From an uncultured Lachnospiraceae bacterium (GTDB lineage: Bacteria; Bacillota; Clostridia; Lachnospirales; Lachnospiraceae): a DNA stretch of 64,000 nt. Below, piece by piece: positions 1 to 64,000 of the stretch. The DNA lies in assembly GCA_947173495.1 (NCBI GenBank), contig CAMWFQ010000011.1, positions 62,001 to 126,000 on the forward strand, given 5' to 3'. A model generated the notes under the pieces. That model was not told where the DNA came from and ran no database searches. It saw only the letters and a list, made by a program, of their open reading frames with translations. Position 1 is the first letter of the stretch; each line of letters begins with the position of its first letter. The position numbers and the translations under genes were made by a program.

Positions 1-201
1 GGGATCCGCAGGGAGGATCTGCCAAGAGTCTTTGAGAGAGGCTTTACCGGCTGTAATGGGAGGCTGGATGAGCGCTCTACGGGAATCGGGCTTTATCTGT
101 GCAGGCAGATCATGGACAGACTCTCCCACACGATAGAGGTGGAGTCGGAGGCAGGTAAGGGAACGAGGGTGATTCTGGGATTTATTCAGGAGCCAATGTG
201 A
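1..201 (+). CDS. Sensor histidine kinase, C-terminal fragment (BceS-like)
   Basis: The reading frame is open from the first base and stops with TGA at 199-201, giving the last 66 residues of a protein cut by the window edge. The piece contains the end of a HATPase domain: a phenylalanine-rich F-box region (RVFERGFTG) and the G2 box STGIGLYLCRQIMDRL. It is followed by a terminator and then a BceAB-type ABC transporter, so it is most likely the intramembrane-sensing kinase of that detoxification module; this pairing is inferred from order only. The sensor part and the partner regulator lie outside the window. Confidence 0.85.
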   Translation, partial: GIRREDLPRVFERGFTGCNGRLDERSTGIGLYLCRQIMDRLSHTIEVESEAGKGTRVILGFIQEPM

Positions 202-221
202 CAAAAGTGTAAGATTGGAGA

Positions 222-266
222 GGGAAATGTAAGCCGGATCAATGGCAGTACATTTCCCTTTGTTTT
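222..266 (+). terminator. Intrinsic terminator after the kinase gene
   Basis: GGGAAATGTA at 222-231 pairs perfectly with TACATTTCCC at 249-258 and is followed by TTTGTTTT. It separates the kinase transcript from the ABC transporter genes. Confidence 0.8.
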
Positions 267-293
267 ATGATAGAACTGTGAAAATTTTTAACA

Positions 294-360
294 AACGAAC
301 TTGTTCGTTATGTAAATATTGTGCTGACGCCCAAATTTGCAGGTGTTGGCAGCATGGAGG
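294..360 (+). ncRNA. Structured leader with CUUG tetraloop, copy 1 (upstream of the BceA-like gene)
   Basis: Hairpin 1 is AACGAA (294-299), loop CTTG, TTCGTT (304-309). Hairpin 2 is GCTG/ACGCC (323-331) pairing with GGTGT (342-346) and CAGC (350-353), with TGG bulged and loop CAAATTTGCA. The 3' strand runs directly into ATGGAGG, which supplies the Shine-Dalgarno of the next gene. The same architecture with altered stem bases is found at 56233-56303 before an unrelated gene. I do not recognise it as a named RNA family. It may be a regulatory leader or a mobile ribosome-binding-site cassette. Confidence 0.55.
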
Positions 361-369
361 AAAAGCAAA

Positions 370-1155
370 ATGGCTCTTTTGGAAGTGAAAAATTTGAAAA
401 AAGTCTATACCACCCGTTTCGGGGCATTGAAGGTGCAGGCTCTCGAGCAGGTGAATTTTTCGGTGGAGAAGGGGGAGTATGTTGCAATCATGGGAGAGTC
501 CGGATCCGGAAAAACAACTCTTCTCAACATACTGGCGTCTCTGGATAAGGCCAGCAGCGGTCAGGTACTTTTAAACGGGAGGGATCTGGCAACGGTAAAG
601 GCCTCGGAGCTGTGCGCCTTCAGGAGAGAGCATTTGGGATTTGTGTTTCAGGATTTTAACCTGTTGGACACGCTTTCTCTGAAGGATAATATTTTCCTGC
701 CGCTGGTGCTCTCAGGAACGGATTACGGGGAAATGCAAAAGAGATTGCTTCCGCTGGCGGAAAAGCTTTCTGTTCTTGACATACTGGAAAAGTATCCCTA
801 CGAGGTATCCGGCGGCCAGAAGCAGCGGGCGGCAGCCTGCAGGGCGCTGATCACAAAGCCCGATATTGTGCTGGCGGATGAGCCCACCGGCGCGCTGGAT
901 TCCAGGGCGTCCCGGAAACTGCTTTCTTTGTTTCAGGAGATCAACAGAGAGGGACAGACGATTCTGATGGTGACTCACAGCATTCAGGCGGCAAGCCATG
1001 CGGGACGGGTTCTCTTTATCAAGGACGGCTGTGTATTCCATCAGATCTACCGGGGAAATCAGAGTAAGGACGCCATGTACAGATCCATCTCGGATGCCCT
1101 TACCGTGCTGCAGACGGAGACAGAAGTTCAAAAGGAAGGAGAGGCGGAGGAATGA
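370..1155 (+). CDS. ABC transporter ATP-binding protein, BceA-type
   Basis: A 261-residue ATPase of the MacB/BceA (LolD-like) class. It has Walker A GESGSGKTT, Q-loop FVFQDFNLL, signature VSGGQKQRAA and Walker B/D-loop IVLADEPTGALD. In this family it powers a BceB-type permease that protects against bacitracin or lantibiotics, often also acting as the flux sensor for a linked kinase. I chose ATG 370 because GGAGG at 356-360 sits nine bases upstream; an in-frame start at 337 would lie inside the structured leader. It overlaps the permease gene by four bases (ATGA), so the two are translationally coupled. The exact substrate cannot be read from sequence. Confidence 0.9.
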   Translation: MALLEVKNLKKVYTTRFGALKVQALEQVNFSVEKGEYVAIMGESGSGKTTLLNILASLDKASSGQVLLNGRDLATVKASELCAFRREHLGFVFQDFNLLDTLSLKDNIFLPLVLSGTDYGEMQKRLLPLAEKLSVLDILEKYPYEVSGGQKQRAAACRALITKPDIVLADEPTGALDSRASRKLLSLFQEINREGQTILMVTHSIQAASHAGRVLFIKDGCVFHQIYRGNQSKDAMYRSISDALTVLQTETEVQKEGEAEE

Positions 1156-3149
1156 AAAGGTGGAGGATACTGCCGGGAATGGCTCTTAAGGGCGTGATGG
1201 CAAACAAAACAGCATATTATCCCTATCTTATGGCGGGATGTTTTTCGGTGTTCACTTATTTCGTGTTTACCTCGATCCTGTGGAACGATCTGACGAAAAC
1301 GCTGCCCCGGGCAGCATACGCATGGATCTTTCTGGAGCTGGGAAGATGGCTTCTGGGTGTGATCCTTCTGATCTTCCTGTGCTATGCGAACAGCTTTCTG
1401 ATCAAACGCAGGAAGAAGGAACTGGGATTGTATACGTTGCTGGGACTGGAAAAGAAACATATCGCACTGATGTTGTTTCTGGAAAGTCTCCTGATCTATG
1501 CGGTGGTGACAGCGGGGGGCATTATATTCGGGCTGGTGCTGTCAAAGCTGTTGTTTCTTCTGCTTCTTAAGCTCAGCAATCTTCCCGCTGACGTTAAGTT
1601 TGTGCTGGCGCCTCAGGCATTAAAAAGTACGATGTTCTATTTTGCGGCGGTATTCTTCCTTAATTATCTCCGCCAGCTGTGGGGACTTTCCAGGGTAAGG
1701 CCCATAGAGCTGTTCTCAGAGGGCAGAAAGGGAGAGAAGGAACCAAAGCTCCTGTTTCTCTGGGCGCTTTTGGGAATCCTTACCCTTGGCCTTGGATATT
1801 CCATAGCGATCCGCTCTGAGGTGGACAGTAATATTTTCCTGAATTTTTTTCTGGCAGTGTTTCTGGTGATTGTGGGGACCGGCTTTTTGTTTACCTCGGG
1901 CAGTGTGGCTTTTTTGAAGATTCTGCGGACGAGGCGGGGGATCTATTATAAACCGGCTAATTTTATTACCATCTCCGGTATGTATTACAGGATGAAAAAA
2001 AGTGCCGCAAGCCTCGTAAATATCTGTATTTTTTCAACCATGGTAGTGATCACGCTGATCTGTACACTCTCCCTGTATATTGGAATCGATGGCTTTCTGC
2101 ATTTCTATGCGCCTTACGATTACACGGCGGATTTCAATATGGGAGCGCCCGGAGCGAAGGAGACAGAGCAGGAGACTCTGGCGCTTGTAAAAAAATATGA
2201 TCTGGCGATAGAGAGGGTCGAGCGCTATGATGTGGTAAGATTTTCCTGTGTAAAAAGAGAAAACTGTTTTGAGACGGCAGGCGAGGAGATTCCCTATTCC
2301 CTCAGAGATGTGCTGTATATTATGACCCTTGAGGACTATAACCGTATGAACGGGGAGAAGGTAAAGCTGGAGGAAGGGGAGGTGCTGATCTATTCGTCAG
2401 GAGAGGATTTCGGATACGATACCGCTGAGATTATGGGGATCAGGAGCAGAGTCAGAGATGAAATTCAGGATTTGCCGCCGTATCCAAAAGCGGGCATAAA
2501 TTCCTTTGATACGGAATATGTGGCGGTTGTGAAGGACTGGAAAGCAGGAGAGGAATATGTGGCGGCCTATACCGGTTGTCCGAAGGAAGAGGGGTGGGAA
2601 ATGCTGACGAATCTGGGAATCGGAAAGATCGGCGTTCTGACCCGGGGCGAAAAGGAGGAGAAGGAGGCTTTTGTAAAAGAATTTTCTGTATGGTGCCAGG
2701 GGCAGGAAGGATTTCGCAGCCAGAGGGATGGGATAGAGGCAAGAGAGAGCGAGAGATCCATGTACGGCGGGCTTTTGTTCATAGGGATCATATTCGGACT
2801 GGTTTTCTTTATGTGTCTGATCATTATCATGTATTACAAGCAGATCTCGGAAGGGTATGAGGATCAGGGAAGCTTTGATATTATGCAGAAGGTGGGAATG
2901 AGCAACCGGGAGATCAAAAGAACGATTCACAGACAGATCCTTCTGGTGTTTGTCCTTCCGCTGGCGGGGGCACTCTCCCATACGGCGGCGGGAATGTTCA
3001 TGGTGGAGCGTCTGATGACGGTGCTGGGCATCTTTGATCTCAGGCTGATCCGGTTATGTGCGCTTTTGGTTTCGTTCCTTTTTATCCTGGTGTATGCAGT
3101 GAGTTATCTGATCACAGCCCGGACATATTATCGGATTGTGAGAAGGTAA
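1152..3149 (+). CDS. ABC transporter permease, BceB-type (FtsX domains)
   Basis: A 665-residue membrane protein with the BceB layout: an N-terminal helix, FtsX membrane segments near residues 15-130, further helices at about 195-300, a large soluble insert (about 320-530) that would face outside, and C-terminal helices. That extracellular domain is the family's sensor for peptide antibiotics. The segment NSFLIKRRKKELGLYTLLG is the typical FtsX/BceB amphipathic region. It is coupled to the ATPase upstream by an overlapping start and stop. Together they form the membrane-detoxification half of a Bce module whose kinase ends at base 201. Confidence 0.9.
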   Translation: MKRWRILPGMALKGVMANKTAYYPYLMAGCFSVFTYFVFTSILWNDLTKTLPRAAYAWIFLELGRWLLGVILLIFLCYANSFLIKRRKKELGLYTLLGLEKKHIALMLFLESLLIYAVVTAGGIIFGLVLSKLLFLLLLKLSNLPADVKFVLAPQALKSTMFYFAAVFFLNYLRQLWGLSRVRPIELFSEGRKGEKEPKLLFLWALLGILTLGLGYSIAIRSEVDSNIFLNFFLAVFLVIVGTGFLFTSGSVAFLKILRTRRGIYYKPANFITISGMYYRMKKSAASLVNICIFSTMVVITLICTLSLYIGIDGFLHFYAPYDYTADFNMGAPGAKETEQETLALVKKYDLAIERVERYDVVRFSCVKRENCFETAGEEIPYSLRDVLYIMTLEDYNRMNGEKVKLEEGEVLIYSSGEDFGYDTAEIMGIRSRVRDEIQDLPPYPKAGINSFDTEYVAVVKDWKAGEEYVAAYTGCPKEEGWEMLTNLGIGKIGVLTRGEKEEKEAFVKEFSVWCQGQEGFRSQRDGIEARESERSMYGGLLFIGIIFGLVFFMCLIIIMYYKQISEGYEDQGSFDIMQKVGMSNREIKRTIHRQILLVFVLPLAGALSHTAAGMFMVERLMTVLGIFDLRLIRLCALLVSFLFILVYAVSYLITARTYYRIVRR

Positions 3150-3154
3150 AAGAG

Positions 3155-3183
3155 TTGACATAAAAATCCCCTCATATTATAAT
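3155..3183 (+). promoter_or_regulatory. Sigma-A promoter for the hemerythrin/receiver gene
   Basis: TTGACA at 3155-3160, a 17-base spacer, and TATAAT at 3178-3183: both hexamers are perfect. Transcription would start near 3190, just before the AAAGGGGGT ribosome-binding site at about 3206-3214. Confidence 0.85.
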
Positions 3184-3220
3184 AATTTCGAAAATTTCAA
3201 ATAACAAAGGGGGTAATCGT

Positions 3221-4549
3221 ATCAACAGCGGATTAGTATGGCAGGACAGGTTTAATATAGGAGTCGAGATCATTGATAAAGCGCACAAACAGCTTTTTTC
3301 AACTATGAACAGGCTGCTTGGCCTGAGCGAACACAAGATGAAAAGCCGCTGGGTATGTCAGGAAGGAATCAAATATTTAAAGGTACATACCATGAAACAT
3401 TTTGCAGAAGAAGAGGCCTATATGAGGGCTATCAACTATGGCGGCTATGAAATGCACAGACATCTGCACAATAATTTTCGTCTGCAGACACTTCCGGCTC
3501 TTGAGAAGGAACTGGAGGAGACGGATTATTCGGCAGATGCTGTCAGACATTTCCTGGGAGTATGTATTGGCTGGATGATCAGCCATACATTGACAGAGGA
3601 TCATGCGATCACAGGAAAGACAGCAAGCAAGTGGGAACGGCTTCCGGATCAGAAGGATCTGGAAGTTCTGGTTCAGACCATTAAAAGTCTTATAGACGAG
3701 CTGTTTATGCTGGATGTCCGGCTTGTGAATGAGCACTACACAGGAGAAGATTTCGGGACATGTATTTACTATCGTCTGGTCTGCCGTTCGCCGAAAGGAG
3801 ACAGGCAGGAAAGCATATTTATTATTGAGAATCAGATGCTGATGGGTACGGTGGGAACAATGCTTGGTTCCCATTCGGATAAAGTCGATGATGTGGTGGT
3901 CAATGCTGCCCGGTATATATCCCGGCAGTTTATAAAGCGTGTGGAGGAGAATCTGGCTCCTGCAGAGCAATATGAAGTCATAGAAGAAAATTTTCTCACA
4001 GGCAGACAGTTTCAGGAAATCTTTGAGAAAGTGCATCCTCAGTTCAGCTTGTTGTTCGGGACAGAAGCGGGTTACTTCGCTTTCTGTTTATTTGCCTCTT
4101 CTTTGGAGAATAATGAGATGGGACGCGCTATCAATGCCCGAAACGCAATGAGTGAAATCAAAAAATGTCTGGATACCAGCCAGAAAAAGAAGATATTGAT
4201 AGTAGATGATTCCAATACGGTAAGGCAGGGGATGAAGCGGCTTCTGGAGAAGGAGTATAAGGTCGCAATAGCCGATTCAGGTATGTCAGGGGTCAAAGCA
4301 ATCATGCTGGAGAGGCCGGATCTGATTCTGCTGGACTATAAGATGCCGGGCTGCGATGGGATACAGACGCTTAAAATGATTCGGACGGAGAAGAAATATG
4401 CCAATATTCCGGTAATCTTCCTGACAGGGAAGGCGGATCAGGACAGTATTGCAAGAATCATGGCGGCCAGGCCGGCAGGGTATCTTTTAAAAACCATGCG
4501 GCCGGTGGATGTGAAGAAAAATGTGGATGCCTTTTTTTCCAGAAAATGA
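3221..4549 (+). CDS. Bacteriohemerythrin - response regulator fusion, apparent ATC start
   Basis: Three parts are visible. Residues 1-130 are a hemerythrin domain (GLVWQDRFNIGVEIIDKAHK, then HTMKHFAEEE and HRHLHNNF), the di-iron O2-binding fold. Residues 140-295 resemble a CheX-like domain, which I assign only tentatively. Residues 315-442 are a CheY-type receiver (ILIVDDS, phospho-acceptor in LILLDYKMPG, Lys in LLKTMRP). The first in-frame ATG is at 3305, but starting there would delete the first hemerythrin helix. The open frame extends upstream to ATC at 3221, six bases after the AAAGGGGGT site, and no ATG, GTG or TTG is available in frame. The protein probably senses oxygen and signals to chemotaxis or motility. 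Confidence 0.75.
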   Translation: MNSGLVWQDRFNIGVEIIDKAHKQLFSTMNRLLGLSEHKMKSRWVCQEGIKYLKVHTMKHFAEEEAYMRAINYGGYEMHRHLHNNFRLQTLPALEKELEETDYSADAVRHFLGVCIGWMISHTLTEDHAITGKTASKWERLPDQKDLEVLVQTIKSLIDELFMLDVRLVNEHYTGEDFGTCIYYRLVCRSPKGDRQESIFIIENQMLMGTVGTMLGSHSDKVDDVVVNAARYISRQFIKRVEENLAPAEQYEVIEENFLTGRQFQEIFEKVHPQFSLLFGTEAGYFAFCLFASSLENNEMGRAINARNAMSEIKKCLDTSQKKKILIVDDSNTVRQGMKRLLEKEYKVAIADSGMSGVKAIMLERPDLILLDYKMPGCDGIQTLKMIRTEKKYANIPVIFLTGKADQDSIARIMAARPAGYLLKTMRPVDVKKNVDAFFSRK

Positions 4550-4589
4550 GTTGTGTTTATGATAGATAGGAATATATGATACAGGCGGA

Positions 4590-4625
4590 TTCAGGAATCA
4601 GAGATGATTCCTGAATTTTTCTTTT
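4590..4625 (+). terminator. Intrinsic terminator
   Basis: TTCAGGAATCA (4590-4600), loop GAGA, TGATTCCTGAA (4605-4615), then a T-rich run to 4625. Confidence 0.85.
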
Positions 4626-4680
4626 TACAAAAGGACATACTGTATCTGAAACGAAAATTTGCGGGAAAGAAGGTAGATTT

Positions 4681-5766
4681 ATGGAGGATACAAAACTGCC
4701 TCCTGTGGGCAAAAGCGGATATTTTGAAATCAGGCTGGAAAGTATTGGCGGCCTGGGGGCAAATCTCTGTGGAAAAATGCTGGGAGAGCTGGGAGTAAAA
4801 TATCTGGATCTGAACAGTGTGAGCTTTTCAAGCTATGGATCGGAGAAAACGGGGACGCCTGTCAGAGGTTATATCAGATATTGTGAAAAGGAAAAAGAAA
4901 TCCGGGTACATTCACCGGTCATATCTCCGGATCTTATGGCCGTTTTTCATCAGGCGCTGCTGAAAGATAAAAGTACATGGAACGGATGTGACGAACATAC
5001 AGATATCATTGTTGGTCTGGATGCCGGTCAGGAGACACTGGAAGAGGCGGCTTTTACAAAATGGAAGAAATGCTATGTGGTGGAGGCACAGAAAATTGCC
5101 ATGGAAACCCGGTCCAGAATCAATATGGTGATGTTGGGAGCAATCGTCAGGGTGATGGGATTTGCCCGGCTTGAGGATGCGAACCGGATTTGCGAGGACA
5201 CGCTGGGGAAGAAATATCCGGATGCCCTGAAAGGGAATCTGGAGGGGATAAGGCGGGGATATGAGGAAGTCAGAGAAATGACGGATATTCCCAGGAAACC
5301 GTCAGATTCCTTCCGGTCTGAAACGATAGAATGGGGATACGATACGGCGCCTGCGGGAGGCATTAATCCATGTTTCGGGAACACGGTGACGGCGGATCTT
5401 TCTCCTTCCAGACAGGGTTATATTCCCGTTTTTCGCAAGGAAAAATGTATCAATTGCGGACTGTGTGATTCTACCTGCCCGGACATGGTTTTTCAGTTTG
5501 CCAAAGGAGAATACAACGGCAGAGAAATGATGGTGAATCAGGGATTGGACTACTATCACTGTAAGGGTTGCCTCAGATGCGTGGATGTATGTCCGGTGAA
5601 CGCCCTGGTGAAAGGGCTGGAGGCGGAGCATCCGGATAAGGAGTATTTCCGGACGAATCAGGATCTGATACGTATGCCGGATTATTATGTGAAAAAGGGA
5701 CCTGATGCCTATGTCACGTCGGAATCCTATCTGACAGAAAAAAGAATGGGAGGCGGAGAAATATAA
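4681..5766 (+). CDS. 2-oxoacid:ferredoxin oxidoreductase, gamma-delta (ferredoxin) fusion
   Basis: A 361-residue subunit. Residues 1-190 are the pyruvate/2-oxoacid oxidoreductase gamma domain (ESIGGLGANLCGKML, FSSYGSEKTGTPVRGYIRY). Residues 255-325 carry two 4Fe-4S clusters: CINCGLCDSTCPD and CKGCLRCVDVCP. It passes electrons from the thiamine-dependent decarboxylation of a 2-oxoacid to ferredoxin. The stop codon shares one base with the start of the alpha-beta gene downstream, so subunits are made together. Substrate (pyruvate, 2-oxoglutarate, branched-chain or aryl 2-oxoacids) cannot be decided. A terminator precedes it, so it begins its own transcript. Confidence 0.85.
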   Translation: MEDTKLPPVGKSGYFEIRLESIGGLGANLCGKMLGELGVKYLDLNSVSFSSYGSEKTGTPVRGYIRYCEKEKEIRVHSPVISPDLMAVFHQALLKDKSTWNGCDEHTDIIVGLDAGQETLEEAAFTKWKKCYVVEAQKIAMETRSRINMVMLGAIVRVMGFARLEDANRICEDTLGKKYPDALKGNLEGIRRGYEEVREMTDIPRKPSDSFRSETIEWGYDTAPAGGINPCFGNTVTADLSPSRQGYIPVFRKEKCINCGLCDSTCPDMVFQFAKGEYNGREMMVNQGLDYYHCKGCLRCVDVCPVNALVKGLEAEHPDKEYFRTNQDLIRMPDYYVKKGPDAYVTSESYLTEKRMGGGEI

Positions 5767-8048
5767 TGGTGAAGCAGGTAACAGAATATGCAAGCGGAAA
5801 CGAGATGGCGGCTATTGCGATCAGACAGATTGGATATGATCTGATGGGATATTATCCCATCACACCGTCGACTCAGATTGCGGAAGGGCTCGATACCATG
5901 AGGGCCGGCGGAAAAACAGATATGATCATGATTGCGGCGGAGGGAGAGCACAGCGCAGCGGGAATCTGTTATGGAGCAGCCGCCGGAGGCGGCAGAGTGA
6001 TTAATGCTACAAGTGCGAATGGACTTTTATACGCGCTGGAGCAGTTTCCGGTACAGTCCGGAACCCGCTATCCCATGGTTATGAATGTAGTGTGCAGAAC
6101 CATCTCGGGGCCGCTTTCCATTAAGGGGGATCACAGTGATATTATGTTTATGCTGAATGCAGGATGGCCCATTCTTTTTGCTCATCAGGTTCAGGAGGTA
6201 TATGATTTTAACATCATTGCGCTGAAGCTGGCGGAAGCGGTGCGCCTTCCGGTGATTGTAGCCTATGATGGCTTTTTTACCAGTCACCAGAAAAGGCAGT
6301 GCATGCGGTTTGAGGATGAGCAGACGGTGAGAGATTTCATCGGGGAAAAGAGGGAAGAATATCCTCTTCTGGACCTGGATCACCCCATTACGGTAGGTTC
6401 TTATATGAACGAACCGGATCTGATCAACAACAGATATCAGCTTCATCTGGCCATGGAAAAAGCAGGAGAGCTTCTCCCGGCACTTTTCAGGGAATATGGA
6501 GAGCTGTCCGGACGCCGCTATGAGATGGTGGAGGGATATTGTAATGAAGATGCAGATACGATCCTTCTATTGCTTGGCTCTTCCTATGATACTTCTCTGG
6601 AGGCTGTTGACAGGCTGCGCAGCCAGGGAAAAAAGGCGGGGGCGGTGACGCTGCATGTTATGCGGCCGTTTCCGGCCAGAGAGCTGTTCCAGGCATGTCA
6701 GAATGCGTCAGGGCTGCTGGCAGCGGACAGACAGGACAGCTATGGGGCAGGGGGAGGAAATCTGTCTTTGGAGGCGCGCTCTGCCATACAGAAATTTGGC
6801 GGCAGGATGCAGGTGAAAAGCCTGATTTATGGACTGGGGGGAAAGGATTTTTTTGTCGAAGACGCTATAAGTATGATAGAGTGGGCGGAAAATCCGCGGA
6901 CACCGGACTTTGGGTACTATGGGATCAGCGCATCTGCAGAAGCTGTGACGGGTGAAAGCAAAAAAGATGGGCTCCAGGAAAAAAGACAGACCGCCGGGAT
7001 ACAGGCGGAGCGTCTGTTTTTTGCACCAATATCCGCTGAAAGGACAAGACTGGGCGCTACCGAGGTAAAAAGGACGGAAACAGGAGAGGTCCAGGTAACC
7101 GGAGGAAGCTTAAATGCAACGGCAGCCCTTCCCAAGCGTATTGCACCGGGACATGGCGCCTGTCCCGGCTGCGGAATTCCGGTAAATATCAATCTGCTCC
7201 TGAGAGCCATTGAAGATCCGGTGGTGCTTCTGTTCCAGACCGGCTGCGGGATGATCGTAACCACGCCCTATCCCCGCACCAGTTTTAAAGTGCCTTATCT
7301 GCATAATCTGTTTCAGAACGGCGCAGCTACCTTGAGCGGCCTTGCGGAAATCTGCTACCGGAAACAGAAAAAAGGAGAAATCCCGCCGGGCGATATTGTC
7401 TTTATCATGGTAAGCGGGGACGGCGGAATGGATATTGGTATGGGATCGGCACTGGGAACGGCGCTGAGAGGACACCGCCTGCTCCTGTTTGAGTATGACA
7501 ATGGCGGATATATGAACACAGGATATCAGCTGTCCTATTCCACCCCCAAAGGGGCCAGAAGCTCTACCTCCCATGTGGGAAAGAACCAGTATGGAAAAAC
7601 CTTTTTTCATAAGGACATGCCCCGTATGATGGCGGCGACAGGTATTCCTTATGTAGCCACGGTGGCGGAGTCCAATCCCACAGATTTTATCAAAAAAGCA
7701 GCCAGGGCAGCTTACTACGCCAAAACAACAGGAACAGCTTATGTAAGGGCACTGTCAGCCTGTCCTTTAAACTGGAATGATGTGCCGGCTACAGAGCGCA
7801 AAGTGATAGGAGCGGCTGTGGACTGCTGTTATTTTCCCCTTTATGAAGTAGAGAAAGGAAAAACAGCCTTAAGCTATGATCCGGAGAAGCTGGGAAAGAA
7901 GATACCTGTTCTTGACTGGCTCTCCATGATGGGCAGAACCCGGCATCTGCAGAAGGAAGTATATGCAGATGTAGTCAGAGAACTTCAGGAGGAAGTGGAC
8001 AGAAGATTCAGGCGGCTTCAGGCAGAAGCGGAGAATCCGCTGCTGTAA
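5766..8048 (+). CDS. 2-oxoacid:ferredoxin oxidoreductase, alpha-beta fusion
   Basis: A 760-residue fusion of the two catalytic subunits. Residues 1-380 are the alpha domain (MGYYPITPSTQIAE, SANGLLYALEQ, TISGPLSIKGDHSD). Residues 450-760 are the beta, thiamine-diphosphate-binding domain (GHGACPGCGIPVNI, FQTGCGMI, VSGDGGMDIGMGSALG). A linker of about 60 residues joins them. Separate subunits are usual in archaea, and pyruvate synthases of Clostridia are usually one 1,170-residue chain, so this two-plus-two packaging is a less common intermediate. With the preceding gene it forms a complete enzyme making or using acyl-CoA with reduced ferredoxin. Confidence 0.88.
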   Translation: MVKQVTEYASGNEMAAIAIRQIGYDLMGYYPITPSTQIAEGLDTMRAGGKTDMIMIAAEGEHSAAGICYGAAAGGGRVINATSANGLLYALEQFPVQSGTRYPMVMNVVCRTISGPLSIKGDHSDIMFMLNAGWPILFAHQVQEVYDFNIIALKLAEAVRLPVIVAYDGFFTSHQKRQCMRFEDEQTVRDFIGEKREEYPLLDLDHPITVGSYMNEPDLINNRYQLHLAMEKAGELLPALFREYGELSGRRYEMVEGYCNEDADTILLLLGSSYDTSLEAVDRLRSQGKKAGAVTLHVMRPFPARELFQACQNASGLLAADRQDSYGAGGGNLSLEARSAIQKFGGRMQVKSLIYGLGGKDFFVEDAISMIEWAENPRTPDFGYYGISASAEAVTGESKKDGLQEKRQTAGIQAERLFFAPISAERTRLGATEVKRTETGEVQVTGGSLNATAALPKRIAPGHGACPGCGIPVNINLLLRAIEDPVVLLFQTGCGMIVTTPYPRTSFKVPYLHNLFQNGAATLSGLAEICYRKQKKGEIPPGDIVFIMVSGDGGMDIGMGSALGTALRGHRLLLFEYDNGGYMNTGYQLSYSTPKGARSSTSHVGKNQYGKTFFHKDMPRMMAATGIPYVATVAESNPTDFIKKAARAAYYAKTTGTAYVRALSACPLNWNDVPATERKVIGAAVDCCYFPLYEVEKGKTALSYDPEKLGKKIPVLDWLSMMGRTRHLQKEVYADVVRELQEEVDRRFRRLQAEAENPLL

Positions 8049-8162
8049 AACAGTAAGAAAACCGCGCTCTGCTGTCTCGAATGCAGTGGAAGACGTATAT
8101 GCTGCGTGGGCGCAAGTCACATGACTTAAAGAAATGATTGTGGAAGGAGAAGAAAAGAGAAA

Positions 8163-8543
8163 ATGAAATCAGTATTTTTAAAGAAAAACGAGGAGATCCT
8201 GTACCTGGTATCCGGTACAGAGGAGAAGCTGGAGTGCTGTCTGAAGGAGGGGTATCAGATCCTGGACAGCAGCACTGCGGAGGGAGCGGGAGAAAAGCAT
8301 CTTCCGGTAGTGGAAAGAGACGGAAACAAGATCACTGTCAAGGTGGGAAGCATCTTTCACCCCATGACCGAGGAACACAGCATTGGATGGATCTTCCTGG
8401 AGACCAGAAAGGGAGGACAGCTGATCAGGCTGGAGCCCACAGACCAGCCCACAGGAGAATTTGTGCTGGCTGAGACAGATGAGGCGGTTGCCGCATATGC
8501 CTACTGCAACCTGCATGGATTCTGGAAGACGGAGATCAGATAG
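8163..8543 (+). CDS. Superoxide reductase (desulfoferrodoxin/neelaredoxin type)
   Basis: 126 residues. The iron-binding set of the superoxide reductase active site is present: EKHLP, HPMTEEHSIGWI and YCNLHGFWK, giving four His and one Cys ligand. The N-terminal rubredoxin-like Cys4 centre of class I enzymes is absent, so this is the short one-iron form, with an unrelated N-terminus of about 45 residues. It reduces superoxide to peroxide in the cytoplasm without making oxygen, fitting an anaerobe with an oxygen-labile oxidoreductase next door. Ribosome-binding site AAGGAG lies at about 8143-8148. Confidence 0.85.
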   Translation: MKSVFLKKNEEILYLVSGTEEKLECCLKEGYQILDSSTAEGAGEKHLPVVERDGNKITVKVGSIFHPMTEEHSIGWIFLETRKGGQLIRLEPTDQPTGEFVLAETDEAVAAYAYCNLHGFWKTEIR

Positions 8544-8559
8544 AAAGAAACGTATTTGA

Positions 8560-8591
8560 ATGCACCGGGATCCGGGGAGATCCTGGTGCAT
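8560..8591 (+). terminator. Strong hairpin after superoxide reductase
   Basis: ATGCACCGGGATC (8560-8572) pairs with GATCCTGGTGCAT (8579-8591) with one wobble. It lacks a clear T-run, so its action as a terminator is likely but not certain. From here to 8800 (about 200 bases) I see only AT-rich sequence leading to the BREX operon. Confidence 0.6.
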
Positions 8592-8799
8592 ACATAGTTA
8601 TTCCCTTGAGTAACGGGACAGGCGGGCAAGATTTAATAGTGTTGTTGTGGTTTTATGTTTTATCAAGAAAAACATTGGTTGGCAAAAAGCAAACAGAAGT
8701 GGAGAAACATATACCTAAAATCTTGTGATTTGATAGAGCCTATGATACAATCTTTTTTAAGTGGCTAGAAAAGCTTTCAAAAAGGTAGGGGGTGGCTTG

Positions 8800-9024
8800 A
8801 TGAAGGTTAGTTATAACAAATTATGGAAATTACTGATTGACAAAAAGATGACCAAAATTGAGCTGCGGGATGCGGCAAATATGAGTTCTAACACATTGGC
8901 AAAGTTAGGGAAGGAGAGGACAATATCCATGGATGTCATTATGAGAATCTGCAAGGTGCTCAAATGTGATGTAGGAGACATTATGGAGATCTATCCCGGT
9001 GAGGATGAGGGGGAAGATAGCTGA
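8800..9024 (+). CDS. XRE-family (Cro/cI-like) DNA-binding regulator of the BREX operon
   Basis: 74 residues forming one small helix-turn-helix domain: MTKIELRDAANMSSNTLAKL is the recognition region and ISMDVIMRICKVLKCDVGDI completes the fold. This is the short Cro/cI type often found at the head of defence or mobile operons. I chose ATG 8800 with GGGGG near 8788 as ribosome-binding site; the in-frame GTG at 8761 adds 13 basic residues. The gene overlaps the next start by one base, so it is transcribed with the BREX genes and probably autoregulates them. Confidence 0.8.
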   Translation: MKVSYNKLWKLLIDKKMTKIELRDAANMSSNTLAKLGKERTISMDVIMRICKVLKCDVGDIMEIYPGEDEGEDS

Positions 9025-9449
9025 TGGGAGAGGTGCTAAAGACCTATCAGTTTGAAGCTCGTGAGAAAACAAACCTTATGAAGCCAATCATATTCTGTAA
9101 TTTATCGAAGAAGCAGGAAGTTAATGCCGTATCCGTCAATATACCGTTGGCAAAAGAGCTTCAGAAGCAGGGGTCAGCAATGATGAGAACAATGAGATTG
9201 GAGAATAATCTGTTGGATGTTATTGGGAATCTGGGAGAGAATCCTTTGATCAAGGATATTGATGTTTTATTCAATCCGGCTTATCAGACAGATGTGTTAA
9301 AATCGCTTATAAATGTGTGCAGAAAAAAGCAGTTTCGTGTGATATGGCCAGGACGTTATAAAGATGGCCGGCTCTATTATGCAGAGGAAGGTTACAGGGA
9401 TTACAAGGTTTATGAAATAGCAAATTATGATGTGACAGTCGTTATATAA
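9024..9449 (+). CDS. brxF: BrxF-like protein, P-loop apparently lost
   Basis: 141 residues. The C-terminal two thirds match what I know of BrxF, the small first protein of type 3 BREX: DIDVLFNPAYQTDVLKSLIN, FRVIWPGRYKDGRLYYAEEG and a final YDVTVVI. In the family an N-terminal Walker A (GxxGxGKT/S) is expected before the VNxxLAxxL strand; here the matching stretch is KPIIFCNLSKKQEVNAVSVN with no glycine-rich loop. It may therefore be a non-hydrolysing partner. Position directly before brxC supports the call. Confidence 0.7.
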   Translation: MGEVLKTYQFEAREKTNLMKPIIFCNLSKKQEVNAVSVNIPLAKELQKQGSAMMRTMRLENNLLDVIGNLGENPLIKDIDVLFNPAYQTDVLKSLINVCRKKQFRVIWPGRYKDGRLYYAEEGYRDYKVYEIANYDVTVVI

Positions 9450-9465
9450 ACAGGAGAATGTACAG

Positions 9466-12400
9466 ATGAAGTATTCAGAGCTTATAAGTTTTCAGCCGAT
9501 TGAATCTACCATCCAGCTGATTGAAGCAGGAGAGAAAGAGATTGCCAAGAAGTTGGTGCAGACTTATGTGATGTCGGACACCATGTCGGAGACCATGAAG
9601 GCACCGGTATTCGAGCAGCTTCAGATGGATGAGGTGGTAGACAATAAGGGTGTGCTGATCGTTGGCAACTATGGTACCGGCAAATCCCACCTGATGTCTG
9701 TCATATCCGCTGTGGCGATGGAGGCTGAGAATCTTCAGTATCTTCAAAATCAGAATTTCGCAAAGGAAATGGAATGCATTGCCGGGAAGTTTGAAGTGCT
9801 TCGTATTGAGATCGGTGGTGTAACGATGCCTCTTCGCGAGATTGTTTTTGGATTTATTCAGGAGGATTTTCAGAAGAGAGCTATTACTTTTGAGATGCCA
9901 GACTGGTCAAATGTCAAAGATAATAAGAAGGTCATCAAGGATGTGATGATGAAATTCGAGGAGAAGTATCCGGATCAAGGATATCTTATCGTGGTGGATG
10001 AGTTCTTGTCTTATTTGACATCTCGTGATGAGAGACAGATTGTATTGGATCTGGAATTCTTTCGTGCTTTAGGAGAGATGTGTTCCAAGTCGAAGCTCAG
10101 AGTAGTATTTGGCGTACAGGAGAAAATATTTGACAATCCGAAGTTCAGTTTCGTGTCGGACACGCTTAAGAAGGTCAGTGACCGTTTTACTCAGCTGATC
10201 ATCACCAAGGAAGCGACGTCTTATGTGGTATCGGAGAGAATTTTGAAGAAGACGGCAGAGCAAAAGGCATTGATCAGGGATCATTTGGAGAAGTTTTCCG
10301 GTCTTTATACAGGTATGTCTTCAAGGATGGATGAATTTGTAGATTTGTATCCGATCCATCCATCTTATATCGATGTGTTCAACAAGATTAGTGTAATCGA
10401 GACCAGGCATATACTGAAAGATATTTCAGTTACTATCCGTTCGATTTTTGATGAAGAGGTGCCGGAGAATACGCCGGGTATCTATTCCTTTGACAGTTGC
10501 TGGGCAGCGATCCGGAATAATGGGATGTTCAAGTCGGATCCTATGATCTCCCGTGTAGTGAATGCCAGCATGCAGTTGGAGGAGATAATTGACCGATCCT
10601 TTACGAAACCTGCGTACAAGCCGTTGGCAAAGAAGATTATCTATGCGCTGAGTGTGCACAGGCTTACAACGGGTAGTCTGGATGTTCAATTTGGGCTTAC
10701 AGCAGAAAACCTGAAGGATGATCTGTGTTTATATCTGCCGCTGCCAGAGCAAGAGGCTGATTTTCTGTTAGGCTTAGTGTCCACAACGCTTAAAGACATC
10801 ATGACCACAGTGTCCGGCCAGTTCATTATTCATAATGATGCAAATAATCAGTATTACATTGATGTGGATAAGGTGGTGGACTATGATGAGAAGATTAAGC
10901 AGAAGGCATCATTCTTGGCTGATTCAGAGATGAACCGCTATTTCTATGATGTGGTTTACTCCTGTCTGGAATGGGATGCAAAGGAGTATGTGACAAATTT
11001 CAAGATCTATGAATACGATTTGAATTGGGATTCACATAATATGTTCCGAGAGGGATATCTCTTCATGGGACTTCCTGGAGAGAGAAGTACTGCTCAGCCG
11101 GAGAGAGATTTTTATATTCACATTATGCCGCCGTATGATGTCACTTCTGCTTCTGTACAGAATCTGAAGGATGAAGTTTATCTGTATTTTAAGCCGGCAG
11201 AGGATTTTAGAGAGCAGTTGGGACTCTATGCCGCTGCACAGAGCCTTGCGGCTATCAGTGAGGGCAAGGATAAAGAGGCATATCTGCAGAAGGGACAGAT
11301 GCTCAGGAAGAAGTTGATCAAATTTCTGGGTGAGAATAAGAATACCTGTTTTGATGTGCTGTATCAGAAGAACAAGAAGCAGTTAATCGAAGTGTTTAAG
11401 GGGCGATACAGACAGGATATGACATTCAAGGATACCATTGATCTGGCTGCGTCTTTGATACTTGATGAGTATTTCTGCGATAAGTATCAGGAGTATCCGG
11501 TGATGCAGACTAGGATCACGCGAAAGAATATGGCAGATAATGTCCGTCAGGCGTTCGATCACTTTGCGGGAAGGAAGACACAGCTGTCTGCAGCCATGCT
11601 GCAGAGTTTCGGCGTACTGGAAGGGGACAAGATCAAACCGGAGAATTCCAAGTATGCGAAGTATTACATAGAAAGGGTAAAGGCATTGCCGCCGCAGGGC
11701 GTGCTGAATTATTCGGATCTTTTTGATCTGAGATTCATGGATACCTATGTGGATAAGCAATTTCAGATAGAGTATATCTTTACGCCGATCATTTTCCTGT
11801 CTCTAGTATATGGAGGTTATGCTGTCATTACATTGAGGAACGGAAAGACGATTACGGCTGCTACGTTGGATATGGTATCGAGCATGCCGGCACTTGAGCT
11901 GTATGAGTTTAAGTATCTGTCAAAGCCCGCTCAGGCTTCTATAGCAGAAATCAAGAAGCTTTATGAGGTGTTGGAGCTAAATTCGGCAGAACTGGATGAT
12001 ATCAAACATCAGGAAGAAGCCATTGCGAAATTATTAGGTAAAGCGAAGGACTTATGTAATCTGGCTGTGACGCAGAAGCAGAAGCTGATGAATGGCTTTG
12101 AACTGTGGGATGAGTCACTGGCAAATAATGCAGAGATTTCGAGCATGGAGAAGGCTTGCGAAGCTATCCGTGATGAATTCAGCAACTATTCGGCGAAGTA
12201 CAATACCTATGCGAAGCTGAAAAATTTCAGTCTTTCCATGGAGCAGATTGAGACCATAGAAAAGCAGATTAAGTTGATTCGTGCTATCAGGGAATATATG
12301 GATTTCAAAACTGGGTGTATGGACACTGTGAATTATCTGGCAAATATTGAGAGAATCGAGTTGGGAACAGAATTTAAGTTTCAGATCGATAATGCGAAGG

Positions 12401-13146
12401 CCGCTTTCCGTGAGATTAGAGACAAGATCATGGATGGAGAGTCCGGAGAAGCCTCAGCACGAAAGGTAGAGGTAGTTCTGTCGAAGGTAAAGGACAAGTA
12501 CATTAACATGTATATGGCAGAGCATGAGAAGAAACGGCTGGGCGTGAAAGATGCAAAGAGAAGAGGGCAACTCCAGGAGGGAACAGCTCTTGGTAGTTTG
12601 AAGAAGCTTCGCACTATAGATATCCTTTCTACGGCAAGACTTGGAGAGATCGAGACAGATCTGACAGGATTGAAGATCTGCTATGACCTGAAGAGAGAGG
12701 ACTTGAGACAACATCATCTGTGCAAGTGTGGATTCTCATTGGACGACCATTCCAAGAATGTATTTGGTCAGCTGGATAACATTGAGAATCGTATCAACAG
12801 CACCTTGGACGAATGGGCAAAGACCTTGTTGGATACCATTTCCGATCCACTGGCGGCAGGCTATAAGGAGTATCTGACTGCCAGTCAAAAGAAAGTGGTG
12901 GATGAATTCATTTCTTCCAAAGCATTTCCAGAGAAGGTAGATGATTTCTTCGTGAAAGCAATTTCACAGTTGCTCCAAGGCTTTGATCCCGTAGTAATTG
13001 ATGCAGATGAGTTGGTGAAGAAGCTAGAAGCAATGCCGCCGATGGATGAGATTGGATTTGTAGAAAAATTGACGGAGATGCTTTCTGAATACACGGCGGG
13101 AAAAGACATCAGTAAACTTCGTATTACGGTAAAAAGAAGAAAGTGA
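9466..13146 (+). CDS. brxC: BREX P-loop ATPase BrxC
   Basis: 1,226 residues, the usual size for BrxC/PglY. Walker A is VGNYGTGKSHLMS near residues 66-78; the probable Walker B is YLIVVDEFLSYL near residue 174. The C-terminal half is mostly helical, with charged stretches that could be coiled coil, and ends in KLRITVKRRK. BrxC is the large AAA+ scaffold of all BREX defence systems and is needed for both host methylation and phage exclusion. Ribosome-binding site AGGAG lies just before ATG 9466. Gene order (brxF-brxC-methylase) matches type 3 BREX. Confidence 0.88.
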   Translation: MKYSELISFQPIESTIQLIEAGEKEIAKKLVQTYVMSDTMSETMKAPVFEQLQMDEVVDNKGVLIVGNYGTGKSHLMSVISAVAMEAENLQYLQNQNFAKEMECIAGKFEVLRIEIGGVTMPLREIVFGFIQEDFQKRAITFEMPDWSNVKDNKKVIKDVMMKFEEKYPDQGYLIVVDEFLSYLTSRDERQIVLDLEFFRALGEMCSKSKLRVVFGVQEKIFDNPKFSFVSDTLKKVSDRFTQLIITKEATSYVVSERILKKTAEQKALIRDHLEKFSGLYTGMSSRMDEFVDLYPIHPSYIDVFNKISVIETRHILKDISVTIRSIFDEEVPENTPGIYSFDSCWAAIRNNGMFKSDPMISRVVNASMQLEEIIDRSFTKPAYKPLAKKIIYALSVHRLTTGSLDVQFGLTAENLKDDLCLYLPLPEQEADFLLGLVSTTLKDIMTTVSGQFIIHNDANNQYYIDVDKVVDYDEKIKQKASFLADSEMNRYFYDVVYSCLEWDAKEYVTNFKIYEYDLNWDSHNMFREGYLFMGLPGERSTAQPERDFYIHIMPPYDVTSASVQNLKDEVYLYFKPAEDFREQLGLYAAAQSLAAISEGKDKEAYLQKGQMLRKKLIKFLGENKNTCFDVLYQKNKKQLIEVFKGRYRQDMTFKDTIDLAASLILDEYFCDKYQEYPVMQTRITRKNMADNVRQAFDHFAGRKTQLSAAMLQSFGVLEGDKIKPENSKYAKYYIERVKALPPQGVLNYSDLFDLRFMDTYVDKQFQIEYIFTPIIFLSLVYGGYAVITLRNGKTITAATLDMVSSMPALELYEFKYLSKPAQASIAEIKKLYEVLELNSAELDDIKHQEEAIAKLLGKAKDLCNLAVTQKQKLMNGFELWDESLANNAEISSMEKACEAIRDEFSNYSAKYNTYAKLKNFSLSMEQIETIEKQIKLIRAIREYMDFKTGCMDTVNYLANIERIELGTEFKFQIDNAKAAFREIRDKIMDGESGEASARKVEVVLSKVKDKYINMYMAEHEKKRLGVKDAKRRGQLQEGTALGSLKKLRTIDILSTARLGEIETDLTGLKICYDLKREDLRQHHLCKCGFSLDDHSKNVFGQLDNIENRINSTLDEWAKTLLDTISDPLAAGYKEYLTASQKKVVDEFISSKAFPEKVDDFFVKAISQLLQGFDPVVIDADELVKKLEAMPPMDEIGFVEKLTEMLSEYTAGKDISKLRITVKRRK

Positions 13147-13156
13147 GACATAGGAT

Positions 13157-15649
13157 ATGGAACGGAGAAAACTGACAAAAGGAGATTTGGATAAAGTACG
13201 TGATATTGAAGGATTTCCAATTGGCTCTGAGGAGAATATTATGGATTTGTCGGATGCGCCTTATTATACAGCGTGCCCGAATCCTTTTCTATCAAATTTT
13301 ATTGAAACATACGGAACCGCTTATGACGAAGAAACGGATGATTACCATTGTGAACCTTTCTCGGATGATGTCGAAGAGAATAAGCATGATCTGATATATA
13401 ATGTACATGGATATCATACAAAAGTGCCGCCGAAGGCGATTAAAACATACATTGAGCATTATACAAAACCTGGAGATATAGTGTTTGATGGTTTTTGCGG
13501 CTCTGGAATGACGGGAGTTGCTGCTCAATTATGTGGTGATGACAATGCTAAATTGGGAAGAAGAGCCATAATCAGCGATATTTCCGCATATGCGACGTTT
13601 ATCTCAGTTAACTATAACGAACCAAACAGGGAGGGATTAATAAAAGAACTGGAGGATATAATAGGAGATATAAAGAATCGTTACGGTAAGTACTATGAGA
13701 CAGTTCATACTATAAATGATGAGATACAGTATGGATGGGAAAAGAAACCTATTATTGGAAAAATAAACTATGTTGTGTGGTCGAATGTTTATTTTTGTCC
13801 ACAGTGTGGAGAAGAGATCAACTATTATAAAGTGATGAGGCTTAATAGGCTGAAATCCACAGAAAAAATGATTAAATGCCCACAATGCGGAGCTGTCACA
13901 GATAGAACAAAACTGGAAATTAAATATAGAGTTGAATACGATGAAGAGATTGGGAAGACCACAAAACTACCGGAGAAAATACCTGTTTTGATAAATTATT
14001 CTGTCGGAACAAAGAGACTCACGAAAGAACCAGATGAGGAGGATATTCGAAAGTTAAAGGAATTGGCAGCACTAAAGTTCAAACCGCATCCTCAAAACGA
14101 AATGATTCATGGGGATGAAACGGAACGCTTGTTTAGAGTGGGGATTACACATGTAAAGCAATTATATCCAAAGAGGACATTGTTTTTTTTGGCGGAATTT
14201 TTTGACCGTTTTAAGGATGATAATAAAAAACGATTCCTGTTTACAAGCGCGATTCCAAAGCTGACAATTCTAAACAGATATATGCCGGAGCATGGAAGCA
14301 GGGCATTAGTGGGACCCAGAGCGGGGACATATTACCTACCAAACCTTTTTGTAGAAAACGATGTTATAGGGCAGATGGAATTTCAGCTAAATAAGTTAAA
14401 AAATCTGTCATACAGAAAGGGACAAGTGGTGATTTCAACGCAAAGTACTACTGACCTGTCAAATATCCCTGACAAATCTATTGATTATAGCTTTATAGAT
14501 CCGCCATTTGGCGCAAATATAATGTATTCGGAGTTGAATTATGTTGCTGAAAGCTGGCTGGGAATACATACGAACAATACAGAGGAGGCAATAATTAATA
14601 AAAAGCAAAAGAAGAATATAGCAGAGTATCAGGATTTGATGACCAGATGCTTTTCGGAGATATATCGGATCTTAAAGCCGAATCGTTGGATAACAGTGGA
14701 ATTTCATAATTCGAAGAATGCAATCTGGACATCAATTCAGGAGGCATTAGGGATATCTGGATTTATAATTGCTGATGTCAGAACCTTAAATAAAGAAAAG
14801 AAAACTATAAACCAATTTACAGCGAAAGGCTGTGTTGATCAGGATTTGATTATTTCGGCATATAAACCGAAAGAGAGTTTTAAAAAGCAGCTGATTTCAA
14901 AAGCAGGTACCGAGGATACTGCATGGTCGTTTGTATATCATCACCTGGAGCAGCTTAATTCTGTAATTATAAAAGATGGGAGAATAGAAATAATGGCAGA
15001 ACGGCAGGCGTACTTGCTGTTCGATAGGATGGTTGCTTATCATATCATGCAGGGAATATCTGTCTCTATGGATGCTACAGATTTTTACAAGGGCCTGGAT
15101 GAAAAATTTTTGAAACGTGATGGGATGTATTTTCTGCCCGATCAGGTAAATGAGTATGATCTGGCCAGAATCAAAAACGATATTGAGCCTATACAGTTTA
15201 GCTTGTTTGTGACGAATGAAAAGACAGCAATAGCATGGCTATACCAGCAGTTAGGAGATCCGCAGACCTATGCTGAACTTCAAACCAAATTTATGCAGGA
15301 AGTAAAAGCAGTTGATAAATATGAAGAGATGCCGGAACTTGCAGTGCTTCTTGAGGAAAACTTTATCCAAGATGAAAAAGGCCGTTGGTATACCCCTGAT
15401 ATCACCAAAGAAGGTGATGTTGCCAAGCTTCGCGAGAAGAAGTTATGGAAAGAATTTGAGGGTTATCTGAAGAGCAGAGGTAAGTTAAGGCTCTTTCGCT
15501 CCGAGGCCATTCGTGTTGGCTTTGCGCGTCTGTGGAAAGATAAGAATTATAAGGCTATCGTGGATATTGCAGAGCGTCTTCCGGAGCAGACGATGCAGGA
15601 AGACCAGAACTTGCTGATGTATTATGATATCAGCCAGAGTCGTATATAA
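13157..15649 (+). CDS. BREX DNA adenine methyltransferase, PglX/PglXI-like
   Basis: 830 residues. AdoMet-binding motif VFDGFCGSGMTGVAAQ lies near residue 110 and catalytic motif IDPPFGANIMY near residue 452, so this is an amino-methyltransferase with the binding motif first. Between them is a four-cysteine zinc ribbon (CPQCGEE ... CPQCGA) near residues 215-255. The C-terminal 200 residues form a separate helical domain. In BREX this enzyme marks host DNA at a non-palindromic site so that unmodified phage DNA is blocked. It sits third in the operon as in type 3. Its codon use is more AT-rich than brxC upstream. Confidence 0.85.
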   Translation: MERRKLTKGDLDKVRDIEGFPIGSEENIMDLSDAPYYTACPNPFLSNFIETYGTAYDEETDDYHCEPFSDDVEENKHDLIYNVHGYHTKVPPKAIKTYIEHYTKPGDIVFDGFCGSGMTGVAAQLCGDDNAKLGRRAIISDISAYATFISVNYNEPNREGLIKELEDIIGDIKNRYGKYYETVHTINDEIQYGWEKKPIIGKINYVVWSNVYFCPQCGEEINYYKVMRLNRLKSTEKMIKCPQCGAVTDRTKLEIKYRVEYDEEIGKTTKLPEKIPVLINYSVGTKRLTKEPDEEDIRKLKELAALKFKPHPQNEMIHGDETERLFRVGITHVKQLYPKRTLFFLAEFFDRFKDDNKKRFLFTSAIPKLTILNRYMPEHGSRALVGPRAGTYYLPNLFVENDVIGQMEFQLNKLKNLSYRKGQVVISTQSTTDLSNIPDKSIDYSFIDPPFGANIMYSELNYVAESWLGIHTNNTEEAIINKKQKKNIAEYQDLMTRCFSEIYRILKPNRWITVEFHNSKNAIWTSIQEALGISGFIIADVRTLNKEKKTINQFTAKGCVDQDLIISAYKPKESFKKQLISKAGTEDTAWSFVYHHLEQLNSVIIKDGRIEIMAERQAYLLFDRMVAYHIMQGISVSMDATDFYKGLDEKFLKRDGMYFLPDQVNEYDLARIKNDIEPIQFSLFVTNEKTAIAWLYQQLGDPQTYAELQTKFMQEVKAVDKYEEMPELAVLLEENFIQDEKGRWYTPDITKEGDVAKLREKKLWKEFEGYLKSRGKLRLFRSEAIRVGFARLWKDKNYKAIVDIAERLPEQTMQEDQNLLMYYDISQSRI

Positions 15650-15673
15650 TAATTGCGGGAAGGAGATGTGACT

Positions 15674-17059
15674 ATGGCTGAAAAGCAAGATGTTGAGTGG
15701 AAAGAAAGCTGGAGGGATGAATATCTGAAATGGATCTGCGGTTTTGCAAATGCAAAAGGTGGCAAGATTTATATTGGAACAGATGATAGGGGACATGTTG
15801 TAGGCCTTCCGGATTCGAAAAAACTGTTGGAGGATCTTCCAAATAAGATTCAGAATTATCTTGGGATTATTGTGGATGTTAATCTGCACGAAAAGGATGG
15901 AAAAGAGTATATTGAGATTGATGTTCCACCTATATCTTATCCGGTAAGCTATAGAGGTGAGTATCATTATCGCAGTGGTTCCACAAAGCAGCAGTTTGTT
16001 GGTTCTGCGCTGACAGATTTTCTACTTCGGAAAACAGGGCAGAAATGGGATGCCGTCCCCTATGATGGTATTACAGTGGACATGTTGGATTATGAAAGCT
16101 TTGACATTTTCAGAAGAGAAGCATTGAGGACAAAGAGGCTTAAAGAGGAAGACTTAAACTGTACGAATGAAGAATTGCTGAATAAACTGGGATTGATTGT
16201 TGGTGGAAGGCTTAAGAGGGCGGCAATACTTTTATTTTACAGACATCCGGAAAGACTCTTTACTGGGGCATATGTGAAGATAGGTAAATTTGGAGATGGT
16301 CCAGACCTGCTGTATGAGGATACGATAGAAGGATCACTGATGATTATGGCGGATCGTACGATTGACACGATCTACCTGAAATATCTAAAGGCGGCAATCT
16401 CATATGATAAGGATGTACGGGTTGAGACCTATCCTTTTGCAAGAGTTGCTGTCCGAGAGGCGTTCTTTAATGCGCTTATCCATTCGAAATGGCAGGAAGG
16501 TAATCCGATTCAGATTAAAATTCGGGATACGGAAATGTCTATCAGCAATTCCTGTTCATTCCCAGAGGGATGGACGAAAGAAAATCTAATGAAGTCCCAT
16601 AAGTCTGTGCCTTACAATCCGGATGTAGCTAATACATTTTACAAAACCGGATATATTGAAGCATGGGGAAGAGGAATTGATAAAATTTTTTCGTCATGTA
16701 GTGAGATAGGTGCAGAGGATCCGGAATATGAGATTGAATACGGGGATATAACAATCAGGTTTAAAGCGCTGGATTTGGATTATTCTACAGATAAAGCATC
16801 ATTTAATCCATCAGATGATGTTTTAAGTGATGTTATAAATGACGTATTAAGTGAAGATGATAAAAAACTTTTGAGGCTGATTATTGAAGCACCGAGTGCA
16901 ACACAGGATTGGTATGGGCAGAAGAGTGGTTTTTCAATCGCTAAAGTGCAGCGGATGATGAAAAAACTTAAAAATCAAAGTATTATTTACAGGCGAGGAT
17001 CAAAAAAGAGCGGTTCTTGGATAGTAGTGGACATACAAGATAAGAATAAACTTCTTTAA
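15674..17059 (+). CDS. AlbA_2/Schlafen-type ATP-binding protein occupying the BrxHII position
   Basis: 461 residues. The N-terminus is an AlbA_2 (Schlafen-like) domain: EWKESWRDEYLKWICGFANA, GGKIYIGTDDRGHVVGL and YHYRSGSTKQQF. The middle and C-terminus carry the HATPase_c_4-like region (VREAFFNALIHSKW, SISNSCSFPEG, GYIEAWGRGIDKIF), then a winged-helix tail. Proteins of this kind are often labelled RecG-like, but there is no DEAD helicase motif here. In type 3 BREX a BrxHII helicase is expected between the methylase and PglZ; this gene is there instead, in the same orientation and four bases after the methylase ORF limit. It may regulate or replace the effector step. I chose ATG 15674 with AAGGAG at 15660. 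Confidence 0.8.
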   Translation: MAEKQDVEWKESWRDEYLKWICGFANAKGGKIYIGTDDRGHVVGLPDSKKLLEDLPNKIQNYLGIIVDVNLHEKDGKEYIEIDVPPISYPVSYRGEYHYRSGSTKQQFVGSALTDFLLRKTGQKWDAVPYDGITVDMLDYESFDIFRREALRTKRLKEEDLNCTNEELLNKLGLIVGGRLKRAAILLFYRHPERLFTGAYVKIGKFGDGPDLLYEDTIEGSLMIMADRTIDTIYLKYLKAAISYDKDVRVETYPFARVAVREAFFNALIHSKWQEGNPIQIKIRDTEMSISNSCSFPEGWTKENLMKSHKSVPYNPDVANTFYKTGYIEAWGRGIDKIFSSCSEIGAEDPEYEIEYGDITIRFKALDLDYSTDKASFNPSDDVLSDVINDVLSEDDKKLLRLIIEAPSATQDWYGQKSGFSIAKVQRMMKKLKNQSIIYRRGSKKSGSWIVVDIQDKNKLL

Positions 17060-17179
17060 TGGAAGCACTGCTTGAAGAGCTTCGGAGAGCTTTGCACTGT
17101 TAGATTAGAAACAGTCTAATAAGCAGATCTATCCTGAATTTTGCCTGATGGCACGCTCTGGAATGGAGGCATAGCGAAA

Positions 17180-18646
17180 GTGCTGTTCGATCAATTTGTG
17201 TATGATCAGACCCCGGCAAAGTATTCTGATAAGGTACTGTTGTGGGATGATGATTATTTGAAAGATAAAATGAATATAGACGGTGAGTTTCGAGCAAGTG
17301 GGTTTGAGATTATTGAGTATACGGACGATCTCAAATTTCGAATCGAGCATGAAGAGGATATGAAGGCTGAGGGAAAGAAGCTTGCAGTTTTTGCAAATTC
17401 AAAGAGCTATGTGCCGTATGACCTGTTGAAGAGAATGGCGGCCTACAAGATTTCCATGCAGAGTCTGTTTGGAGATCTGCAGACGGAACCACTGGCAAGT
17501 CTGGATAAGACAGGGCTGGATCTAGTGGTACAAGCGTACATGACGGCTTTTGTGAAGAACTTCAATAAGGCGGAGACTGAGGCTTTTATTGAAAAACAGG
17601 CTTTTTCGAAGGAAAATGTGAGCCAGTATCTGGATAAGTTGATAACACAGATAGATAAATTGATGACTGAGGTAAAAACGCCGCAGGAGTGGTTCAAGGT
17701 GGCCGAGCTGAAGGCTGAGGTTCAGGTACTTGGTACCAGATATGAAGTGCCGGTGGATATGGACTATGTGAATGATGCCTTTCGAGATTACTGTATGAAA
17801 GAATTTGGATTCATATCTTCAAAGTTGGATAGAGAGGGGCCGGTGCTGGTTAGCCGTGCTATGGAATTCATGAAAGAACATAGCGATAAGTTCGTGGTGC
17901 TCGTCATGGATGGTATGTCAGAGGTTGACTGGAATATCATTTCGGAATCTTTTTCAGGTATTCATTACCACAAGGCTTCTGCTATGGCGATGATTCCAAG
18001 CACCACGTCTGTGTCGAGGCAGTGCCTTTTGGGGGGAAAGCTTCCAATGAAGTTGGAGAGCCCATGGAAACAGGATAAAGAGAAAAAGGAATTCGTTGCC
18101 TGCGCGAAGGAACTGGGCTACAAGGAAAACCAGATTGGATATGCGCGGGGGTATGGGGCAGACTTTAGCTCTGTAATAAAGTGTGCAGTTGTTATCATTA
18201 TGGATGTGGACGAAATAGTGCATGCCGAGAAGCAGGGACGCATCGGGATGATACAGGATATCGAGCTGCTGACGAAACAGGGAAAGCTTGCGGCTCTTAC
18301 AAAACGTTTGCTGGCACAGGGATTTGATGTATATATTACAGCGGATCACGGCAATACCGATTGTACTGGCATTGGACATGTCACGGGAATAGGTGTGGAG
18401 GTAGAAACCAAGAGCCGGAGATTTCTGGTATTAAAGGATTTTGCAGATAAGAACGCGTTGAAGGAGAAATATGGACTTTTGGAATATCCGAAGTATTATC
18501 TTCCAAAGGAATATGATTATATGATCTGTGATAATCGAAAATCCTTTGATAAGAGGGGTGAAGAGGTTATCAGTCATGGTGGGATCACCATTGATGAAGT
18601 GGTGGTGCCATTTATTAAGTTAAAGGCGGTAGAGAATAATGGCTAA
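17180..18646 (+). CDS. pglZ: BREX alkaline-phosphatase-fold protein PglZ
   Basis: 488 residues from GTG 17180. Metal-site motifs of the PglZ domain are visible: FVVLVMDGMSEVDW near residue 240, TSVSRQC as the likely nucleophile region near 280, and DVYITADHGNTDCTG near 390. The N-terminal domain begins with KVLLWDDDYL and FEIIEYTDD. GGAGG at 17165-17169 favours GTG 17180; an in-frame TTG at 17141 lacks a ribosome-binding site. A gap of 120 bases separates it from the AlbA_2 gene, unlike the tight spacing elsewhere in the operon, and may be a scar of the gene replacement. It overlaps brxA by eight bases. Confidence 0.85.
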   Translation: MLFDQFVYDQTPAKYSDKVLLWDDDYLKDKMNIDGEFRASGFEIIEYTDDLKFRIEHEEDMKAEGKKLAVFANSKSYVPYDLLKRMAAYKISMQSLFGDLQTEPLASLDKTGLDLVVQAYMTAFVKNFNKAETEAFIEKQAFSKENVSQYLDKLITQIDKLMTEVKTPQEWFKVAELKAEVQVLGTRYEVPVDMDYVNDAFRDYCMKEFGFISSKLDREGPVLVSRAMEFMKEHSDKFVVLVMDGMSEVDWNIISESFSGIHYHKASAMAMIPSTTSVSRQCLLGGKLPMKLESPWKQDKEKKEFVACAKELGYKENQIGYARGYGADFSSVIKCAVVIIMDVDEIVHAEKQGRIGMIQDIELLTKQGKLAALTKRLLAQGFDVYITADHGNTDCTGIGHVTGIGVEVETKSRRFLVLKDFADKNALKEKYGLLEYPKYYLPKEYDYMICDNRKSFDKRGEEVISHGGITIDEVVVPFIKLKAVENNG

Positions 18647-19343
18647 GACAGTGGGTTTATCCAGAAATTTGAAAATGCCCTGGTTAAACAAGGCGGCAGA
18701 ACTGGCAATAGAAGGTTTAACGGAAGAAGAAGTGAGAACTCAGCTGAATGAGTATCTGGGCTTTGAAATCGTGAGTTCGATAAATTTGCGAAAAACCAGA
18801 GAAATTCTGATGAATGTATGGATCTATCAGAATGAGCATTCAAAAAAGCTTTTTCCGGAAGCGAGAAAGTTATATAGAAGTTATCCGGAATATGAGTTAG
18901 AGATCCACTGGTGTCTTCTGTTGGCTGCATATCCAGTCTTTGTGGATGTGTGCAGACTGATCGGAAAGATGTCGCAGTTTCAGGAGGAGATTACGCTGGC
19001 TCAGATCAAGCAGAAGCTTTTCGATGAGTGGGGAGAGCGATCTACGCTTTATCATTCTATGGATAAGCTGATCGCTACGATGAAGGCATTAGGTGTAATC
19101 GAGGGTGATAAAGGTAAGTACAAGACCAAGAAGTATCAGGTGAAGAATCAGGAGGTGGTCTTGTTCATGCTGTATACGCTGATGAGCATAGGCAACAGAG
19201 GATATTATACGATATTGGAATTGTCCGCTTCACCGCTGTTTTTCCCATTCGAGTATGTGCCGGATAAGGCAAACATGATGGAGGATGACCGGTTTGTATT
19301 CAGCAACTTTGGTGGAGATACTACTGTAAGAATAAAGGAGTAA
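18639..19343 (+). CDS. brxA: BrxA family protein (DUF1819)
   Basis: 234 residues, last gene of the operon. The sequence looks like the BrxA/DUF1819 family: a basic N-terminus, LYRSYPEYELEIHWCLLLAA, and a winged-helix-like centre near EEITLAQIKQKLFDEWGERS. BrxA binds DNA in characterised BREX systems. Type 3 BREX places brxA at the end, directly after pglZ, as here. The eight-base overlap with pglZ implies translational coupling. Confidence 0.8.
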   Translation: MAKTVGLSRNLKMPWLNKAAELAIEGLTEEEVRTQLNEYLGFEIVSSINLRKTREILMNVWIYQNEHSKKLFPEARKLYRSYPEYELEIHWCLLLAAYPVFVDVCRLIGKMSQFQEEITLAQIKQKLFDEWGERSTLYHSMDKLIATMKALGVIEGDKGKYKTKKYQVKNQEVVLFMLYTLMSIGNRGYYTILELSASPLFFPFEYVPDKANMMEDDRFVFSNFGGDTTVRIKE

Positions 19344-19347
19344 AATA

Positions 19348-19461
19348 ATAGAAGGTACAACGATCAGGGACAATATTTCAAATGTGATACATATTGTCGA
19401 TGGTATCTATACAGGAACAGGGTTCTTTTATTGTAATGATAGAATTGGATATTTTTGCTAA
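19348..19461 (+). pseudogene. Fragment of a trypsin-like protease N-terminus
   Basis: Right after the brxA stop there is an open frame of 37 residues without an ATG or other standard start. It contains NVIHIVDGIYTGTGFFYCND and then stops. This pattern (xxVVRIxDGxxxGTGFF) is the N-terminal strand of trypsin-like serine proteases, before the catalytic histidine. I read it as the remains of a truncated downstream gene, perhaps a protease associated with the defence island. The rest of the gene is not found in the following bases. Confidence 0.45.
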
Positions 19462-19626
19462 AAGGCGTACAAATTCCGTGTAGTTAAAAAATTTTAAGTA
19501 TTCATGCATGGCTTGATGGCCATGGATCTGAAATTTTCAGGCATTACAGGCAGCTCTATTTTCAAAAATACAGATATAGCGAAAATAAATTCTTCTGGAT
19601 TTAAAGCGTCCTGCATATGGAGGAAC

Positions 19627-19795
19627 TTGCTTGTAACAATTCAGCCTTCGGCTTCATAGTTACGAAATCTGCCCATTCCAAATGTTTACGTTCCACTCCG
19701 GTCGGCGAGGGCGGATTCCCTTTTGGCTCAATTTGCGTGTTCTCACGGACTTTGCAGCAAGTGCAAAGTTCTGGCTGAATAGTTACATTTGCTTC
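19627..19795. repeat. Inverted-repeat bounded intergenic element (MITE-like)
   Basis: GTAACAATTCAGCC at 19633-19646 is the near-perfect inverse of GGCTGAATAGTTAC at 19773-19786 (one mismatch), with flanking GCTT and AAGC-type bases extending the match. Inside lies ACTTTGC-AGCAAGT-GCAAAGT, another hairpin. No protein is encoded. It sits between the BREX island and the riboswitch leader and may mark the island boundary. The stretch 19462-19626 holds nothing I can identify. Confidence 0.5.
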
Positions 19796-19838
19796 CAAAT
19801 CGAATCGCATTCATATATTATTTTAGAGAAATATATGG

Positions 19839-19844
19839 TATAAT
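19839..19844 (+). promoter_or_regulatory. Probable -10 box for the riboswitch-adhesin transcript
   Basis: TATAAT at 19839-19844 within an AT-rich stretch. The -35 region about 17 bases upstream is poor (TATTAT). Transcription would begin near 19851 and pass through a 140-base leader before the first riboswitch. Confidence 0.5.
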
Positions 19845-19987
19845 TACCAGAGAATGCCACAGTGCTATCTGACCGGTTCTGGAAAAGGCTTTAGACAATT
19901 TTCGGAAGGCATCCGGAGAACACAGAGGAGCATTGCGCAAATTCGTCTGCGAAAGGCCGCAGACAGGGAAAAGGCACAGGAGCATTT

Positions 19988-20073
19988 CATTTTGGCAAAC
20001 CATTGGAAACAACGGGACGCAAAGCTACAGGGACTAAGGCGTATGACACGTTATGTCAGCCTGGCTGCTAATT
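19988..20073 (+). ncRNA. c-di-GMP-I (GEMM-I) riboswitch, copy 1
   Basis: Class I cyclic-di-GMP aptamer hallmarks: GCAAACC, a P2 hairpin CATTGGAAACAACG with a GNRA-type loop, the core GGGACGCAAAGC, then GGGACTAAGG and the closing TATGTCAGCCTGGCTGC. First of three in a row on one transcript. Confidence 0.9.
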
Positions 20074-20077
20074 AATA

Positions 20078-20157
20078 AAAGCAAACCGTCGGAAACGGCG
20101 GGACGCAAAGTTATGGGGACTAAAGCCTGGAACCGCTATGTCAGCCCGACCGCTGAT
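20078..20157 (+). ncRNA. c-di-GMP-I (GEMM-I) riboswitch, copy 2
   Basis: GCAAACCGTCGGAAACGGCG, GGGACGCAAAGT, GGGGACTAAAG and TATGTCAGCCCGACCGCT. P2 (CCGTCGGAAACGGCGG) differs from copy 1 but still pairs, as expected of a functional aptamer. Only about five bases separate it from copies 1 and 3. Confidence 0.9.
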
Positions 20158-20161
20158 TAAT

Positions 20162-20241
20162 TGAGCAAACCGTTGGAAACAGCGGGACGCAAAGCCATGG
20201 GGGCTAAGGTGCTTTTAGCACTATGTCAGCCCAGCCGCCGG
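20162..20241 (+). ncRNA. c-di-GMP-I (GEMM-I) riboswitch, copy 3
   Basis: GCAAACCGTTGGAAACAGCG, GGGACGCAAAGC, GGGGGCTAAGG and TATGTCAGCCCAGCCGCC. It is the copy nearest the gene and directly precedes the expression-platform hairpin at 20247-20274. Confidence 0.9.
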
Positions 20242-20246
20242 AAACT

Positions 20247-20274
20247 CTTTGCATCCGTGAGCTATTTTGCAAAG
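20247..20274 (+). promoter_or_regulatory. Expression-platform hairpin next to the ribosome-binding site
   Basis: CTTTGCA (20247-20253) pairs with TGCAAAG (20268-20274). The AAAGGA ribosome-binding site follows at once. There is no U-run, so control is more likely at translation start than by termination. Confidence 0.5.
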
Positions 20275-20287
20275 AAAGGAATTAGAA

Positions 20288-23017
20288 ATGCGAACCTTGA
20301 AAATTTTAAATAAGCGCCATTTAGCTTTGTTTATGGCACTGATTATGTTCACGAGTATGCCCCAGATCAATTCCGTGGCTGCGGAAAGTGAGAATGGAAC
20401 GAGCGTGAATACAGGTGCCAGTGAGAATGTTGATACGCATTCAGGTGCAAGCGTCAGTCCGGATATCAACCTCGTCGTGGTAGATTCCGGTAATGATGGC
20501 AGCACAGACGAAAGCACACCGTCAGACTCCAGTGAAACCACACCGTCGGACTCCAGTGAAGGCGTATCGTCAGATTCCGGTGAAAGCAGCGCTGAGCCGA
20601 AAGAGGATTTTGATCTGACGGAGACGGAAAGGCCTGAACAGTCTGATACGGTACAGGTGGGTACCGGACCGGCGCCGACAAAGGAGCCGGGAAAGACGGA
20701 GGAAGCAGGCGAAGTGCAAAACCCAGATGAAACAAAGAATCCCGGTGAAAATGAAGGCTCTGCCGACATGAAGGAGCCGGATACTGATGGAAAAGGGACG
20801 GAAGCTGTGGATCCTGACAATACCGGGGATACGGCAGAAATCCCGGATCCGGATAAAACCGGCAATGAAACGGAAATCCCGGATGCGAATCAGACAGGAA
20901 ACGGGACAGAGACGGAAGAGCCGGGGAAAACGGAAGACTCCGGTGATATGGATAAGGTCCAGGGAGAGGATGTATCGCAGGGCACGGAAGAGCGTAACTG
21001 GGAAATCTTTTATGACAAGGAGAAGGATGTCTACCGACTGACCTTCAATATCGGAGAAGATGCCCAGGGAGATCAGGTGATCGATCTGACTTATGCGCTG
21101 AAACTGCTGTCAGAGTACGCAGAGGAAGCCAGGAAGCTGATTGATGACCCTGATTACAAATTCAAAGATGAGCAGAGTGAACTGGATGCGCTCAGGCAGC
21201 AGGAGGCAAATGTTTTACAGCCGGGCGATGTCCGTAAATTTGAGATTTTCCTTACCAGCGATTCCAAACATACTTATAAGTATAAGGAAGGAAGCTTTAC
21301 GCTGGCAACAGCGGATCTGGGAAACGGAATGGCCGATGGAACGGAAGAGGGAGAAGTCGCAGGGTTTGATGGACAGAAACTCCCGGATCAGTATGTGGAT
21401 AATCAGCCGTATTATGTAACCTTAAGATCCGAGCCGATTCAGGATCTGCTGATAAAGGAAGTTGGGATTGATCCCTGGGATGCAAGGAACGGGCTGCCGC
21501 GCTATGCGCAGACAGAGGTGTACCGTTATCTGGAGACAAAGTATGGAAAGGGAAGTTTGTCAGAGAATCTTAATCAGTATCTGCTGGACTATTACAGCAC
21601 AGACGATGTGAAATACAGCAATCTGGACGAACTGATGAGAAGCAATGACGAGGCAAGAAAACAGCTTACCCTCACCGATACCTCCGGGAACAAATATCTG
21701 TCGATTCTTGGAGAACAGGTAAAAGTAGACGTGGATCTGAAGGATTTTCAGTACAATAACTTTTATCAGAATCTGCTGTCCTTTATTTATGGCAGCCAGG
21801 AAGACATCGATCAGGCAGTTGGCGAAGGTACCAAAATAGAGGCGGGAATGGATTGGGATCAGTGGAAGTTCAGACCCGAACGCTGGGAATACGAAAATGA
21901 AAGCTGGACCTCCAAGCAGCAATATGAAGCCGCCCTGTACTATTACATGGCCCATGAGGAGATCTGGAAGGAGACAGACAGCTATTTTCAACAGCTTCTG
22001 GATGGCGGTCTGACGAAAGAGCAGGCAACCTGGACCTCCTTTATGATGGCGATCAATCTCGACGGAGAAATGACAGGAAACAAGTGGCAGGACACCGTCT
22101 GGCCATGGTATAACTCCATTCAGCTGGAACAGATGGATATTGACTTTTCATTGAAGAAGGTGGATGGAGAAAGCAAAGAAGTCATTACAGAGAGTGAGAC
22201 CGGATTCCAGATCTACTATATTGATACGGTCAAAGATGGGGATACGACAAAGGAAGTCAAAATGTACTGTACCTATGACGAGGCGACCAACAGTTATACC
22301 TTTGTAGCGACTCCGAGTACTGTGTGGACGAAAAACGGAGAGCTGAATATCAGCTATGCTCTGATGAAAGATATCGTCTATTATCTCCAGGAGACAGTTG
22401 CTCCTGAAGGATACGAGCTGGATACGAAAGTATACGTGATCATGGACCAGGACAGCTACAATGCTCAGAGCGAGAGCTTCAAAGAAAGCTACACACTTCT
22501 GGGAAAGGGAATTGAGGGCGAAAAGTTTGAAGTAGAGTTTGTCAATGTAAAAACACCTGACGATCCTGATGACCCGGATACACCGGATGATCCTGACGAT
22601 CCTGATGACCCGGATACACCGGATGATCCTGATGACCCGGATACACCTGACGATCCTGATGATCCTGACGACCCGACTCCTCAGACCGATGAGCCGGAGG
22701 AGCCTGTGGAAGAAATACCGGAGGAGGAAGTGCCTTTGGCGGAGCCTCCCGAAGAGACGACCATAACTGTAACTCTGCCGGTAGAACTCGAAGAAATCGA
22801 ACCTTTAACTGAGATTTTGGATGAGGTAGTTCCGATGGCAGCGTTTCCTGACGAAGAACTGGTTGATCTTTTTGATGAGGAAGTGCCTTTGGCGGATGTC
22901 CCTGCTACAGGAGATATTTCGGTACTCTGGTATCTGATGATCTTTGTTTCCGGCAGCTGTCTGCTGGGATTTGCAGTGATTGATCTGAAAAAAAGAAAAG
23001 AAGCAATGGCGAATTAA
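20288..23017 (+). CDS. Sortase-anchored, SpaA/Cna-B-type surface adhesin under c-di-GMP control
   Basis: 909 residues from ATG 20288. The N-terminus is a signal peptide (KRHLALFMALIMFTSMPQ). Residues 30-235 are a low-complexity Ser/Thr/Pro/Glu stalk with repeating PGKTE/PDxTGN units. The central 400 residues are a novel-looking aromatic-rich globular region. A SpaA-type prealbumin-like domain follows (DFSLKKVDGESKEVI to YYLQETVAPEGYEL), then a DPDDPDTP repeat stalk (22556-22680). The C-terminus has VPATGD as the sortase motif, a hydrophobic helix and KKRKE. Three c-di-GMP riboswitches precede it, so display on the cell wall is tied to the motile-to-sessile decision. A clear terminator follows. 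Confidence 0.85.
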   Translation: MRTLKILNKRHLALFMALIMFTSMPQINSVAAESENGTSVNTGASENVDTHSGASVSPDINLVVVDSGNDGSTDESTPSDSSETTPSDSSEGVSSDSGESSAEPKEDFDLTETERPEQSDTVQVGTGPAPTKEPGKTEEAGEVQNPDETKNPGENEGSADMKEPDTDGKGTEAVDPDNTGDTAEIPDPDKTGNETEIPDANQTGNGTETEEPGKTEDSGDMDKVQGEDVSQGTEERNWEIFYDKEKDVYRLTFNIGEDAQGDQVIDLTYALKLLSEYAEEARKLIDDPDYKFKDEQSELDALRQQEANVLQPGDVRKFEIFLTSDSKHTYKYKEGSFTLATADLGNGMADGTEEGEVAGFDGQKLPDQYVDNQPYYVTLRSEPIQDLLIKEVGIDPWDARNGLPRYAQTEVYRYLETKYGKGSLSENLNQYLLDYYSTDDVKYSNLDELMRSNDEARKQLTLTDTSGNKYLSILGEQVKVDVDLKDFQYNNFYQNLLSFIYGSQEDIDQAVGEGTKIEAGMDWDQWKFRPERWEYENESWTSKQQYEAALYYYMAHEEIWKETDSYFQQLLDGGLTKEQATWTSFMMAINLDGEMTGNKWQDTVWPWYNSIQLEQMDIDFSLKKVDGESKEVITESETGFQIYYIDTVKDGDTTKEVKMYCTYDEATNSYTFVATPSTVWTKNGELNISYALMKDIVYYLQETVAPEGYELDTKVYVIMDQDSYNAQSESFKESYTLLGKGIEGEKFEVEFVNVKTPDDPDDPDTPDDPDDPDDPDTPDDPDDPDTPDDPDDPDDPTPQTDEPEEPVEEIPEEEVPLAEPPEETTITVTLPVELEEIEPLTEILDEVVPMAAFPDEELVDLFDEEVPLADVPATGDISVLWYLMIFVSGSCLLGFAVIDLKKRKEAMAN
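22556..22680 (+). repeat. Asp-Pro coding tandem repeat (wall-spanning stalk)
   Basis: Short GATCCTGATGACCCGGATACACC-type units encode repeated DPDDPDTPDDPD. The repeats lie inside the adhesin gene, just after the SpaA domain, and would be prone to length change by slippage. Confidence 0.9.
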
Positions 23018-23031
23018 GGGGTTAAAAGAAG

Positions 23032-23071
23032 ACCGGATTCTGGTGACGAAAATCAGGATCCGGTTTTTCTT
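23032..23071 (+). terminator. Intrinsic terminator of the adhesin gene
   Basis: ACCGGATTCTG (23032-23042) pairs with CAGGATCCGGT (23054-23064), one bulge/mismatch, followed by TTTTTCTT. Confidence 0.85.
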
Positions 23072-23142
23072 AAATATCAGGATGTCTGGCGAAGCCTGGC
23101 ATCCGTTGTTTTAACAAGTTGTCTCGGAAAGCGTGCCAGTGC

Positions 23143-23775
23143 TTATTTGATACGAGAACTTGCATATATTTCATCATCCGAAGCGGGATCAAAGGAATGA
23201 AGTGCAGGGTGATTGGTAAGAGCTTTTATGATCTGCCATCCATTTCGACTGTTAATGGCATTCTGGGGAATGGGAAGAAATCCCAGGTCAAGGTAGACCT
23301 TGCAGGCAAGCCAGGTGGTGGTTTGGGTAGGAATTTTGGCATGGGTGTATCCCAAATTACGCATAATGTTCAGTGCATAGGTGATCAGCGGCTTTGCAAG
23401 CCCCTTTCCCTGTGCTTCTTTCCGGACGGCAACCCAGTGAAGCCATCCGGAGCCGGAGGGATCATGATGAATGACATCATAGTAGGCAGTAGCAGTTGCG
23501 ATCTTTTCACCGACTTCATTTTCGATAAACACCATTCGGTTCAAAAGTGAATCCTCACGACCTCCATAGTATCTTTGCCATGCATCCATTCCCTGCTTGT
23601 GGGTTGAAAATTCCTTTGCGGACTTTTCAATATCAATCCAGTGGTCACGGTCGCCCTGTTGGTAGAAAACAAAGCGGTATTCGATGGGAAGAGGGAAACA
23701 GGGAAGATTATCCAGATCACGTTCAAGCAACAGCTCGAAATATTGAATGCGGTCATCATGATTGTCAAATTGCAT
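23143..23775 (-). CDS. GNAT-family N-acetyltransferase
   Basis: 210 residues. The acetyl-CoA-binding region WLHWVAVRKEAQGKGLAKPL (motif A, with Q-G-K-G-L-A) is clear, preceded by a strand IATATAYYDV and followed by motif B LGYTHAKIPTQTTTWLACKV-type sequence. The substrate is unknown. GGAGG lies nine bases before ATG 23775. It is divergent from the transglutaminase-like gene and convergent with the adhesin gene, so it is a single-gene unit. Confidence 0.85.
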   Translation of the reverse strand: MQFDNHDDRIQYFELLLERDLDNLPCFPLPIEYRFVFYQQGDRDHWIDIEKSAKEFSTHKQGMDAWQRYYGGREDSLLNRMVFIENEVGEKIATATAYYDVIHHDPSGSGWLHWVAVRKEAQGKGLAKPLITYALNIMRNLGYTHAKIPTQTTTWLACKVYLDLGFLPIPQNAINSRNGWQIIKALTNHPALHSFDPASDDEIYASSRIK

Positions 23776-23968
23776 GGCAGTGTACCTCCGTTATTTTAAC
23801 TTTATTATACGATTAATTGTGGACAAAAGACAGCATTTATTGTCGGGTAATCTGCACATAATAACTTTATACTATTGTAAATGGCAGAAAAATTCATTTC
23901 TGCTGTCTGTAACGGCGACGGTACAACGACCTCAGACAAAAGATACAGATTCGGAGGACGCAAACGAT

Positions 23969-24916
23969 ATGAAAGAATATATTTTGGAACACTATAAAAG
24001 GACAGGGGTGTTTACTTATGCAGGAGCGTATGGAGATTACTTCCGTTCCCTGTCGGATGAGATTCCCGTTCTTGGCAGGCTGATCTGCAGTCAGGTGATT
24101 CACAGGGTGACCCTGAAGGAAGGGAACACCAATGCAAATGCCACGCTTCTATATGGGGATATGAACCGGTATCCCTGGTATCGGATGAGATGTGAGGACG
24201 ATATTTTTCTGACGGCGGCCGCGCTTACCGCAGAGCTGTTCCGGATGAATGAGAGGGGATTTGTGAAGGACAGAGCAGTTGAGCATAAGATTGTGGTCAC
24301 ATGCCGTTATGTGTCGGTGCTGATGAGCGCAATTCTGAAAGCAAAAGGAATTCCGGCCAGAAGCCGTGCCGGATTTGCGCCTTATTTTAAAGAAGGTATC
24401 AGTATGGATCATTGGATCAATCAGTATTATAATGAAAAAGAGAGTCGTTGGATTACCTTTGATGCGGATGGATTTTATGAGGAGGGAGGCATGCCTCTTT
24501 CGCAGTATGATATGCCAGAGGACAGCTTTGACTGGGCGGCTGAAGCGTATCTTGCCGTAAGAAGCGGAAAAACAGATGGGAAACAGTACCTGTATGCGGA
24601 CAGAGAGGGAACCTGCTCTCTTCCGGCGCTGATCCGCTATTTGATCTATGATTTTCACGCGCTTATGAACAATGAACTGACCTACACTTTTTTGCCGGCT
24701 TACCTGGAGGGAAGACTTGACAGTCTGACTCAAAAAGAGCTGCAGGAACTGGACCGGCTGGCGGAGTGGATGAGAGAGCCGGATCGATATTTTGAGGAGC
24801 TGAGTATGCTCTGGGAACAGGAAAGAAAATTCAGAATATTGAACAGCCCCCTTGTAGGGGATTACGATCATGGGGCGGAGAGAAAAATTTCCAACTGTGC
24901 GGTTGCAATCCAATGA
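23969..24916 (+). CDS. Transglutaminase-like domain protein
   Basis: 315 residues from ATG 23969 (GGAGG at 23953-23957). The catalytic triad pattern of the transglutaminase-like superfamily is seen: the Cys in VVTCRYVSVLMSAIL, His in MDHWINQYYN and Asp in WITFDADGFY, with KAKGIPARSRAGFAPY between. No signal peptide or membrane helix is present, so it should act in the cytoplasm as a peptidase- or amidase-like enzyme of unknown substrate. Its last 11 codons (24884-24916) lie inside the palindromic element at 24876-25080, so the original C-terminus was probably altered when that element arrived. Confidence 0.8.
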   Translation: MKEYILEHYKRTGVFTYAGAYGDYFRSLSDEIPVLGRLICSQVIHRVTLKEGNTNANATLLYGDMNRYPWYRMRCEDDIFLTAAALTAELFRMNERGFVKDRAVEHKIVVTCRYVSVLMSAILKAKGIPARSRAGFAPYFKEGISMDHWINQYYNEKESRWITFDADGFYEEGGMPLSQYDMPEDSFDWAAEAYLAVRSGKTDGKQYLYADREGTCSLPALIRYLIYDFHALMNNELTYTFLPAYLEGRLDSLTQKELQELDRLAEWMREPDRYFEELSMLWEQERKFRILNSPLVGDYDHGAERKISNCAVAIQ

Positions 24917-25080
24917 CCTGTCTGCATGCCATTTATGGCGATGCAGACGGGGCGTTGGATTAGCAACCCACGGATGCGCAGCAGACGTAAAGAGCGCGTA
25001 AGCGCGGGGTTTGCGAATGTGGGAGTCAGGTTGGATGCTCCCCGGAGCGTCCAACCGCACAGTTGGAAAAATTTTCCCTG
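24876..25080. repeat. Highly structured palindromic element (about 200 bp)
   Basis: The ends are an 18-bp perfect inverted repeat: TTTCCAACTGTGCGGTTG at 24888-24905 and its complement at 25052-25069. Inside are further hairpins: GTCTGCAT...ATGCAGAC (24920-24948) with an inner GCCAT/ATGGC; CCCAC (24967)...GTGGG; GCGC-GTAA-GCGC; and GGTTGGATGCTCC/GGAGCGTCCAACC around 25029-25056. It encodes no protein except the last codons of the upstream gene. It could be a non-autonomous mobile element or a structured RNA; I do not recognise the family. Confidence 0.6.
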
Positions 25081-25114
25081 CCTGATTTCCGCTTGATAAA
25101 GAAGGAGGAATTAC

Positions 25115-25969
25115 ATGGAATGGGTCAAAGCAATAGAGGAGGCAGTTGAATATATCGAAGAAAATATTACCAGCGATCTGACAGTCAGCAGGATTGCCCT
25201 GGAAGTAAACATATCCCCGTTCTATTTCCAAAAGGGTTTTTCCATGTTGTGTGGATATACGGTAGGTGAATATATACGGTTAAGGCGGCTGTCACTGGCC
25301 GGCGGCGATTTGCTGTTATCAGATAGTAAAGTAATTGATCTTGCCGTGAAATATGGCTATGATTCACCGGACAGCTTCACAAAGGCATTTACGCGGTTTC
25401 ATGGAAGCACACCCACTGATATAAGGAGAAATGGAGCATCTCTTAAAACATTCGCTCCGCTGCACATCAGATTATTATTAGAGGGAGGCACGGTTATGGA
25501 ATACAGAATTGAGAAAAAGAACGCATTCAGAGTTATGGGAGTTTCAAGACTTTTTTCTTATGAATCAGCAAAAACGGATATTCCAAAGTATTGGGGAGAG
25601 ATTCTGTCTGCAGATGAGAAAAAATCCCTTATGGGGATGTATGGAATCTGCTTTGACGAGGAAATGACAGGAAATCAATTCCGATATATGATAGCAGATG
25701 ATCTTCAGGAGGATATTGCTGCAGGGGAGAGGCTGGAAAGATGTGAAATTTCAGCCCATACATGGGCGATCTTTCCATGCAGGGGACCGATGCCGTCTGC
25801 ATTGCAGGAAGTCAACAGGAGAATCTTTTCCGAGTGGCTTCCAGCAAGCCGGTATGAGATTGCAGAGGGCTATAATATTGAATATTACAGCAATGCGGAT
25901 GATTATAAAGGCGGCACACAGGATCCGGAATATTATACGGAGGTCTGGATCCCGGTAAAGGAGAAGTAA
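25115..25969 (+). CDS. AraC-family regulator with GyrI-like effector domain
   Basis: 284 residues. The N-terminus has two helix-turn-helix motifs of AraC type (LTVSRIALEVNISPFYFQKG and VIDLAVKYGYDSPDSFTKAF, followed by FHGSTPTDIRR). Residues 125-284 are a GyrI/Rob-type effector-binding domain (EYRIEKKNAFRVMGVSRLFS, AHTWAIFPCRGPMP, YYTEVWIPVKEK). Such proteins sense amphipathic compounds and control efflux or stress genes. Ribosome-binding site GGAGG is seven bases before ATG 25115. It stands alone between the palindromic element and the convergent NERD gene, so its target is not obvious. Confidence 0.9.
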   Translation: MEWVKAIEEAVEYIEENITSDLTVSRIALEVNISPFYFQKGFSMLCGYTVGEYIRLRRLSLAGGDLLLSDSKVIDLAVKYGYDSPDSFTKAFTRFHGSTPTDIRRNGASLKTFAPLHIRLLLEGGTVMEYRIEKKNAFRVMGVSRLFSYESAKTDIPKYWGEILSADEKKSLMGMYGICFDEEMTGNQFRYMIADDLQEDIAAGERLERCEISAHTWAIFPCRGPMPSALQEVNRRIFSEWLPASRYEIAEGYNIEYYSNADDYKGGTQDPEYYTEVWIPVKEK

Positions 25970-25986
25970 AGGGGAAATTTAGACTG

Positions 25987-26859
25987 CTAAGGCAGATTTT
26001 TTATGTATCGGCATTTGGGAAAATTAGTACAGCCAAGAAATCGTTTTCCCTGTTGGTCTCCTTTGGCAGCCGTACGTATGACAAGCTTCCCGCCACAGCG
26101 CGGGCATACAGATTCTCCGATGCGCATGCCGGTCGCTGCCGAAGAAGGGAGCTTCGAAGCGGATTTCTGTTTCTTTTGTGTAATATTTTTAATGTGGATG
26201 GCTTTTCTGGCCTCATCTATTTGTGTAAGAGGGGAAAGCTTTTCAAATAAGATATCTATCTTCTCTGACGATAATTGCACGCCTGTCATGGCAATATTTT
26301 GCCGGACAGCAGAGAGAAGCTGGCAACACTTAACAACATGGTGATTTCCGGTGGTCAGCGTAATATTTTTTAATTCGCAGTGATCACTGAATACAATATA
26401 AGAGTAAAATGGCAATGTCTGATCTGCAAGAAATGTCAGAAGCCATTTCAGATGTCCTTTGTTCTGGAGAATCGGATTGAAAAACTGCGTTTTCTTCGGT
26501 CGGCCGTTTTGAGACTGTAAAGTCTGTGTCCAGTATTGCTGGGATTCTGTTCCGAAAATCCATCCGCTGTAATTCTTGGATTCAAATACATATATACCGG
26601 ATTCATGAAGAAGAACAACGTCTAATTCTGTGGTTTCTCCGTTTCCCTTTGGAAGATATAAATTAAACAGGTATCGTTTATACCCTTTGAGTGATTTTAA
26701 ACATTTATAGGTATTAAATTCGCCCCGGAGTCCTTTATTGAGGAGAACGTTTATATAGGAATTCCGGGTTTGATGATAGTATTCCGTTTTTTCGTACTGT
26801 CCTTTCAGTACCAGATAAGCGACCAAAACAAAAAACACAGCAAGGAAAAACAATGCCAT
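25987..26859 (-). CDS. Membrane-anchored NERD-domain protein with C4 zinc finger
   Basis: 290 residues from ATG at 26859. A membrane helix (MALFFLAVFFVLVAYLVL) is followed by a NERD nuclease-related domain (GEFNTYKCL, TTELDVVLLHESGIYVFESK with the D...E-x-K pattern, then KNYSGWIFG). The C-terminus is a topoisomerase-type zinc finger (CPRCGGKLVIR...KRFLGCTNFPKCRY). NERD proteins are thought to process or bind DNA; the function here is unproven. I prefer 26859 to the upstream ATG 26901 because GGAGG sits eight bases before it and the -10 box at 26905-26910 would place the transcript start on top of 26901. Confidence 0.8.
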   Translation of the reverse strand: MALFFLAVFFVLVAYLVLKGQYEKTEYYHQTRNSYINVLLNKGLRGEFNTYKCLKSLKGYKRYLFNLYLPKGNGETTELDVVLLHESGIYVFESKNYSGWIFGTESQQYWTQTLQSQNGRPKKTQFFNPILQNKGHLKWLLTFLADQTLPFYSYIVFSDHCELKNITLTTGNHHVVKCCQLLSAVRQNIAMTGVQLSSEKIDILFEKLSPLTQIDEARKAIHIKNITQKKQKSASKLPSSAATGMRIGESVCPRCGGKLVIRTAAKGDQQGKRFLGCTNFPKCRYIKNLP

Positions 26860-26904
26860 TTTAAAGACCTCCAAATGCTCTCTGAGATTTTTACTTTCCA
26901 TAAA

Positions 26905-26910
26905 ATTATA
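26905..26910 (-). promoter_or_regulatory. -10 box of the NERD gene
   Basis: TATAAT on the minus strand (plus-strand ATTATA at 26905-26910). It sets the transcript start near 26898 and decides the downstream ATG as start. Confidence 0.5.
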
Positions 26911-26938
26911 TCATTTCTATAAAGATTTTTCCGAAAAA

Positions 26939-26972
26939 AATAGATAAAAAATTGAATTTTACATGTTATACT
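26939..26972 (+). promoter_or_regulatory. Promoter/operator motif, copy 1 (before the two-component genes)
   Basis: AATAGATAAAAAAT at 26939-26952, then an AATTTTACATGT stretch and TATACT as -10 at 26967-26972. Nearly the same string occurs at 28898-28929 before the transporter genes of the same locus, so it is a good candidate for the binding site of the local response regulator. Confidence 0.55.
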
Positions 26973-27009
26973 TTCCACCAGAAAGTATATGCACAGCATG
27001 GAGGTTAAG

Positions 27010-27690
27010 ATGAAGCATAGGTATAAGTTATTAGTTGCGGATGACGAAGCGGATATTGTGACAATGCTTACTTCTTTTTTTGAGGGGAAGGGGTATGAGG
27101 TCATGACCGCTTCTGACGGGATAGAAACCTTAAAACAGGTAGAAAAGAGGCCGGATCTGATTTTGCTGGATATCAGTATGCCGGGCTTAAACGGTCTGGA
27201 GGTCTGCAGGCGCGTCCGGGACCACATTGACTGCCCCATCCTTTTCCTTACCGCAAAAATAGAAGATATGGATAAGGTAAAGGGATTTTCCGTCGGCGGG
27301 GATGACTATATTGTGAAGCCTTTCTCCCTTGCGGAGCTGGAGGCAAGGGTAAGCGCCCATCTGCGCAGGCAGGCGCGGCACAGCATGGAAACTTTCGTGA
27401 AATTTACCGGGGATCTGACCATAGATTTTGCCCAGCGCAGCCTGTTTTATGGAAAAGAGGAGATCGTCCTTTCCAAAAAGGAATTTGATATTGTGGAGCT
27501 GCTTTCCCAGAATCCGGGACAGGTGTTTGATAAAGAACGGATCTATGAACTGGTGTGGGGATATGACAGCGAAGGGGACAGCATGGTGGTGGCGGAGCAT
27601 ATCCGCAGGGTACGGACGAAGATCGCCGTATTCACAGACAGAAGCTATATTGAGACCGTCTGGGGGTGTGGGTACAAATGGATCAGATAA
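27010..27690 (+). CDS. OmpR-family response regulator
   Basis: 226 residues. The receiver has the acidic pair VADDEAD, phospho-acceptor Asp in LILLDISMPG, Thr in LFLTAK and Lys in DDYIVKPFS. The C-terminal winged helix is of OmpR/PhoB type (LSKKEFDIVELLSQNPGQVF, VAEHIRRVRTKI, IETVWGCGYKW). GGAGG at 27000-27004 supports ATG 27010 rather than 26989. It overlaps the kinase gene by 13 bases and is followed by an ABC exporter, so it most likely controls that exporter in response to peptide antibiotics. Confidence 0.92.
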   Translation: MKHRYKLLVADDEADIVTMLTSFFEGKGYEVMTASDGIETLKQVEKRPDLILLDISMPGLNGLEVCRRVRDHIDCPILFLTAKIEDMDKVKGFSVGGDDYIVKPFSLAELEARVSAHLRRQARHSMETFVKFTGDLTIDFAQRSLFYGKEEIVLSKKEFDIVELLSQNPGQVFDKERIYELVWGYDSEGDSMVVAEHIRRVRTKIAVFTDRSYIETVWGCGYKWIR

Positions 27691-28865
27691 AAGGGAAACA
27701 GGCCGTAAGGTCGCTGCGTGGGAGCATTGTCCTTTATATTACGGTATTTACACTGGCGGCGCTTTTATTAAGCGGTATGACCGCAAATCTGTGCAAACTG
27801 GAATCGCAGAACATCAGGAACCGTTATCCCACATCCGGCCACAAATATTATCTGACGGATGAAAACGGAAACAGGATGGGCGACGGGGAGTATATCGGGA
27901 CCATGACAGAACCTTTTTCTAAGCGGGATGAGTTCTGGCTCTCGGTCCTGGAGGTGCTCCCTGTTCTGGCTACCCCTGTCTGGTCTGCACTGTGCATCCT
28001 TGCCGCAGCCCTGCTTTTTTACCGCAATAAGCTGGAAAAGCCGCTTTCACAGCTGCGGCTGGCATCGGAGAAAATCGCGGAAAATAACCTGGATTTCCGG
28101 GTGGAGTATGAAGCGGCGGATGAACTGGGACAACTGTGCAGCTCTTTTGAGATCATGCGCTCTACCCTTGCCGCAAATTTCTCTGAAATGTGGAGGCAGA
28201 TCGAGGACCGCAGGCAGCTGAACGCCGCGTTTGCCCATGAGTTGCGAACCCCCCTCACGGTTCTGAAAGGCTATGATGAAATGCTAAAGGACAGCGGGGA
28301 TGGGCGGACAAAGGGGATTGCGGACACCATGGAAAAACATATCATGCGTATGGAGCATTACGTAGACAGCATGGGAAATCTGCGGCGTCTGGAGGATCTG
28401 AAACCCCAGAGGGAGAGGCTTTCCATGAAAGAGCTGGCATCCGTCCTGTATGACAGCGTATCCATGGAATGCAGGGCACACGGAAAAATGCTCTTTTTCA
28501 AGAACCATACCCAGTCAAAAGAGCTTATGGCTGACAGGGACAGCATTTTACAGGTGGCAAATAATCTGACGGCCAATGCCGTCCGCTATGCCGAATCGGC
28601 CGTTACCTGTTGTATGGAAGAAACAGAGGAAGGGCTTTTGCTGAAGGTAACAGATGACGGGAAAGGGTTTTCGGAAGAAGGGCTGCGCCAGGCAATGAAT
28701 CCTTATTTCACGGAAGAAAAGGGAAACGGAAAACATTTTGGAATCGGCCTTTATCTGTGCCGGATACTCTGTGGGCATCATGGCGGGTGGTTGAAAATTG
28801 AAAACCTCTTCCAGGAAAATGTTCCGTCCGGGGCACAGATTACCGCTTTTTTTCGATGTCTATAA
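27678..28865 (+). CDS. Sensor histidine kinase (HAMP, HisKA, HATPase)
   Basis: 395 residues from ATG 27678. Two membrane helices (about residues 15-35 and 92-115) flank a short extracellular loop. A HAMP linker (EKPLSQLRLASEKIAENNLD) leads to the phospho-acceptor His in FAHELRTPLTVLKGY. ATP-binding boxes follow: N box NNLTANAVRYA, G1 VTDDGKGF, G2 GIGLYLCRILCGHHGG. It should autophosphorylate and pass phosphate to the regulator encoded just upstream, with which it overlaps. Confidence 0.92.
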   Translation: MDQIKGKQAVRSLRGSIVLYITVFTLAALLLSGMTANLCKLESQNIRNRYPTSGHKYYLTDENGNRMGDGEYIGTMTEPFSKRDEFWLSVLEVLPVLATPVWSALCILAAALLFYRNKLEKPLSQLRLASEKIAENNLDFRVEYEAADELGQLCSSFEIMRSTLAANFSEMWRQIEDRRQLNAAFAHELRTPLTVLKGYDEMLKDSGDGRTKGIADTMEKHIMRMEHYVDSMGNLRRLEDLKPQRERLSMKELASVLYDSVSMECRAHGKMLFFKNHTQSKELMADRDSILQVANNLTANAVRYAESAVTCCMEETEEGLLLKVTDDGKGFSEEGLRQAMNPYFTEEKGNGKHFGIGLYLCRILCGHHGGWLKIENLFQENVPSGAQITAFFRCL

Positions 28866-28897
28866 ACGGCATGAAATTCCTGCAATCACAGGGCATA

Positions 28898-28929
28898 AAT
28901 AGATAAAAAATAGGAATTTATGTTATAAA
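28898..28929 (+). promoter_or_regulatory. Promoter/operator motif, copy 2 (before the ABC exporter)
   Basis: AATAGATAAAAAAT at 28898-28911, then AGGAATTTATGT and TATAAA as -10 at 28924-28929. It matches the motif before the regulator gene, with the spacing shorter by two bases. Confidence 0.55.
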
Positions 28930-28963
28930 ATCTCCTTACAGAATAAGAAAAGGAGATTTTTTT

Positions 28964-29680
28964 ATGTCTATCTTACAAACAGTTGATCTGAAAAAACACT
29001 ACAGGCAGGGGGATAACGTGACAAAAGCCCTGGATGGCGTGAGCCTTGCCATCGAGGAGGGAGAATTTGTTGCTATCGTGGGAACCTCCGGCTCCGGAAA
29101 ATCCACGCTGCTCCACATGATGGGCGGGTTGGACACCCCTACGTCCGGAAAGGTGCTGATTGGCGGAAAAGAGATTTCTTATAAGAATGAGGAAAAACTG
29201 GCCGCATTCCGCCGCCGCCATATCGGTTTTATCTTTCAGAACTACAATCTTGTCCCGGTCCTGAATGTGTATGAAAACATGGTTCTTCCCCTGCAGCTGG
29301 ATGGCCGGAGGGCAGACCAGAAGCTGCTGGAGCAGGTCGTTCATTCTCTGGGGATTCAGGATAAGCTTCAGAACCTTGCCAATCATCTCTCCGGCGGACA
29401 GCAGCAGCGGGTATCCATTGCCCGTGCGCTCCTTACAAAACCGGAGATCATCCTGGCAGATGAGCCAACTGGAAACCTTGACAGCAGGACCAGTGCGGAT
29501 GTGCTTTCCCTGCTGAAGGATTCCAGCAGGAGGTTCCATCAGACCATTGTGATGATCACCCATGACAGGGGAATTGCACAGATGGCTGACCGGAGTATCC
29601 GGATTGAGGATGGAAAAATAATGGACAGCCCGCTATGCGGACAGTCCATGTATTTGATACAGAGCGGGGAGGTGGAGTAA
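28964..29680 (+). CDS. ABC transporter ATP-binding protein (MacB/BceA class)
   Basis: 238 residues. Walker [11 protein letters not shown]-loop FIFQNYNLV, signature [15 protein letters not shown] and Walker [13 protein letters not shown] are all present. The class energises mechanotransmission-type FtsX permeases rather than classic export channels. Its start follows AAGGAG closely. The permease gene begins directly after the stop. The two genes have their own promoter motif but sit behind the two-component pair, forming a complete sense-and-resist module for an unknown antimicrobial peptide. Confidence 0.92.
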
Positions 29681-32260
29681 GTGTCAGGAAAAAAGCGGAA
29701 ACATACTGGAAAAAGATTGTCAAGGGCAGCAGTCAGGACGCTGGGAAGACGGAGTTTTCGAGCAGGCCGCACGCAGAACCTTCTGATTTCCATGGCCGTG
29801 GTGATTGTGACCATCCTGATCACTGCCGCCTGCAGTGTCTTTTATAATATCCAGAGATTCGGGCAGATGCAGGAATTAAAGGAGACCGGAGCCATGACGG
29901 ACGTTGTATTGTCAGGCCCGGATGAGCAGCAGATGGCGGTGCTTTCGGAAAGTGGCCTGATACAGCAGCCGCTGTTTGTATCCCATAAGGTGGGGCGCCT
30001 GGTGGGGAATCCAGGGCAGTCAGGGTTAAGCCTTTACCTGTACGCAGAAGAGAACTGGGATACCTGGAGCCGCCCGCTTTTTACGGATGTCCAGGGGAAT
30101 TATCCTGTGAAGGAGAATGAAGTGATGATGTCGGCCTGGCTGTTAAAAAGGCTGGGGATAGAACCGGTGATTGGCAGCGGGATCCCGCTGTCGGTTACAT
30201 GGGAAGACTGGGATGTGGCGGAGGAAGAAACCTTTGTCCTTTCCGGCTATTATACGGATACTTCTTATATTGATACAGCCTCCAGGCAGAAGGTTCTTGT
30301 GTCTAAAGAGGCGCTTAAGAGCCATAACGGACAGGCAGAGTTTGTGGGCTTTTCCTTCACTGCAGGGCAGTTTCAGAAAAAGCTGGCCCAGGTCCGGAAA
30401 GAACTGCAGGTATCAGGACAGCAAAACTTCAAGGTTCTGGGCGGGCAGGGTTTTCATCTGTCACTTAAGAATATGGGAACCGCCCTGGCCGTGATTCTCT
30501 TTTTTATGCTGGACGGGTTCCTGATGATCTATAACATCAATACGATTTCTGTTACAAAGGATATTCAGTTTTACGGTCTGCTCAAAACCATTGGGACCGC
30601 GCCCGGCCAGCTGAAACGGCTCATGTACTACCGGATGGGGAATATCCTTCTGACCGCCCTGCCGGTGGGCCTTGTGCTTGGAGGCATCATGACACAGTGG
30701 ATTGTTCCGTTGATCCTGGGCGGTATCCTGGAGGGATTTTCCCAGGCCCGGTTCCATCTGATCATTCCACTGGCAGCGGCATTTTTTTCTGGTTTGATGA
30801 TCTTTGTCAGTTTTTTTATGACAGCCAGGAAAGTGATGGCCGTTTCCGCCATTGGCGCCCTGACCTTTGCGGAGGGCAGCAGCAGACGGAAGAGGAACCC
30901 TGCATGGAAGAATGTTGTACGGAAGGAAGGGCGGCCCCGGAGAATGGCCCGCCATAAATTTTCCTGCGACACAGGCCGAATTCATCCCACGGGCGGTGCG
31001 AGGCTGTTCCGGATGGGATTCCGGAATGTTTTCCGGCAGCCCCGGAAGGCATGGATGGTCATAGGGACGTTTTTCTTAAGCAGCGTGACTTTCCTGCTCT
31101 GCATGACGGTGCTTGGCGGGATGTCTCTGGACGAATTTATTGATTATAATACGGCCCATGACCTGGCACTTTATAACAGCATGAGCAGGGCATCCTTTTC
31201 CCCCCAAGAGGAGCAGAGCTTCACGCCGGAGCTTGTGGAGCGATTGCAGAGTCTGGAGGGAGTGGAGAGCTTTGAAATGACCAGGGTTGTGCCGATTTAT
31301 GAGCATTATTCGGAGGAGGTCTATGGAGACTGGCTGGAGATCAAAAATGAATTTGAGCAGGCAAACGGAATGGAACCCACAGATATCGGTATCTGGCTGG
31401 ACAATCCGAAGGCAACTTTCTGGAGCTTGCTTGTGGGGATTGACAGCAGGGTAATCGAAGAGTATAACCTGTCTGCGGAAACGCCTATTGATATAGAGGG
31501 GTTTGAAAAAGGGGAGTTTCTTCTCACCACAGATATGAATGGGAGCGGACTGCACAGCGGGAGCAGGATTCCTTTTTCCGTGATGGATACGGATGAGCAG
31601 TTTGAGCTGCCAATCGGAGGTCAGATTCCTCTTGAAAGAGACGGAATGAACAGCGGCGCGGCCCCGTGGCTGGTGGTTTCCAATAAAGTGATTGACCGGT
31701 ACAGGGAAGATGCCATTATCTATTCCGTCAAGATCGACAGTGATTCCGAATATGAGGAAAGCATCCTGAATCAGACGGCGGAGCTGACAGAGGATATCCC
31801 CGCTATATCAAGGACATCAAAGGTGGAACTTGCCAAATCCCTGGAAGAGACCAAAGGCGCACTGTCAAAACTGTCCGCATTTCTCACCATTGTGCTGTTT
31901 ACCGTGGGCATCCTGAATTTTATCAATACCATGAGCGTCAGCATTCTGGGCAGACAGCGGGAATTTGCCACCATGGAAGCAGTAGGCGCGTCCAAAAAAC
32001 AGATGAAGAAACTCATTACATGGGAAGGAATCTGGTATTTCCTGCTGACACTGGCGTTGTCTGTCACGTTGGGATCCGGGGCTGATTTCCTGATCTTTCA
32101 TGTGGTCCGGGAAAGCGTAGGATTCGGGACGTTTCGCTATCCGGCTCTTTCGATGACACTTTATATGCTGCTGTCGATGCTTCTGTGCATGACCATCCCG
32201 GCAGTTGTCTATAAAAAAACGGGGATCCGGAGTATTGTGGAGCGGCTTGTAACAGTTTAG
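29681..32260 (+). CDS. ABC transporter permease with two FtsX domains
   Basis: 859 residues. After a basic N-terminus there is a first membrane helix (residues 30-52), a large extracellular domain (about 53-260), three helices (265-385), a basic cytoplasmic linker rich in Arg/Lys (390-440), a second helix pair with another large extracellular domain (about 475-720), and three final helices with the FtsX signature [17 protein letters not shown]. This duplicated layout is that of peptide-resistance and lipoprotein-type FtsX permeases. The GTG start immediately follows the ATPase stop. No strong terminator was noted after it. Confidence 0.88.
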
Positions 32261-32318
32261 CCCATAATTTTGCACTTGCTAAATTAGCCGTGGTCTCCCA
32301 TTTCCATATATTTTGTGG

Positions 32319-32324
32319 TATAAT
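32319..32324 (+). promoter_or_regulatory. -10 box of the macro-domain gene
   Basis: TATAAT at 32319-32324. It sets the transcript start near 32331, so the ATG at 32329 cannot be used and GTG 32365 becomes the likely start. Confidence 0.55.
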
Positions 32325-32364
32325 ACGGATGAAATTTGACCAGAAAGCGGGGGAGAAATTCAAA

Positions 32365-32901
32365 GTGAAAAGCAGGGAGGAAATACGGAACAGTATCTCG
32401 ATTGAGCAGGGGGATATTACCAGACTGGCGGTCGACTGTATTGTAAATGCAGCCAACCGGAGTTTACTGGGAGGAGGCGGAGTAGATGGAGCGATCCACA
32501 GGGCAGCCGGGCCGGAGCTTTTACAGGAATGCCGTACGCTTCATGGATGTGAGACCGGTCAGGCGAAAATGACAAAGGGATACAGACTGAAAGCGAAATA
32601 TGTGATCCATACGGTGGGGCCGGTCTACAGCGGAAAGCCGGCGGACAGGGAATTGCTGGCTGCCTGTTACAGAAATTCCTTAGAGCTTGCAAAGCAAAAC
32701 GGGATCCACAGCATTGCTTTTCCCGCAATCTCCACAGGAGTGTATGGGTATCCGCTTTCGGAGGCAGTACCGATTGCAGTAAAAACAGTACTGGATTGGA
32801 TGGAAAGAAACCAGAATTATACGCTTGCGGTGACGTTTTCATGTTTTGATGAGCGCACGGCTGAAATTTATAAGGAAGTGACAGGCGCAGAAGAGGTATG
32901 A
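32365..32901 (+). CDS. Macro-domain ADP-ribose/O-acetyl-ADP-ribose hydrolase
   Basis: 178 residues from GTG 32365 (ribosome-binding site GGGGGAG at 32349-32355). Macro-domain marks are clear: [19 protein letters not shown], the [17 protein letters not shown] loop, IHTVGPVY and [12 protein letters not shown]. These proteins bind ADP-ribose and remove O-acetyl or mono-ADP-ribose groups. It overlaps the next gene by four bases. The following genes do not form an obvious pathway, so a role in repair of ADP-ribosylated targets is possible but unproven. Confidence 0.9.
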
Positions 32902-33506
32902 TTAACAGAGAAGATATGTTAGAACTTACCCGCCGTATGACGCCGGGCAGGACATCCATGACAAGGATTGCCGGCTGCTATCTGGATGCAGAAGGAGAGA
33001 TCGATGGGACATTCAATACGAATTTCCTGAACTTGTCTCAGGCGGATAAAGGAAAAAATCTTTTGATTGCCAGGGCAATCCCGTTTTCAAGGACCAATGA
33101 GCAGCTGGTAGAATATAAATTCCCGAAGGAAAGTATGACTCCCGGAAGTATATGGCAGCTGCTTACGGCGATGAAATCCTGCGGATTGAAAAACGACGCG
33201 CTTATGGAATCCTTTTATGAGCTGGTGGCAGAGCGCTACCATACAGAGAGAGCGTATGCGGTGTTTGTATTTCACGACCGGTATGATGTACCTCTGAAGG
33301 CATCAGATAAGGAGAGACTCTGGGAATCAGAGGAAGTCTTTGAATATATGATATGTGCTGTCTGTCCGTTGGAAGGAGACTATGAGCCGGGAAAACCGGA
33401 GTGGGGGTTTTTGTTTCCTTCTTTTTCGGACAGAAGTGGAAGCCCGGACTGTATTGCAGTCTTTAATGAAGATACGAAGCATCCTCACAGGGAGATGCTG
33501 GAGTAG
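32898..33506 (+). pseudogene. DUF4317 family protein, C-terminally truncated
   Basis: 202 residues that match the N-terminal half of the DUF4317 family as I know it: RTSMTRIAGCYLDAEGEI, FLNLSQADK, FVFHDRYDVPLKASDKERLW and EVFEYMICAVCPLEGDYEPG. Intact members are about 390 residues; here the frame stops after KHPHREMLE, and the missing half is not in the next bases. It overlaps the macro-domain gene by four bases, and the Tag gene starts 27 bases later. The family has no known function. It may still be translated as a shorter protein. Confidence 0.7.
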
Positions 33507-33532
33507 AGGGAAAGAAGAAGGATGGAAAAGAG

Positions 33533-34132
33533 ATGGATGGAAAAACAAGGTGTCCATGGTGCTGTGACAATGGCATTAATCAGAAATACCATGATGAGGA
33601 GTGGGGGATCCCTGTGCACGATGACAGGAAGCAGTTTGAATTTCTGATGATGGAGGTTATGCAGTGCGGCCTGAACTGGACGATGATGCTAAAAAAACGG
33701 GAGATTTTCCGGAAGTGCTTTGACCATTTTGATTTTGAAAAGGTGGCTTTATACGGTGAGGAAAAGATCCGGGATATTCTGGAGGAACCGGGAATGATCC
33801 GTTCCCGCCGGAAGATCGAGGCTGTCATCCATAATGCCGGACTGTTTATTAAAATTGCGGAGGAATTTGGTTCCTTTGATGAATACCTGTGGGCCTTTTC
33901 CAACCGTAAGACCATACTCTATAAGGGACATAAGGAAGGGCAGATACCTCCGAAAAACCAGTTATCGGACAGAATTAGCCAGGATCTGAAAAAACGCGGT
34001 TTTAAGTATCTGGGATCTGTCACCGTATATTCTCATCTTCAGGCCTGCGGAATAATCAACGATCATGTGGAGAACTGCTTCATGTACAGGGAGCTGATGG
34101 AAAAATATCCGGTCGAATGGAAGAATGCGTAA
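33533..34132 (+). CDS. tag: DNA-3-methyladenine glycosylase I
   Basis: 199 residues, typical of Tag. The zinc-site N-terminus CPWCCDNGINQKYHDEEWG, the substrate pocket FLMMEVMQCGLNWTMMLKKR with the conserved Glu and Trp, and the C-terminal FKYLGSVTVYSHLQACGIIN...H are all present. It removes 3-methyladenine from alkylated DNA in base-excision repair. The start at 33533 has a modest ribosome-binding site in the GAAGAAGG stretch. It lies 27 bases after the truncated DUF4317 frame and may be cotranscribed with the macro-domain gene. Confidence 0.92.
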   Translation: MDGKTRCPWCCDNGINQKYHDEEWGIPVHDDRKQFEFLMMEVMQCGLNWTMMLKKREIFRKCFDHFDFEKVALYGEEKIRDILEEPGMIRSRRKIEAVIHNAGLFIKIAEEFGSFDEYLWAFSNRKTILYKGHKEGQIPPKNQLSDRISQDLKKRGFKYLGSVTVYSHLQACGIINDHVENCFMYRELMEKYPVEWKNA

Positions 34133-34133
34133 T

Positions 34134-34163
34134 GTAACGATTCACTCCTGGATGAATCGTTAC
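34134..34163 (+). terminator. Perfect 11-bp hairpin after tag
   Basis: GTAACGATTCA (34134-34144), loop CTCCTGGA, TGAATCGTTAC (34153-34163). There is no U-run, so it may stabilise the 3' end or be a protein-binding palindrome rather than a terminator. Confidence 0.5.
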
Positions 34164-34220
34164 AGCGTAACGGATCAGTTTGTTTGAAACAGTTGTCCGG
34201 AGAGGGAGGAGTGCAGAAGA

Positions 34221-34910
34221 GTGGAGCGTGAGATCGACTTAAAGCAGATATCAGACGGAAAACTTTATTCGGCAAATGATATGGTAAGGATCGGATGCAA
34301 TGACTGTGCAGGCTGCTCTCTGTGCTGCCGGGGAATGGGAAATTCCATTATACTGGATCCTTACGATATCTACAGTCTGGAAAAAGGACTGGGAGTTACC
34401 TTTGAGAATCTGATGACAGATGAAAAAATGGAGCTGAATGTGGTAGACGGAGTGATCCAGCCGAACCTGAAAATGCAGAGGCAGGACAGCTGCGGTTTTT
34501 TGAATGCGCAGGGAAGATGCAGCATTCATGACTTCCGTCCGGGGTTCTGCCGCATGTTTCCCCTTGGCAGAATTTATGAGGAAAACAGCTTCCGGTATTT
34601 TCTGCAAATTCATGAATGTCCCTATCCCGATAAGACCAAAATGAAACTGAAAAAGTGGCTGGATATTCCCCGGATTGGAGAATACGAAGCTTACATAAGG
34701 TGTTGGCACTACTTTCTGAAAGAGGTACAGAGTATTATCCGGCAGACGAAGAATGATATGATCGTCAAAAATATCAATATGTACCTGCTGAACCAGTTTT
34801 ACGTAAAGGCTTATGATACTTCCGGCAGAGAGGGAAATGAACCGGATTTTTATCCTCAGTTTTATGAAAGGATGGGGGAAGCAAAAGAAGCTGTGAAGAT
34901 CTACAGGTGA
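34221..34910 (+). CDS. YkgJ-type zinc/iron-chelating cysteine-cluster protein
   Basis: 229 residues. The cysteine cluster CNDCAGCSLCCRGMG near residue 28, CGFLNAQGRCSIHDFRPGFC near residue 95 and a later HECP match the CxxCxxCC family (UPF0153/YkgJ). Members bind zinc or iron; the role is unknown. The GTG start at 34221 is well placed behind GGAGGAG. It is convergent with the GrcA-like gene and ends before a shared terminator. Confidence 0.85.
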   Translation: MEREIDLKQISDGKLYSANDMVRIGCNDCAGCSLCCRGMGNSIILDPYDIYSLEKGLGVTFENLMTDEKMELNVVDGVIQPNLKMQRQDSCGFLNAQGRCSIHDFRPGFCRMFPLGRIYEENSFRYFLQIHECPYPDKTKMKLKKWLDIPRIGEYEAYIRCWHYFLKEVQSIIRQTKNDMIVKNINMYLLNQFYVKAYDTSGREGNEPDFYPQFYERMGEAKEAVKIYR

Positions 34911-34971
34911 GTGATATTGTTATTTAGGTTTTCAAAAAGAAAAAACTTTTGGCGTTCCATGATACGAAAAA

Positions 34972-35017
34972 ATCCCGCAGGATTCTGAGACAGATCACAT
35001 TCAGAATCCCGCGGGAT
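34972..35017 (-). terminator. Terminator between convergent genes
   Basis: ATCCCGC with AGGATTCTGA (34972-34988) pairs with TCAGAATC and GCGGGAT (35001-35017). The plus-strand A-run just before it gives a U-run for the minus-strand transcript, so it mainly ends the GrcA-like gene. Confidence 0.85.
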
Positions 35018-35040
35018 GAAAATTCAAAGTTCCGGTCTTC

Positions 35041-35280
35041 TTATACAGACTCATGGAAGGTTCTGGAAATAACATCAGCCTGCTGCTCCGGTGTCAGCTT
35101 GATGAAATTAACGGCATAGCCGGACACACGAATCGTGAGCTGAGGATAATTCTCCGGATGCTTCTGGGCATCTAAAAGCATATCCCTGTTTAAAACATTA
35201 ACATTCAGATGATGCCCGCCCTTTGTTGCATATCCATCTAAAAGATTTACTAAATTATCAACCTGTGCTGTGTTTGCCAT
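35041..35280 (-). CDS. grcA: Autonomous glycyl radical cofactor, GrcA-like
   Basis: 79 residues from ATG 35280 (GGAAAGGAG upstream). It is essentially the C-terminal glycyl-radical tail of pyruvate formate-lyase: [20 protein letters not shown], then RVSGYAVNF with the radical Gly, and [11 protein letters not shown]. coli GrcA replaces the oxygen-cleaved tail of pyruvate formate-lyase. No pyruvate formate-lyase gene is in the window, so it must act on one elsewhere. The Crp/Fnr gene just upstream on the same strand suggests redox-linked control. Confidence 0.85.
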
Positions 35281-35423
35281 AATCTTTGCTCCTTTCCCTC
35301 GATACACTATATTGTTGTCTAAATTTTCTTTTTCTTTATGCTTTCATTATACAGATTTCAGATAGATAATCTGTAACTATGGTTACAGGAATTTTAAATT
35401 TATGTTTTTTTAAAAAAACATAA

Positions 35424-36095
35424 TCATTCATACAGCATTTCTACAGCATCTCTGTCACAGATCCGGATGGTTTTCCGACTCACCTCTATCAGACCGTCCT
35501 TCTGCATCCGCATCAATTCCCGGGACAGAGAAGGCCTGGCCACGCCCAGGAAATCCGCCAGCTGTTCCCTGTTCATATGAAGCTCCACCATAGCATTTTC
35601 ATTCATGGAATCGATCAGCCAGATGGCCAGACGTTCCCTCAGGGAGGATGTGCTGACAATGTGAAGCTTTCTGGTGATCCTGAAATTGTTTTCGGACAGG
35701 ATCTCCAGCATATTCTGGGTCAGCTGCTTGTGGTGGTCACAGGCATTGGAACAGAAATGATAAAAAAAGTCCCAGGGCATTTCCAGTACCGTCACATCGC
35801 TGGTGGCCACCGCATCATACCAGTAATGTTTTTTGTCGCCGAACAGGAAAATTTCTCCGAACACATTTCCGGCCTCCACCAGATAAAGCACATCCCTTTT
35901 CCCGGAAGTAAAATCTTTGCAAATCTGCACCTGCCCTTCCAGCAGTAAAAACAATTTGGAGGGAATGCCGCCCTGTTCAAAAATGTAAGCTCCACAGCCG
36001 TAGGTCTTTTTCCTTGCTTTTGAGCATTTCAGGATCCGGGCAGTTTCCGCATCTGTAATAGATTGAAATAATTTTGACGATTCCAGCTCAGTCAT
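35424..36095 (-). CDS. Crp/Fnr-family transcriptional regulator
   Basis: 223 residues. A cyclic-nucleotide-binding-type beta barrel (IFEQGGIPSKLFLLLEGQVQ, GNVFGEIFLFG) is followed by a helix-turn-helix of Crp type (MNREQLADFLGVARPSLSREL). Several Cys residues (LKCSKARKKTYGCG near the N-terminus, FCSNACDHH in the middle) could bind a metal or sense redox, but no standard Fnr four-Cys spacing is clear. It lies 117 bases upstream of the GrcA-like gene on the same strand and is its likely regulator. Confidence 0.88.
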   Translation of the reverse strand: MTELESSKLFQSITDAETARILKCSKARKKTYGCGAYIFEQGGIPSKLFLLLEGQVQICKDFTSGKRDVLYLVEAGNVFGEIFLFGDKKHYWYDAVATSDVTVLEMPWDFFYHFCSNACDHHKQLTQNMLEILSENNFRITRKLHIVSTSSLRERLAIWLIDSMNENAMVELHMNREQLADFLGVARPSLSRELMRMQKDGLIEVSRKTIRICDRDAVEMLYE

Positions 36096-36323
36096 GTTCT
36101 TTCACCCCACTTTGTCTTTTATTGTACACCAGATTTACTGGTATGAAAATGAAAATAAAGAAATTTGCTTATCAAATTCACTTAACAGGGAATTTATCTG
36201 ATAATGTGAGTCCTGAGCAGGGTATAATCATTGGGAACTATAATTCAGTAGGGAAAATGATCTTTTTGGTAAAAATATCCTTTTTTGTCAAAAAAACTGT
36301 TATGATATAAAAAACGGGAAGCT

Positions 36324-36355
36324 GTCACTCCCTTTGCGGGAGTGTGGACTAAAGT
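36324..36355 (+). repeat. Solitary CRISPR-repeat-like 32-mer
   Basis: GTCACTCCCTTTGCGGGAGT followed by GTGGACTAAAGT. The first 25 bases fit type I-C repeats (GTCRCTCCC...GGGAGYGTGGA), and the tail differs from the usual ATTGAAAT by about three bases. There is only one copy, with no spacer array and no cas gene nearby. A 10-bp hairpin (AATCCAGCCG/CGGCTGGATT, 36359-36387) follows. The rest of 36110-36528 is AT-rich and holds nothing else I can name. Confidence 0.4.
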
Positions 36356-36528
36356 CATAATCCAGCCGGTTGTGGAGCGGCTGGATTCACGACCTTACAG
36401 GAGTATAATTAGAAGCCGGATAAAATCAGCCGGCAGAAGTAGTTGGTAAAAAGCAGAAATATAATATGTTTTAATATTGCCCCTGAAAGGCACAATGTAA
36501 ATATGAGCATGAAAAGTGAGGAGCAGTT

Positions 36529-38121
36529 TTGAAAAAGTTTAATGCAAATGGAATTTGCTATCCTGATAAGCATTATATGATGAATCTGTGCGAACAATTA
36601 CGAAAAATATCAATATTGGTGGATGAAGGAAATTATATCACGATCAATCACGCTAAGCAGTATGGCAAAACAACAATGTCCTATGCATTAAAGGGTTATC
36701 TTCAGGAAAAGTATACGGTGATTTTTATTAACTTTCAGCGGCTCAGTGCATTGGATCACAGGGATGAATATGCATTTGCATCAGCATTTGCAGATCTTTT
36801 TATGGATGCTTTTGATAAAAAGGATCGCTGTGATTCCATGAGTGGATCGTTAATGTTTTTGCAGGAGACGGCGGAGGGAGTAAGGGAAAAAGTAGGACTG
36901 AGGCAGCTTTTTAAAATATTGAGCTATATATGCTGTGCGTCTTTCAAACCGTTTGTTTTGATGATTGATGAAGCAGGTCATGCCTCAAATAGTCAGGTGT
37001 TTCTGGATTTCCTTGCACAGCTGCAGGCATATTATCTGAATGAAAACAGAGAAAGAACGTTTTGGTCAGTTATTTTGATAGGGTTTCATGACATCAGGAA
37101 TTTAAAATTGAAGATTCATTCAGGGACGGAACAGCAGTACAAGAGTCCGTGGAATATTGCAGCAGACTTTAATATAGATATGAGCTTTCAGGTACATGAT
37201 ATTAAAGGAATGCTGGAGGAGTACGAGCAGGATTATCATATGGGAATGGATCTATCGCTGATAGCCCGGATGCTTTATGACTACACTTCCGGCTATCCGT
37301 TTCTGGTTTCTCGTTTATGCAAAATATTAGATGAAATGATTCCGGGAAGAGAAGGATTCCCGAGCAAAGCGGATGCATGGACAGAAAATGGTATGGCAGA
37401 GGCGGTTAAAGAGCTTTTAGTAGAATCTAATATATTGTTTGATGATATGATAAAAAAACTGACTGATTTTCCGGAATTAAAAAAACTGCTTTATTCTATT
37501 TTATTTAAGGGCGAAAGAATTTCCTATAATGTTGACAATTATGTGATTCATACAGGACAAATGTTTGGCTATATTGAAAACAGAGAAGGAGTAGCTGTAA
37601 TTTCCAATCGGATTTTTGAAACCAGGCTGTATAATCTCTTTATGTCCGAAGAGATACTGAACAGTTCTATTTATAAAGCGGCAGATGCAGAAAAGAGCAA
37701 ATTTATCAAAGAAGGACAGCTTGATATGGAAATGGTACTGGAGAGGTTTGTAGAAGCTTTTACAGATATCTATTCTGATGGAGAGGACTCTTTCCTTGAA
37801 GAAAATGGAAGGCGTTTTTTTCTTCTGTATTTGAAACCAATTATTAATGGCAGGGGCAATTATTATATCGAGGCCAGAACCAGGGATATGCGAAGAACAG
37901 ATATCGTGATTGATTACTGTGGAAAACAATACATATGTGAGATGAAAATCTGGCATGGAGAGGAACATCATAACCGGGGAAAAAAGCAATTATTGCAATA
38001 TCTTGAGGACTATCATCTTTCCACAGGTTATATGCTGAGCTTTAATTTTAACAAAAATAAAAGAATTGGTATTCATAAAGAGCTGATTGATGGCAAATTG
38101 ATTATTGAAGCTGTAGTATGA
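36529..38121 (+). CDS. AAA-like ATPase with C-terminal PD-(D/E)XK nuclease-like domain
   Basis: 530 residues from TTG 36529 (GAGGAG just upstream). The N-terminus has a Walker A variant HAKQYGKTTMSYAL and a Walker B-like FVLMIDEAG. The C-terminus matches the PD-(D/E)XK (DUF1703/PDDEXK_9) type: EARTRDMRRTDIVIDYCGKQ and YICEMKIWHGEEHH, giving the D...ExK pattern, then a helix KKQLLQYLEDY. This AAA-ATPase_like/PDDEXK_9 pair is common and multi-copy in gut Firmicutes and Bacteroidetes; its job is unknown, with defence or mobile-element ties suspected. Confidence 0.85.
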   Translation: MKKFNANGICYPDKHYMMNLCEQLRKISILVDEGNYITINHAKQYGKTTMSYALKGYLQEKYTVIFINFQRLSALDHRDEYAFASAFADLFMDAFDKKDRCDSMSGSLMFLQETAEGVREKVGLRQLFKILSYICCASFKPFVLMIDEAGHASNSQVFLDFLAQLQAYYLNENRERTFWSVILIGFHDIRNLKLKIHSGTEQQYKSPWNIAADFNIDMSFQVHDIKGMLEEYEQDYHMGMDLSLIARMLYDYTSGYPFLVSRLCKILDEMIPGREGFPSKADAWTENGMAEAVKELLVESNILFDDMIKKLTDFPELKKLLYSILFKGERISYNVDNYVIHTGQMFGYIENREGVAVISNRIFETRLYNLFMSEEILNSSIYKAADAEKSKFIKEGQLDMEMVLERFVEAFTDIYSDGEDSFLEENGRRFFLLYLKPIINGRGNYYIEARTRDMRRTDIVIDYCGKQYICEMKIWHGEEHHNRGKKQLLQYLEDYHLSTGYMLSFNFNKNKRIGIHKELIDGKLIIEAVV

Positions 38122-38435
38122 ATCTTCTTTTTATCGGGGATAAATTCGTCTTATGGGACAAATTCACCGATAAAATTAAAATAATCTGTATCTTCTGTAC
38201 CCTGTGTCCGCTTGATTTATCGGGAGCGGGGACGATAATCTTTTTGATAAACTCATTTACGATTGTTGGATATTCCAACCCCTTTTTGATGAAAATTATG
38301 ATGTTCCTCTATATATTATTCAGATAAAATTTGCGCTTTTGTTGCGTAATTTTTATAAAATTTCTTTCTGTTACTATTATGAAGAGAGCAGATTTCTTGC
38401 CAAGATAAAAAATTATATCATAATTGAAAAAACGC

Positions 38436-38490
38436 TTGACAAATCAAAAAGTTTAAGATATTATGCTAATAAAGTTAGTAATATTATTAG
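38436..38490 (+). promoter_or_regulatory. Promoter and probable autoregulatory operator of the MarR gene
   Basis: TTGACA (38436-38441), 17-base spacer, TATTAT (38459-38464). Just downstream TTAGTAATATTATTAG is an AT-rich palindrome overlapping the transcript start, where a MarR dimer would block transcription. The 38122-38435 stretch has no convincing gene. Confidence 0.7.
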
Positions 38491-38504
38491 AAAATGGGTG
38501 TGAT

Positions 38505-38930
38505 ATGGACTATAATGAATTGGCTAAGCAGCTTGTCAATATGCGCGCAAGTATGCCGCAGGTCAAAATGGAAAGGGCAATGTCCCAAATGGCAAGAGGT
38601 GAAATTCTTGCGTTGAACTATATCGCTGCTAACGGGAACAAGGTATATCCAAAAGATATAAGCAAAGCGCTTATGCTTACAACAGCAAGAATTGCGGCAA
38701 TGTTAAAATCACTTGAAAAACAAAAGTTGATTATTCGAATGCCCGACCCAAGCGACAGCCGTCAGGTAATTGTTGAGCTTACGGAAGCAGGCGCTTCCGT
38801 AGTAGAGGAGCGCAGGGGTGCAATGATAAAAGCGGTCGCAAAAATGCTTGAATCTTTAGGCCGCGAGGACGCAGAAGCGTATGTGCGGATACAGAAAAAA
38901 TTGATAGAAACGGGAGATATTTGGAGATAA
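38505..38930 (+). CDS. MarR-family transcriptional regulator
   Basis: 141 residues from ATG 38505. The winged helix is clear: GEILALNYIAANGNKVYPKD, LMLTTARIAAMLKSLEKQKL as recognition helix and the wing IRMPDPSDSRQVIVELTEAG. It most likely represses itself and the two ABC transporters downstream, which follow after an attenuator-like terminator. Base use from here to about 43.1 kb differs from the neighbouring genes (many AAA, TTT and GCG triplets), which suggests the block was acquired. Confidence 0.88.
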   Translation: MDYNELAKQLVNMRASMPQVKMERAMSQMARGEILALNYIAANGNKVYPKDISKALMLTTARIAAMLKSLEKQKLIIRMPDPSDSRQVIVELTEAGASVVEERRGAMIKAVAKMLESLGREDAEAYVRIQKKLIETGDIWR

Positions 38931-38976
38931 CACCAATAGCAACCCCAAAATAAAAGGCGCCATATTTTATGGAGAT

Positions 38977-39012
38977 AAGTCCTATGCGAAAAACGCATAG
39001 GACTTATTTTTT
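38977..39012 (+). terminator. Terminator or attenuator between marR and the ABC genes
   Basis: AAGTCCTATGCG (38977-38988), loop, CGCATAGGACTT (38994-39005), then ATTTTTTG. The next ribosome-binding site (GAAAGGAG) follows at once, so read-through would be needed or another promoter is used. Confidence 0.85.
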
Positions 39013-39027
39013 GAAAGGAGAATAGAT

Positions 39028-39942
39028 ATGAACAAAATTATTGAGGTCGAACATTTTACGAAAAGGTACGGTGATTTTACCGCAGTAGATGATATTTCGT
39101 TTACTGTGGACGAGGGCAGTATTTTTGCGTTTCTCGGGCCGAACGGTGCGGGAAAGACAACTACAATCAGTACATTATGCACAATTTTAGACAAAACAGC
39201 GGGCAGCATTAAAATCAACGGACACGATGCGTCAAAAGAAAAAGCGTTAGTCAGAAAGGATATAGGTATTGTGTTTCAGGACTCAACGCTTGACGAGAAA
39301 ATGACGGTGGAGGAAAACTTAAAATATCACTGCGCGTTTTACAAGGTACAGAAAAACGAGGTGGCAAACCGTATAGATTTCGCACTTGATTTGGTGGAAT
39401 TGGCGGATTGGAAAAGGGCGGTTGTCGGCAGTCTGTCGGGTGGAATGAAACGCCGTGTTGAAATTGCGCGCGGTCTTGTGCATTATCCGAAAGTGCTGTT
39501 TTTAGACGAGCCGACAACGGGGCTTGACCCGCAAACACGCGCGAATGTTTGGGAGTATATTCAAAAACTGCAAAAACAGAAAAATATTACGATTTTTTTG
39601 ACAACGCACTATATGGACGAAGCGGAGGTCTGCTCAAAAATCGTTGTAATGGATCACGGTAAAATCATCGCGCATGATACACCCGAAAATCTAAAAAAGC
39701 AATACACAAGTATTGAAATCAAAGCGGTTTGTTCTGAATCGGAAAGGCTTCAAAACGAATTGATAAACAGAAGCGTACCTTATCATACAAACAAAAACAC
39801 GATAATTTTTCAAACAAAGCAGCCGGCACGGGCATTGGAAATTTTATCGGAGTGCAAAAATGAGATCATTGATTTTGAGGTTAAAAAAGGAACGCTGAAT
39901 GATGTGTTTCTTGCGATTACAGGAAAGGAGATTAGAGAATAA
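39028..39942 (+). CDS. ABC transporter ATP-binding protein (DrrA/CcmA class)
   Basis: 304 residues. Walker A GPNGAGKTT, Q-loop IVFQDSTLD, signature LSGGMKRRVEIARGL, Walker B VLFLDEPTTGLD and the H-loop TTHYMDEAE are present, with a 90-residue C-terminal extension typical of drug-exporter ATPases of the DrrA type. It overlaps the permease start by one base. MarR control upstream points to export of a toxic small molecule. Confidence 0.92.
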   Translation: MNKIIEVEHFTKRYGDFTAVDDISFTVDEGSIFAFLGPNGAGKTTTISTLCTILDKTAGSIKINGHDASKEKALVRKDIGIVFQDSTLDEKMTVEENLKYHCAFYKVQKNEVANRIDFALDLVELADWKRAVVGSLSGGMKRRVEIARGLVHYPKVLFLDEPTTGLDPQTRANVWEYIQKLQKQKNITIFLTTHYMDEAEVCSKIVVMDHGKIIAHDTPENLKKQYTSIEIKAVCSESERLQNELINRSVPYHTNKNTIIFQTKQPARALEILSECKNEIIDFEVKKGTLNDVFLAITGKEIRE

Positions 39943-40787
39943 TGAACCCGATTACAGCAATAGTGCAAAGAAATTTATTGAATTATGTGAGGAGCAAAAG
40001 CAGGGTTTTCGGAAGCTTGTTTATGTCAATGTTTATGCTCGTGATGTTTTCATTTTTAATGAAATCTTCTATGAGCAGCGTAAACGCGCCGATGAATTAT
40101 TTGATTTCGGGCGTGATTATTATGAGCGTTTTTCAAACGAGCGTAAATAATTCTTCGGACATTTTATCCGACATTTCAATCGGTTATATGAAAGAGGTTA
40201 TGGTTGCGCCAATTTTGAGAAGTCAAATTTCCATAGGAAATATTTTATCAGGCGCGATTGTCGCTGCGCTTCAAGGCGCGGTTACAGCGATTGTCGGCAT
40301 TGTGATAGGACTTAAAATAGATATTTTGCAAGGAATTTTAATGCTTGCGGTTATGTTTGTTTCCGCTATGACATTCAGCGCAGTCGGCCTGTTTCTGGCA
40401 ACGGTGTCGCGCAACTCGCCGGCGTTCCAGACGATAAGCTCAATGATTATGATGCCGCTTACTTTCGTTTCAGGTGCATATATTCCGACAACGATTATAC
40501 CGGCGTTTCTATTACCGATTGTATATATCAATCCGCTGACATACACAACTTCGATTTTTCGTTATATTGCGCTTGGAGCAAATAAAATGACTGCGTCAGA
40601 GCTTGTAAACGAGGGCATAGCGTTTCAAATCGGCTCATTCACGATAACGCCCATTATGGGACTTTTCATTACGGTTCTAATCGGCGCATTTTTCTTTGCG
40701 ATATGTGTAATGAAATTCAATAAAGCGGATTTTTCAACGGTAAAGGTTGGAAAAAATATACGCGGCGGCGGTGCGCCGCAAAGATAG
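39942..40787 (+). CDS. ABC-2 type permease (DrrB class)
   Basis: 281 residues with six predicted membrane helices (about 22-45, 55-75, 108-135, 140-165, 172-195, 230-255). The ABC-2 pattern is seen in the run PAFQTISSMIMMPLTFVSGA with YIP and the following INPLTY. It pairs with the ATPase gene directly upstream (shared base at stop/start) to form a complete exporter. The end of the gene lies just before the GGAGG of the second ATPase. Confidence 0.88.
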   Translation: MNPITAIVQRNLLNYVRSKSRVFGSLFMSMFMLVMFSFLMKSSMSSVNAPMNYLISGVIIMSVFQTSVNNSSDILSDISIGYMKEVMVAPILRSQISIGNILSGAIVAALQGAVTAIVGIVIGLKIDILQGILMLAVMFVSAMTFSAVGLFLATVSRNSPAFQTISSMIMMPLTFVSGAYIPTTIIPAFLLPIVYINPLTYTTSIFRYIALGANKMTASELVNEGIAFQIGSFTITPIMGLFITVLIGAFFFAICVMKFNKADFSTVKVGKNIRGGGAPQR

Positions 40788-40800
40788 GAGGCGGGTATAT

Positions 40801-41682
40801 ATAGAGCTGAAATTTGAACGGGTATCAAAAAATTATAAGGATAAAAAAGTCTTAAAAGATATTTCCGTCACAATGAGTACGGGTGTATATGGCCTGCTCG
40901 GACCGAACGGCGCGGGTAAAACGACAATGATTAAAATTATGGCTGATGTTCTGCGTCCTGACACCGGGCGAATTTTATATGACGGACAGGATATTTGCAG
41001 TATCGGTGATAAATACAGGGCAAAGGTCGGATATTTGCCGCAGGAGATAAGCTTTTACAGTAATTTTACAGGCAGAGATTATCTTGAATATTCCGCCGCG
41101 CTCAAAGGCATGGAAAAATCATATGCGAAAAAGCGAATTGAGGAGCTTGCGTATCATGTCGGATTGCAGAACGATTTGAAACGTCAGTGCCGCACCTATT
41201 CGGGCGGAATGCAACGCAGACTCGGTATTGCACAGGCGCTTCTTGATAATCCCGAAATTTTGATTTTAGACGAACCGACAGCGGGACTTGACCCGCTGGA
41301 GCGCGTAAAATTCCGAAATATCATATCCGCGTATTCCAATGACAGACTGGTGCTTTTGTCAACGCACATTGTGTCTGACGTCGAGCATATCGCTTCTAAA
41401 ATTATGATGATGGAATATGGAGTGATACAACACATGCACATACGCGAGGAATATATCAAAATGGCGAAAAATTGCGTGTGGCTTGTGAAAATGTCTGCTG
41501 AAAAGCTTGTGAAATATCAAAATAATGCTGTTATCAGCAATGTTATTGCAAAAGACGGCGTTATGGAGGTTCGCGTGATAGACGAGGGAAAACCGTTCGC
41601 CGATGCGGTGCAAACTGCGCCGACGCTTGAGGACGTGTATTTATATATTTTTAATTATTTGCCGGAAAAAACAAGGAGGTAG
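40801..41682 (+). CDS. ABC transporter ATP-binding protein, second exporter; apparent ATA start
   Basis: About 293 residues. Walker A GPNGAGKTT, signature YSGGMQRRLGIAQALL, Walker B ILILDEPTAGLD and H-loop LSTHIVSDVE are present. The family normally starts with (M)ELKFERVSKNY; here those codons are ATA GAG CTG AAA, placed eight bases after AGGAGGCGGG at about 40787-40796. No ATG or GTG is available in frame. The in-frame TTG at 40747 lies inside the permease gene and would add 18 unrelated basic residues. The start is therefore either ATA 40801 or CTG 40807. The C-terminus is short (about 80 residues beyond the H-loop). Confidence 0.75.
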   Translation: MELKFERVSKNYKDKKVLKDISVTMSTGVYGLLGPNGAGKTTMIKIMADVLRPDTGRILYDGQDICSIGDKYRAKVGYLPQEISFYSNFTGRDYLEYSAALKGMEKSYAKKRIEELAYHVGLQNDLKRQCRTYSGGMQRRLGIAQALLDNPEILILDEPTAGLDPLERVKFRNIISAYSNDRLVLLSTHIVSDVEHIASKIMMMEYGVIQHMHIREEYIKMAKNCVWLVKMSAEKLVKYQNNAVISNVIAKDGVMEVRVIDEGKPFADAVQTAPTLEDVYLYIFNYLPEKTRR

Positions 41683-41686
41683 CGCT

Positions 41687-42889
41687 ATGTCATTATTTGT
41701 GTTTGAACTGCGAAAGCTGCTGGTGAATAAGAAAACGGTTATTTTACTGCTTGTATTATTTGCGCTTTACAGCGTAATAGGATTCTCTACCTCCTTGTTT
41801 TTGATTGGAAGCAATGACGCTTATAAAGGTTACGAAACACTTTCCACCGATTATGAAGGGGCAATTGATGCGGAAAAAGCAGAAAAATCAAAAACGGTGT
41901 ATGATGAAATAACCGCGCGTTACGGAACAGATTCGAGAATGATTGCAAGAAGTATAAAAGACAGTCCTGAAACAATCCTTGCCGTGAAATACAAGGAATT
42001 TTCAGACCGGGTAGACGATTATCGGAACGGAACACCGCCCGAAAGCAACGAAGAAGTGTACGGAATAAACGCTTTGCATTCGAAAATAAGCGTACTTGAA
42101 AAGCAAGGACAGAGAAATACATTTGAATACAAAAAATTATGCTATTCCCTGCAAAAGCTGATTGCGCTCGATGAACCTGAATTTGTAAACATTCTGTTAT
42201 GGGAAAACCTATTTACAAATTGGGGAGAGCACATGATGCAATTCCTGTTATTGATACCTCTTGCGTTTCTCATTGCTCCGGTTTTTGCGATAGAACGGTC
42301 AAGCGGTATGGATAATTTGATTTTAAGTTCGCGCCATGGCAGACGAAAAATTGTTACTGCAAAGCTGCTGAGCGTATTGGTTGCTTCCACCGTCATAGTT
42401 ATGGTATATTTAATTGCCACTTTTGTTTTTGGCTTTCTTCCGCACGCAAGCTTGCACGGGTGGGATGCTGCCATTCAGTCAATACCCGAATACGCGCGGT
42501 CAATGTTTGGGTTTAAGGTTTGGCAGTTTGCAGTGGTTTCGGCGCTGTGGCTTATTTTTACCGGCGCAGTTTACAGTATTATTATCAGCCTTATTTCATC
42601 TCGTATGAAAAATCAAATGAGCGCTGTGGGTATAAGCCTTGCGATTTTATTTATCAATGTGGGTTTAGCGGCAATGGGTGATAGTGTAATTCAAAGAATA
42701 CAGCCGATTATTGACTTTGGACTGGCAAATGTTACGCTGATAAAAGAAGTATTTGGCGGATATAAGGTTTTTAATGTGTGCGGTTCTATCGTAAGCTATC
42801 CGATTATGGCGGTCTTTGTTTTGGGGATTTTCGCTGTTCTTGCCGTATTTTGGATTTATCAGGGACAGAAACACAGAACCGTGGTATAA
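41687..42889 (+). CDS. ABC transporter permease, second exporter
   Basis: 400 residues from ATG 41687 with AAGGAGG just upstream. A first membrane helix (TVILLLVLFALYSVIGFSTS) is followed by a soluble loop of about 150 residues, then five to six helices from residue 180 on. This matches ABC-2-like permeases with a large external domain between helices 1 and 2. It forms the second exporter with the ATPase gene upstream. It ends six bases before the sigma-factor remnant. Confidence 0.8.
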   Translation: MSLFVFELRKLLVNKKTVILLLVLFALYSVIGFSTSLFLIGSNDAYKGYETLSTDYEGAIDAEKAEKSKTVYDEITARYGTDSRMIARSIKDSPETILAVKYKEFSDRVDDYRNGTPPESNEEVYGINALHSKISVLEKQGQRNTFEYKKLCYSLQKLIALDEPEFVNILLWENLFTNWGEHMMQFLLLIPLAFLIAPVFAIERSSGMDNLILSSRHGRRKIVTAKLLSVLVASTVIVMVYLIATFVFGFLPHASLHGWDAAIQSIPEYARSMFGFKVWQFAVVSALWLIFTGAVYSIIISLISSRMKNQMSAVGISLAILFINVGLAAMGDSVIQRIQPIIDFGLANVTLIKEVFGGYKVFNVCGSIVSYPIMAVFVLGIFAVLAVFWIYQGQKHRTVV

Positions 42890-42894
42890 TTCTC

Positions 42895-43029
42895 ATGTAT
42901 TACTTTGCAAATTTTCATCTGACTGAAATTTCAAAAATGCGTGGAAAGCCACATCAGAATATCAGCTACATTTACGTCCGAGCGTTAAGAAAGCTGCGTG
43001 AGATTAAGGAGGGCGCTCAAGATGAATAA
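42895..43029 (+). pseudogene. C-terminal remnant of a Tn916 ORF7-like sigma factor
   Basis: 44 residues: LTEISKMRGKPHQNISYIYVRALRKLREI is a sigma-70 region 4 helix-turn-helix, but regions upstream are missing. Full ORF7-type proteins of Tn916-like elements are about 140 residues. The stop overlaps the start of the next small gene, as in those elements. Confidence 0.6.
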
Positions 43030-43144
43030 ATATATCCCGCCCGACTTTGAAACAATCCAAAAAGCAAACGCCGGCGATTCCGAAACTATGCAAAAATTGT
43101 TAGCACATTACAACGCATACATTTTAGATAAAATATCAACATAA
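43022..43144 (+). pseudogene. N-terminal remnant of a Tn916 ORF8-like HTH protein
   Basis: 40 residues starting MNKYIPPDFETIQKANAGDS and ending YILDKIST before TAA. Helix-turn-helix (HTH_16) proteins of Tn916-like conjugative elements begin this way and run to about 65-75 residues; here a stop follows ILDKIST. With the preceding fragment it marks where an integrative conjugative element once joined or left. Confidence 0.6.
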
Positions 43145-43146
43145 TG

Positions 43147-43194
43147 AAAACACGCATACCACCTTGTAATCAAGTGATATGCGTGTTTTTCTTT
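43147..43194 (+). terminator. Intrinsic terminator
   Basis: AAAACACGCATA (43147-43158) pairs with TATGCGTGTTTT (about 43178-43189), then TTCTTTT. It works in both directions. From 43195 to 43319 I see nothing. Confidence 0.85.
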
Positions 43195-43319
43195 TACACC
43201 CTGTTTGTCGGTAAATAGTGATAGTTTTCAATACTTCCTTATTACCATTCATCTAAACCAGCGGGACCTTTCGTTTTGGTGCACAGATCCTCATATGGAA
43301 ACTTATTTATCGATAGAAA

Positions 43320-44627
43320 TTATTTATTTTTCCTGGATTTCTTCCCAACCATGGTAAAACAGATTACGGCAGCCACGATATAAAGCACCAGGGTTACATA
43401 CAGAACCATCTGGTAGCCGCTGGGATTTACTTTGATGACCTCGCTCCCGTGTGTCAGTTCTACTTCTGAACCAAAATGATTCACGATAAAGGTCGCCATC
43501 TGGTTTCCGGTAAGTCCTGCAAAAGCCCATGCGGAAAGAGTGATTCCGTGGATAGCACTGATATTTTTCATGCCATAGTGGTCGGACAGGAGCGTGGGAA
43601 CGTTGCTGAAGCCGCCGCCGTAACCGGCATTTACGGCAAAGAGCAGGATCAATACCAGAATCATAAAGAGCGTATTCTGTCCCATATTGGTGATGCCCTG
43701 CGTAAGGATCACAAGTCCTGTTGCGACGATAGACATAATGAAAATAATTTTGTAAATCGTATTTCTGTCTTTAAAGGTATCTGCCCACGCAGAGAAGCCA
43801 AGACGTCCGCCCGCGTTGAAGACTGCGGTAACAGAAGAAAGAACACCCACTGCGCCCACCAGGCCGATACACTTGATGATCATCTTTTCCTGAGAGATCA
43901 GAGCAAGACCGCAGGTGATATTAAGGTAAAACATAATCCAGATGCCAATGAAGGTAACAGGCTTTTCCCTGATGACGTCAATGGCGCGGGCACCCTTTTC
44001 GGAGGAAGCGGGCTCATGCCATCCAGCCGGTTTGGCAAGAAGGAGATGGCCGACGAACATCATTGCAAAGTAGACAACTGCCAGGATCAGGAACATTTTA
44101 TAGATTCCGCCCTCACCCAGAGAATTTAAAAGCGCCTGCATGATCGGGCTGGCGATAGCCTTCGCGGCACCGAAGCCCGCTACTGCCAGTCCGGTTGCAA
44201 GTCCCTTGCGGTCCTCAAACCAGAGCATCAAAGTTTTCACCGGAGAAAGATAACCGGTACCAAGCCCGATGCCCATAATGAAGCCATAGCATACATAGAT
44301 ACCAAGAAGCGCAAGAATACTGCCGGGGTGTGCACCGCCATACCAGATGAAAAAGCCGGTTCCGGCCATGCCGCAGGCAAAACAGATAGCGGCGATCAGA
44401 GAAGATTTGTGGATGTCCTTTTCAACGATGTTACCGAGGAAAGCGGCGGACATACCGAGAAAGAAAATGGCAAAACTGAAGGCCCACTCCGTAGCGCTTT
44501 TGGAGAAACCGATATAATCAGCGATCTCCTGACTGAAAATGGACCAACAATAAACCGTACCAATGCTGCAGTGAAGAAGTAGGGCGGGTATTGCAGCTCT
44601 TACCCATTTGTTTTGAGACTTTTTCAT
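43320..44627 (-). CDS. MFS transporter, OFA (oxalate/formate antiporter) family
   Basis: 435 residues from ATG 44627, with 12 membrane helices. The first helix region (LLLHCSIGTVYCWSIFSQEI) and the motif ILALLGIYVCYGFIMGIGLG, with the PVKTLMLWFEDRKGLATG loop, are typical of the OFA family that exchanges oxalate, formate or related monocarboxylates. It ends in a basic tail (KKSRKNK). The start is not certain; an upstream in-frame ATG at 44654 adds nine residues. The gene is divergent from the T-box leader and has its own AT-rich upstream region. Confidence 0.85.
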   Translation of the reverse strand: MKKSQNKWVRAAIPALLLHCSIGTVYCWSIFSQEIADYIGFSKSATEWAFSFAIFFLGMSAAFLGNIVEKDIHKSSLIAAICFACGMAGTGFFIWYGGAHPGSILALLGIYVCYGFIMGIGLGTGYLSPVKTLMLWFEDRKGLATGLAVAGFGAAKAIASPIMQALLNSLGEGGIYKMFLILAVVYFAMMFVGHLLLAKPAGWHEPASSEKGARAIDVIREKPVTFIGIWIMFYLNITCGLALISQEKMIIKCIGLVGAVGVLSSVTAVFNAGGRLGFSAWADTFKDRNTIYKIIFIMSIVATGLVILTQGITNMGQNTLFMILVLILLFAVNAGYGGGFSNVPTLLSDHYGMKNISAIHGITLSAWAFAGLTGNQMATFIVNHFGSEVELTHGSEVIKVNPSGYQMVLYVTLVLYIVAAVICFTMVGKKSRKNK

Positions 44628-44745
44628 TTCGCAACTCACTTTCTTATCATTCATTATGTAGTGTAAAAACATAAAATATTTATATTTATTATACAATAGA
44701 AGTGGTATTTTTCAAGTGATTTGGCAAGAATAAACGTTAAATTCG

Positions 44746-44774
44746 TTGACAAACAGAATAATCTACATTATGAT
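44746..44774 (+). promoter_or_regulatory. Sigma-A promoter of the T-box leader
   Basis: TTGACA (44746-44751), 17-base spacer, TATGAT (44769-44774). Transcription would start near 44781, just ahead of stem I. Confidence 0.85.
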
Positions 44775-44780
44775 ATCAGT

Positions 44781-45082
44781 GTAAAAGCGAAGACGAAGAG
44801 GAGTAGTATGGATTATCGCTTTCAGAGAGCCGGGATGGTGGAAAGCCGGCAGAATGAATCCATATGAAAAACAACTTTATCAGCTTCAAATTTGAATGTA
44901 TGAGTGACTGCGAAGCAGTAAATCAGGTGGTACCGCGGATTTGTCAGGAACTGTTTCCGTTTTTTGAGAACCTTTCCGGTTCCCGGAGAACGTTTTGGTT
45001 CTTTGCCATAGCCGGCTGTCAGGGTGCGGCAATGGCTGTTTAATTCGTCCTGAATTGAGTTGATCAATTCAGGTTTTTTTAT
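44781..45082 (+). ncRNA. T-box riboswitch leader upstream of aspS, specifier read as AAC (Asn)
   Basis: Stem I features: AGTA of the loop-E/S-turn at 44802-44805, the helix ATGGATT (44808-44814) with AATCCAT (44857-44863), the distal AGAGAGCCGGGATGGTGGAA element, and on the 3' side GAA at 44866-44868. The triplet after it that is followed by A is AAC at 44870-44872, an asparagine codon. The T-box AGGTGGTACCGCGG is at 44925-44938. The terminator is CCTGAATTGA/TCAATTCAGG (45051-45075) plus seven T. An extra hairpin (GCCATAGCC/GGCAATGGC) lies between them. Uncharged tRNA binding would allow read-through to aspS. Confidence 0.85.
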
Positions 45083-45084
45083 GC

Positions 45085-45167
45085 GCAGGGACGCACAGAG
45101 GAAGTTGTTGCTGACGCAACGTGCGCCCCGCGCGCGAGTAGGGAGAAAAAGCCTTCCCTACTCGATT
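45085..45167 (+). repeat. Multi-hairpin repeat family, copy A
   Basis: Outer stem GGGACGCAC/GTGCGCCCC, conserved AGAGGAAGTT strand, inner hairpin GTTGC-TGAC-GCAAC, then GCGC and a terminal hairpin GAGTAGGGA/TCCCTACTC ending in GATT. It begins directly after the U-tract of the T-box terminator (TTTTTTTATGCGCAGG). Confidence 0.75.
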
Positions 45168-45251
45168 GAACGGGAGCGCACAGGGAAGTTTGCCGCTTAC
45201 ACGGCGTGCGCCCTGCGCGCGAGTAGGGGAAAAAGCATCTCCTACTCGATT
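45168..45251 (+). repeat. Multi-hairpin repeat family, copy B
   Basis: Tandem to copy A. Outer stem GGGAGCGCAC/GTGCGCCCT, conserved AGGGAAGTTT, inner hairpin GCCG-CTTACA-CGGC, terminal hairpin GAGTAGG/CCTACTC, ending GATT. The inner stem sequence differs wholly from copy A but still pairs. Confidence 0.75.
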
Positions 45252-45327
45252 GTGCAGATGCGCTCTAATTATAAAAAGCAGGGAGGAGAAGATTGAAAGT
45301 TTAAATTTTCAATCACGAGATTTGTGT

Positions 45328-45416
45328 CTGCGCGTTGCTTGTCACAGACTCGTTAATCCATTTTATGGATTTAGCCATATCATGGCTTTGCGCAACAAAG
45401 CAGCGCAGAAATGGAG
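45328..45416 (+). ncRNA. Branched leader structure next to the aspS ribosome-binding site
   Basis: CTGCGC (45328-45333) pairs with GCGCAG (45403-45408), and GTTGC (45334-45338) with GCAAC (45392-45396). They enclose two hairpins, AATCCA/TGGATT (45355-45371) and AGCCAT/ATGGCT (45373-45387). The 3' strand leads into ATGGAG, the ribosome-binding site. The string AAAGCAGCGCAGAAATG recurs at about 59428-59444 before the creatininase gene. The stretch 45252-45327 shows nothing else. Confidence 0.5.
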
Positions 45417-45422
45417 TAAAAT

Positions 45423-47174
45423 ATGGAATCATCGTCTATGTATCGTGAAAAAACTCTGAATCAGATTTCCGAGAGCGATATCGGAAGGGAGATAAAGGCG
45501 GCCGGCTGGGTGGAAAATATCCGTGACCATGGCGGGGTGTCCTTTGTCGATTTAAGGGATATGTATGGTGTACTGCAGATTGTTATGAGAGATACTTCCT
45601 TATTAAAAGAAATCAGCAGAGAGGATTGTGTCAGCATTACAGGAAAGATTGAAAAGCGCGACGAGGAGACTTATAACCCGAAGATTCCTACAGGTACGAT
45701 AGAAATGGAGGCGCACAGAGTTGAGATACTCGGAAAGGTATACAGGCAGCTTCCGTTTGAAATTGCTTCTTCCAAAGAGAGCAGGGAGGATCTGCGTCTG
45801 AAATACCGCTTTCTGGATCTTCGTAATCGTAAGGTTATGGATAATATGATTTTTCGCTCCCAGGTGATCAGTTTTCTGCGGGAAAAAATGACGCAGATGG
45901 GATTCATGGAGGTGCAGACGCCAATTTTGTGCGCATCCTCGCCGGAAGGGGCGAGAGATTATATCGTACCTTCCAGACATTATAAAGGGAGATTTTATGC
46001 GCTGCCTCAGGCGCCTCAGCAATATAAGCAGCTTTTGATGGTATCCGGAGTGGATAAATATTTTCAGATCGCGCCCTGTTTCAGAGATGAGGATGCAAGA
46101 GCGGACCGCTCTCCGGGCGAATTCTATCAGCTGGATTTTGAGATGAGCTTTGCTACCCAGGAAGATGTGTTTCGCGCAGGGGAAGAAGTGCTGACAGCCG
46201 CCTTTGAAAAGTTTGCACCGGAAGGGTATGAAGTGACGAAGGCACCCTATCCTGTAATCAGTTACCGGCAGGCTATGTTGGAATTTGGAACGGATAAACC
46301 GGATCTGCGCAACCCCCTTCGTATCATTGATTTGTCGGAGTTCTTCAGCCGCTGCAGCTTTAAGCCATTCCTGAAGAAAACTGTGCGTGCTGTTAAAATT
46401 CACGGCTATCAGTCCAAGGGATTCCATGAAAAGATGCTGAAGTTTGCAATGGGGATCGGTATGGCAGGGCTGGGATATCTGGAGGTACAGGAGGATCTGT
46501 CCTATAAGGGACCCATCGATAAATTCATTCCCGATGAGATGAAAGAGGAGCTGCGCGGGATTGCCGGTCTTGAAAAGGAAGACACGATCTTCTTTATTGC
46601 GGATAAACCGGATCGAGCCGCCCTCCTGGCCGGACAGATCAGAAACGAGCTTGGAAAGCGTCTTGATATCTGTGAAAAAAATGCTTATCGATTCTGTTTT
46701 GTCAATGATTTTCCCATGTTCGAGCGGGATGAGGAGACAAAGCAGATTGGATTTACCCATAATCCTTTTTCCATGCCTCAGGGGGGTCTGGAAGCATTGA
46801 ATACGAAGGATCCTCTCGAGATCCTGGCTTACCAATATGATATTGTATGTAATGGCGTGGAGCTATCATCCGGTGCGGTCCGTAATCATAATCTGGAGAT
46901 CATGATAAAAGCTTTCGAGATCGCCGGCTATGACGAGGAAGTACTGAAGCAGAAGTTTGGAGCTCTTTATAACGCCTTTCAGTTTGGAGCGCCTCCTCAT
47001 GCAGGTATGGCTCCAGGGGTAGATCGTATGATTATGTTGCTGCGCAATGAGGAAAATATCAGAGAGATCATCCCATTCCCCATGAGCAGTACCGCACAGG
47101 ATCTGATGTGCGGCGCACCCAATGAAGTGACGGAACAGCAGCTGAGAGAAGTTCATATCAAGGTGAGACAGTAG
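45423..47174 (+). CDS. aspS: Aspartyl-tRNA synthetase, probably non-discriminating (Asp/Asn)
   Basis: 583 residues, bacterial type. The N-terminal anticodon-binding OB fold has GWVENIRDHGGVSFVDLRD; catalytic motif 2 (FRDEDARADRSPGEFYQLDFE) and motif 3 (GAPPHAGMAPGVDRMIMLL) flank the GAD insert. The His-Gly-Gly at RDHGG is the signature known from non-discriminating AspRS enzymes, which also charge tRNA-Asn with Asp for later amidation; discriminating forms usually have Leu there. An Asn-type T-box upstream agrees with this. It is followed 16 bases later by trkA. Confidence 0.9.
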   Translation: MESSSMYREKTLNQISESDIGREIKAAGWVENIRDHGGVSFVDLRDMYGVLQIVMRDTSLLKEISREDCVSITGKIEKRDEETYNPKIPTGTIEMEAHRVEILGKVYRQLPFEIASSKESREDLRLKYRFLDLRNRKVMDNMIFRSQVISFLREKMTQMGFMEVQTPILCASSPEGARDYIVPSRHYKGRFYALPQAPQQYKQLLMVSGVDKYFQIAPCFRDEDARADRSPGEFYQLDFEMSFATQEDVFRAGEEVLTAAFEKFAPEGYEVTKAPYPVISYRQAMLEFGTDKPDLRNPLRIIDLSEFFSRCSFKPFLKKTVRAVKIHGYQSKGFHEKMLKFAMGIGMAGLGYLEVQEDLSYKGPIDKFIPDEMKEELRGIAGLEKEDTIFFIADKPDRAALLAGQIRNELGKRLDICEKNAYRFCFVNDFPMFERDEETKQIGFTHNPFSMPQGGLEALNTKDPLEILAYQYDIVCNGVELSSGAVRNHNLEIMIKAFEIAGYDEEVLKQKFGALYNAFQFGAPPHAGMAPGVDRMIMLLRNEENIREIIPFPMSSTAQDLMCGAPNEVTEQQLREVHIKVRQ

Positions 47175-47190
47175 AAAAAGGCGGAGGAAC

Positions 47191-48573
47191 ATGAAATACC
47201 ATAATAATATGAAAATTTTTATCGTGGGCGGCGGAGAGATCGGCAAAGCGCTTGCCGTATACCTCGCCCGGGACGGTTATGAAATAACAATCATTGACAG
47301 GGAAGAAAGTGTTGTCAACAGCATAGGTAATACGGTGGATGCCATCTGTTTCCAGGGAAACGGGGCATCCTTTGCCACTCTTAAGGAACTGAATGCAAAT
47401 GAAGCGGATATATTTATTGCGGTTACAGATTCTGATGAGATGAACATTTTGAGCTGCCTGACGGCACATATGATGGGTGCCAAGCATACGATCGCCAGAA
47501 TACGGGATGTTGACTATGCGGGACAAAATCGTTTTTACAGGGATAAGCTGGGACTTTCCATGACTATTAATCCGGATCTGGCTACGGCTATGGAGGTTTC
47601 GCGTCTGCTTCGATTTCCCCTTGCCACCCGCGTTGAGGTTTTTGCACGAGGCAGGGCGGAGCTGGTGGAGATGTCGGTGGGAGAAGGCTCACCACTGAAT
47701 GAAAAATCATTGATTGAGATTGATCAGAATATGGGAATCAATCTTCTGATCTGCGCTGTAGTCAGGCAGGGCGAAGCTTTTGTTCCGAAAGGCGATACCG
47801 TGCTCAGAACCGGCGATATTCTTTATATGACCGGTGCGGCGGAGGAATTCAGAAAATCCTTCAAAAAGCTCAAGCTTCCGGTCAAGCCTCTCAAATCCGT
47901 TATGATTTCAGGAGGAGGACGGGTGTCCAGCTATCTGGCTGTGGCGCTTCTGCGGCAGGGGGCGAGAGTAACGATTGTGGAGAAGGATAAGAAAGTGGCG
48001 CAGACACTTTCGGAAGCTATACCGAAAGCATCTGTTATGCACGATGATACGCTGGCTTATTTCGATTCTATGTCATCCAGTGATATTGCCAATACGGATG
48101 CGTTTATCGCCCTTACAGAAAATGACGAATACAATCTGGTGGCCGCTATGTTTGCTGAATCCCAGGGAGTAGGCAAGGTGGTTTCCCGGATTAATGCAAA
48201 GTCAAGATTGAAGGTATTACCGCCGGGGAGCGGAATCTGTACGGTTTCCCGGGAGGATGTGGCAGTGGACCGGATCCTGGGGTACAGTCGTTCTCTGTTA
48301 AATGCCGAGGATAATGATGCGGTGGAATCACTTTATCGTCTGATGGACGGGAAGATAGAGTTTATTGAGTTCAAGATAGATGAAAATGATAAGAACCTGA
48401 ATATTCCGCTGAAGAATCTGAAGCTGAAAAGAAATATACTGCTGGGATGTATCATGAGAGATACCAGAACCATCATTCCCAGAGGCGATGATATGCTTAT
48501 GCCCGGAGATACGGCGCTGATAGCAACCATCAACAGGCAGATCGCCCGCCTGGAAGACATCTTTATTTCGTGA
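47191..48573 (+). CDS. trkA: Trk potassium uptake regulatory NAD-binding protein
   Basis: 460 residues with two RCK/TrkA-N halves. The first Rossmann motif is IFIVGGGEIGKALAVYL, the second VMISGGGRVSSYLAVALL; each is followed by a TrkA-C domain. It sits on the cytoplasmic face of the TrkH channel and gates potassium flow in response to nucleotides. GGAGG stands before ATG 47191. The gap to trkH is 20 bases, forming one unit with it. Confidence 0.93.
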   Translation: MKYHNNMKIFIVGGGEIGKALAVYLARDGYEITIIDREESVVNSIGNTVDAICFQGNGASFATLKELNANEADIFIAVTDSDEMNILSCLTAHMMGAKHTIARIRDVDYAGQNRFYRDKLGLSMTINPDLATAMEVSRLLRFPLATRVEVFARGRAELVEMSVGEGSPLNEKSLIEIDQNMGINLLICAVVRQGEAFVPKGDTVLRTGDILYMTGAAEEFRKSFKKLKLPVKPLKSVMISGGGRVSSYLAVALLRQGARVTIVEKDKKVAQTLSEAIPKASVMHDDTLAYFDSMSSSDIANTDAFIALTENDEYNLVAAMFAESQGVGKVVSRINAKSRLKVLPPGSGICTVSREDVAVDRILGYSRSLLNAEDNDAVESLYRLMDGKIEFIEFKIDENDKNLNIPLKNLKLKRNILLGCIMRDTRTIIPRGDDMLMPGDTALIATINRQIARLEDIFIS

Positions 48574-48593
48574 GGCGGGGAGGTTAAAATGTC

Positions 48594-50033
48594 ATGAATA
48601 AGAGGATTATTATCAGTACCATAGGAAAGATTATATTTCTGGAAGCACTGTTGATGATACCGGCGCTTCTGATCTCTCTGATCTGCAGAGATGGAGACGC
48701 TTCCGGTTTTCTGGTTACGGTAATCCTGGCCGGAGCAGTGGGAATCGGACTCATGTCTGTGAGGCATTCCGCCCAGAAAATGAGCAGCCGGGATGGGTAC
48801 TTTATTGTGGCTTCGGCCTGGATCATCATATCCCTGATCGGCGCGCTGCCGCTGTATCTGGGAGGCGGGTTCCCCAGTTACTGGAATGCTCTTTTTGAAA
48901 TTGTATCGGGATTTACCACTACCGGAGCATCTGTTCTGAGTAAACCGGAGGAGCTGGGCCGCGGCGTGTTGTTCTGGAGAAGCTTTACGCACTGGATCGG
49001 CGGTATGGGTGTGCTGGTATTTTTAATGATGGTTATGCCTATGGAAAATGATAATTCCATGCATCTGGTACGCGCAGAAGTGCCGGGGCCAACAGCCGGA
49101 AAGCTGGTGCCCCGGATGAGAACCACTTCTTTCATCCTCTATGGTATTTACGGAGGGATGACACTGATCCTTGTGGCGCTTTTGTGTCTGTTTGGCATGC
49201 GGCCCTTTGACAGCTTCTGTATTGCCTTTGGTACAGCGGGAACAGGAGGATTTGCGGTATCTTCTGCAGGAATTGCAGGATATAACAGCCTGGCAATAGA
49301 GATTATTCTGGGTGTTTTTATGCTTTTATTCGGTGTGAATTTCAGTGTGTACCATCTGATTCTGCTGCGGAAATTCAGAGATGCCTTTTCCATGGATGAA
49401 GTCAAAATTTATTTTGCCATTGTGGCGGTGTCCACAGCAGCCATCGCGGGCAATATCATGAATTATGCGGGAGGCTTTGGAAAGGCATTGAGACAGTCTT
49501 TTTTTCAGGTATCCAGTATTATCACGACTACAGGCTTTGCTACAGCGGATTTTGAACAGTGGCCCGAGTTTTCCAAGCATTTGCTGGTATTGCTCATGGT
49601 GATTGGCGCCTGCGCCGGGTCTACCGGAGGCGGTATGAAGGTATCCAGGGTACTGATTCTGGTGAAATCTTTTGTGGCGGAGATTAAACAGATCATCAAT
49701 CCCAAAGAGATGATCGCAGTCAGGGTAAACGGAAAGCCTGTGGACAAAAAGACTTTAAGCTCCACAAGAATTTATGCGGCGGCATATATGCTTCTGATTT
49801 GCGCCTTTACCCTGGCGGTTTCCATGGACGGGCTGGATTTTACCACCAATTTTACAGCAGTTTTATCCTGCTTTAATAACATCGGACCGGGACTGAATCT
49901 GGTCGGCCCCATGTCTAATTTCAGTGTCTATTCCGACTGGGCGCAGGCAATCCTGTCGATTGCCATGCTCACAGGAAGACTGGAGATCTTTCCCATGTTC
50001 CTTTTGTTTGCAAAGTCGGCGCATGACAGATGA
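48594..50033 (+). CDS. trkH: Trk potassium uptake channel subunit
   Basis: 479 residues, membrane protein with repeated M1-P-M2 units. Selectivity-filter loops are visible: TTTGASVLSKPEEL, GTAGTGGFAVSS, TTTGFATADFEQWPEF and FNNIGPGLNLVGP. It imports potassium with TrkA as the gating ring. It is followed by a terminator and is convergent with buk. Confidence 0.92.
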   Translation: MNKRIIISTIGKIIFLEALLMIPALLISLICRDGDASGFLVTVILAGAVGIGLMSVRHSAQKMSSRDGYFIVASAWIIISLIGALPLYLGGGFPSYWNALFEIVSGFTTTGASVLSKPEELGRGVLFWRSFTHWIGGMGVLVFLMMVMPMENDNSMHLVRAEVPGPTAGKLVPRMRTTSFILYGIYGGMTLILVALLCLFGMRPFDSFCIAFGTAGTGGFAVSSAGIAGYNSLAIEIILGVFMLLFGVNFSVYHLILLRKFRDAFSMDEVKIYFAIVAVSTAAIAGNIMNYAGGFGKALRQSFFQVSSIITTTGFATADFEQWPEFSKHLLVLLMVIGACAGSTGGGMKVSRVLILVKSFVAEIKQIINPKEMIAVRVNGKPVDKKTLSSTRIYAAAYMLLICAFTLAVSMDGLDFTTNFTAVLSCFNNIGPGLNLVGPMSNFSVYSDWAQAILSIAMLTGRLEIFPMFLLFAKSAHDR

Positions 50034-50075
50034 TTATCCTCAGAGCCGCTAAGCTTTTACGGATAAACAGGAAAA

Positions 50076-50129
50076 AAGCTCCCATCAGAGAGGTGAAAAT
50101 CAAAACCTGCTCTGGGGGAGCTTATTTTT
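50076..50129 (+). terminator. Terminator after trkH
   Basis: AAGCTCCC (50076-50083) pairs with GGGGAGCTT (about 50115-50123), with a secondary CAGAG/CTCTG pairing inside, followed by ATTTTTC. It probably serves both converging transcripts. Confidence 0.8.
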
Positions 50130-50163
50130 CAGATGAAATAAAAGGGCAGTCGGTAAAAGAAAA

Positions 50164-51231
50164 TTAGTAATCCAGAGCCTTTTCTTCCCCGTTCATGACG
50201 CGCAGAGCGCCCTGGGCCAGAGCAAGAAGCTCATCTTCTCCCGGATAAACCGTAACAGGTGCAATAAAGCCTGCGCGTTCTTTCAGTCCTGCGATTACCA
50301 CCTTGTCATAGGCAATGCCTCCGGTGATGATGATCTGGTCGATTTTTCCTTTCAGGACACAGGACATGGAGCCGATATTTTTGGCTACCTGCATGATGAA
50401 GGCTTCTCTGGTCTCTTCAGCCTTCTGATCACCGTTCTGGACCATTTTTTCTACATCGCGCATGTCGTTGGTTCCTACATAGGCATTGAATCCGCCGTTT
50501 CCGACCACCTTTTTGTAGACCTCTTTTTCGGTATATTTACCGGAAAAGCACATTTTAATCAGCGCGCCCGTAGGAACGGCGCCCGCTCTCTCCGGCGAAA
50601 AAGCGCCATCGCCATCCAGTGCATTGAATACGTCCACAACACGGCCCTTTTCATGAGCTCCTACAGAAACGCCGCCGCCCATATGAACAACGATAAGATT
50701 CAGGGAGTCATAAGGCTTATTCTGCTCTTTGGCATAACGCTTGGCCACAGCCTTCTGGTTCAGAGCGTGGAAAACGCTGGTACGGGGCAGTTCGGGAACG
50801 CCGGAATATCTGGAGATGGGCATCAGCTCATCCACTACAACAGGATCTACGATGTAAGAAGGAACGCCAATAGAATCTCCGATTTCCCGGGCAAGAATAC
50901 CGCCCAGGTTGGAGGCATGCTGTCCCTGGACTCCAATTTTCAGATCGTTGAGAAGATCATCGCTTACCGCATAGGTGCCGCCCGGAATAGGCTTTAACAT
51001 ACCGCCGCGTCCCACAATTACCTGAAGGGAGTTGATGTCAAACGCCTTTTCTTTCAGAAGATCAAGAATGATCTGCTTGCGGAAATCCTTCTGATCAACG
51101 ATGGAGGCATAGCTGGCGATCTCTTCCGTGGAATGGCGGAGCGTTTCTTCGAATAAAAGGGTCTCATCCTCAAATACACCGATCTTGGTGGAGGTGGAAC
51201 CGGGGTTAATAATTAAGCTTTTAACAGACAT
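50164..51231 (-). CDS. buk: Butyrate kinase
   Basis: 355 residues of the acetokinase family. [15 protein letters not shown] is the butyrate-kinase version of the N-terminal motif (acetate kinase has NxGSSSxK), and [20 protein letters not shown] and [10 protein letters not shown] follow. It converts butyryl phosphate and ADP to butyrate and ATP, the last step of butyrate formation. AGGAGG precedes ATG 51231. It lies downstream of ptb, separated by three tandem hairpin repeats. Branched-chain acyl phosphates are also possible substrates. Confidence 0.92.
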
Positions 51232-51250
51232 GGATAGGTCCTCCTATTAT

Positions 51251-51562
51251 TAGTTCCGTATGTGTCCACGAAATCCCCCGTGGTCTGGGAAGATTTCCTG
51301 CCGCATGCTGCATCATGAAATCTTCCCGGGGATTTCGGGACACATACTGAGTATTAGTTCCGTATGTGTTCTCGCAATCCCCTGTGATCTGGAAAAATTT
51401 CCCGCCGCCTTCAGCGCCGTGAAATCTTTCCGGGGATTTCGGGACACATACTGAGTATTAGTTCCGTATGTGTCCACGAAATCCCCCGTGGTCTGGGAAG
51501 ATTTCCTGCCGCATGCTGCATCATGAAATCTTCCCGGGCATTACGGAACACATACTGATTAT
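51251..51562. repeat. Three 104-bp tandem palindromic repeats between ptb and buk
   Basis: Units start at 51251, 51355 and 51459 with exact 104-base spacing. Each begins TAGTTCCGTATGTGT and is a long imperfect palindrome: GTATGTGTCC...GGACACATAC outside, GGGAAGATTTC...GAAATCTTCCC inside. Units 1 and 3 are nearly identical over the first 80 bases; unit 2 has diverged but keeps its pairing. Confidence 0.9.
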
Positions 51563-51581
51563 TAGTTCAGGTTGTGTAAAT

Positions 51582-52511
51582 TCAGCGGTCCTGCGCCATG
51601 GCGTGGGCTACTACCGCGCCTAAGGCAATGGAATTTACTTTGGTCTCAAAGTCGTCGGAACGGGAGGTTAAAATAACGGGAGCTTTGGTTCCTGTGAGGA
51701 TATTTCCGTTGATGACTTTGGCGGTGTGTACCAGGCATTTGTAAACCAGGTTGCCGGCGTGAATGTCGGGGAAAAGAAGCACATCGGCATCACCCTGAAT
51801 GGCTCTGTCTGTGGCACCTTTGTGTTTGGCGGCTTCAGGATCGATGGCGAGGTCAAGGGATAAAGGACCGTCTACGATGCATCCTGTGATCCGGCCATCT
51901 TTATTCATCTGCGCCAGTTCGCCGGCTTCTACGGTGGCGGGCATCTTGGGATTGATCACTTCCACAGCGGCCAGAGGAGCGATCTTGGGATTTTCAATGC
52001 CGCAGGCTCTGGTGATTTCCAGTGTATTGTTGATGATATGTACTTTGTCCTCCAGGGTAGGGTAGGGAATGAAAGCCACGTCGGTGAGGAAGAGCAGATG
52101 GTCGATCCCCTCAATATCAAACACACATACATGAGATAAAGGCTTGCCGGTACGGAGACCCACTTCCTTGTCCAGAACGCTCTTTAAAAAGCCCTTGGTA
52201 TCAATAAGGCCTTTCATGTACATATCGGCTTTTCCGTCATGAACCAGCTTGACGGCAGTGAGAGCAGCTTCTGTCTTGTCCTCAACATTGATGATTTCAA
52301 AACCGTCCAGATTCATGTCAAGGGAAGCGGCGATTTCCCGGATCTCCTTCTCATTTCCTACTAAGATAGCGTCAGCAATCTTCCGTTCTTTGGCAGCCTT
52401 AACAGCCTCCAGTACGGCGGAATCCTGAGCTACGGCTACGGCTACTTTTTTGGTGCCGTATTCATTGACCTTGGCGATCAAGTCCGCGAATGTTTTACTC
52501 ATTTGTTTCAC
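51582..52511 (-). CDS. ptb: Phosphate butyryltransferase
   Basis: 309 residues of the phosphate acyltransferase fold. Visible marks: VAVAVAQDSAVLEAVKAAKE, MKGLIDTKGFLKSVLDKEVG, FLTDVAFIPYP and the C-terminal PVILTSRSDDFETKVNSIAL. It turns butyryl-CoA and phosphate into butyryl phosphate for butyrate kinase. It is first in the ptb-buk unit, with a GAGGTG-type ribosome-binding site before ATG 52511. The intervening repeats probably shape relative expression of the two genes. Confidence 0.9.
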   Translation of the reverse strand: MKQMSKTFADLIAKVNEYGTKKVAVAVAQDSAVLEAVKAAKERKIADAILVGNEKEIREIAASLDMNLDGFEIINVEDKTEAALTAVKLVHDGKADMYMKGLIDTKGFLKSVLDKEVGLRTGKPLSHVCVFDIEGIDHLLFLTDVAFIPYPTLEDKVHIINNTLEITRACGIENPKIAPLAAVEVINPKMPATVEAGELAQMNKDGRITGCIVDGPLSLDLAIDPEAAKHKGATDRAIQGDADVLLFPDIHAGNLVYKCLVHTAKVINGNILTGTKAPVILTSRSDDFETKVNSIALGAVVAHAMAQDR

Positions 52512-52725
52512 CTCTTATAATTGATTTTCATGGGATTTAAGTGATAAACACATCGTTAAAATAATAACACTGTTTTAGAGAAAAAGCAATATTGCAAAGG
52601 CGGATTTCTGCCGGATCCAATAGGGGGCTGTCAGAATAGTAACTATGGTCATTCGGCCGAAAATATGGTAAACTCAAATTCAGAGTATCTCATGAAAAAG
52701 AGACAACAGAAGGGAAATTTCACAT

Positions 52726-55722
52726 ATGCATCCAATATCATCTCTATTCTTATCACAATCCTATCAGGACGCATGGGCGGATTACAGTCGTTCACTGATC
52801 CGGCCCCAGTTCGTACATTGGGATTATGTGATCCTGACAGCGTCAAATGATCAGCAGGCAGAAGGCTTTAAGGCGCAGCTTGCAGAAAGAGAAAAGGCGG
52901 GCGCGCTCCCGTTACAGACAAAATTTGCCGTAGTTCCGGATCCGGGCGGAAAGCGTGTGGGAAGTGGAGGCGCTACTCTGGGGGTCCTTAAATATGTCGC
53001 GGAACAGGTCGGAAGCGGTGATTTCGGGGGACTGCGCATTCTGGTGATTCATTCCGGAGGAGACAGCAAGAGGGTTCCTCAGTATTCTGCGCTGGGTAAG
53101 CTGTTTTCACCTGTACCCCATGAACTTCCGAATGGGAGATCTTCTACATTGTTTGATGAACTGATGATTGCCATGGCGACGGTGCCTTCCCGTGTCAGGG
53201 AGGGGATGCTTCTGCTCTCGGGGGATGTTCTTCTGCTTTTTAATCCCTTGTTGATTGATTATTCCGGTAAAAACGCAGCGGCGATTTCCTTTAAAGAAAA
53301 AGTAGAAATAGGGAAAAACCATGGCGTTTTTCTGCGGGGAGAGGATGGAAACGTCAGAAGATTTCTGCACAAGCAGACGGTGGAGGCTTTGCGGGACTAT
53401 GGTGCGGTCAATGAACAGGAATGTGTGGATATTGACACGGGAGCCGTTATTTTTTCCAGGGAAATGCTGAATGCACTTTATTCTCTGATTTCAGAGAACG
53501 GGGAGATTTGTAAGGAGCGGTTTGAGCGTTTCGTTAATGAAAAGGCGAGGCTGTCTCTTTATGGCGATTTTCTCTATCCGCTGGCGGAGGATTCCACGCT
53601 GGAAGATTTTTATAAAGAAAAGCCCGAAGGGGACTATTGTGAGGAATTAAAGGCGGCGAGATGTGCGGTCTGGAAAGTGCTGCGCCCTTTTCGCATGAAG
53701 CTTCTGCGGCTTGTTCCCGCAAAGTTCATTCATTTCGGGACTACCGCGGAAATTCTGGCGCTTATGAGCAGTGGCGTGGAGGATTATAAGGATCTGGGGT
53801 GGAGCAGGCAGGTGGGAAGCAGCTATGAGAGCCAGGCGGCGGGATACAACAGTGTTCTTTCCAGTTATGCACAGTGCGGGAAGGACTGTTATCTGGAGGT
53901 AAGCTATGTCCATCACGGTGCAAGGATCGGCGATCATGTACTGCTTTCCTATATCGATGTGCGGGATGAGATTATTCCATCTAATGTGGTGGTGCATGGT
54001 CTGAAACAGAAGGACGGCAATTTTGTTGCGAGAATATACGGAACAGGAGACAATCCAAAGGGCCATGTGAAGGAAGTATCCTTCTTAGGGCACCCTTTCC
54101 GGGAATTTCTGGAAAAAAATGATATACGGGAGGAAGAACTCTGGCTGGAAAATGAGGAACATACTTTATGGAATGCAAGGCTTTATCCGGCCTGTGCATC
54201 CATAAAAGAAGCGTTGCATGCATCCCTGAATCTGTATGATATGGCACAGGGAAAAGGGAATGCGGCAGCCTGGAGAAATACGAAGAGAAAGAGTCTCTGC
54301 TCCGGCTTTAACGAGGCGGACCCCTATGCCCTGATTGCCTGGGAGAAGCGTATGGGAGAGCTGGTACAGATGGACAGACTTTCCAAGATGATTCAGAGGG
54401 GCGCAAGGGCCAGAGAAGGTATGGATGTGCTGAAGACCAGAGAGCTTTCGCCGGTTCAGGCGGAATGGTTCGAAAAGCATTTGAGCAAGGCGGATTTCAG
54501 CGAGCGGATACGGCTGCACTATTATGTGGGAACAGCCCTGGGAAATTCCAAAGGGGATGAACAGGTAGCAGAGTGTTTTCGAAAGATCGGCCAGGCGGTT
54601 ATGGAGGCCACACTGGAGGATCTGAAGGTGAATGAAAGCTGCCGTATTGTATCGGACAGATATGAAGTACATCTTCCTCTCAGGGTTAACTGGGGAGGCG
54701 GATGGAGCGATACGCCGCCTTATTGCAATGAAAAGGGAGGAACGGTGCTGAACGCCGCCATATTGCTGAACGGAAGCAGACCGGTAGAAGTCATACTGGA
54801 GAAAATTCCGGAAAAGAAGATCATTTTTGACAGCCGTGATATGGATGTACACGGAGAATTTGATACAATAGAGCTCCTGCAGCAGACAGGAGATCCTTAT
54901 GATTCTTTTGCCCTGCAGAAAGCGGCGCTTCTGGCCTGCGGGATCCTTCCCATAAAGGGTGGAAATCTGGATGAGATCCTGACCCGCATGGGAGGCGGCT
55001 TTCTCATGCGCTCTGAGGTAAGAGGAGTACCCAAGGGGAGCGGCCTGGGAACCAGCAGTATTCTGGCCGCTGCCTGTGTGAAAGCGCTGCTTGAATTTAC
55101 CGGTATTGAATATGGGGAAGAACAGCTCTACAGTACAGTTTTGTGTATGGAACAGATTATGTCTACCGGCGGCGGGTGGCAGGATCAGGCAGGAGGCATT
55201 ACGGATGGCATTAAGTATATGACGACCATGCCTGGAATCAGACAGGATATTAAAGTACATCATATTCAACTTGATCCGGAGACAGAAGAGGAGCTCAAGT
55301 CAAGGTTTGCTTTGATTTATACAGGGCAGCGCAGGCTTGCAAGAAACCTTCTCCGGGATGTGGTGGGGAATTATATTGGCAATGAGCCGGACACTGTGTA
55401 TGCATTAAATGAGATACAGAAAGTGGCGTCTCTGATGACCTTTGAACTACGGCGCGGTCATGTGGATGATTTTGCAAAACTGCTGAGTGAACACTGGGAG
55501 CTTTCCAAGAAGATTGATAAGGGCAGTACCAATACGTTGATCGATCAGATCTTTGACAGTATTTCAAATCTGATCGATGGGAGGATGATCTGCGGTGCAG
55601 GAGGAGGCGGTTTCCTGCAGGTAATCCTGAAAAGGGGGGTAAGCAGACAGGATGTGCATGACCGGCTCAAGGAAGTGTTTCAGGACAGCGATATCGACGT
55701 GTGGGACTGTGAACTGGTATAA
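52726..55722 (+). CDS. fkp: Bifunctional fucokinase / fucose-1-phosphate guanylyltransferase
   Basis: 998 residues, close to the size of the Bacteroides Fkp enzyme. The N-terminal half is a nucleotidyltransferase with VVPDPGGKRVGSGGATLG and HSGGDSKRVPQYSALGK. The middle has a left-handed beta-helix-like region. The C-terminal 350 residues are a GHMP kinase (LRVNWGGGWSDTPPYCNEKG, PKGSGLGTSSILAAA, STGGGWQDQAGG). It makes GDP-fucose from free L-fucose, for fucosylating surface glycans. No fucosyltransferase or capsule gene is adjacent. The ATG at 52726 has an AAGGG site nearby. A terminator follows. Confidence 0.9.
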   Translation: MHPISSLFLSQSYQDAWADYSRSLIRPQFVHWDYVILTASNDQQAEGFKAQLAEREKAGALPLQTKFAVVPDPGGKRVGSGGATLGVLKYVAEQVGSGDFGGLRILVIHSGGDSKRVPQYSALGKLFSPVPHELPNGRSSTLFDELMIAMATVPSRVREGMLLLSGDVLLLFNPLLIDYSGKNAAAISFKEKVEIGKNHGVFLRGEDGNVRRFLHKQTVEALRDYGAVNEQECVDIDTGAVIFSREMLNALYSLISENGEICKERFERFVNEKARLSLYGDFLYPLAEDSTLEDFYKEKPEGDYCEELKAARCAVWKVLRPFRMKLLRLVPAKFIHFGTTAEILALMSSGVEDYKDLGWSRQVGSSYESQAAGYNSVLSSYAQCGKDCYLEVSYVHHGARIGDHVLLSYIDVRDEIIPSNVVVHGLKQKDGNFVARIYGTGDNPKGHVKEVSFLGHPFREFLEKNDIREEELWLENEEHTLWNARLYPACASIKEALHASLNLYDMAQGKGNAAAWRNTKRKSLCSGFNEADPYALIAWEKRMGELVQMDRLSKMIQRGARAREGMDVLKTRELSPVQAEWFEKHLSKADFSERIRLHYYVGTALGNSKGDEQVAECFRKIGQAVMEATLEDLKVNESCRIVSDRYEVHLPLRVNWGGGWSDTPPYCNEKGGTVLNAAILLNGSRPVEVILEKIPEKKIIFDSRDMDVHGEFDTIELLQQTGDPYDSFALQKAALLACGILPIKGGNLDEILTRMGGGFLMRSEVRGVPKGSGLGTSSILAAACVKALLEFTGIEYGEEQLYSTVLCMEQIMSTGGGWQDQAGGITDGIKYMTTMPGIRQDIKVHHIQLDPETEEELKSRFALIYTGQRRLARNLLRDVVGNYIGNEPDTVYALNEIQKVASLMTFELRRGHVDDFAKLLSEHWELSKKIDKGSTNTLIDQIFDSISNLIDGRMICGAGGGGFLQVILKRGVSRQDVHDRLKEVFQDSDIDVWDCELV

Positions 55723-55761
55723 GAAAAATACGGTCCAGGAACTGTGATAGGACGAACAGAG

Positions 55762-55800
55762 CCCGGCATAGATTGTAAAAACAACTATGCCGGGTATTTT
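55762..55800 (+). terminator. Terminator after fkp
   Basis: CCCGGCATA (55762-55770) pairs with TATGCCGGG (55786-55794), followed by TATTTT. It contains an ATG at 55787 that should not be taken as a gene start. Confidence 0.8.
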
Positions 55801-55804
55801 AATT

Positions 55805-56080
55805 ATGAAAAGAAAGCTGGAAATGCTCAGACAAAAGATAAGGATCTTTCCGCCTAGGACAAAAGATCAGAGCGGAGAGGAATATGCCAGAGAAAAACTG
55901 GTTTTGGGATTTAAATACGGAGTATTTGCACTGACAGCCTTTGCCATTCTGCGGGGAATCCTGCTGGTAGGAGGCGCCAGCGTGACGGTGAGCAGCAGCG
56001 TGGATGGACGGGAACTTCCTGTTTACTGTGTGGATACACCGGAGAAGAAGATTGCGCTCAGTTTTGATGCAGCGTGGGGG
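55805..56080 (+). pseudogene. PdaB-like polysaccharide deacetylase, 5' part (interrupted gene)
   Basis: 92 codons up to the recombination core. They encode a cytoplasmic basic start (MKRKLEMLRQKIRIF), a membrane helix (YGVFALTAFAILRGILLVGG), a short stalk, VYCVDTPEKKIALSFDAAWG, then the break. The last part is the first strand and metal Asp of the NodB deacetylase fold in its PdaB variant (FDAAWG). In the unrearranged DNA the frame runs on for 23 unrelated codons (to 56149). Joined to 63052-63624 it gives an intact 282-residue protein. PdaB-type enzymes act on spore peptidoglycan. The start codon is uncertain. Confidence 0.8.
56073..56080 (+). other. Left recombination core (attL side)
   Basis: CGTGGGGG, shared with 63044-63051. 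Outside the element the host gene lies to the left; the element arm GATACCTCCTTGATGG lies to the right, with TGATGG at 56091-56096 complementary to CCATCA in the other arm. Confidence 0.75.
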
Positions 56081-56232
56081 GATACCTCCTTGATGGAGAC
56101 CGGCGCGCCAAAACCCGGAATATCGGTTGTTCTGAAAAAAAACAAATAAATAGTGACAAAAGAATGATTTTGTTGCATAATTTGTAAGTAAAAGGTTTTT
56201 TTAGCCGAATGAGGTATCAGAACATTTGGAGG

Positions 56233-56303
56233 GCAAGGTGAACTTGTTCGCCTTGCAAATATTGTGCTGACACCCAAATTTGCAGGTGTTGGCAGCATGG
56301 GGG
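56233..56303 (+). ncRNA. Structured leader with CUUG tetraloop, copy 2 (upstream of the PRTase gene)
   Basis: Hairpin 1 is GCAAGGTGAA (56233-56242), CTTG, TTCGCCTTGC (56247-56256), with one G-U pair. Hairpin 2 is GCTG/ACACC (56266-56274) with GGTGT (56285-56289) and CAGC (56293-56296), TGG bulged, loop CAAATTTGCA, then ATGGGGG. Spacing between loops is identical to copy 1 at 294-360, while hairpin-1 stem bases differ and still pair. Confidence 0.6.
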
Positions 56304-56309
56304 ATTTAT

Positions 56310-56867
56310 ATGGAAGCTAAGTATTATGAAATGAATATCGCCGGATGTATCAGAAGGCTGCCCCGGGTGAGGATCACGGACAAGATGGAAATTGCCAGTT
56401 TTGTGCTTCTGGGAGATGCTGAACTGGTGATAAAGGCGGCGGATGCGTTGGTAAAACGACTTCCCAGGGTGGATTATCTGATCACGGCGGAGGCCAAGGG
56501 AATTCCTCTGGTACAGGAGATGGCACGTATTCTGGGAATGAAGCGTTACTTTGTGGCGAGAAAGAGCGTTAAACCCTACATGACCGATCCTTTTGTCACG
56601 GAGGTCTATTCTATCACCACGCAAAAGAAACAGATTCTGTGCCTGGATAAGGAAGAAAGCGACATGATCCGGGGGAAAAAGATTCTGATTGTAGACGATG
56701 TGATCAGCACGGGGGAATCTCTGAAGGCCATGGAGTCTCTGGTGGAAAAAGCCGGAGGAGAGCTGATGGGGAAAGCGGCTGTCCTGGCGGAAGGGGATGC
56801 GGCGAAGCGTAAAGACATCATTTATCTGGAGCCCCTGCCGGTATTTCCGGTGACCGTGTCCAGATAG
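56310..56867 (+). CDS. Phosphoribosyltransferase (adenine/xanthine PRTase-like)
   Basis: 185 residues from ATG 56310. The PRPP-binding loop is ILIVDDVISTGESLKAMESL near residue 130; the N-terminal part VDYLITAEAKGIPLVQEMAR matches the APRT/Xpt class, which uses T-A-E-A-K-G in the pyrophosphate loop. It would attach ribose phosphate to a purine-like base in the cytoplasm. It is the first gene of the element's operon, 21 bases before the ECF ATPase gene, so the base is probably the imported substrate or a product made from it. Exact base unknown. Confidence 0.85.
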   Translation: MEAKYYEMNIAGCIRRLPRVRITDKMEIASFVLLGDAELVIKAADALVKRLPRVDYLITAEAKGIPLVQEMARILGMKRYFVARKSVKPYMTDPFVTEVYSITTQKKQILCLDKEESDMIRGKKILIVDDVISTGESLKAMESLVEKAGGELMGKAAVLAEGDAAKRKDIIYLEPLPVFPVTVSR

Positions 56868-56888
56868 ATAAACCGGGAGAAATGCGAA

Positions 56889-58541
56889 GTGGATTATAAA
56901 GTAAATGATATCAGTTATAAATATGCGTCCGGCGGAAAAGAGGTTTTAAGGCACGTGAACTTTTCCATTGAGCAGGGGAAGGTTACGGCAATAGTGGGTC
57001 CCAGCGGCTGTGGAAAATCCACTCTGGTTCAGATTTTCAGCCAGGTGATTCCGAAGCTTCTGGCAAACGGAGAGCTTGCGGGCAGCTTTGACGTACCGGA
57101 TAAGACGCTAGTCAGCGTGGTCAGCCAGTCACCGGAGAACCAGCTGTTTGGATATGGAGTGGAGGACGCCATTGCCTTTGGCATGGAAAATATGGGACTG
57201 TCCCAGGAGGAGATCGCAGAGAGGATGGATTATGTCCTGGATCTGCTGAGTCTCCAGTATCTGAGAAGCAGAAGCGTGGCGACTCTTTCCGGCGGACAGC
57301 GTCAGGCGGTCTGTATCGCCTCTGTTCTTGCCATGGAACCGGATATCCTGATCATGGACGAGCCGGTCAGTTCCCTGGATCCCAATGGCAAGCGGATGGT
57401 ACAGAATATATTAAAACAGCTGAGGGCCAACGGCAACACGACGGTGCTGGTGGACAACAATCTGGTATGGTCGGCAGGAGTTGTGGATCATGTAATCGGC
57501 CTTCTGGATGGCGAGAAGGTGTTTGACGGCACCAGGGATGAATTTTTCAGAGACTTTGCCCTGCAGGAAAAGCTGGGAGTGATTATTCCTCAGGAGGTGG
57601 AGATTTACAGGCAGCTTTCTGCCCATATTCCGGAACTGGAGCTTTTCTACACGGTGGAAGAGGGAAAGAAGCAGTTGGAGAAACTGATCGGTAGAAAGGA
57701 GTCTGATATCGGAGGTCTGGAAGAAGAAAAGAAGGAGACTGTGGTCAGTGTGCATAATCTGAGCAAAACCTTCGAGGACGGCTTCCATGCCCTGACCGAT
57801 GTGAATGCCAATATAGCAGAGGGGAAGATTGTGGCGATTCTGGGGCAGAACGGCTCCGGAAAAACAACGTTTGTCAAGCATTTAAATGGTCTTTACAAGC
57901 CCACGGAGGGGGATGTACGTTATAGAGGGAGTTCTATCATCCATAAGACAGTAGCGCAGATTTCCAGAAACATTATTCTGGTGTTCCAGCACCCGGAACA
58001 CATGCTTTTTGAGGAAACCGTGGAGAAAGAGCTGAGCTTCTGTGCCCGCATGCAGCAGGTGCCTTTTACCCCGGAGCAGCTGGAGGAGGTTCTTAAGACT
58101 TATCATATGGAGGAGGACAGGGAAACGTTTCCGCTGAATCTGTCCATGGGCAAAAAGCATATGCTGACCATTCTTTCCGTTCTGTTTTCCAGTGCGGATG
58201 TCATCATTCTGGACGAGCCCACCCTGGGGATGGACGGATTCCTGATCCGGGAGCTGAAAGCGATGCTGGAAAAGCTTTCTGCGGAAGGAAAAACGGTGGT
58301 CATGATCAGTCATGAGATTCCGCTGGTGTTCCAGACGATGGATGAAGCGATTATCCTGAATCAGGGGAAAAAGATATTTGAGGGTTCCAGAGAAGCACTC
58401 GCCCGCAGGAGCGATATCTTCGAACATATCAACATTCAGCTCCCTGCAGTGGTACAGCTTTCCAGGGATCTGGGCTTTTCGAAAATCTGCTATAATGTAG
58501 AGGAATTTGCTGCTATGGTAATGGAAAGGCGAGGTGCATAA
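56889..58541 (+). CDS. ECF transporter ATPase, two ATP-binding domains fused (EcfA-EcfA')
   Basis: 550 residues holding two complete ABC domains. Domain 1: Walker A GPSGCGKST, signature LSGGQRQAVCIASVL, Walker B ILIMDEPVSSLD. Domain 2: Walker A GQNGSGKTT, a degenerate signature LSMGKKHMLTILSVL, Walker B VIILDEPTLGMD. The fused form is common in stand-alone (group I) ECF transporters with a dedicated S component. The second signature has M in place of the usual second Gly (LSMGK), so the two sites may be unequal. GTG start with GGGAG upstream. The next gene starts one base after the stop. Confidence 0.9.
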   Translation: MDYKVNDISYKYASGGKEVLRHVNFSIEQGKVTAIVGPSGCGKSTLVQIFSQVIPKLLANGELAGSFDVPDKTLVSVVSQSPENQLFGYGVEDAIAFGMENMGLSQEEIAERMDYVLDLLSLQYLRSRSVATLSGGQRQAVCIASVLAMEPDILIMDEPVSSLDPNGKRMVQNILKQLRANGNTTVLVDNNLVWSAGVVDHVIGLLDGEKVFDGTRDEFFRDFALQEKLGVIIPQEVEIYRQLSAHIPELELFYTVEEGKKQLEKLIGRKESDIGGLEEEKKETVVSVHNLSKTFEDGFHALTDVNANIAEGKIVAILGQNGSGKTTFVKHLNGLYKPTEGDVRYRGSSIIHKTVAQISRNIILVFQHPEHMLFEETVEKELSFCARMQQVPFTPEQLEEVLKTYHMEEDRETFPLNLSMGKKHMLTILSVLFSSADVIILDEPTLGMDGFLIRELKAMLEKLSAEGKTVVMISHEIPLVFQTMDEAIILNQGKKIFEGSREALARRSDIFEHINIQLPAVVQLSRDLGFSKICYNVEEFAAMVMERRGA

Positions 58542-58542
58542 G

Positions 58543-59367
58543 ATGGACTATTTACAGTATGTGGATACGGATTCGCTGCTTCACCGTCTGGATCCCAGAA
58601 CAAAGTTTGCTTTTTTCCTGGTGATGGCAGTCGTGACCAGCGTTATCAAGTCAGGGGTGGCGCTGCTTTTTCTGTTTGCCTTTTTTATCGCTTTGTGGTG
58701 TACATGCAGGATTCCCAAATATATTCTTATTCTGGCGGGAAAATTGAAGGTGCTTCTGGCGTTTATTTTTCTGCTGTGGCTGATTCTGGGGCTGTTTGAG
58801 CCTCCGGTGGTGGAGAAAGGTCCCATCTTCTTTCAGACAGTCCTTCCCTTTGTGAACGGACAGAGTATTCATCTGTGCTTTGACTGGTACGATTTGTACA
58901 AGGGAGCGGTGTATGCTCTTCGTATCTTCCTGATGATCTCTTCCTTTTATACGGTCATTCTGACCACCAACTTCAGTGAGATCATCCTGGGTCTGCAGAA
59001 GTGGAAAATTCCGTATGCCCTGGCTTTTGGCATAGGCCTGGTGTTTCAGATTATTCCCATGATCATTACGGAGCTGAAGGCGATTATGGAAGCCCAGAGC
59101 TCCAGAGGTCTGGAGATCGAAGAATGCGGCTGGGCCACCAAGATCAGGAATTATGTTACCTTTTCACTGCCTCTTTTGTTCCGCGTCATGAGCAAGGGAC
59201 AGGCCATTTCTCTGGCGATGCACTATTATCAGCTGGATTTCTCTGTCCGCCGCACCGCTTATAAGGGAATCAAGGCAACGGCCTACGATGCGTGGTTCAT
59301 TATTGCCAACGCGGTGACCATCGTGATCACCGTTATATTGCGTTTATACTTTTATATTCCTGTATAA
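58543..59367 (+). CDS. ECF transporter transmembrane protein EcfT
   Basis: 274 residues from ATG 58543. Five to six membrane helices are seen, and the coupling helices carry the ARS/ARG-like signatures of EcfT (AQSSRGLEIEE and the later RVMSKGQAISLAMH). The N-terminus DTDSLLHRLDPRTKFAFFLV is characteristic. It links the ATPases to the S component. The ATPase gene stops one base before it. Confidence 0.9.
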   Translation: MDYLQYVDTDSLLHRLDPRTKFAFFLVMAVVTSVIKSGVALLFLFAFFIALWCTCRIPKYILILAGKLKVLLAFIFLLWLILGLFEPPVVEKGPIFFQTVLPFVNGQSIHLCFDWYDLYKGAVYALRIFLMISSFYTVILTTNFSEIILGLQKWKIPYALAFGIGLVFQIIPMIITELKAIMEAQSSRGLEIEECGWATKIRNYVTFSLPLLFRVMSKGQAISLAMHYYQLDFSVRRTAYKGIKATAYDAWFIIANAVTIVITVILRLYFYIPV

Positions 59368-59374
59368 AAAAAGG

Positions 59375-59450
59375 TTCGTGTCAGCGCTGCATCCGCGAAC
59401 CGGCGGACCATAAGGGATCCTGTGATAAAGCAGCGCAGAAATGAGGGAAG
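59375..59450 (+). promoter_or_regulatory. Structured gap between EcfT and creatininase genes
   Basis: GGTTCG...CGAACC forms one hairpin whose loop carries GCGCTGC; that loop can also pair with GCAGCGC at about 59430-59437, just before the AGAAATGAGGGAAG ribosome-binding site. The two pairings compete or form a pseudoknot, so the stretch may tune translation of the creatininase gene. The 3' strand is shared with the aspS leader. Confidence 0.4.
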
Positions 59451-59455
59451 TATTT

Positions 59456-60235
59456 ATGATCAAAAAATGGGAAAACATGACAAGAGATGAAATCGCGGCG
59501 CTGGACAAGGACAAATCTATTGTTCTTCTGCCAACTTCCGCCACGGAGCAGCACGGCGCTCATCTGCCGGTGGGGACTGATGCCATTATTCTTTCCACAC
59601 TGGTGGACCGGATGGTGGAAAATTGTGTATTTGAGGAAGGCAATCTGATCTTTGCCCCGCAGCTGAATGTGGGAAAGAGCAATGAGCATATGGGGTTTGC
59701 AGGTACTATCACTTTTAAGAGCCAGACCTATTATTCTCTGCTCCATGATATCGCCGACGCCATCACGGCCAGCGGGTTCAAAAAGCTGGTGCTCTTTAAC
59801 AGCCATGGAGGAAATACGGATATGCTGAACCTGATCAGCCGCGATCTGCGGATTGATCTGGGGCTGGATGTGTTTGTATTTGACTGGTGGTTTACCCCCT
59901 TCTGGAACGATGGCCTGAAAGGGCTGCAGGAGTCAGGTAAATATGGCGTATTCCATGCCTGCGAGCTGGAAACCTCGCTGATGCTGGCGGCAAGGCCGGA
60001 AACCGTTCACATGGAGCTGGCCGTGGACGAGGAGCCGGCGGAGTGCTTCAGGGGCGATAAGTATGTAACGGTGTTTGGTCCCGTCAATGCGGGCTGGAAG
60101 ACGAAAGATGTGACACAAAGCGGCGTGATCGGCGCACCCACTTATGCCACAGCTGAAAAAGGTCAAAAGCTTTTTGACTATGCGTGCAAAAAGCTTATTG
60201 ATATATTACATGAGATAGTTGAAATCAACTATTGA
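59456..60235 (+). CDS. Creatininase-family amidohydrolase
   Basis: 259 residues from ATG 59456 (ribosome-binding site GAGGGAAG). Metal ligands of the family are present: Glu and His in SATEQHGAHLPVGTDA (plus its Asp), His in NSHGGNTDML and Glu in FHACELETSLML. The family opens cyclic amides (creatinine) or removes formyl groups from pyrimidine intermediates; some members act in cofactor maturation. Placed between transporter subunits, it probably processes the imported compound. The operon would then import a ring compound, open or deformylate it and recycle a base through the phosphoribosyltransferase; this is inference. Confidence 0.85.
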   Translation: MIKKWENMTRDEIAALDKDKSIVLLPTSATEQHGAHLPVGTDAIILSTLVDRMVENCVFEEGNLIFAPQLNVGKSNEHMGFAGTITFKSQTYYSLLHDIADAITASGFKKLVLFNSHGGNTDMLNLISRDLRIDLGLDVFVFDWWFTPFWNDGLKGLQESGKYGVFHACELETSLMLAARPETVHMELAVDEEPAECFRGDKYVTVFGPVNAGWKTKDVTQSGVIGAPTYATAEKGQKLFDYACKKLIDILHEIVEINY

Positions 60236-60282
60236 GAAACCATGCTTAAAGCCGCAGGAGCGGCAGAAATGAGGAGGAAGAG

Positions 60283-60849
60283 ATGAATAAGAAGTTTACC
60301 TTTGTCAACATTATTTTCTTTGTAGTGTTCGGTGTGCTTACGGGCGTGCTCTGGGCTTATCTGTGCCCGATTCCGCTGATTCCGGGTGCCGTTCACTTCA
60401 GGACATTTGCATTCATCATTGTGGTGATCGGCTATCTGTTCGGACCGGTAACAGGGTTCTTTTCCGGGTATATCGGAACCATTGTGTGGGCGCTGCTGTC
60501 CGGGAACTTCATTCCCCTGCATTCTCCCCTGACGGATGGCATCAGCGTAGGGCTTTCAGCGGCTCTGCCGGCATTGATCCATTTGGGGAATGGCAAAAAG
60601 GATCTGCTGGAGTTGATTGAAAATAAGGGTAAATTCATTGGCGTCAGTTTATTCTGGAGTGTTCTGTTTGGCATCCTGATGATCCTGACCACCAGTATTT
60701 CCCTTTCCTACTTCACCGGGCTGGAGTACAGCTACTGTGTGATCTGGATCGGCATTGCGGATGTGGTGCCTATTGCGCTGACACCCTTCGTGGTGCTTCT
60801 GCTGGCAAAGAGGATGAAGAACATCAGAAACATTGTGCCTTATATCTAA
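60283..60849 (+). CDS. ECF transporter substrate-binding S component
   Basis: 188 residues with six membrane helices, the S-component size. The start FVNIIFFVVFGVLTGVLWAY, the loop FGPVTGFFSGYIGTIVWALL and SPLTDGISVGLSAALPALIH resemble the QueT/ThiT-like ECF-S fold. It determines what the transporter imports. The specificity cannot be named from sequence; neighbours suggest a nucleobase, lactam or ring compound. AGGAGGAAG lies before ATG 60283. A terminator follows. Confidence 0.8.
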   Translation: MNKKFTFVNIIFFVVFGVLTGVLWAYLCPIPLIPGAVHFRTFAFIIVVIGYLFGPVTGFFSGYIGTIVWALLSGNFIPLHSPLTDGISVGLSAALPALIHLGNGKKDLLELIENKGKFIGVSLFWSVLFGILMILTTSISLSYFTGLEYSYCVIWIGIADVVPIALTPFVVLLLAKRMKNIRNIVPYI

Positions 60850-60876
60850 GCTGGCTTTGAAAATCAGGTAAAAAAG

Positions 60877-60915
60877 AAGATACTTTCTGACAGAGGTTGG
60901 GAGGTATCTTTTTTT
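60877..60915 (+). terminator. Terminator of the ECF operon
   Basis: AAGATAC (60877-60883) pairs with GTATCTT (60904-60910), then TTTTT. The next repeat array begins directly after the T-run. Confidence 0.75.
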
Positions 60916-60917
60916 AT

Positions 60918-61003
60918 GCGCAGGCCCGCATAAGGAAATTTGCTGCTAACGCAGCATGCGGGCCGCGCGCGAGTAGGGGAAGATAAACCTTCCCTACTCG
61001 ATT
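60918..61003 (+). repeat. Multi-hairpin repeat family, copy C
   Basis: Outer stem GGCCCGCA/TGCGGGCC (perfect), conserved TAAGGAAATT, inner hairpin TGCTGC-TAAC-GCAGCA (perfect), terminal hairpin GAGTAGGGGAAG/CTTCCCTACTC, ending GATT. Preceded by TTTTTTTATGCGCAGG, as copy A. Confidence 0.8.
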
Positions 61004-61092
61004 GCGCACGGATACCCAGAGGAAAAATGTCAGCAAAAGCTGACGGGTGCCCGGTGCGCGAGTAGGGGGAGATAGCTCTTCCCTGCTCGATT
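61004..61092 (+). repeat. Multi-hairpin repeat family, copy D
   Basis: Outer stem CGGATACCC/GGGTGCCCG (one mismatch, one wobble), conserved AGAGGAAAAA, inner hairpin GTCAGC-AAAA-GCTGAC (perfect), terminal hairpin GAGTAGGG/CCCTGCTC, ending GATT. Confidence 0.8.
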
Positions 61093-61150
61093 GCGCAGGC
61101 CCACAAAAGGAAGTTTGCCGCTGAAGCGGCGTGTGGGCCCTGCGCGCAGG
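61093..61150 (+). repeat. Multi-hairpin repeat family, copy E (lacks the last hairpin)
   Basis: Outer stem GGCCCACA/TGTGGGCC (perfect), conserved AAAAGGAAGTTT, inner hairpin GCCGC-TGAA-GCGGC (perfect). The terminal GAGTAGGG hairpin is missing, so the array ends here. Confidence 0.8.
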
Positions 61151-61240
61151 GGTGTAGGAGAGGTTATTTCGCACCATGTATTCTGCATATATATAGTAAA
61201 AATCTGATCTGCAGTATGAGTCAGGCAGAAAGGATGGGAT

Positions 61241-61399
61241 ATGTCAGAAAGAAAGACACAGTATACCGTTATCAGGGAATATGAGAATCGTTATGGGCAG
61301 GAAGAATTGCTCCGGCGTCTGATCCGCCTTCATATCCGGAAAGAGTATGCGGAGAGCGGCAGGAACCTGAATGGCGAGGTAAAGGAAGATGCGAAATAA
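61241..61399 (+). CDS. 52-residue protein coupled to the serine recombinase
   Basis: ATG 61241 to TAA 61397-61399. The product is strongly charged and helical: ENRYGQEELLRRLIRLHIRK in the middle and a Lys/Glu-rich tail. Its last 11 bases overlap the recombinase start, so the two are translated together. I do not recognise the family. Its size, charge and place next to a large serine recombinase would fit a recombination directionality factor, which is inference only. Confidence 0.6.
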   Translation: MSERKTQYTVIREYENRYGQEELLRRLIRLHIRKEYAESGRNLNGEVKEDAK

Positions 61400-62975
61400 T
61401 GCAGTGGTCGGCAGGGACAGGGATAAAGAAAGCGCTCGGCTGAGTACAGCACTGTACATCCGGCTCTCGAGGGAAGATGAGGAGGGGGTGGAAAGCCTCA
61501 GTGTGTCCGGCCAGCGTTTGTTACTGACGGAATTTATAAACGGACGGGGGGATCTGCGTCTGTATGATACGTACATAGATGATGGCTATACGGGGACAAA
61601 TGTCAACCGGCCCGGTTTTCAGAGAATGCTCCGGGACATTGAAGACAAAAGGGTACAGTGCGTGGTCGTTAAGGATCTGTCCAGACTGGGCAGAAATATG
61701 CCGGAGGTTTCCAGATATATAAATGAGTATTTTCCTGAAAAAAGAGTCCGTTTCATAGCCGTAAATGATGAGGTGGATAAAGGTTATTCTGATATGGATA
61801 CCGATGCGGACCTGATGATCGACTTCAAGAATCTGTTCAACGGATTTTATCCGAGAGATATCTCCAAAAAGGTTCGCTCCACCTTCAGAAGTAAGCAAAA
61901 CAGCGGACAGTTTATCGGCGCTTTTGCAGGTTTTGGCTATGTCAAGTCGCCGGAGAATCACAATAAACTGGAAATTGACGAGTACGCAGCCGCTATTGTA
62001 AGGCGTATTTTTGACATGTATATCGGGGGAACGGGACAGAACACGATTGCAAAAATATTGAATGAGGAGAAGGTGCCGTGTCCTTCGGAGTACAAGAGGC
62101 AGTGTGGGCTGAAGTATCGCAACGGCAATCGTCTCGGCACTACCTCTTATTGGACATACGCTGCCATAAGAAATATTTTAAGAAACGAATACTATATCGG
62201 CAATACGGTACAAAACAAGAGCTTCAGACAGATGGGTAAAAAAAAGGCGGTGAATCTGCCGAGGGAAAACTGGATCATTGTAGAGAATACCCATGAGCCA
62301 ATTATTGACAGGGATACCTGGAATAAGGTGCAGCATCTGTTGGAATGTAATACCAGGCAGACCAATTTTACAGAAAATATTCATCTGTTTGCAGGCTGTC
62401 TGAGATGCGGAGACTGTGGCCGGGCCATGGTCAAAATCAGGCGCCGGGATGCAAACGTCTTTAACTGCGGCAGCTATAACCGGTATGGAAAGAAAATCTG
62501 TACCAGTCACAGCATTACGGAGAGGGAACTGGAAGAAATCGTGTTACATGACCTGAACCGGATCATCAGCGCTGCAGAGAATAGGGATCGTCTGATCGAA
62601 GAGGAGACAAAAAAGGCTAAAAAGGACAGTACAGATTTAAGAGAGAATATGCCTGCCCTTCAGGCAGAGATTAACCGCCTGATACAAAAGAAGGAATCTG
62701 CCTACGAGGATTATTCAGATGGCCTTATCACAAAGGAGGAATATATAAAATACAGGGATAAGTATGAACAGAAGATTGCGGTTCTCCGACTGAAAATGGA
62801 TAAGTCAGACCGGACCGGAAGCAGGCTTTTTGCAGAAAATCAATGGATGAAAGATCTGCGGCAGGGAAAGCTGCATCATCTTGACAGAGAAACCGTGGTT
62901 GAAATGGTATCTACGATCTACATTTATGAAGACCATACCGTGAAAATGGTCTATTATTTTTCAGACACGATGTGA
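61389..62975 (+). CDS. Large serine recombinase (TnpX/SpoIVCA-like)
   Basis: 528 residues. Catalytic Ser in ALYIRLSREDE, the resolvase core DDGYTGTNVNRPGFQRML and VVVKDLSRLGRN, then the recombinase domain (GAFAGFGYVKSP, RRIFDMYIGGTGQNTIAKIL, NILRNEYYIGN), a zinc ribbon (CLRCGDCGRAM...FNCGSY...CTSH) and a helical C-terminus with coiled-coil character. Such enzymes integrate and, with a directionality factor, excise DNA between short att sites. The gene ends 68 bases before the right core, where an element's own integrase is expected. It is the candidate for rejoining the deacetylase gene. Confidence 0.93.
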   Translation: MRNNAVVGRDRDKESARLSTALYIRLSREDEEGVESLSVSGQRLLLTEFINGRGDLRLYDTYIDDGYTGTNVNRPGFQRMLRDIEDKRVQCVVVKDLSRLGRNMPEVSRYINEYFPEKRVRFIAVNDEVDKGYSDMDTDADLMIDFKNLFNGFYPRDISKKVRSTFRSKQNSGQFIGAFAGFGYVKSPENHNKLEIDEYAAAIVRRIFDMYIGGTGQNTIAKILNEEKVPCPSEYKRQCGLKYRNGNRLGTTSYWTYAAIRNILRNEYYIGNTVQNKSFRQMGKKKAVNLPRENWIIVENTHEPIIDRDTWNKVQHLLECNTRQTNFTENIHLFAGCLRCGDCGRAMVKIRRRDANVFNCGSYNRYGKKICTSHSITERELEEIVLHDLNRIISAAENRDRLIEEETKKAKKDSTDLRENMPALQAEINRLIQKKESAYEDYSDGLITKEEYIKYRDKYEQKIAVLRLKMDKSDRTGSRLFAENQWMKDLRQGKLHHLDRETVVEMVSTIYIYEDHTVKMVYYFSDTM

Positions 62976-63043
62976 GCAGATAAACGAATTGCCTGCCTGT
63001 CGTATTTTACAGGCGGTGCCTGCTTCCATCAGGATACAATTCC

Positions 63044-63051
63044 CGTGGGGG
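63044..63051 (+). other. Right recombination core (attR side)
   Basis: CGTGGGGG, identical to 56073-56080. The element arm on the left contains CCATCA at 63026-63031, complementary to TGATGG in the left-end arm. The circular attP would be CCATCA, 12 bases, core, 10 bases, TGATGG. Confidence 0.75.
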
Positions 63052-63624
63052 AATGAAGATACTTCTAAAATTCTGGAGATTTTGAAAAAACATGACGTGC
63101 ATGTCACTTTTTTTATGACGGGGGGATGGGTGGAAAGCTACCCGGACGATGTAAAGGCGATCCTGGCAGCAGGCCATGATCTGGGCAATCACAGTGAAAA
63201 CCACAAAAATATGAGCCAGCTCTCTGACAGCGAGAAAAAGGAGGAGCTGATGAAGGTACATACCAAAGTGCAGGAGCTGACCGGCTATGAGATGTTCCTG
63301 TTCAGGCCGCCCTACGGAGACTATGACAACGCGGTGGTGAATGTGGCCAGGGACTGCGGATACTATACCATCCAGTGGGATGTGGATTCTCTTGACTGGA
63401 AGGATTACGGTGTGGACTCCATCATCAAAACGGTAACTCAGCACAAACATCTTGGGAACGGAAGTATTATTCTCTGCCACAACGGAGCAAAATACACGGC
63501 CCAGGCTCTGGATACCCTGATTGCCACGCTGAAAAATGAGGGGTATACTTTTGTCCCGATTTCAGAATTGATTTACAGGGAGAAGTACCATATGGATCAC
63601 GAAGGACGGCAGATAAAAAATTAG
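63052..63624 (+). pseudogene. PdaB-like polysaccharide deacetylase, 3' part (interrupted gene)
   Basis: 190 codons beginning NEDTSKILEILKKHDVHVTF. The remaining NodB motifs are intact: the metal His pair in HDLGNHSENHKN, the arginine motif LFRPPYGDYD, WDVDSLDWKD and the catalytic His in IILCHNGAKYT. The 5' side has no ribosome-binding site or proper start; an open frame runs back to 62989 only because no stop occurs. This piece is therefore silent unless the element is excised. The motifs show no decay, as expected if the joined gene is still used. Confidence 0.85.
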
Positions 63625-63687
63625 CCTGCCGGTATAAGTGAAAGCATCTGTCGTCGTGGCGATAGAAACTGTTTATTGCCGCAAGAG

Positions 63688-63756
63688 TCAATGCCCCGCC
63701 TCTTCTGGTGCCTTAAATTCCATGCTGTTATTTTGAGGCGGGGTTATTGACTTTTT
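63688..63756 (+). terminator. Terminator between the deacetylase and HAD genes
   Basis: TCAATGCCCCGCCTC (63688-63702) pairs with GAGGCGGGGTTATTGA (63735-63750), followed by CTTTTTC. The genes on both sides converge here. Confidence 0.75.
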
Positions 63757-63998
63757 CATTCCAACACTCGTAATAATTCATATAAATTACAAATGCTTTT
63801 CTCATTCATCTCTGTACGCTGTATCCGAATAAATTTGCAATTAGCATTTATTGCTGTTTTTCTGTCTTTTTCTTCATCTCCAATAAAAATCAACTTTGTA
63901 ATGGGAAATGAGAATCTTTCAGAAATCATTTGCAAGCCTTTGCAGTTCGGTTTCCTGTATCCCGCAACAGAAGAGGAAACATAATAATCAAGATAGCC
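63756..63998 (-). CDS. HAD-superfamily hydrolase, C-terminal part
   Basis: The minus-strand frame is open from the window edge to a TGA at 63756-63758, giving 80 residues. It reads YLDYYVSSSVAGYRKPNCKG, then LIFIGDEEKDRKTAINANCK. The Lys of motif III (RKP) and the GDEEKD acidic motif IV are the hallmark of HAD phosphatases of the IIIA/GmhB-like or phosphoglycolate-phosphatase type. The N-terminal nucleophile Asp lies beyond the window, so substrate and subfamily cannot be named. Confidence 0.7.
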   Translation of the reverse strand, partial: GYLDYYVSSSVAGYRKPNCKGLQMISERFSFPITKLIFIGDEEKDRKTAINANCKFIRIQRTEMNEKSICNLYELLRVLE

Positions 63999-64000
63999 CA

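Follow-up and report, generated by a model that had tools for sequence, protein, structure and literature searches.

A skin-like intervening element, probably excised during sporulation, splits pdaB in Parablautia, where the gene is a recurrent target of integration

An interrupted spore gene

The window, i.e. the whole stretch of 64,000 nucleotides that we analysed, encodes a PdaB-type spore gene (pdaB, or spoVIE) that is interrupted in frame by an element of 6,971 bp. This element has core repeats of 8 bp and inverted arms, and carries the gene of a large serine recombinase as well as a metabolic operon. Its host belongs to Parablautia (Lachnospiraceae), a group of mouse-gut bacteria. We propose, with a probability of about 0.8, that this is a skin-like intervening element excised from pdaB in the mother cell during sporulation. 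This reading is based on junctions that are exact and in frame, on the cores and arms, on a recombinase frame that is intact and on empty sites in relatives, and further on selection on the split genes, an old co-inheritance in one species pair and a sigma-E-like promoter in the genus. pdaB is also a recurrent target with five sites, a finding larger than the one element of the window.

The 5' piece of the gene starts with the ATG at 55805 and ends with ...SFDAAWG at 56080, and the 3' piece, on the same forward strand, begins with NEDTSKIL at 63052 and closes with a stop codon ending at 63624. The core CGTGGGGG is found at 56073-56080 (attL core) and at 63044-63051 (attR core), in identical codon phase. 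When the flanks were joined at the core by script, they gave 846 nt, or 282 codons, without a stop. The initial annotation had described a PdaB-like gene split in frame by an element of about 7 kb, with the same core in the same phase at both ends, a 282-codon uninterrupted gene after deletion, and a large serine recombinase and a metabolic operon inside; all of this stands. The 3' half matches the NCBIfam PdaB model (TIGR02764) at 2.7e-58 with 196.9 bits, below the model cut-off of 237.4. Since the match begins at profile position 19, this half lacks the first motif.

Between the cores, the inverted arms TGATGGA (56091-56097; also present in G000, G028, G029 and G005) and TCCATCA (63025-63031) enclose genes that all lie on the forward strand. 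The cargo consists of a phosphoribosyltransferase of the PRK07322 subfamily (56310-56867), a fused double ECF transporter ATPase (56889-58541), an ECF transporter T component (58534-59367), a creatininase-family amidohydrolase (59456-60235) and a probable ECF transporter S component (60283-60849; weak Pfam match, below the cut-off). The only serine recombinase, at 61389-62975, has an intact frame with resolvase, recombinase and zinc-ribbon domains, belongs to the site-1a clade (see below) and adjoins a junction. Its start is overlapped by the gene of a small protein (61241-61399), a candidate recombination directionality factor. This protein matched no PHROGs family, and in Pfam there was a single match, at chance level (E 0.15); a motif search found similar small proteins before 14 of 18 site-1 recombinases.

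We considered and rejected a prophage origin of the element. For seven proteins of the element, PHROGs gave an integrase family (the recombinase) and ABC-transporter families, and no convincing structural phage gene. In viral contigs, the nearest recombinases were at most 37% identical, in a search sensitive to close relatives only, and there was no relative of PdaB. An exact-match search of the same contigs for the junction of the excised circle, for which such a collection is a poor place, was empty.

One gene with five insertion sites and six types of element

Across 37 Parablautia genomes, that of the window included, pdaB is whole in 14, split in 20, partial in one and absent from two. 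Uninterrupted genes with the junction AWGNEDT, which the initial annotation had suggested seeking in relatives, thus exist. The splits fall at five exact sites, which have cores as well as conserved arms. A recombinase clade, or more than one, is particular to each site, and there are six element types altogether. In a tree that combines 40 of the recombinases with three viral ones, each of the eight site/recombinase groups is monophyletic (support 0.988-1.0). One member, L137, has only 35 aa in frame in this tree and may be broken or misassembled. Site-3 elements encode three recombinases each within pdaB, and the site-5 elements of G019 and G020 place phage-type genes inside the target gene. 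Three genomes have two elements within pdaB; in one, G027, a piece of about 16 codons sits between them.

The split is not a matter of chance: in each of the 20 cases in the genus where all parts of a split gene were found, these rejoin into a single stop-free frame across the junctions. The joins left out G018 (partial gene) and G014 and G036 (no gene found), and the 5' part of G017 is covered only from residue 26. In G021 the two halves are in inverted orientation, and deletion therefore cannot restore the gene. In 15 of the 20 split genomes, no further PdaB reaches 70% identity. Two pairs of genomes reveal empty sites, with 99.0% identity over 6.1 kb of 3' flank between G019 and G035, and 99.2% over 5.4 kb of 5' flank between G021 and G023.

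An assembly artefact was rejected. The parts of the split gene lie on different contigs in seven of the 20 genomes, but on one contig in the other 13, and three of the split hosts bear strain titles (P. muri D42-62, P. intestinalis D8-82 and 1xD8-48). As a control, spoIVA is unsplit in 36 of the 37 genomes and ends at a contig edge in the remaining one. The best match to sigma-K forms a single uninterrupted frame in 34 of the 37 genomes, and the other three have no such match; none of these matches exceeds the model's cut-off.

Constraint on both halves could also be expected if the two fragments were made separately and cooperated, or if they were joined at the RNA or protein level. We find this hardly credible: the splits lie inside conserved stretches at five places, and in G027 a short piece sits between two elements. 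Splicing of the RNA was rejected, as positions 55000-64000 gave no Rfam match, introns included, at E up to 1.

Selection on the split genes

As it is now present, the gene cannot encode the full protein, as would be the case if the insertion had inactivated pdaB permanently. The rates of evolution make this very improbable, as does the preservation of a stop-free frame in 20 of 20 split genes. The dN/dS of pdaB is the same for split as for whole genes: 0.044 between split genes (9 pairs), 0.031 between split and whole genes (20) and 0.041 between whole genes (11). After site 1 the corresponding values are 0.019 (7), 0.017 (18) and 0.016 (9), and before it 0.127 (33), 0.122 (48) and 0.162 (22). 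Of 561 sequence pairs, the 40 behind the first three values have dS of 0.05-1.5; the other 521 fell outside this range and were dropped, and the second copy in G035, which has one stop, was left out.

A pair of species extends this result in time. P. intestinalis and P. muri, gut commensals whose strains D8-82 and D42-62 both have a site-1a element, share 11 element genes with dS of 0.68-1.94 (median 1.00), to be compared with 0.854 for spoIVA and 1.008 for pdaB (dN 0.044). Their common element has diverged about as far as its hosts, and pdaB was therefore under purifying selection while split. Selection has thus kept the split gene functional, as seen genus-wide and in this species pair rather than separately for the lineage of the window. 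We found no sister carrying the same insert as the window, so that long co-inheritance is known for P. muri and P. intestinalis and not for the window's genome. In G011 and G017, dS is 1.0-1.6 for the element, 1.2 for spoIVA and 2.3-2.4 for pdaB. The dS of pdaB and spoIVA disagree in several pairs (0.37 versus 2.49 in G024/G033, 0.60 versus 0.12 in G002/G022), and the pdaB locus itself may therefore sometimes move between species. The spoIVA figures of G006/G016 are an artefact of unequal lengths.

Taken with the exact junctions, the conserved arms and the site-specific recombinase clades, purifying selection on split genes strongly favours excision over simple inactivation. This comparative evidence supports the preference for excision during sporulation expressed in the initial annotation.

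Promoters and the timing of excision

Upstream of pdaB, a sigma-E-like promoter, TGATAGG-N15-CATAGATT (55745-55774, forward strand), is conserved in relatives; it is weak in the window's genome, where its place and spacing are as in the relatives. The promoter was the top-scoring site in four of six upstream regions tested, the window's own not being among these four. A matrix built from the pdaB promoters was too specific (only one of 13 spoIVA controls scored above all 40 shuffles), and we therefore scored sites with the general sigma-E consensus. On spoIVA upstream regions this found a site with 13-14 of 15 positions in 13 of 13 cases, with 0-8 of 200 shuffles as good. A sigma-E-like promoter fits the place of pdaB in the sigma-E (mother-cell) regulon of B. 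subtilis, as given in the accessible parts of PMC4703394 and PMC3416734.

The recombinase of the window has no clear sigma-E promoter upstream (best site 10 of 15 positions, equalled in 175 of 200 shuffles), and no consistent sporulation promoter precedes those of sites 1a, 2, 3, 4 and 5. This would be expected if mobile elements merely used pdaB as an attachment site and excised occasionally in any cell, restored copies sufficing for selection with no developmental programme. Turnover is indeed high (22 Fitch changes for six element types on a spoIVA tree of 34 genomes), site-1b recombinases are 93% identical in G016 and G022, two hosts distant on that tree, and site-5 elements include genes for phage endolysins and a CI-like repressor. 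We nevertheless regard such undirected excision as unlikely. The element of P. muri and P. intestinalis was kept through a dS of about 1 with a pdaB dN/dS of 0.044. Nine of 15 site-1b recombinases have upstream, like pdaB, a GCATA-type -35 box followed after N15 by a -10-like box, with 0 to 83 of 200 single-sequence shuffles as good. Finally, the known cases in the literature searched, as far as its accessible text goes, concern mother-cell genes, and pdaB of B. subtilis is one too.

For the favoured reading, excision in the sporulating mother cell, we infer the following course from the sequences. In growing cells pdaB, being split, would be silent. In sporulation, the serine recombinase of the element would recombine the two cores in the mother cell, probably assisted by the small protein encoded directly before it. 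The element would leave as a circle, and the deacetylase would be made from the gene rejoined in frame. As the mother cell dies, the spore would inherit the split form.

We also think it rather probable that, in Lachnospirales, pdaB serves integrative elements as a general docking gene, and that at least six lineages of recombinases adapted to its conserved stretches independently of one another. The need for pdaB would be limited to the dying mother cell, so that an element could reside there free of cost and be protected by selection for its precise excision. If so, a doubly split pdaB would resemble a gene with two DNA introns, both spliced out at each sporulation. The origin of such elements, their status as parasites or host tools, their rate of turnover and the order of two excisions can now be tested beyond single cases. 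In annotations of gut spore formers these genes will be called broken, though they are probably functional.

Comparison with known systems

The accessible parts of the literature searched name single insertions in sigK, spsM, spoVFB, spoVR, gerE and yabG as sporulation rearrangements. In that search, which covered openly accessible journal papers, we did not find pdaB as a target, and the accessible text of PMC12700454 names neither pdaB nor spoVIE. In Parablautia, five sites and elements of six types occur in a single gene within one genus, some genes are doubly split, and there are sister species with the whole gene.

The following comparisons concern the known elements as described in the accessible parts of the cited reports. 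The skin elements in sigK of B. subtilis and C. difficile (PMC4191935, PMC10747680, PMC5025042) likewise combine a serine recombinase and an in-frame join, and lie in a mother-cell gene, as pdaB is predicted to be here. A directionality factor is known for that of C. difficile; the window's element has its small-protein candidate. Skin in the strict sense is inserted in sigK, whereas the target here is pdaB, the sigma-K match is unsplit in 34 of 37 genomes, and no phage structural genes were recognised in the window's element. SP-beta in spsM and yin in yabG (PMC4191935, PMC10747680) place phage-type genes in the target gene, as do the site-5 elements of G019 and G020, but target gene, host group and element content all differ. 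The gin element in gerE of Bacillus cereus (PMC5595907) is likewise not a prophage, and has cargo genes, serine recombinases and a short core; it splits a mother-cell sporulation gene, as pdaB probably is too. It is defined by three serine recombinases, a number also found in site-3 pdaB elements, and by gerE as target. The window's element has a single recombinase and lies in pdaB, in another bacterial class. In contrast to gin, one gene is here entered at five sites by six element types, sometimes by two at once.

A pdaB gene split in frame in a Parablautia genome

The initial annotation described a PdaB-type spore gene split in frame by an element carrying a large serine recombinase and a metabolic operon. 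The split is real and both contents were confirmed. The gene starts at 55805 and breaks after GCG TGG GGG (AWG) at 56080, resumes with AAT GAA GAT ACT (NEDT) at 63052, and its stop ends at 63624. Codon phase is identical at both junctions, each with one copy of the core CGTGGGGG, and inverted arms surround the cores (TGATGGA on the left, 56091-56097; TCCATCA on the right, 63025-63031). The element encodes a phosphoribosyltransferase, an ECF-type transporter (ATPase, T component and probable S component), a creatininase-family enzyme, a 52-aa protein and a large serine recombinase of 528 aa whose three usual domains are all present. We recognised no phage structural gene in the element, and the 64-kb window contains no tRNA. 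The host genus is Parablautia, from its named relatives P. muri D42-62 and P. intestinalis D8-82, and the genome (G000) has a spoIVA gene above its cut-off and a sigma-K-like gene.

Five break sites across the genus

We searched 37 Parablautia genomes, G000 included, with a whole gene (L011, 285 aa, genome G003). The uninterrupted relatives that the initial annotation called for exist: pdaB is whole in 14 genomes. It is split in 20, with every part located, and recovered in part only in G018; no such gene was found in G014 and G036. Numbered on the L011 protein, the breaks lie at W94-G95 (s1), W121-V122 (s2), A135-G136 (s3), D207 (s4) and G240-A241 (s5). All five fall within strongly conserved stretches, and most coincide with what we take to be the NodB motifs. 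Each site has its specific short core and inverted arms, recurring across different species. Two elements occupy one pdaB in G030 (s1 and s2), G027 (s2 and s3, separated by ~16 codons) and G017 (s1 and s4).

Scripted joining at the cores, done on the 20 split genus genes, gave full-length frames without a stop in all of them (G017 covered from residue 26). All parts are on a single contig in 13 genes and on different contigs in 7; spacing on the same contig is smallest at the s2 element of G027 (~2.3 kb) and largest in G005 (84 kb). The halves in G021 (locus L042, strain 1xD8-48) have opposite orientations around an s1b recombinase, so an inversion rather than a deletion would be needed to restore it. 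Against the whole-gene locus of G023, L042 is 99.2% identical in the 5' flank and only 94.5% in the 3' half.

The control gene spoIVA, which is longer than pdaB, reads as a single frame in 36 of the 37; in the remaining genome, which is 59% complete, the match begins 5 bases from the end of a contig. Among the matches listed for sigma-K, the best one forms an uninterrupted frame in 34 of 37 genomes, G016, G031 and G035 have no such match, and G011 has an additional partial one. Because these two control genes are mostly unsplit, assembly damage and a general tendency of sporulation genes to be split are both disfavoured as explanations for pdaB.

Several loci hold further pdaB copies or pieces. 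A whole second PdaB paralog, with 72-80% identity from about residue 60 onwards, is present in G003, G008, G009, G013, G019, G021, G023, G028, G029, G034, G035 and G036; the search with L011 found none in G000. A PdaB piece in G018 (L182) ends near residue 183 and adjoins another serine recombinase; it may mark a sixth site or belong to a split paralog. G035 (L072) has two tandem copies separated by ~1.2 kb, of which the second contains one stop; this may be an assembly effect. In G000, a second 3' tail (G000:C11:126573-126695; L184:1573-1695) lies 0.95 kb past the gene and covers residues ~234-274 with 93% identity. Comparable tails follow the gene in loci L106, L120, L130 and L055, several beginning at s4; these tails are probably remnants of earlier elements.

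Split genes beyond the genus

At E <= 2.4e-60, 66 of 160 family genomes (one per genus, own included) had a match, and 6 of the 65 others appear split, judged by match extent. Of these 6, G181, G103, G052 and G100 have both pdaB parts, a matching recombinase, and cores and arms at s1; G131 has the 3' half with a recombinase. G198 appears split by match extent, the recombinase being absent from its contig; G156 has a weaker, partial match. Among 80 named loci, a set that may overlap with the family genomes, L125, L130, L132, L137 and L156 have both halves, an s1 recombinase and an s1 junction of the same kind, and their contigs differ in length from all the pdaB contigs fetched from the 37 genomes. 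The 3' half is close to a recombinase in L148 and L157; L111, L131 and L141 are possible further cases. Outside the family but within the order, pdaB is split at s4 in G082 and G075, whose s4-type recombinase shares 35% identity with the G004 one.

Recombinases and cargo

A tree of 43 recombinases, 40 of them from pdaB elements and 3 viral, separates the sites into clades of their own, one or more per site (support 0.988-1.0), with two sister clades, s1a and s1b, at s1. A small protein, selected by its motif Y-T-I/V-x-R-E-Y/F, precedes 14 of 18 s1 recombinases of both clades and may be a directionality factor. The s3 elements have three recombinases each. In L051, L053 and L054 (G013, G007 and G025) these are serine recombinases in a row, and L054 also has an apparent sugar (perhaps sialic acid) operon, judged by eye. 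The s5 elements are prophage-like, given endolysins in G019 and G020 and a CI-like repressor in G020. The s1 elements of G011 and G017 (L041 and L050) are small (~3.4 kb); the long frames compared encode the recombinase and a 466-aa protein of unknown function, with 83% identity between these elements.

Promoters

The box pair NNATRNN-N15-CATANNNN lies 28-143 bp from the pdaB start in 22/22 genomes scanned, a count describing position and spacing since the scan demanded AT(A/G) and CATA; alignment of the upstream regions directly shows a conserved box pair. The first box is ACATATG or GCATATG in 14 of 22 genomes and the second CATAAACT in 13, similar to what we take to be the sigma-E consensus. 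As a control, 13/13 spoIVA upstream regions match 13-14 of 15 consensus positions. The conserved site ranks top in 4 of 6 pdaB regions tested (1-44 of 200 shuffles equally good) and is not top-scoring in G000 and G025. Upstream of the recombinase, a GCATA-type -35, N15 and a -10-like box occur in 9 of 15 s1b regions (0-83 of 200 shuffles equally good); in G000 the sigma-E-like score of this region is no better than shuffles. A CATATATA box recurs upstream of the recombinase in G000, G028 and G029. A screen table (PMC4703394) assigns B. subtilis pdaB (ybaN, spoVIE) to the sigma-E regulon, as does PMC3416734; SpoIIID binds DNA upstream of it, according to PMC517825.

Selection and element age

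Over the whole gene, dN/dS is equal in split and whole pdaB (usable dS in 40 of 561 pairs). The 3' half shows no neutral decay in the genus, in line with the initial annotation: median dN/dS is 0.016-0.019 after s1, in split and whole genes alike, versus 0.12-0.16 before it, a looser constraint also common to both. The strongest test is the P. intestinalis/P. muri pair, which share the same kind of s1 element and most of its cargo. Because the dS of their 11 common element genes (0.68-1.94, median 1.00) is close to that of pdaB (1.00) and spoIVA (0.85), the element most likely occupied pdaB before these species separated. Since then pdaB has evolved at a dN/dS of 0.044 and is thus not a dead gene. 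Other pairs agree less well: in G011/G017, dS is 1.0-1.6 for element genes, 1.2 for spoIVA and 2.3-2.4 for pdaB.

Turnover is high: six element types need 22 Fitch changes on the spoIVA tree, and sister species differ in element state. The s1b recombinases of G016 and G022, hosts distant on that tree, are 93% identical. Strong mismatches between pdaB and spoIVA dS in G024/G033 and G002/G022 suggest that the pdaB locus has passed from one species to another. That mobile elements simply leave pdaB without any programme seems rather improbable to us. Of the two outcomes initially proposed, excision in sporulation or mere inactivation, we favour programmed excision, to which we give a probability of about 0.8 from these genomic patterns.

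Comparison with known systems

Elements of this kind are already known; new within the literature searched are pdaB as a target, how many sites and element types it has, and genes split by two elements at once. The pdaB system, known here from sequence, would work like skin. The nearest known case is gin, for which three serine recombinases are described, the same number as in the s3 elements of G013, G007 and G025.
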